Below are positions 1 to 10,735 of a stretch of 10,735 bases of DNA, piece by piece. Source of the stretch: Betaproteobacteria bacterium (GTDB taxonomy: Bacteria; Bdellovibrionota_B; Oligoflexia; Silvanigrellales; Silvanigrellaceae); NCBI GenBank assembly GCA_016868315.1, contig VGHE01000022.1, positions 1 to 10,735 of the forward strand, in the 5' to 3' direction. The position numbers and the translations under genes are program-made. Within the stretch, counting starts at the first letter, position 1. Each line of letters opens with the position of its first letter. A model generated the notes under the pieces. It was not told the DNA's origin. It did no database searches and saw only the letters and a list, made by a program, of their open reading frames with translations.

Positions 1-71
1 GCCCCGCCCCCCCGAAGTTGTACTATTGCCCGGATATTACAAGAGTATAAAAATTAATCGGAAGCAGAAAC

Positions 72-925
72 ATGTTAGACAGGCACGTAGAAAACCCTAA
101 GAGTCCAAAATTTCATGTAAAAAATTAACTGAACAGCATCAAACATGAACTCAGCGAAAGCACTGTGATCGATTTCCCAGCGGAAATGGCGTCACTTCAC
201 ATATGCTCAGAGAACATGGAGCTCGGGTTGAATCGTTCGACCTATTTCCAGAGTACTTTCTGGTCAAAGACTCGGTCTGCACACGCGCCGACATCAGCGA
301 GGGCATACCCGTCGAGAATCAGCATGCTGACATGGTTGTCTGTCAGGAAGGTATTGAACACTTCAGCGACCAATTGAAGGCATTCAAGGAATTCAACCGC
401 GTTTTGAAAAACGGTGGTCGTCTTGTTCTAACGACACCATCATACTCAAATCTGTCCTCCAAACTCAGCTATCTTCTGTTTGAAAGTGAGACATCCAGAC
501 AAATGCCCCCGAACGAAATTGATGACATTTGGATGTCAGACAAAAGCATCACACCAGCAATTTATCACGGACATATTTTTCTGATTGGCCTGCAGAAACT
601 TCGCATTCTCGGACGTCTGTCTGGTTTCAAGATGCGCAACATCCGATATATTCGTCTCAGCAAGGGTTCACTTCTACTTTTCCCGCTGCTTTATCCACTC
701 ATCCTTGCAAGCTCGCTTTTTCGTTACGCACGTAACATCAAGAAGCACACAGAACTTCCAGTAGACTACAAAAAACAGGTTTATAGGGAGCAACTACTCA
801 TCAACATCTCACCCAAAAACCTTCTCAATCACCATATTTTTGTCGTTTTTGAAAAAGAAAAAAATTCGGATAAGGTCGATTTCCGTGTGGAAAGCCTGGT
901 TAAACCATTTCGAAAAATAATGTAA
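72..925 (+). pseudogene. Disrupted class I SAM-dependent methyltransferase
   Basis: The original start is probably ATG 72, preceded by a GGAAG ribosome-binding site 7-8 bases upstream. The frame runs MLDRHVENPKSPKFHVKN, hits TAA at 126-128, then continues in the same frame as LNSIKHELSESTVIDFPA. At about 180-182 one base appears to be missing: the next frame continues GNGVTSHMLREHGARVESFD to the stop at 925. Joined, VIDFPA-GNGVTS is a good SAM-binding motif I, followed by the acidic strand end (VESFDLFPEYF). Next comes the Methyltransf_11-type segment DMVVCQEGIEHF...FNRVLKNGGRLVLTTPS. A hydrophobic patch (SLLLFPLLYPLILASSLF) lies in the C-terminal half. Substrate is unknown. Starting at ATG 203 would give a 240-residue protein lacking motif I, expected to be inactive. 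Genuine pseudogene or sequencing errors are both possible; the family call is firm. Confidence 0.75.
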
Positions 926-982
926 ATCATGTCAGAAAAAACTCAGGATTTTAACGCGCACGTATTATAACGCGTCACGCTT

Positions 983-1603
983 TCACCCCTGAATATACGG
1001 GCGAATGTAGTCAAAAAACTTAAGCGCAAACGAAAATGCTACGCCAGCGACGGAAATGAAATAAGCCCAACTGGTGAGGTGCATAAGATGTCCAAGTACG
1101 ATCATCAGCCCATCGCGCATCAGCAGACCCAATGAAAAAAACGTAATCGCAAGTGCTGGTAGGGTATTGGTGAGTGGAATGACCGGAGGAATAGGGAGAG
1201 CAAGTGCAACTGCTGAAAGAATCATACCAAGGGCTGAAAGCCAACGTGACAATCCCGAGGTCATGAATTGCGCACGAGGTTTCACGTAATTCTCGATCTT
1301 GACCACATAGGAGAAGCTTTTATCGGCAATGATTGAGACCGTTTTTCCATTCAGTACGATGCGATCTGCTATGCGAGGCAGCGGCAAAGCAATGGGTGAA
1401 ACGATTCTGAAAGTAAGAAGTATGATTGCTAGTCCGAACGCTGTAGAGATGCCGGGAATAGGCATTGGAAAAAGAAAAGGAAGACAAAGGAATATGATTG
1501 TCAACGGCGCTCCATCGTCACCGAACATTTCATCGATGGCACGCAAAGTGACCGTGCTGTTGGGGTCAATCCCTCTTACTTGTTCAAGCCGTTTGGAAAC
1601 CAT
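983..1603 (-). CDS. exoD: ExoD-family inner-membrane protein
   Basis: This 206-residue protein has the normal length and full pattern of the ExoD family (exopolysaccharide synthesis, ExoD; PF06055). It has hydrophobic segments around residues 33-65, 120-140, 145-172 and 178-198. The proline-rich family signatures are visible: FPMPIPG (45-51) and LPIPPVIPLTNTLPA (136-150), followed by SLGLLMRDGLMIVLG (157-171). The ATG at 1603 follows a GAGGG ribosome-binding site about 9 bases upstream. In rhizobia the founding exoD mutants were affected in exopolysaccharide production and alkali tolerance, but the biochemical role is unknown and the symbol is by family only. It stands alone, convergent with the methyltransferase remnant and divergent from the 7TM/SpoIIE remnant. 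No disruption is seen. Confidence 0.85.
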   Translation of the reverse strand: MVSKRLEQVRGIDPNSTVTLRAIDEMFGDDGAPLTIIFLCLPFLFPMPIPGISTAFGLAIILLTFRIVSPIALPLPRIADRIVLNGKTVSIIADKSFSYVVKIENYVKPRAQFMTSGLSRWLSALGMILSAVALALPIPPVIPLTNTLPALAITFFSLGLLMRDGLMIVLGHLMHLTSWAYFISVAGVAFSFALKFFDYIRPYIQG

Positions 1604-1784
1604 GAAGTCTGCCCTCGCATTCCTTATATGTCTCTTATTTCACGAGTAGACACAAGCAGGTGTATAATTTGTTGTGCCACGTTCTGCGGAACTCAGCAGC
1701 AAGTTGAGGAAATTATCTCAGCTTGTTTGCCGAGATTTCGCCCAAGTGATACGTTAAGAGTCAAACGAACAAAAAATGTTCTCG

Positions 1785-3465
1785 GGTTGAGAAGTTGCAA
1801 CAATGCTCCCGCCCTTCAATTCTGGACAACTACCAGGAAAATTTTCGCGTTTCTTGCAAGCATCATGGTCATATTGTTCGTCCGTTCACCACAGGCAGAC
1901 GCCCGATCAGCGCCCCTTAGAATCGACCTCTCAGATCGAATTGTAGTCGCGCCAATGCCCAGCTCAAACACGCCAACGGCAACCCTCGAAGAACTCGGAA
2001 CCGTTGCTACGCAGTGGCACACACCCAGTGAATTCCGGAAAAATGCACGCTGGAAAGGTCGTTATGAGTTATGGTATCGGTTCAATTTCGTAGAGGTGAA
2101 TCTCATTGAATACACAGTTCCTGTTTTGATTCTCCCCTTCGTCATCCAAGCCTTGAGCGTCTATAGCGAGGGTAGAGAGGTCTATTCGTGGGGGCGCGAA
2201 CATCGGTATCATTGATGCCGCCTACGTTGCTGAGCGCGGCGCGGCAGTTGAGAACTACTTTTGGCTCGGGCTTCCTGACCTAGCTTTGTTCGTTCTTGCA
2301 TTGCGACTCTCATGCCTTGCGTTTTCTGCATTTCTCGTGACCCGTAAATACAAGACACTGCTTCCGTATAGCCTGTTTGCAATATCAATTGGTACGTTTG
2401 TTGGCAGCCACTCCTACACGCTGCGCCTCTCGCCCGAATCGGCAAAACTCCGCTACAGTATAGAACTCATGTCGCTCTACCTGAGTGGTATGACCTTCTC
2501 GTTTTATCTCGATACGATCTTTGCTCAAATCGATAAATTCAGAATTTTAAACAAAGCATGGAAGTTCTGTGCCGTTTTCGCGCTCTGCGCCGCACTCGGT
2601 GAAATCACACAGTGGCTACCCTTGTTTCATTGGCTGAGACCTTGGCAACTCTTCACCGCAATCATCTTTTTAACCGTTCCTTACTTCACGGTTCGTTCGA
2701 TGCTTTCGCGCAGCGTTGAGTCTTATTTCGTGGGCGGTGGTTTGATTGCGTTCACCGTTGCTTCATTCGCAGGAGTGATCTTTTCCGCAGGCGGCGGAGC
2801 AGTCACTGCGCCAATTTTTCATCTTTTCATCATATCCGGCGTTTTTCTGCTGCTATCTGGACTCGGTGGTCTGTTGGTCTACCGGCATTACGACACCAAT
2901 AGAAAAATCATCCAATACTTGTTACCGGACTCGCGCATGGTGCCGTGACGTCGGTATTCAAACTTTTCCAGAACGACAATCAACATAATCCCGGAGAAAT
3001 GTTGATGCGCATCGCTCTGGCTGTGAACACGGTTGTACATGCGCTTCTCGCTCTGTGCGCGCTATGTCGATGGTCTGTTTGACCCTGAACTCCGAAACAG
3101 GCGAGATTCACCTTCTCAATTGTGGCCACCCACAGGTGTACCTCATCAAAAATGCAAAAATGAAAGTTCTACTCGGTGCAGGCTCACTCCTGGGGTTTCA
3201 TGATACCCCGGAGTTCGACGTCAAACGCTACCGCATGCCGCCAGGTGACCGGATCTTCATTTATACTGATGGCATTTTGGAAAATGGCCGCACTGCAGGC
3301 AAATCTATCTCTTTCTCAAAACTGAGGCGTACTCTGAGCCAACGTGACAAACCCGTTTTTGAAACACAGGACGCAATCCTTAGCCTGTTCAAGACCACAT
3401 GGCGAAATGCACCAATTGAAGACGACTACTCCATGATACTTTTGGAATGGGTTACCAGGGCATAG
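1785..3465 (+). pseudogene. Decayed 7TM sensor / SpoIIE-type PP2C phosphatase
   Basis: Three open segments in different frames spell one protein. Segment 1 (to about 2194) has a signal peptide-like stretch (KIFAFLASIMVILFV) and an exported region ending QALSVYSEGREVYSWG. Segment 2 (about 2193-2940) carries IGIIDAAYVAERGA and then about seven hydrophobic helices ending near IIQYLLPD. Segment 3a (about 2936-3040) reads HGAVTSVFKLFQND and PGEMLMRIALAV. Segment 3b (about 3055-3465) has MSMVCLTLNSETGEIHLLNCGHPQ, GDRIFIYTDGILE and IEDDYSMILLEW, all typical of the SpoIIE phosphatase core. The lesions are an extra G in the G run at 2190-2194, a junction near 2936-2945 that removes the linker and N-terminal phosphatase half, and a one-base loss between about 3038 and 3055. 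The expected GGDxYD and gDxxGHG metal-binding aspartates are missing, so no active enzyme can result. The start is unclear: TTG 1785 is in frame, while ATG 1803, with a GAGAAG site upstream, is out of frame. Confidence 0.8.
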
Positions 3466-3474
3466 CGAACAGAA

Positions 3475-4065
3475 TCACTGTGAATTCACGGGCACCAGCA
3501 GAACGCCCCGTTGGTCTGCCAGCTGACGCACCAAGCACCTGCAGTTTTGAAACGTAATGACCTCACTCGGAGATGCACGGGTAAAAAGATTTCCCTGCTG
3601 AGGGACGGACCAACCTGCACCCTCCACCTTACCGATCAATCGGTGTATGATATCAGCATCACTCGCGATGAAACCGCATCGAGAGCTTTGTATGCTTGTT
3701 GAAACATCTTCGCTCGAGAGTTGAGCGACATTCGCAGAGCTGAGCGACGCGAGTGCCAGTAGAGTCTCGGAATTGACTTCCCCCGAAGCGAACGGATCAG
3801 TTTGCGCAGGCGGAACAACGCCAACACTTTCTCCCGTTGGCGAGCCCGACGGCACTCCGGAAGAGGATTCTGCATCTGCCTCACCCGTACCGCTTTGATT
3901 GATTCTTACATCCGCATCGGGCGACTTTGGTGCTGAGCTTTTTGCGCCGACAGGAATAGCGATTGCGTTTGGATCGGAGCAGGACAAAATGAAAAAGCCT
4001 GCGCACAAACCCAAAGAAATGAATTTAAAAGCGTTCTCAACGCTCCTATGTAATTTAGTTGGCAT
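3475..4065 (-). CDS. Small lipoprotein co-transcribed with the subtilase
   Basis: I do not recognise the family. The 196-residue protein starts at ATG 4065, chosen because it opens a signal peptide (helix FKFISLGLCAGFFILS) ending in a lipobox I-L-S-C29. The longer frame upstream would place about 25 charged residues before that signal. After the lipidated cysteine comes a low-complexity Ser/Gly/Pro/Glu linker to about residue 90. A C-terminal domain with cysteines near SSRCGF and NCRCLV follows, probably disulfide-bonded in the periplasm or at the surface. Its ATG overlaps the stop of the upstream protease by 11 bases, so it is probably translationally coupled to it and may act as a partner, inhibitor or anchor for the protease. 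That role is inference only. It ends 9 bases from the end of the convergent phosphatase remnant. Confidence 0.75.
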   Translation of the reverse strand: MPTKLHRSVENAFKFISLGLCAGFFILSCSDPNAIAIPVGAKSSAPKSPDADVRINQSGTGEADAESSSGVPSGSPTGESVGVVPPAQTDPFASGEVNSETLLALASLSSANVAQLSSEDVSTSIQSSRCGFIASDADIIHRLIGKVEGAGWSVPQQGNLFTRASPSEVITFQNCRCLVRQLADQRGVLLVPVNSQ

Positions 4066-6340
4066 TGCACATCCCCACCAAAAGATTTTCAGACTGATCG
4101 GCGAAGCGGCACTCACCTCCGGGTCGCTTTGTTCCCGCAATTAGCGCTCGGCATACGTTTCTACAGGCCGTCATGTTGGCAATTCTGAACGACGAAATCA
4201 CCTTCCCATCGACCAACACACGGCATGAGGATGACATCGTGTTTGCTGCAAAAAGCCCATTGTTATTTGATAAATTAAGCACACGCAGTGAGCCTGCAGG
4301 AATCGTGCTCGAGGTTGCAACGACCGACAACGGCATCGACGTGTTTTCGTTTAATGAGGGAAAAGAATCAGGGATTCGCCCGACACAGGTTTTGTCTATA
4401 TCCGAGCACATTCCAATTTCGACAGAGTCTAATCTGAGTTTGGCTCCCTGCAGTGACACGTTCATCGTGGGTGCAAACCTCACCAATATTGGCTCTGCTC
4501 TGCCAATACTACCCTCGAACTGACTCAAGCCGGAAGCTTGGTCGACGCCAATTGCATAACCACCAATGGCTGCGACAGCACGCTGCAAATTGACCCTGCG
4601 CCCGCCAATCACCTGCCCCAAGAATGTCGGCACCTGGTCAGCTGCTCCTAGAACGATGCTTTTGATTGATGCAGCATTTCGAGTTGGATCCAAGCTCCAA
4701 ACTAACGCCACGATTCCAGCAACGTGCGGTGCAGCCATGCTTGTACCATCGAGAAAGTTGTATCCATTGTTGGGAATAAGAGCTGCCGCAGATTTAAAGA
4801 TATTGGGGAGAGTGGAAGCGGGAGCGATCTGTTTGACGTTCAGCGCAAGCGTGGGTGTTTTATTCATCGGAAAGGTCGATAAAATTGCTTCCCCAGGAGC
4901 TGCGATGTGCACCGCAGTGTTGCTGAAGTTTGAAAAGACTGAATACGCGTTAATCGCGTTGTGAGCACCCACAGTGATCACACCTGGATTGTTGATTGAA
5001 GCTGGTACAGTCAAGTTGGTCGAAATATTTTGAGCACTGTTGCCGGCAGCAGCAATAACAAGCCCCCCAGCTTGGGTAACTAAGTTGATAGCATTGTAGA
5101 AAGCACTGCCAGGGTTCACATCTGCTGCTGTGGCGCTTCCACCGACCGACATATTTAACACTTTAATTTTGTTTGCAGCTGCGTATTGCACCGCAGCAAG
5201 AATATGTGAAGTCGCACCGCTCCCACAGGGGTTCATGGCTCGCAGCGAAACAATTTCAGCTTTCCAACAGACACCCGCGACTCCCATGCTGTTATTGCCA
5301 ACAGCGCCTATGGTTCCTGCAACGTGTGTGCCATGGCCGTTATCATCTCCATATTTCGCCGGATTAATACTGTTCGGAATATCAGCAGGGATTGTGCTAT
5401 TTTCGCAATTCATCGCCAGGAGTTGTTCCGATACAAAGTTACGCGAGAGGCTCGTGTTGATGTTCGCTGCAAGGTCGGGATGATCGGACGCAATCCCAGA
5501 GTCAAGCACACCAATACGAACAGGTGTGCAGTCACGCTTCGTTGCCCAGGCTGTATTCGCTTTGATGTTCGCTTCGGGCAGTTGGAGAGCAGTTGTGTAA
5601 CCACCGCCACTCGCCTGAACAATCGCTCCTGTCGAGGCATGACCCAACGAATACTGCAGGGCAACGAGTGCATCGTTGCTGAAATTACCCGTTCTAAGAA
5701 GTAGGTCATGATCCACCGAACTAAAATATCCTGAGTTACGGATCTTCTCTTTCAGCTCGAGATACTCCTCAGCGTTCTCCGGTGAAATTAAAATCTGCCA
5801 AACCGTGTTGAATGTTCCCAGGGATTCGACCTTGCTCACACCCAGAGGAGCAAGTCCCTTCTGCAAGCGATCGACGGTCTCTGGGCTGGCCGTCGAGGCC
5901 ACAATGCTATCGGCGAACCACTCGGGCGTCGGATCTGTACCTCCTCCACCAATGCTGTATCGAATTAAAGGTCGAATTCTATTTCCACCACGCCATTGGT
6001 ATTGAACCCCATCGCGCCACGTACTTTTCTCAGGAATGAAGGTGGTGCTCTGGAGAGAGACTGTTTTGGGAGCATTGCCATCACTCGGCGCACGAGCGGG
6101 TAACTCGCCCAGGGTCGCCTCGTCGGTAACAATTTGCGCCGTGTTTGGAGCTTCAATTCGGTTGGCTATACCGCTCCTGCCTTGACCAGAAATGGTTACC
6201 GAAGGCTCCCTCACAGAAAAACCCCCGGTCGAGCGCGCGTTCAGAGTTTCGCTCTCGCGCAAGCCCAGCCAAAAAAAGGCAGCAAGCACGGCAAAAAACA
6301 CAACACCAAGGACAAGATTCTTCAAACTGCGCACCTTCAT
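4055..6340 (-). CDS. Secreted subtilisin-like serine protease (S8) with C-terminal Cys module
   Basis: This 761-residue protein has an N-terminal signal or signal-anchor helix (about residues 8-26). A Ser/Thr/Pro-rich stretch follows, then a likely propeptide around 138-215 (PEWFADSIVAST...WQILISPENAEEYLELK). The S8 catalytic domain spans about 255-595. Its triad is D280 in VLDSG, H336 in NGHGTHVAGT and S534 in GTSMAAPHVAG, with oxyanion N434 in AAAGNS. All are intact, so an active endopeptidase is expected outside the cytoplasm. Residues 600-700 form a beta-rich region. Residues 706-746 carry a four-cysteine module (C706, C726, C730, C744) with the same spacing as repeats in the lipoprotein at 8806-9525. 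The ATG at 6340 follows a GGGGAG ribosome-binding site about 9 bases upstream. The protease is the first gene of a two-gene unit. Confidence 0.93.
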   Translation of the reverse strand: MKVRSLKNLVLGVVFFAVLAAFFWLGLRESETLNARSTGGFSVREPSVTISGQGRSGIANRIEAPNTAQIVTDEATLGELPARAPSDGNAPKTVSLQSTTFIPEKSTWRDGVQYQWRGGNRIRPLIRYSIGGGGTDPTPEWFADSIVASTASPETVDRLQKGLAPLGVSKVESLGTFNTVWQILISPENAEEYLELKEKIRNSGYFSSVDHDLLLRTGNFSNDALVALQYSLGHASTGAIVQASGGGYTTALQLPEANIKANTAWATKRDCTPVRIGVLDSGIASDHPDLAANINTSLSRNFVSEQLLAMNCENSTIPADIPNSINPAKYGDDNGHGTHVAGTIGAVGNNSMGVAGVCWKAEIVSLRAMNPCGSGATSHILAAVQYAAANKIKVLNMSVGGSATAADVNPGSAFYNAINLVTQAGGLVIAAAGNSAQNISTNLTVPASINNPGVITVGAHNAINAYSVFSNFSNTAVHIAAPGEAILSTFPMNKTPTLALNVKQIAPASTLPNIFKSAAALIPNNGYNFLDGTSMAAPHVAGIVALVWSLDPTRNAASIKSIVLGAADQVPTFLGQVIGGRRVNLQRAVAAIGGYAIGVDQASGLSQFEGSIGRAEPILVRFAPTMNVSLQGAKLRLDSVEIGMCSDIDKTCVGRIPDSFPSLNENTSMPLSVVATSSTIPAGSLRVLNLSNNNGLFAANTMSSSCRVLVDGKVISSFRIANMTACRNVCRALIAGTKRPGGECRFADQSENLLVGMCNAN
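4103..4225 (-). repeat. Four-cysteine module at the subtilase C-terminus
   Basis: Residues 706-746 of the protease read C-x19-C-x3-C-x13-C-R-F. The central CRNVC and the aromatic residue two places after the last cysteine match the modules CVTEC...CEW and CRTEC...CLW of the lipoprotein encoded at 8806-9525. The first spacing (19 residues) is identical in all three. A fifth cysteine, C758, lies just downstream. The module follows the catalytic domain, a typical place for substrate-binding or surface-attachment domains in subtilases. Confidence 0.65.
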
Positions 6341-6698
6341 TTCAGCAATCTCCCCGCTGAGTGATGGTATACTATCGGTAACTCGCCGTATAAGATTGAA
6401 TCATTTGAACTTTTCATTGCTGTTACGAGAACCTAGACGAAACAGCTGCACAAACGGGTTCACGTCTGTACTTCAGGGTCTCCCACGCAAGATTGCTTAA
6501 TCGCTGTTGATTGCACTGCAAAGCAAAACAGGAGACGGGTAATTTCTTCCCTCCGAAACGGAACGGTAAAAAGAGTACAATCCTATAGTTGCGGAAGCCT
6601 CTCGCATGGCCGAGACAGCAGAAACAATGGCGCTCCACATGTAGCGGAAAAAGGGTGTAGGTAAGTCCACTTCAGCAAGAGAGAGAATCTACCAGGAT
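6341..6698 (+). other. Divergent intergenic region, no independent gene seen
   Basis: This separates the subtilase (leftward) and the DUF2157 pair (rightward) and should hold both promoters. I see no convincing -35/-10 pair for either. AT-rich candidates are GTATACTATC near 6366 for the leftward gene, and TACAAT (6576-6581) and TATAGT (6584-6589) for the rightward genes, all without a good -35. A short inverted repeat TTGCA-C-TGCAA lies at 6511-6521. The right end contains ATG 6606 with a GGAAG site 8 bases upstream. It opens a 12-codon frame (MAETAETMALHM) closed by TAG at 6642, in the same frame as the DUF2157 gene. No RNA gene is recognised. Confidence 0.5.
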
Positions 6699-7628
6699 GT
6701 GGCTCTGTGGCAGGCAGAGGGTCTCATTTCAGATAAAACGAGCGAAATCCTCCGCGAACGCTATGCACCAGCTCATTCAAAATTAGCTTCATTTATAAAG
6801 CACCTCGGCTACTCGGGGGCAATTGTTCTTGGCCTTGCGATACTCGGAATGTTTGCGACCTTGGGAGTTGAGATTGCATTCCTTATTTCAGGATGTTTGA
6901 GCTTCATTCTATTGTCATTGGGAATAAAACTGAGTTCTGACGTCTACGGACGCTACGCCTACTCCTCAAAAACGGCGCTTCTTCTCGGAGTACTGTCGCT
7001 GCTGGGCATGACAGCGACATTCGCTCATATCATCGACGTCAGCGAGAAAGACACAATAACTCTGATGGGAGTCACCAATATCCCTATCCTGCTCTTTTTC
7101 GCATACAAGTATAAAAACTCTTTTATTACCGTGCTCGCTCTGCTCGCTCTCTTTCACTGGATTGGTTCCTGGCACATGATGATGGGAAAATCTAACTACG
7201 TTTTTCAGATTCAGGATCCGCAGACGATGGCAGTGGCGGCTCTGTTATCGATATGTATTGGAGTTTACCACGAACGAAATCTCCAAAGAACCACGCAGCG
7301 TCTCTACCTTGCCTACGAGACTGTGGGGCTTATCTACTTCAACATGTCACTGCTGATTTTAAGTATTTATCCTGAATCTACCGCAACTTTAAATACGGCT
7401 ATCCTTACTCTCGCAGGCATTCTCCAGATTTTTATCGGCTCCCGCCTCAAAAACGACCTCATCCTGGGCTTTGGTGTAGCAATCACCTCGCTTAATATGT
7501 TCACGCGCTATCATGAATTTGCATGGGAAAAGACGGAGGGCAGTCTATTTTTTCTCATTGGGGGTTCACTCATGCTCTTGAGCGCAGCTTCGATTGAATT
7601 TTTCAAACCACGCTTGCAGAGCAGGTGA
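6699..7628 (+). CDS. DUF2157-type polytopic membrane protein A
   Basis: As drawn from GTG 6699 this is 309 residues with a short N-terminal amphipathic part (LWQAEGLISDKTSEILRERY) and about ten hydrophobic helices, the layout of DUF2157 membrane proteins. Function is unknown. The start is doubtful. The frame stays open back to 6645 and reads RERIYQDVALWQAEGLIS. This aligns with the opening helix of its neighbour (IHAELHRLVEANLITYSQM), so the domain really begins before the GTG. No ATG, GTG or TTG lies between the TAG at 6642 and 6699. A well-placed ATG at 6606 with a GGAAG site lies just beyond that TAG, suggesting a nonsense mutation, a sequence error or an N-terminally shortened product. 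The stop is 4 bases before the next gene, so the two form an operon. Confidence 0.75.
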   Translation: MALWQAEGLISDKTSEILRERYAPAHSKLASFIKHLGYSGAIVLGLAILGMFATLGVEIAFLISGCLSFILLSLGIKLSSDVYGRYAYSSKTALLLGVLSLLGMTATFAHIIDVSEKDTITLMGVTNIPILLFFAYKYKNSFITVLALLALFHWIGSWHMMMGKSNYVFQIQDPQTMAVAALLSICIGVYHERNLQRTTQRLYLAYETVGLIYFNMSLLILSIYPESTATLNTAILTLAGILQIFIGSRLKNDLILGFGVAITSLNMFTRYHEFAWEKTEGSLFFLIGGSLMLLSAASIEFFKPRLQSR

Positions 7629-7632
7629 AGCG

Positions 7633-8697
7633 ATGACTCCAGAGAAATACAACCGTCAGATCCATGCCGAGTTGCATCGGCTCGTCGAAGCAAACTTGAT
7701 TACTTATTCACAAATGATTGCAATTGCTGAACGCTATCCCGTTGGCCGCTGGGATCTCGTTGTCCTCACACGCTGGTTTTCTATCCTCGGTGCAGTATCG
7801 ATCGGCTCGGGACTTTTTCTGATGGCAAAAAAATTTGCCAACACGCAGACCCTTGTTCAATTGACGCTGCTCTTAACCTGCATTGCAACTGCCATCATCG
7901 GATGGACACTGGATCGCAAGAAAAACCTTCCGCGTGCAGGAGCAGCTCTGCTCCTGGTTTCCGCCATGGCCTTTCAGGCTTTCACTTTTGCATTGGCAAA
8001 GCAGTACTCAACCGGATCAGGAAATTGGCCAGCGCTTGTAGGAATGAATTGCGCAATATTCGGTTTGGTTGCTTATCTAATTTCAAGCCGGTTGCTCCTA
8101 GTGTATGGGCTTATTAACTTTTTCTTCTGGTTTGGCGGAAGCACGGGCTACAGCAGCGGTTGGGGCGCATATTGGTTGGGAATGACCTACCCTATTCGGT
8201 TTCTCGCATTGAGTGCAGTCGTGCTACTCATCGCATACGTTCACTATCGCTGGTTAGAGACCCGCCAACAATCCTTCAGCCGTGCGTATGCTCATTTTGG
8301 CCTGCTCACAATGCATTTGTCACTTTGGTTTCTTGCCATTTTTGGCTATTTCGAGACGGCTATCATCAGCTCTAATTCAACTGTCGAGCGATTAGCCTTC
8401 ACGCTACTCTGGTTCGCGGTGTCTTTGGGGTGTTTCTTTGCGTCGAGCCAAACGGGTTTGAGTCTGTTGCGCTCGTACGGAATGACTTTTCTTTTCATCA
8501 ACGCCTACACAACGTATTTTCAATTTATCTTTGCGACCTCGATATCCGCATGGATTCTTCATTTGCTTGTTATTGGTGGCTCTCTTTTCGCTCTTGCAGG
8601 GTATTATGAACACAAAGTAAAGCCCAAATCACAACTCATCACAGCTTCACGCCAGGAAGAACATCAGCTTGACGCCCATCCGGAGCCTGACGAATAA
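7633..8697 (+). CDS. DUF2157-type polytopic membrane protein B
   Basis: This 354-residue protein has a cytoplasmic N-terminal segment of about 50 residues (EKYNRQIHAELHRLVEANLI...IAIAERYPVGRWD). About nine or ten membrane helices follow, then a hydrophilic, acidic tail (EEHQLDAHPEPDE). The opening helix pair, ending in an E-R-Y motif, followed by stacked helices is the DUF2157 pattern; no enzymatic role is known for this family. ATG 7633 is preferred over the upstream in-frame TTG 7594 because AGGTGA sits 5 bases before it and it clears the stop of protein A by 4 bases. The shared layout of proteins A and B suggests an ancient duplication, perhaps with the products forming a complex. Confidence 0.82.
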   Translation: MTPEKYNRQIHAELHRLVEANLITYSQMIAIAERYPVGRWDLVVLTRWFSILGAVSIGSGLFLMAKKFANTQTLVQLTLLLTCIATAIIGWTLDRKKNLPRAGAALLLVSAMAFQAFTFALAKQYSTGSGNWPALVGMNCAIFGLVAYLISSRLLLVYGLINFFFWFGGSTGYSSGWGAYWLGMTYPIRFLALSAVVLLIAYVHYRWLETRQQSFSRAYAHFGLLTMHLSLWFLAIFGYFETAIISSNSTVERLAFTLLWFAVSLGCFFASSQTGLSLLRSYGMTFLFINAYTTYFQFIFATSISAWILHLLVIGGSLFALAGYYEHKVKPKSQLITASRQEEHQLDAHPEPDE

Positions 8698-8795
8698 CAA
8701 AGAGCAAGAACAGAAATCGAAATAAAATGCAATATTATCTGAGCTATAAATAATACCTCTTAAGCGAGCTGTCAGAATCTCCGAGATAGGTTCAT

Positions 8796-8801
8796 AGGAG
8801 G
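8796..8801 (+). promoter_or_regulatory. Strong ribosome-binding site of the Cys-rich lipoprotein
   Basis: A consensus AGGAGG lies 4 bases before ATG 8806, the best Shine-Dalgarno match in the window. It fixes the start and suggests high translation. The 108-base gap before the gene contains an AT-rich TATAAATAAT (8745-8754) that could be a -10 element, but no good -35 is visible. Confidence 0.7.
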
Positions 8802-8805
8802 TGTT

Positions 8806-9525
8806 ATGATTAGGTTTAAGAATTTTTCAGCACTGTGTCTTGGCGTCATTGCGCTGGTTTCATGTGGACCAACAGGTAACATGAATCAGGCAGCTTCAAC
8901 CGAAAGTAAGCCAGCTGCCGGCGAGAGAGAGTTTGCAGACGAGGCTGCGTCCCTCGGTTTGACAGGCCAAGGCGACCGTATTTGCCGACTCGATTACTCA
9001 CTCGTTAAGAAGGACGCTAAGGGTAATTACAGCGTTGTTGGGCAGTCGAGCGCGACCGACAACACACCACGAACAGGCTTTGGCCGCGGATGCTTGAACT
9101 ACTGCGTTGCAGCATTCGATGATCTCATGAAAACCAACCAGCCCAATGGCGTAGAGATTTTGGTGCGCAGCTGCCAGTTTGCACTGACCGCGCAACCTGC
9201 TGTATCGAAGTTTAACTCCACAGTTGATTCGTGCAAAGTCATTCAGGCTGACCAAAAGGTTATTTTTGCGGAGAGTAAGACTCGTGCAGAGTGCGTCACA
9301 GAGTGTGCGAATCGGGAAGCAACTAACCCGGGTCGCCGTTGCGAATGGGGCGCAGAAGTCCTCAGAGCACATCCCGTAAACCAGTGTGTTATCCGTGGTG
9401 CAGCAGGAAGGCTGCATTATCAACAAAGCACAACACGCTTCAACTGCCGCACCGAGTGCGCAGCCCGTGCGGGTACGAATCCCAACCGCTCATGTCTCTG
9501 GGGCGCTGAGAACGTCAAACAATAA
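8806..9525 (+). CDS. Cysteine-rich lipoprotein with tandem four-Cys modules
   Basis: I do not recognise the family. The 239-residue protein has a signal peptide ending in lipobox L-V-S-C20, so it should be lipidated and anchored in the envelope. A short polar linker leads to three cysteine modules that use all 12 remaining mature cysteines. Module 1 is C60, C96, C100, C123 with longer loops. Module 2 is C143, C163, C167, C179. Module 3 is C194, C214, C218, C230. Modules 2 and 3 share C-x19-C-x3-C-x11-C-x-W-G-A-E and about 20 identical residues of 45, including TEC and TNPxR. The even cysteine count suggests two disulfides per module. The same pattern occurs at the C-terminus of the subtilase at 4055-6340. 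It is a single gene with a strong ribosome-binding site and its own hairpin terminator. Confidence 0.85.
   Translation: MIRFKNFSALCLGVIALVSCGPTGNMNQAASTESKPAAGEREFADEAASLGLTGQGDRICRLDYSLVKKDAKGNYSVVGQSSATDNTPRTGFGRGCLNYCVAAFDDLMKTNQPNGVEILVRSCQFALTAQPAVSKFNSTVDSCKVIQADQKVIFAESKTRAECVTECANREATNPGRRCEWGAEVLRAHPVNQCVIRGAAGRLHYQQSTTRFNCRTECAARAGTNPNRSCLWGAENVKQ
9232..9510 (+). repeat. Tandem protein repeat, two four-Cys modules
   Basis: Codons for residues 143-184 (9232-9357) and 194-235 (9385-9510) encode two copies with a 51-residue period. Each is C-x19-C-x3-C-x11-C-x-W-G-A-E. Identity is clear in protein but has drifted in DNA, so this is an old duplication and not a recent or slipping repeat. 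A third, expanded copy lies upstream at about 8983-9174. Confidence 0.8.
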
Positions 9526-9545
9526 TTGACGCGTTCGGCTCAACA

Positions 9546-9585
9546 AAAGGTCACAGCTCACATAGAGCTGTGACCTTTCTCTTTC
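9546..9585 (+). terminator. Hairpin terminator of the Cys-rich lipoprotein gene
   Basis: A perfect 14-bp stem, AAAGGTCACAGCTC (9546-9559) with GAGCTGTGACCTTT (9565-9578), encloses the loop ACATA 21 bases after the stop codon. It is followed by a broken pyrimidine tract (CTCTTTC). The A-rich left edge also gives a U-run on the opposite strand, so it may stop transcription both ways. Confidence 0.8.
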
Positions 9586-9863
9586 ATGCGGTCTCTCCGA
9601 TTCCTCTTCCCAGCTACATCTGCATTAAGCTCTTCCCAACCGCATCTGCGCTAAAACTTAATCTTGTGTATTATCCCAAAGTTGAACAACTCGAGCGTTC
9701 GCACCAAAAGATCGAACCATTCAAAATCTCACCCCAAAGAGATAATAATTAAAAAAACAAAAAACCTGCCGCCACGATATCAACAACAAGCCAAGTCTAT
9801 TTGACGCACCCTGCTCAATGATATGTAGACGACTACCGAATAGCTCACACAACGGTTGTAAAG
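9586..9863 (+). other. Intergenic region, no gene seen
   Basis: This lies between the lipoprotein terminator and the palindromic leader of the AgmX-domain gene. A 60-codon open frame crosses its left part but begins inside the terminator stem, has no ribosome-binding site and resembles no protein I know. TTGACG at 9801-9806 is a fair -35 match, but the downstream TATGTA (9822-9827) is only a weak -10 at a 15-base spacing. No RNA gene is evident. Confidence 0.45.
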
Positions 9864-9896
9864 TTGATCCGCGATAAAGGATCAAGAAACGTTTCT
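9864..9896 (+). promoter_or_regulatory. Adjacent palindromes upstream of AgmX-domain gene
   Basis: Two symmetric elements touch each other. TTGATCC (9864-9870) and GGATCAA (9879-9885) form a 7-bp inverted repeat with an 8-base spacer. AGAAACGTTTCT (9885-9896) is a perfect 12-bp palindrome with a central CG, the form seen in many LacI-family operators. They end 22 bases before the gene's ATG, a good position for a repressor site or a leader hairpin. The regulator is unknown. Confidence 0.45.
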
Positions 9897-9918
9897 ACTG
9901 AGCAGTTCGGAGTGATGG

Positions 9919-10542
9919 ATGTCGTCCCTGAAAATGAACAAAGTCGGTTTTTTAATTTCAGGAGCGCTGAGCATGACCTGCCTCAGCTGTGTTGCTCCGC
10001 GTGTCGGCAGACCTTCGGCGCAGCCGAGTGCATCGCAACCTTCAGCTGCAGGAAAAGAAACGACAAATCCCCTAGGACAAGCGCAAAGTACCGCGAAAGC
10101 AGTTGAGGGATCTGCGTCACAGCCACAAAAACCCGACGCAGCAAAGATGAGTGCAGGTGCAAACGCAGATGCTGAAAAGCAACAGAGGAAAAGCAATTCA
10201 CCTCTCAATGGCACTGTCTCTGAATCGCTGACTGACACTGTGGTTGAAGGGGGGTTGTCCAAGAAAACGGTTGGGCGAATTCTGCTTTCAAATCGTGAAA
10301 AGATTCTAACCTGCTATAATAAAGAACTGGCAAATAATCCCGAATCTCAGGGCATTGTGTTGACTAAAATCGACATCAACAACAGCGGTAAAGTTACAGC
10401 TGTCTCTGTTCTTCAAAGCGATTTGGGTGATTACAGCTTCGAAACCTGTCTTATCTCCGCTATCAAACGCTATAAATTTCCAACTCCGCGCGGCGGCAAA
10501 GAAGTGCGCGTCAGCCACCCTTTCCGGTTCAGCCCAGAGTGA
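9919..10542 (+). CDS. AgmX/PglI C-terminal domain envelope protein, probable lipoprotein
   Basis: This 207-residue protein starts at ATG 9919, chosen for the GGAG site 6 bases upstream. A signal peptide ends around residues 21-24 (MTCLSC). This is an imperfect lipobox, so lipidation is likely but not certain. Residues 25-105 are a flexible Ala/Ser/Pro/Gln linker. Residues 110-207 match the AgmX/PglI C-terminal (TonB_C-like) domain: GGLSKKTVGRIL, CYNKEL, GIVLTKIDINNSGKVTAVSV, CLISAIKRYKFPTP and VSHPFRF. C132 and C177 correspond to the two cysteines usually conserved in this domain. Such domains occur in gliding-motility and energy-transducing envelope proteins, especially in Myxococcota and relatives. 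Here no partner genes are adjacent, so the specific role is unknown. Confidence 0.85.
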   Translation: MSSLKMNKVGFLISGALSMTCLSCVAPRVGRPSAQPSASQPSAAGKETTNPLGQAQSTAKAVEGSASQPQKPDAAKMSAGANADAEKQQRKSNSPLNGTVSESLTDTVVEGGLSKKTVGRILLSNREKILTCYNKELANNPESQGIVLTKIDINNSGKVTAVSVLQSDLGDYSFETCLISAIKRYKFPTPRGGKEVRVSHPFRFSPE

Positions 10543-10570
10543 CCTCAATTCATGGGAACTTCTTTGAAAC

Positions 10571-10606
10571 AAAAAAAATCCCCGAAGGATTTCTCCCTCG
10601 GGGATT
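10571..10606 (-). terminator. Intrinsic terminator of the rRNA operon
   Basis: Read on the minus strand, AATCCCCGAGGG and CCTTCGGGGATT form a 12-bp stem (one G-U pair) around a 6-base loop. An 8-T run overlaps the end of the stem (the A run 10571-10578 on the plus strand). It begins about 11 bases after the 5S gene, a textbook position. On the plus strand no T-run follows, so it is directional and would not clearly terminate the AgmX-domain gene. Confidence 0.92.
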
Positions 10607-10616
10607 CGGAATAAAA

Positions 10617-10733
10617 AGGCTGCACCGAGCTACTCTCCCACAGTTAAAACTGCAGTACCATTGCCGCAGGCGGGCTTGACTTCGGAGTTCGGAATGGGAT
10701 CCGGTATTTCCCCGCCGCTATCAGCACAGCCAA
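10617..10733 (-). rRNA. rrf: 5S ribosomal RNA
   Basis: The minus strand carries recognisable 5S landmarks: ATCCCATTCCGAACTCCGAAG (the CCGAAC loop region), CAATGGTACTGC and GTGGGAGAGTAG. The ends pair as helix I, GGCTGTGCTGA with TCGGTGCAGCC, 11 bp including G-U pairs, spanning 10618-10731. Total length near 115 bases is normal. The 5' end lies within a few bases of the window edge, so exact limits are approximate. A 23S gene is expected to the right. Confidence 0.95.
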
Positions 10734-10735
10734 AG

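Follow-up and report, generated by a model that had tools for sequence, protein, structure and literature searches.

A four-cysteine C-terminal module on exported proteases and lipoproteins of the Silvanigrellaceae and related Oligoflexia, and a subtilase tail with similar cysteine spacing

The closest described parallels to the four-cysteine module presented here are the C-terminal accessory modules, carbohydrate- or substrate-binding, of secreted hydrolases. Our module resembles them in being small, C-terminal, linker-attached, present in one or two copies and found on unrelated exported hydrolases (sialidase and protease), but it differs in having neither a sequence match nor a convincing fold match in Pfam, NCBIfam, PHROG or the PDB. 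A second parallel concerns the fold. In the PAN/Apple domain, which is found in exported proteins, a helix with a C-x3-C motif is tied by disulfides to a sheet. The predicted fold of the four-cysteine module, also carried by exported proteins, has a C-x3-C helix tied to a sheet, although one partner cysteine comes before the helix and the whole is about half as long; none of its 12 aligned units matched the PAN models of Pfam up to E 10. The third parallel is with C-terminal sorting domains such as the T9SS CTD and MYXO-CTERM, which occupy the extreme C-terminus of diverse exported cargo. The module has the same position on diverse exported cargo, but it occurs in tandem copies, its cargo has lipoprotein signals and there are sister proteins without it.

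The DNA that we analysed, referred to here as the window, is a stretch of 10,735 nucleotides (contig VGHE01000022.1) from a member of a poorly known bacterial group (family Silvanigrellaceae, class Oligoflexia) that includes a Daphnia parasite (PMC12321486). A preliminary description of this window had pointed out a four-cysteine pattern in the tail of a secreted subtilase and in two units of a Cys-rich lipoprotein, and the reading frames, the cysteine positions and the spacing (x19 and x3 in all three) are as it gave them. The lipoprotein (239 aa, 8806..9525, + strand), delimited by its sequence, predicted fold and ortholog, consists of a signal peptide with lipobox (LVSC, Cys20), a stretched four-Cys domain and two tandem modules at the C-terminus. 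Its ortholog in the sister species (G002, MAG WB4_1_1462) is 70% identical; the start of the gene is found in that assembly in two near-identical copies (contigs RFOM01000092 and RFOM01000115), probably as a result of strain variation or an assembly artefact. Unit 1 (residues 143-181, 9232..9348, + strand) has the layout C143-x19-C163-x3-C167-x11-C179-x-W181 and unit 2 (residues 194-232, 9385..9501, + strand) C194-x19-C214-x3-C218-x11-C230-x-W232. When scored against a profile from which their own protein had been left out they reached 51.5 and 46.5 bits respectively, and for each of them 0 of 500 cysteine-fixed shuffles scored as high. The x11-W pattern of these units occurs four times in the 3.24 Mb genome, compared with no occurrences in a reversed-pattern control; three of the four are family members and the other is in a stop-ridden frame.

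Searching the same genome with the lipoprotein revealed a second lipoprotein (two units, G000:C4) and an open frame of 380 aa (G000:C8) that is an astacin metalloprotease (PF01400, 2.5e-19) with two units at its C-terminus. A first profile, made with the six units of the window's own genome, recovered from the sister species, out of sample, the ortholog of the lipoprotein (2.1e-20) and an astacin lipoprotein that carries a single unit (4.2e-11; Astacin match 6e-19), and from G042, a genome from another family of the same class, a further protein (6.3e-5). This last one is a 908-aa lipoprotein with two units at the C-terminus, for which there was no Pfam match and catalysis is unproven. These matches were added for a second round, and the enlarged profile located one unit (6.4e-4) at the C-terminus of a protein fragment from a third species of the genus (G001, 98% complete), a sialidase by phmmer (2.9e-4) that is cut by the contig end. 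The two module-bearing astacins match PF01400 with 70.2 and 68.9 bits (cut-off 22.5) and have the HExxHxxGxxH motif. Altogether the module was found in 4 of the 383 genomes searched. A fifth genome (G175, E 7e-4) gave a match in a 41-codon open frame that we consider due to chance, and weak matches in G004, G020, G021, G022 and G025 were dropped, coming from short or interrupted frames.

The family thus defined has about 45 residues and the layout C-x18..22-C-x3-C-x10..11-C-x-[W/Y]. All 12 aligned units share the four cysteines and, at a distance of two residues from Cys4, an Arg on its N-terminal side and a Trp (in one case Tyr) on its C-terminal side, and the leave-one-protein-out scores (18-52 bits) were for every unit above all 500 cysteine-fixed shuffles. 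The module forms the extreme C-terminus of its proteins, preceded in both astacins by Pro/Ala-rich linkers, and a lipobox is visible in both lipoproteins of the window's genome, in the astacin of the sister species and in the G042 protein. Looking for it at the C-termini of other proteins in relatives, as had been suggested for secreted enzymes, gave the sister-species astacin, the G001 sialidase fragment and the 908-aa lipoprotein. Several astacin proteases are present in the genus and family, many of them with a lipoprotein-like signal and with differing C-terminal tails, which looks like an expansion of metalloproteases at the surface. In the window's genome the astacin gene (G000:C8, ~2640-3060, minus strand) appears to be frame-broken near its start, leaving the lipoprotein signal FSAAVGVSCG out of frame with the catalytic domain; the ortholog in the sister species is intact.

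That the pattern corresponded to no named domain, as had been suspected, agrees with the searches of Pfam, NCBIfam and PHROG, in which neither the whole proteins nor the 12 units gave any match to the module. Weak and scattered matches to DUF4455, WDR54 and EGF_LRP2, each involving a single member, were judged to be chance. The PDB yielded no match to the module by sequence profile and no convincing one by fold (no Foldseek match at E <= 0.001), the VIA-align rows (Z up to 5.7) covering for the most part the lipoprotein's N-terminal domain. The module was likewise without a match in phages, plasmids and viral contigs, and nothing on such a module was found in the literature. To judge from these comparisons it is an unnamed domain, without match to known ones.

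In the model of the lipoprotein (6 sequences; pLDDT ~72-91 in the units, pTM 0.38) each short unit is predicted to have the element order strand-strand-helix-strand. The first strand would contain Cys1 and the third Cys4, and the helix would carry Cys2 and Cys3 one turn apart, so that two disulfides could clamp it to the sheet, a prediction of moderate confidence. The proposal of a small disulfide-bonded module of exported enzymes and lipoproteins is backed by the profile searches as far as its recurrence is concerned, and the disulfides are probable from the model. The N-terminal domain of the lipoprotein (C60-x35-C96-x3-C100-x22-C123-x-F, 8983..9180, + strand) appears in the same model as a stretched form of this strand-strand-helix-strand order, and it has a paralog in the same genome (G000:C20:377-634) and homologs in G001 and G002. 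Profile-profile comparisons of this domain with the short modules or with the subtilase tail were not significant, and so it is the predicted secondary structure alone that suggests a common origin.

As read from these architectures, the module is established as a non-catalytic accessory C-terminal part of exported, mostly lipid-anchored proteins. The best explanation for it, to which we give a probability of roughly one half, is a clade-restricted accessory domain, stabilised by disulfides and with an extracellular ligand as its binding target, located at the C-termini of exported, mostly lipid-anchored proteins and in tandem on stand-alone lipoproteins. Because the N-terminus of the lipoproteins is already lipid-anchored, we infer that a module at the free C-terminus most likely binds an extracellular ligand. 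The architecture suggests that this could be a glycan, a polysaccharide, the wall or a protein substrate, against which the enzyme or lipoprotein would be held, and the conserved Arg and Trp beside Cys4 might provide the contact. Other astacin lipoproteins of the genus lack the module, one of them with a similar lipobox and Pro-rich linker, indicating that it is exchangeable and seemingly dispensable for the export of astacin lipoproteins in general. An unnamed accessory domain has been added to exported enzymes in this group, and its combination with a protease, a sialidase or a stand-alone lipoprotein offers a testable handle on the attachment targets of these cells.

The subtilase is a more difficult case. 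The gene (761 aa, Peptidase_S8, exported; 4055..6340, - strand) is identified by its PF00082 match (E 1.3e-47, 163 bits against a Pfam cut-off of 21.8) and by an ortholog in the sister species (40% identity). Its four-Cys tail (residues 706-746, 4103..4225, - strand) has the cysteine layout of the module, C706-x19-C726-x3-C730-x13-C744-x-F746, and both spacing and position are exactly kept in the sister species, the sole ortholog found. Shuffled subtilase tails produced this spacing in 4 of 200,000 cases. The x13-F pattern was found three times in the genome and twice in the reversed-pattern control, and at the DNA level the spacing alone is therefore not beyond chance genome-wide; the subtilase copy is the one occurrence within a gene, the other two being in no gene of any length. 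When 1000 cysteine-fixed shuffles of the tail were scored against the family profile for each of the two orthologs, 45 and 611 of them came out as high as the natural sequence. The profile search of the window's genome, suggested in the preliminary description, missed this tail, and a profile-profile comparison with the family (hhalign) was not significant (P 0.07), with the four cysteines set in register. Around Cys4 the window subtilase has GGEC-RF and the ortholog NSRC-EF, compared with R-x-C-x-[WY] in 12 of the 12 aligned units, so that the tail lacks both the invariant Arg and the Trp/Tyr at their places two residues to either side of Cys4, and it has x13 instead of x10-11. Its predicted structure (two sequences, pLDDT ~55-58) is strand-strand-helix-strand with the cysteines in the same elements as in the lipoprotein units; a PDB fold search with the subtilase segment gave rows spanning solely the beta-sandwich ahead of the tail.

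With no demonstrable similarity past the cysteines, membership of the subtilase in the family is unproven; the tail may be a diverged relative of the module or a convergent one and is not to be counted as a member yet. We consider a true diverged member, which would be compatible with the binding explanation, to be quite possible, with the balance tilting slightly to the other side: the exact C-x19-C-x3-C in both species, the matching predicted elements and the C-terminal location on an exported protease speak for it, but the shuffles, the missing residues around Cys4, the chance level of the spacing in the genome and the low pLDDT speak against it. The locus is an example of how cysteine spacing can hint at a kinship that sequence tests confirm in one case (the astacin, by its profile scores) and do not confirm in another (the subtilase, with shuffles scoring as high), so that the proposed module common to a secreted protease and a lipoprotein stands for the former enzyme and is unproven for the latter. 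A wider reading, in which short modules, stretched N-terminal domain and subtilase tail would make up an undescribed disulfide strand-strand-helix-strand superfamily that serves this lineage as a shared tag for surface binding or targeting on its exported proteases, sialidase and lipoproteins, seems to us unlikely.

Also unlikely is that the module works as a C-terminal sorting or secretion tag read by an export or surface-display apparatus particular to the clade. Its invariable position at the extreme C-terminus of unrelated exported cargo is what such a tag would have, but two tandem copies are common, the carriers bear lipoprotein signals of their own and the genus has the sister astacin lipoproteins that do without it. 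A purely structural role, as a protease-resistant cap shielding C-termini amid the cell's own proteases, would suit a compact and terminal unit with two predicted disulfides; we hold it to be somewhat less probable still, as the conservation of Arg and Trp besides the cysteines, and the existence of lipoproteins that consist largely of module, suggest a specific task. The binding of an extracellular ligand remains our preferred reading for both the enzymes and the stand-alone lipoproteins.

The genomic context gives further information on the relationship between the subtilase and the Cys-rich lipoprotein of the window. The sister species has each of the two genes on a contig of its own, among different neighbours, and the neighbours of the lipoprotein differ across all three species. 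In G001 the N-terminal domain of the lipoprotein is present, the contig ending before any modules could be seen, and no subtilase ortholog was detected at E 1e-30. The conserved neighbour of the subtilase, in both species that have it, is instead another gene, coding for a small lipoprotein (3475..4065, - strand) and overlapping the subtilase gene at its 3' end. Both overlap and gene order are conserved in the sister species, making this protein a likely partner of the subtilase, possibly its inhibitor, chaperone or anchor. The unlinked genes, the different conserved neighbour and the G001 genome without a subtilase ortholog argue against a dedicated pair formed by the subtilase and the Cys-rich lipoprotein. 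The lipoprotein had been put forward as a decoy or docking partner whose modules and the subtilase tail recognise each other, on account of their shared cysteine spacing 5 kb apart, to which the register of the cysteines in hhalign could be added, but given this arrangement of the genes and the lack of demonstrable sequence similarity beyond the cysteines we discard it as very improbable.

Some minor observations can be made on these and the other genes of the window. The small lipoprotein next to the subtilase is 30% identical to its counterpart in the sister species and has a C-terminal C-x44-C-x-C pattern. Between the subtilase and the Cys-rich lipoprotein (6699-8697) two adjacent membrane proteins match DUF2157, one with 8e-6, under the Pfam cut-off, and the other with 2.9e-13, and they are probably a tandem duplication. 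Downstream of the Cys-rich lipoprotein, at 9919-10542, there is a further lipoprotein with a TonB-like/AgmX-PglI C-terminal domain (NF033768, 2.2e-23).
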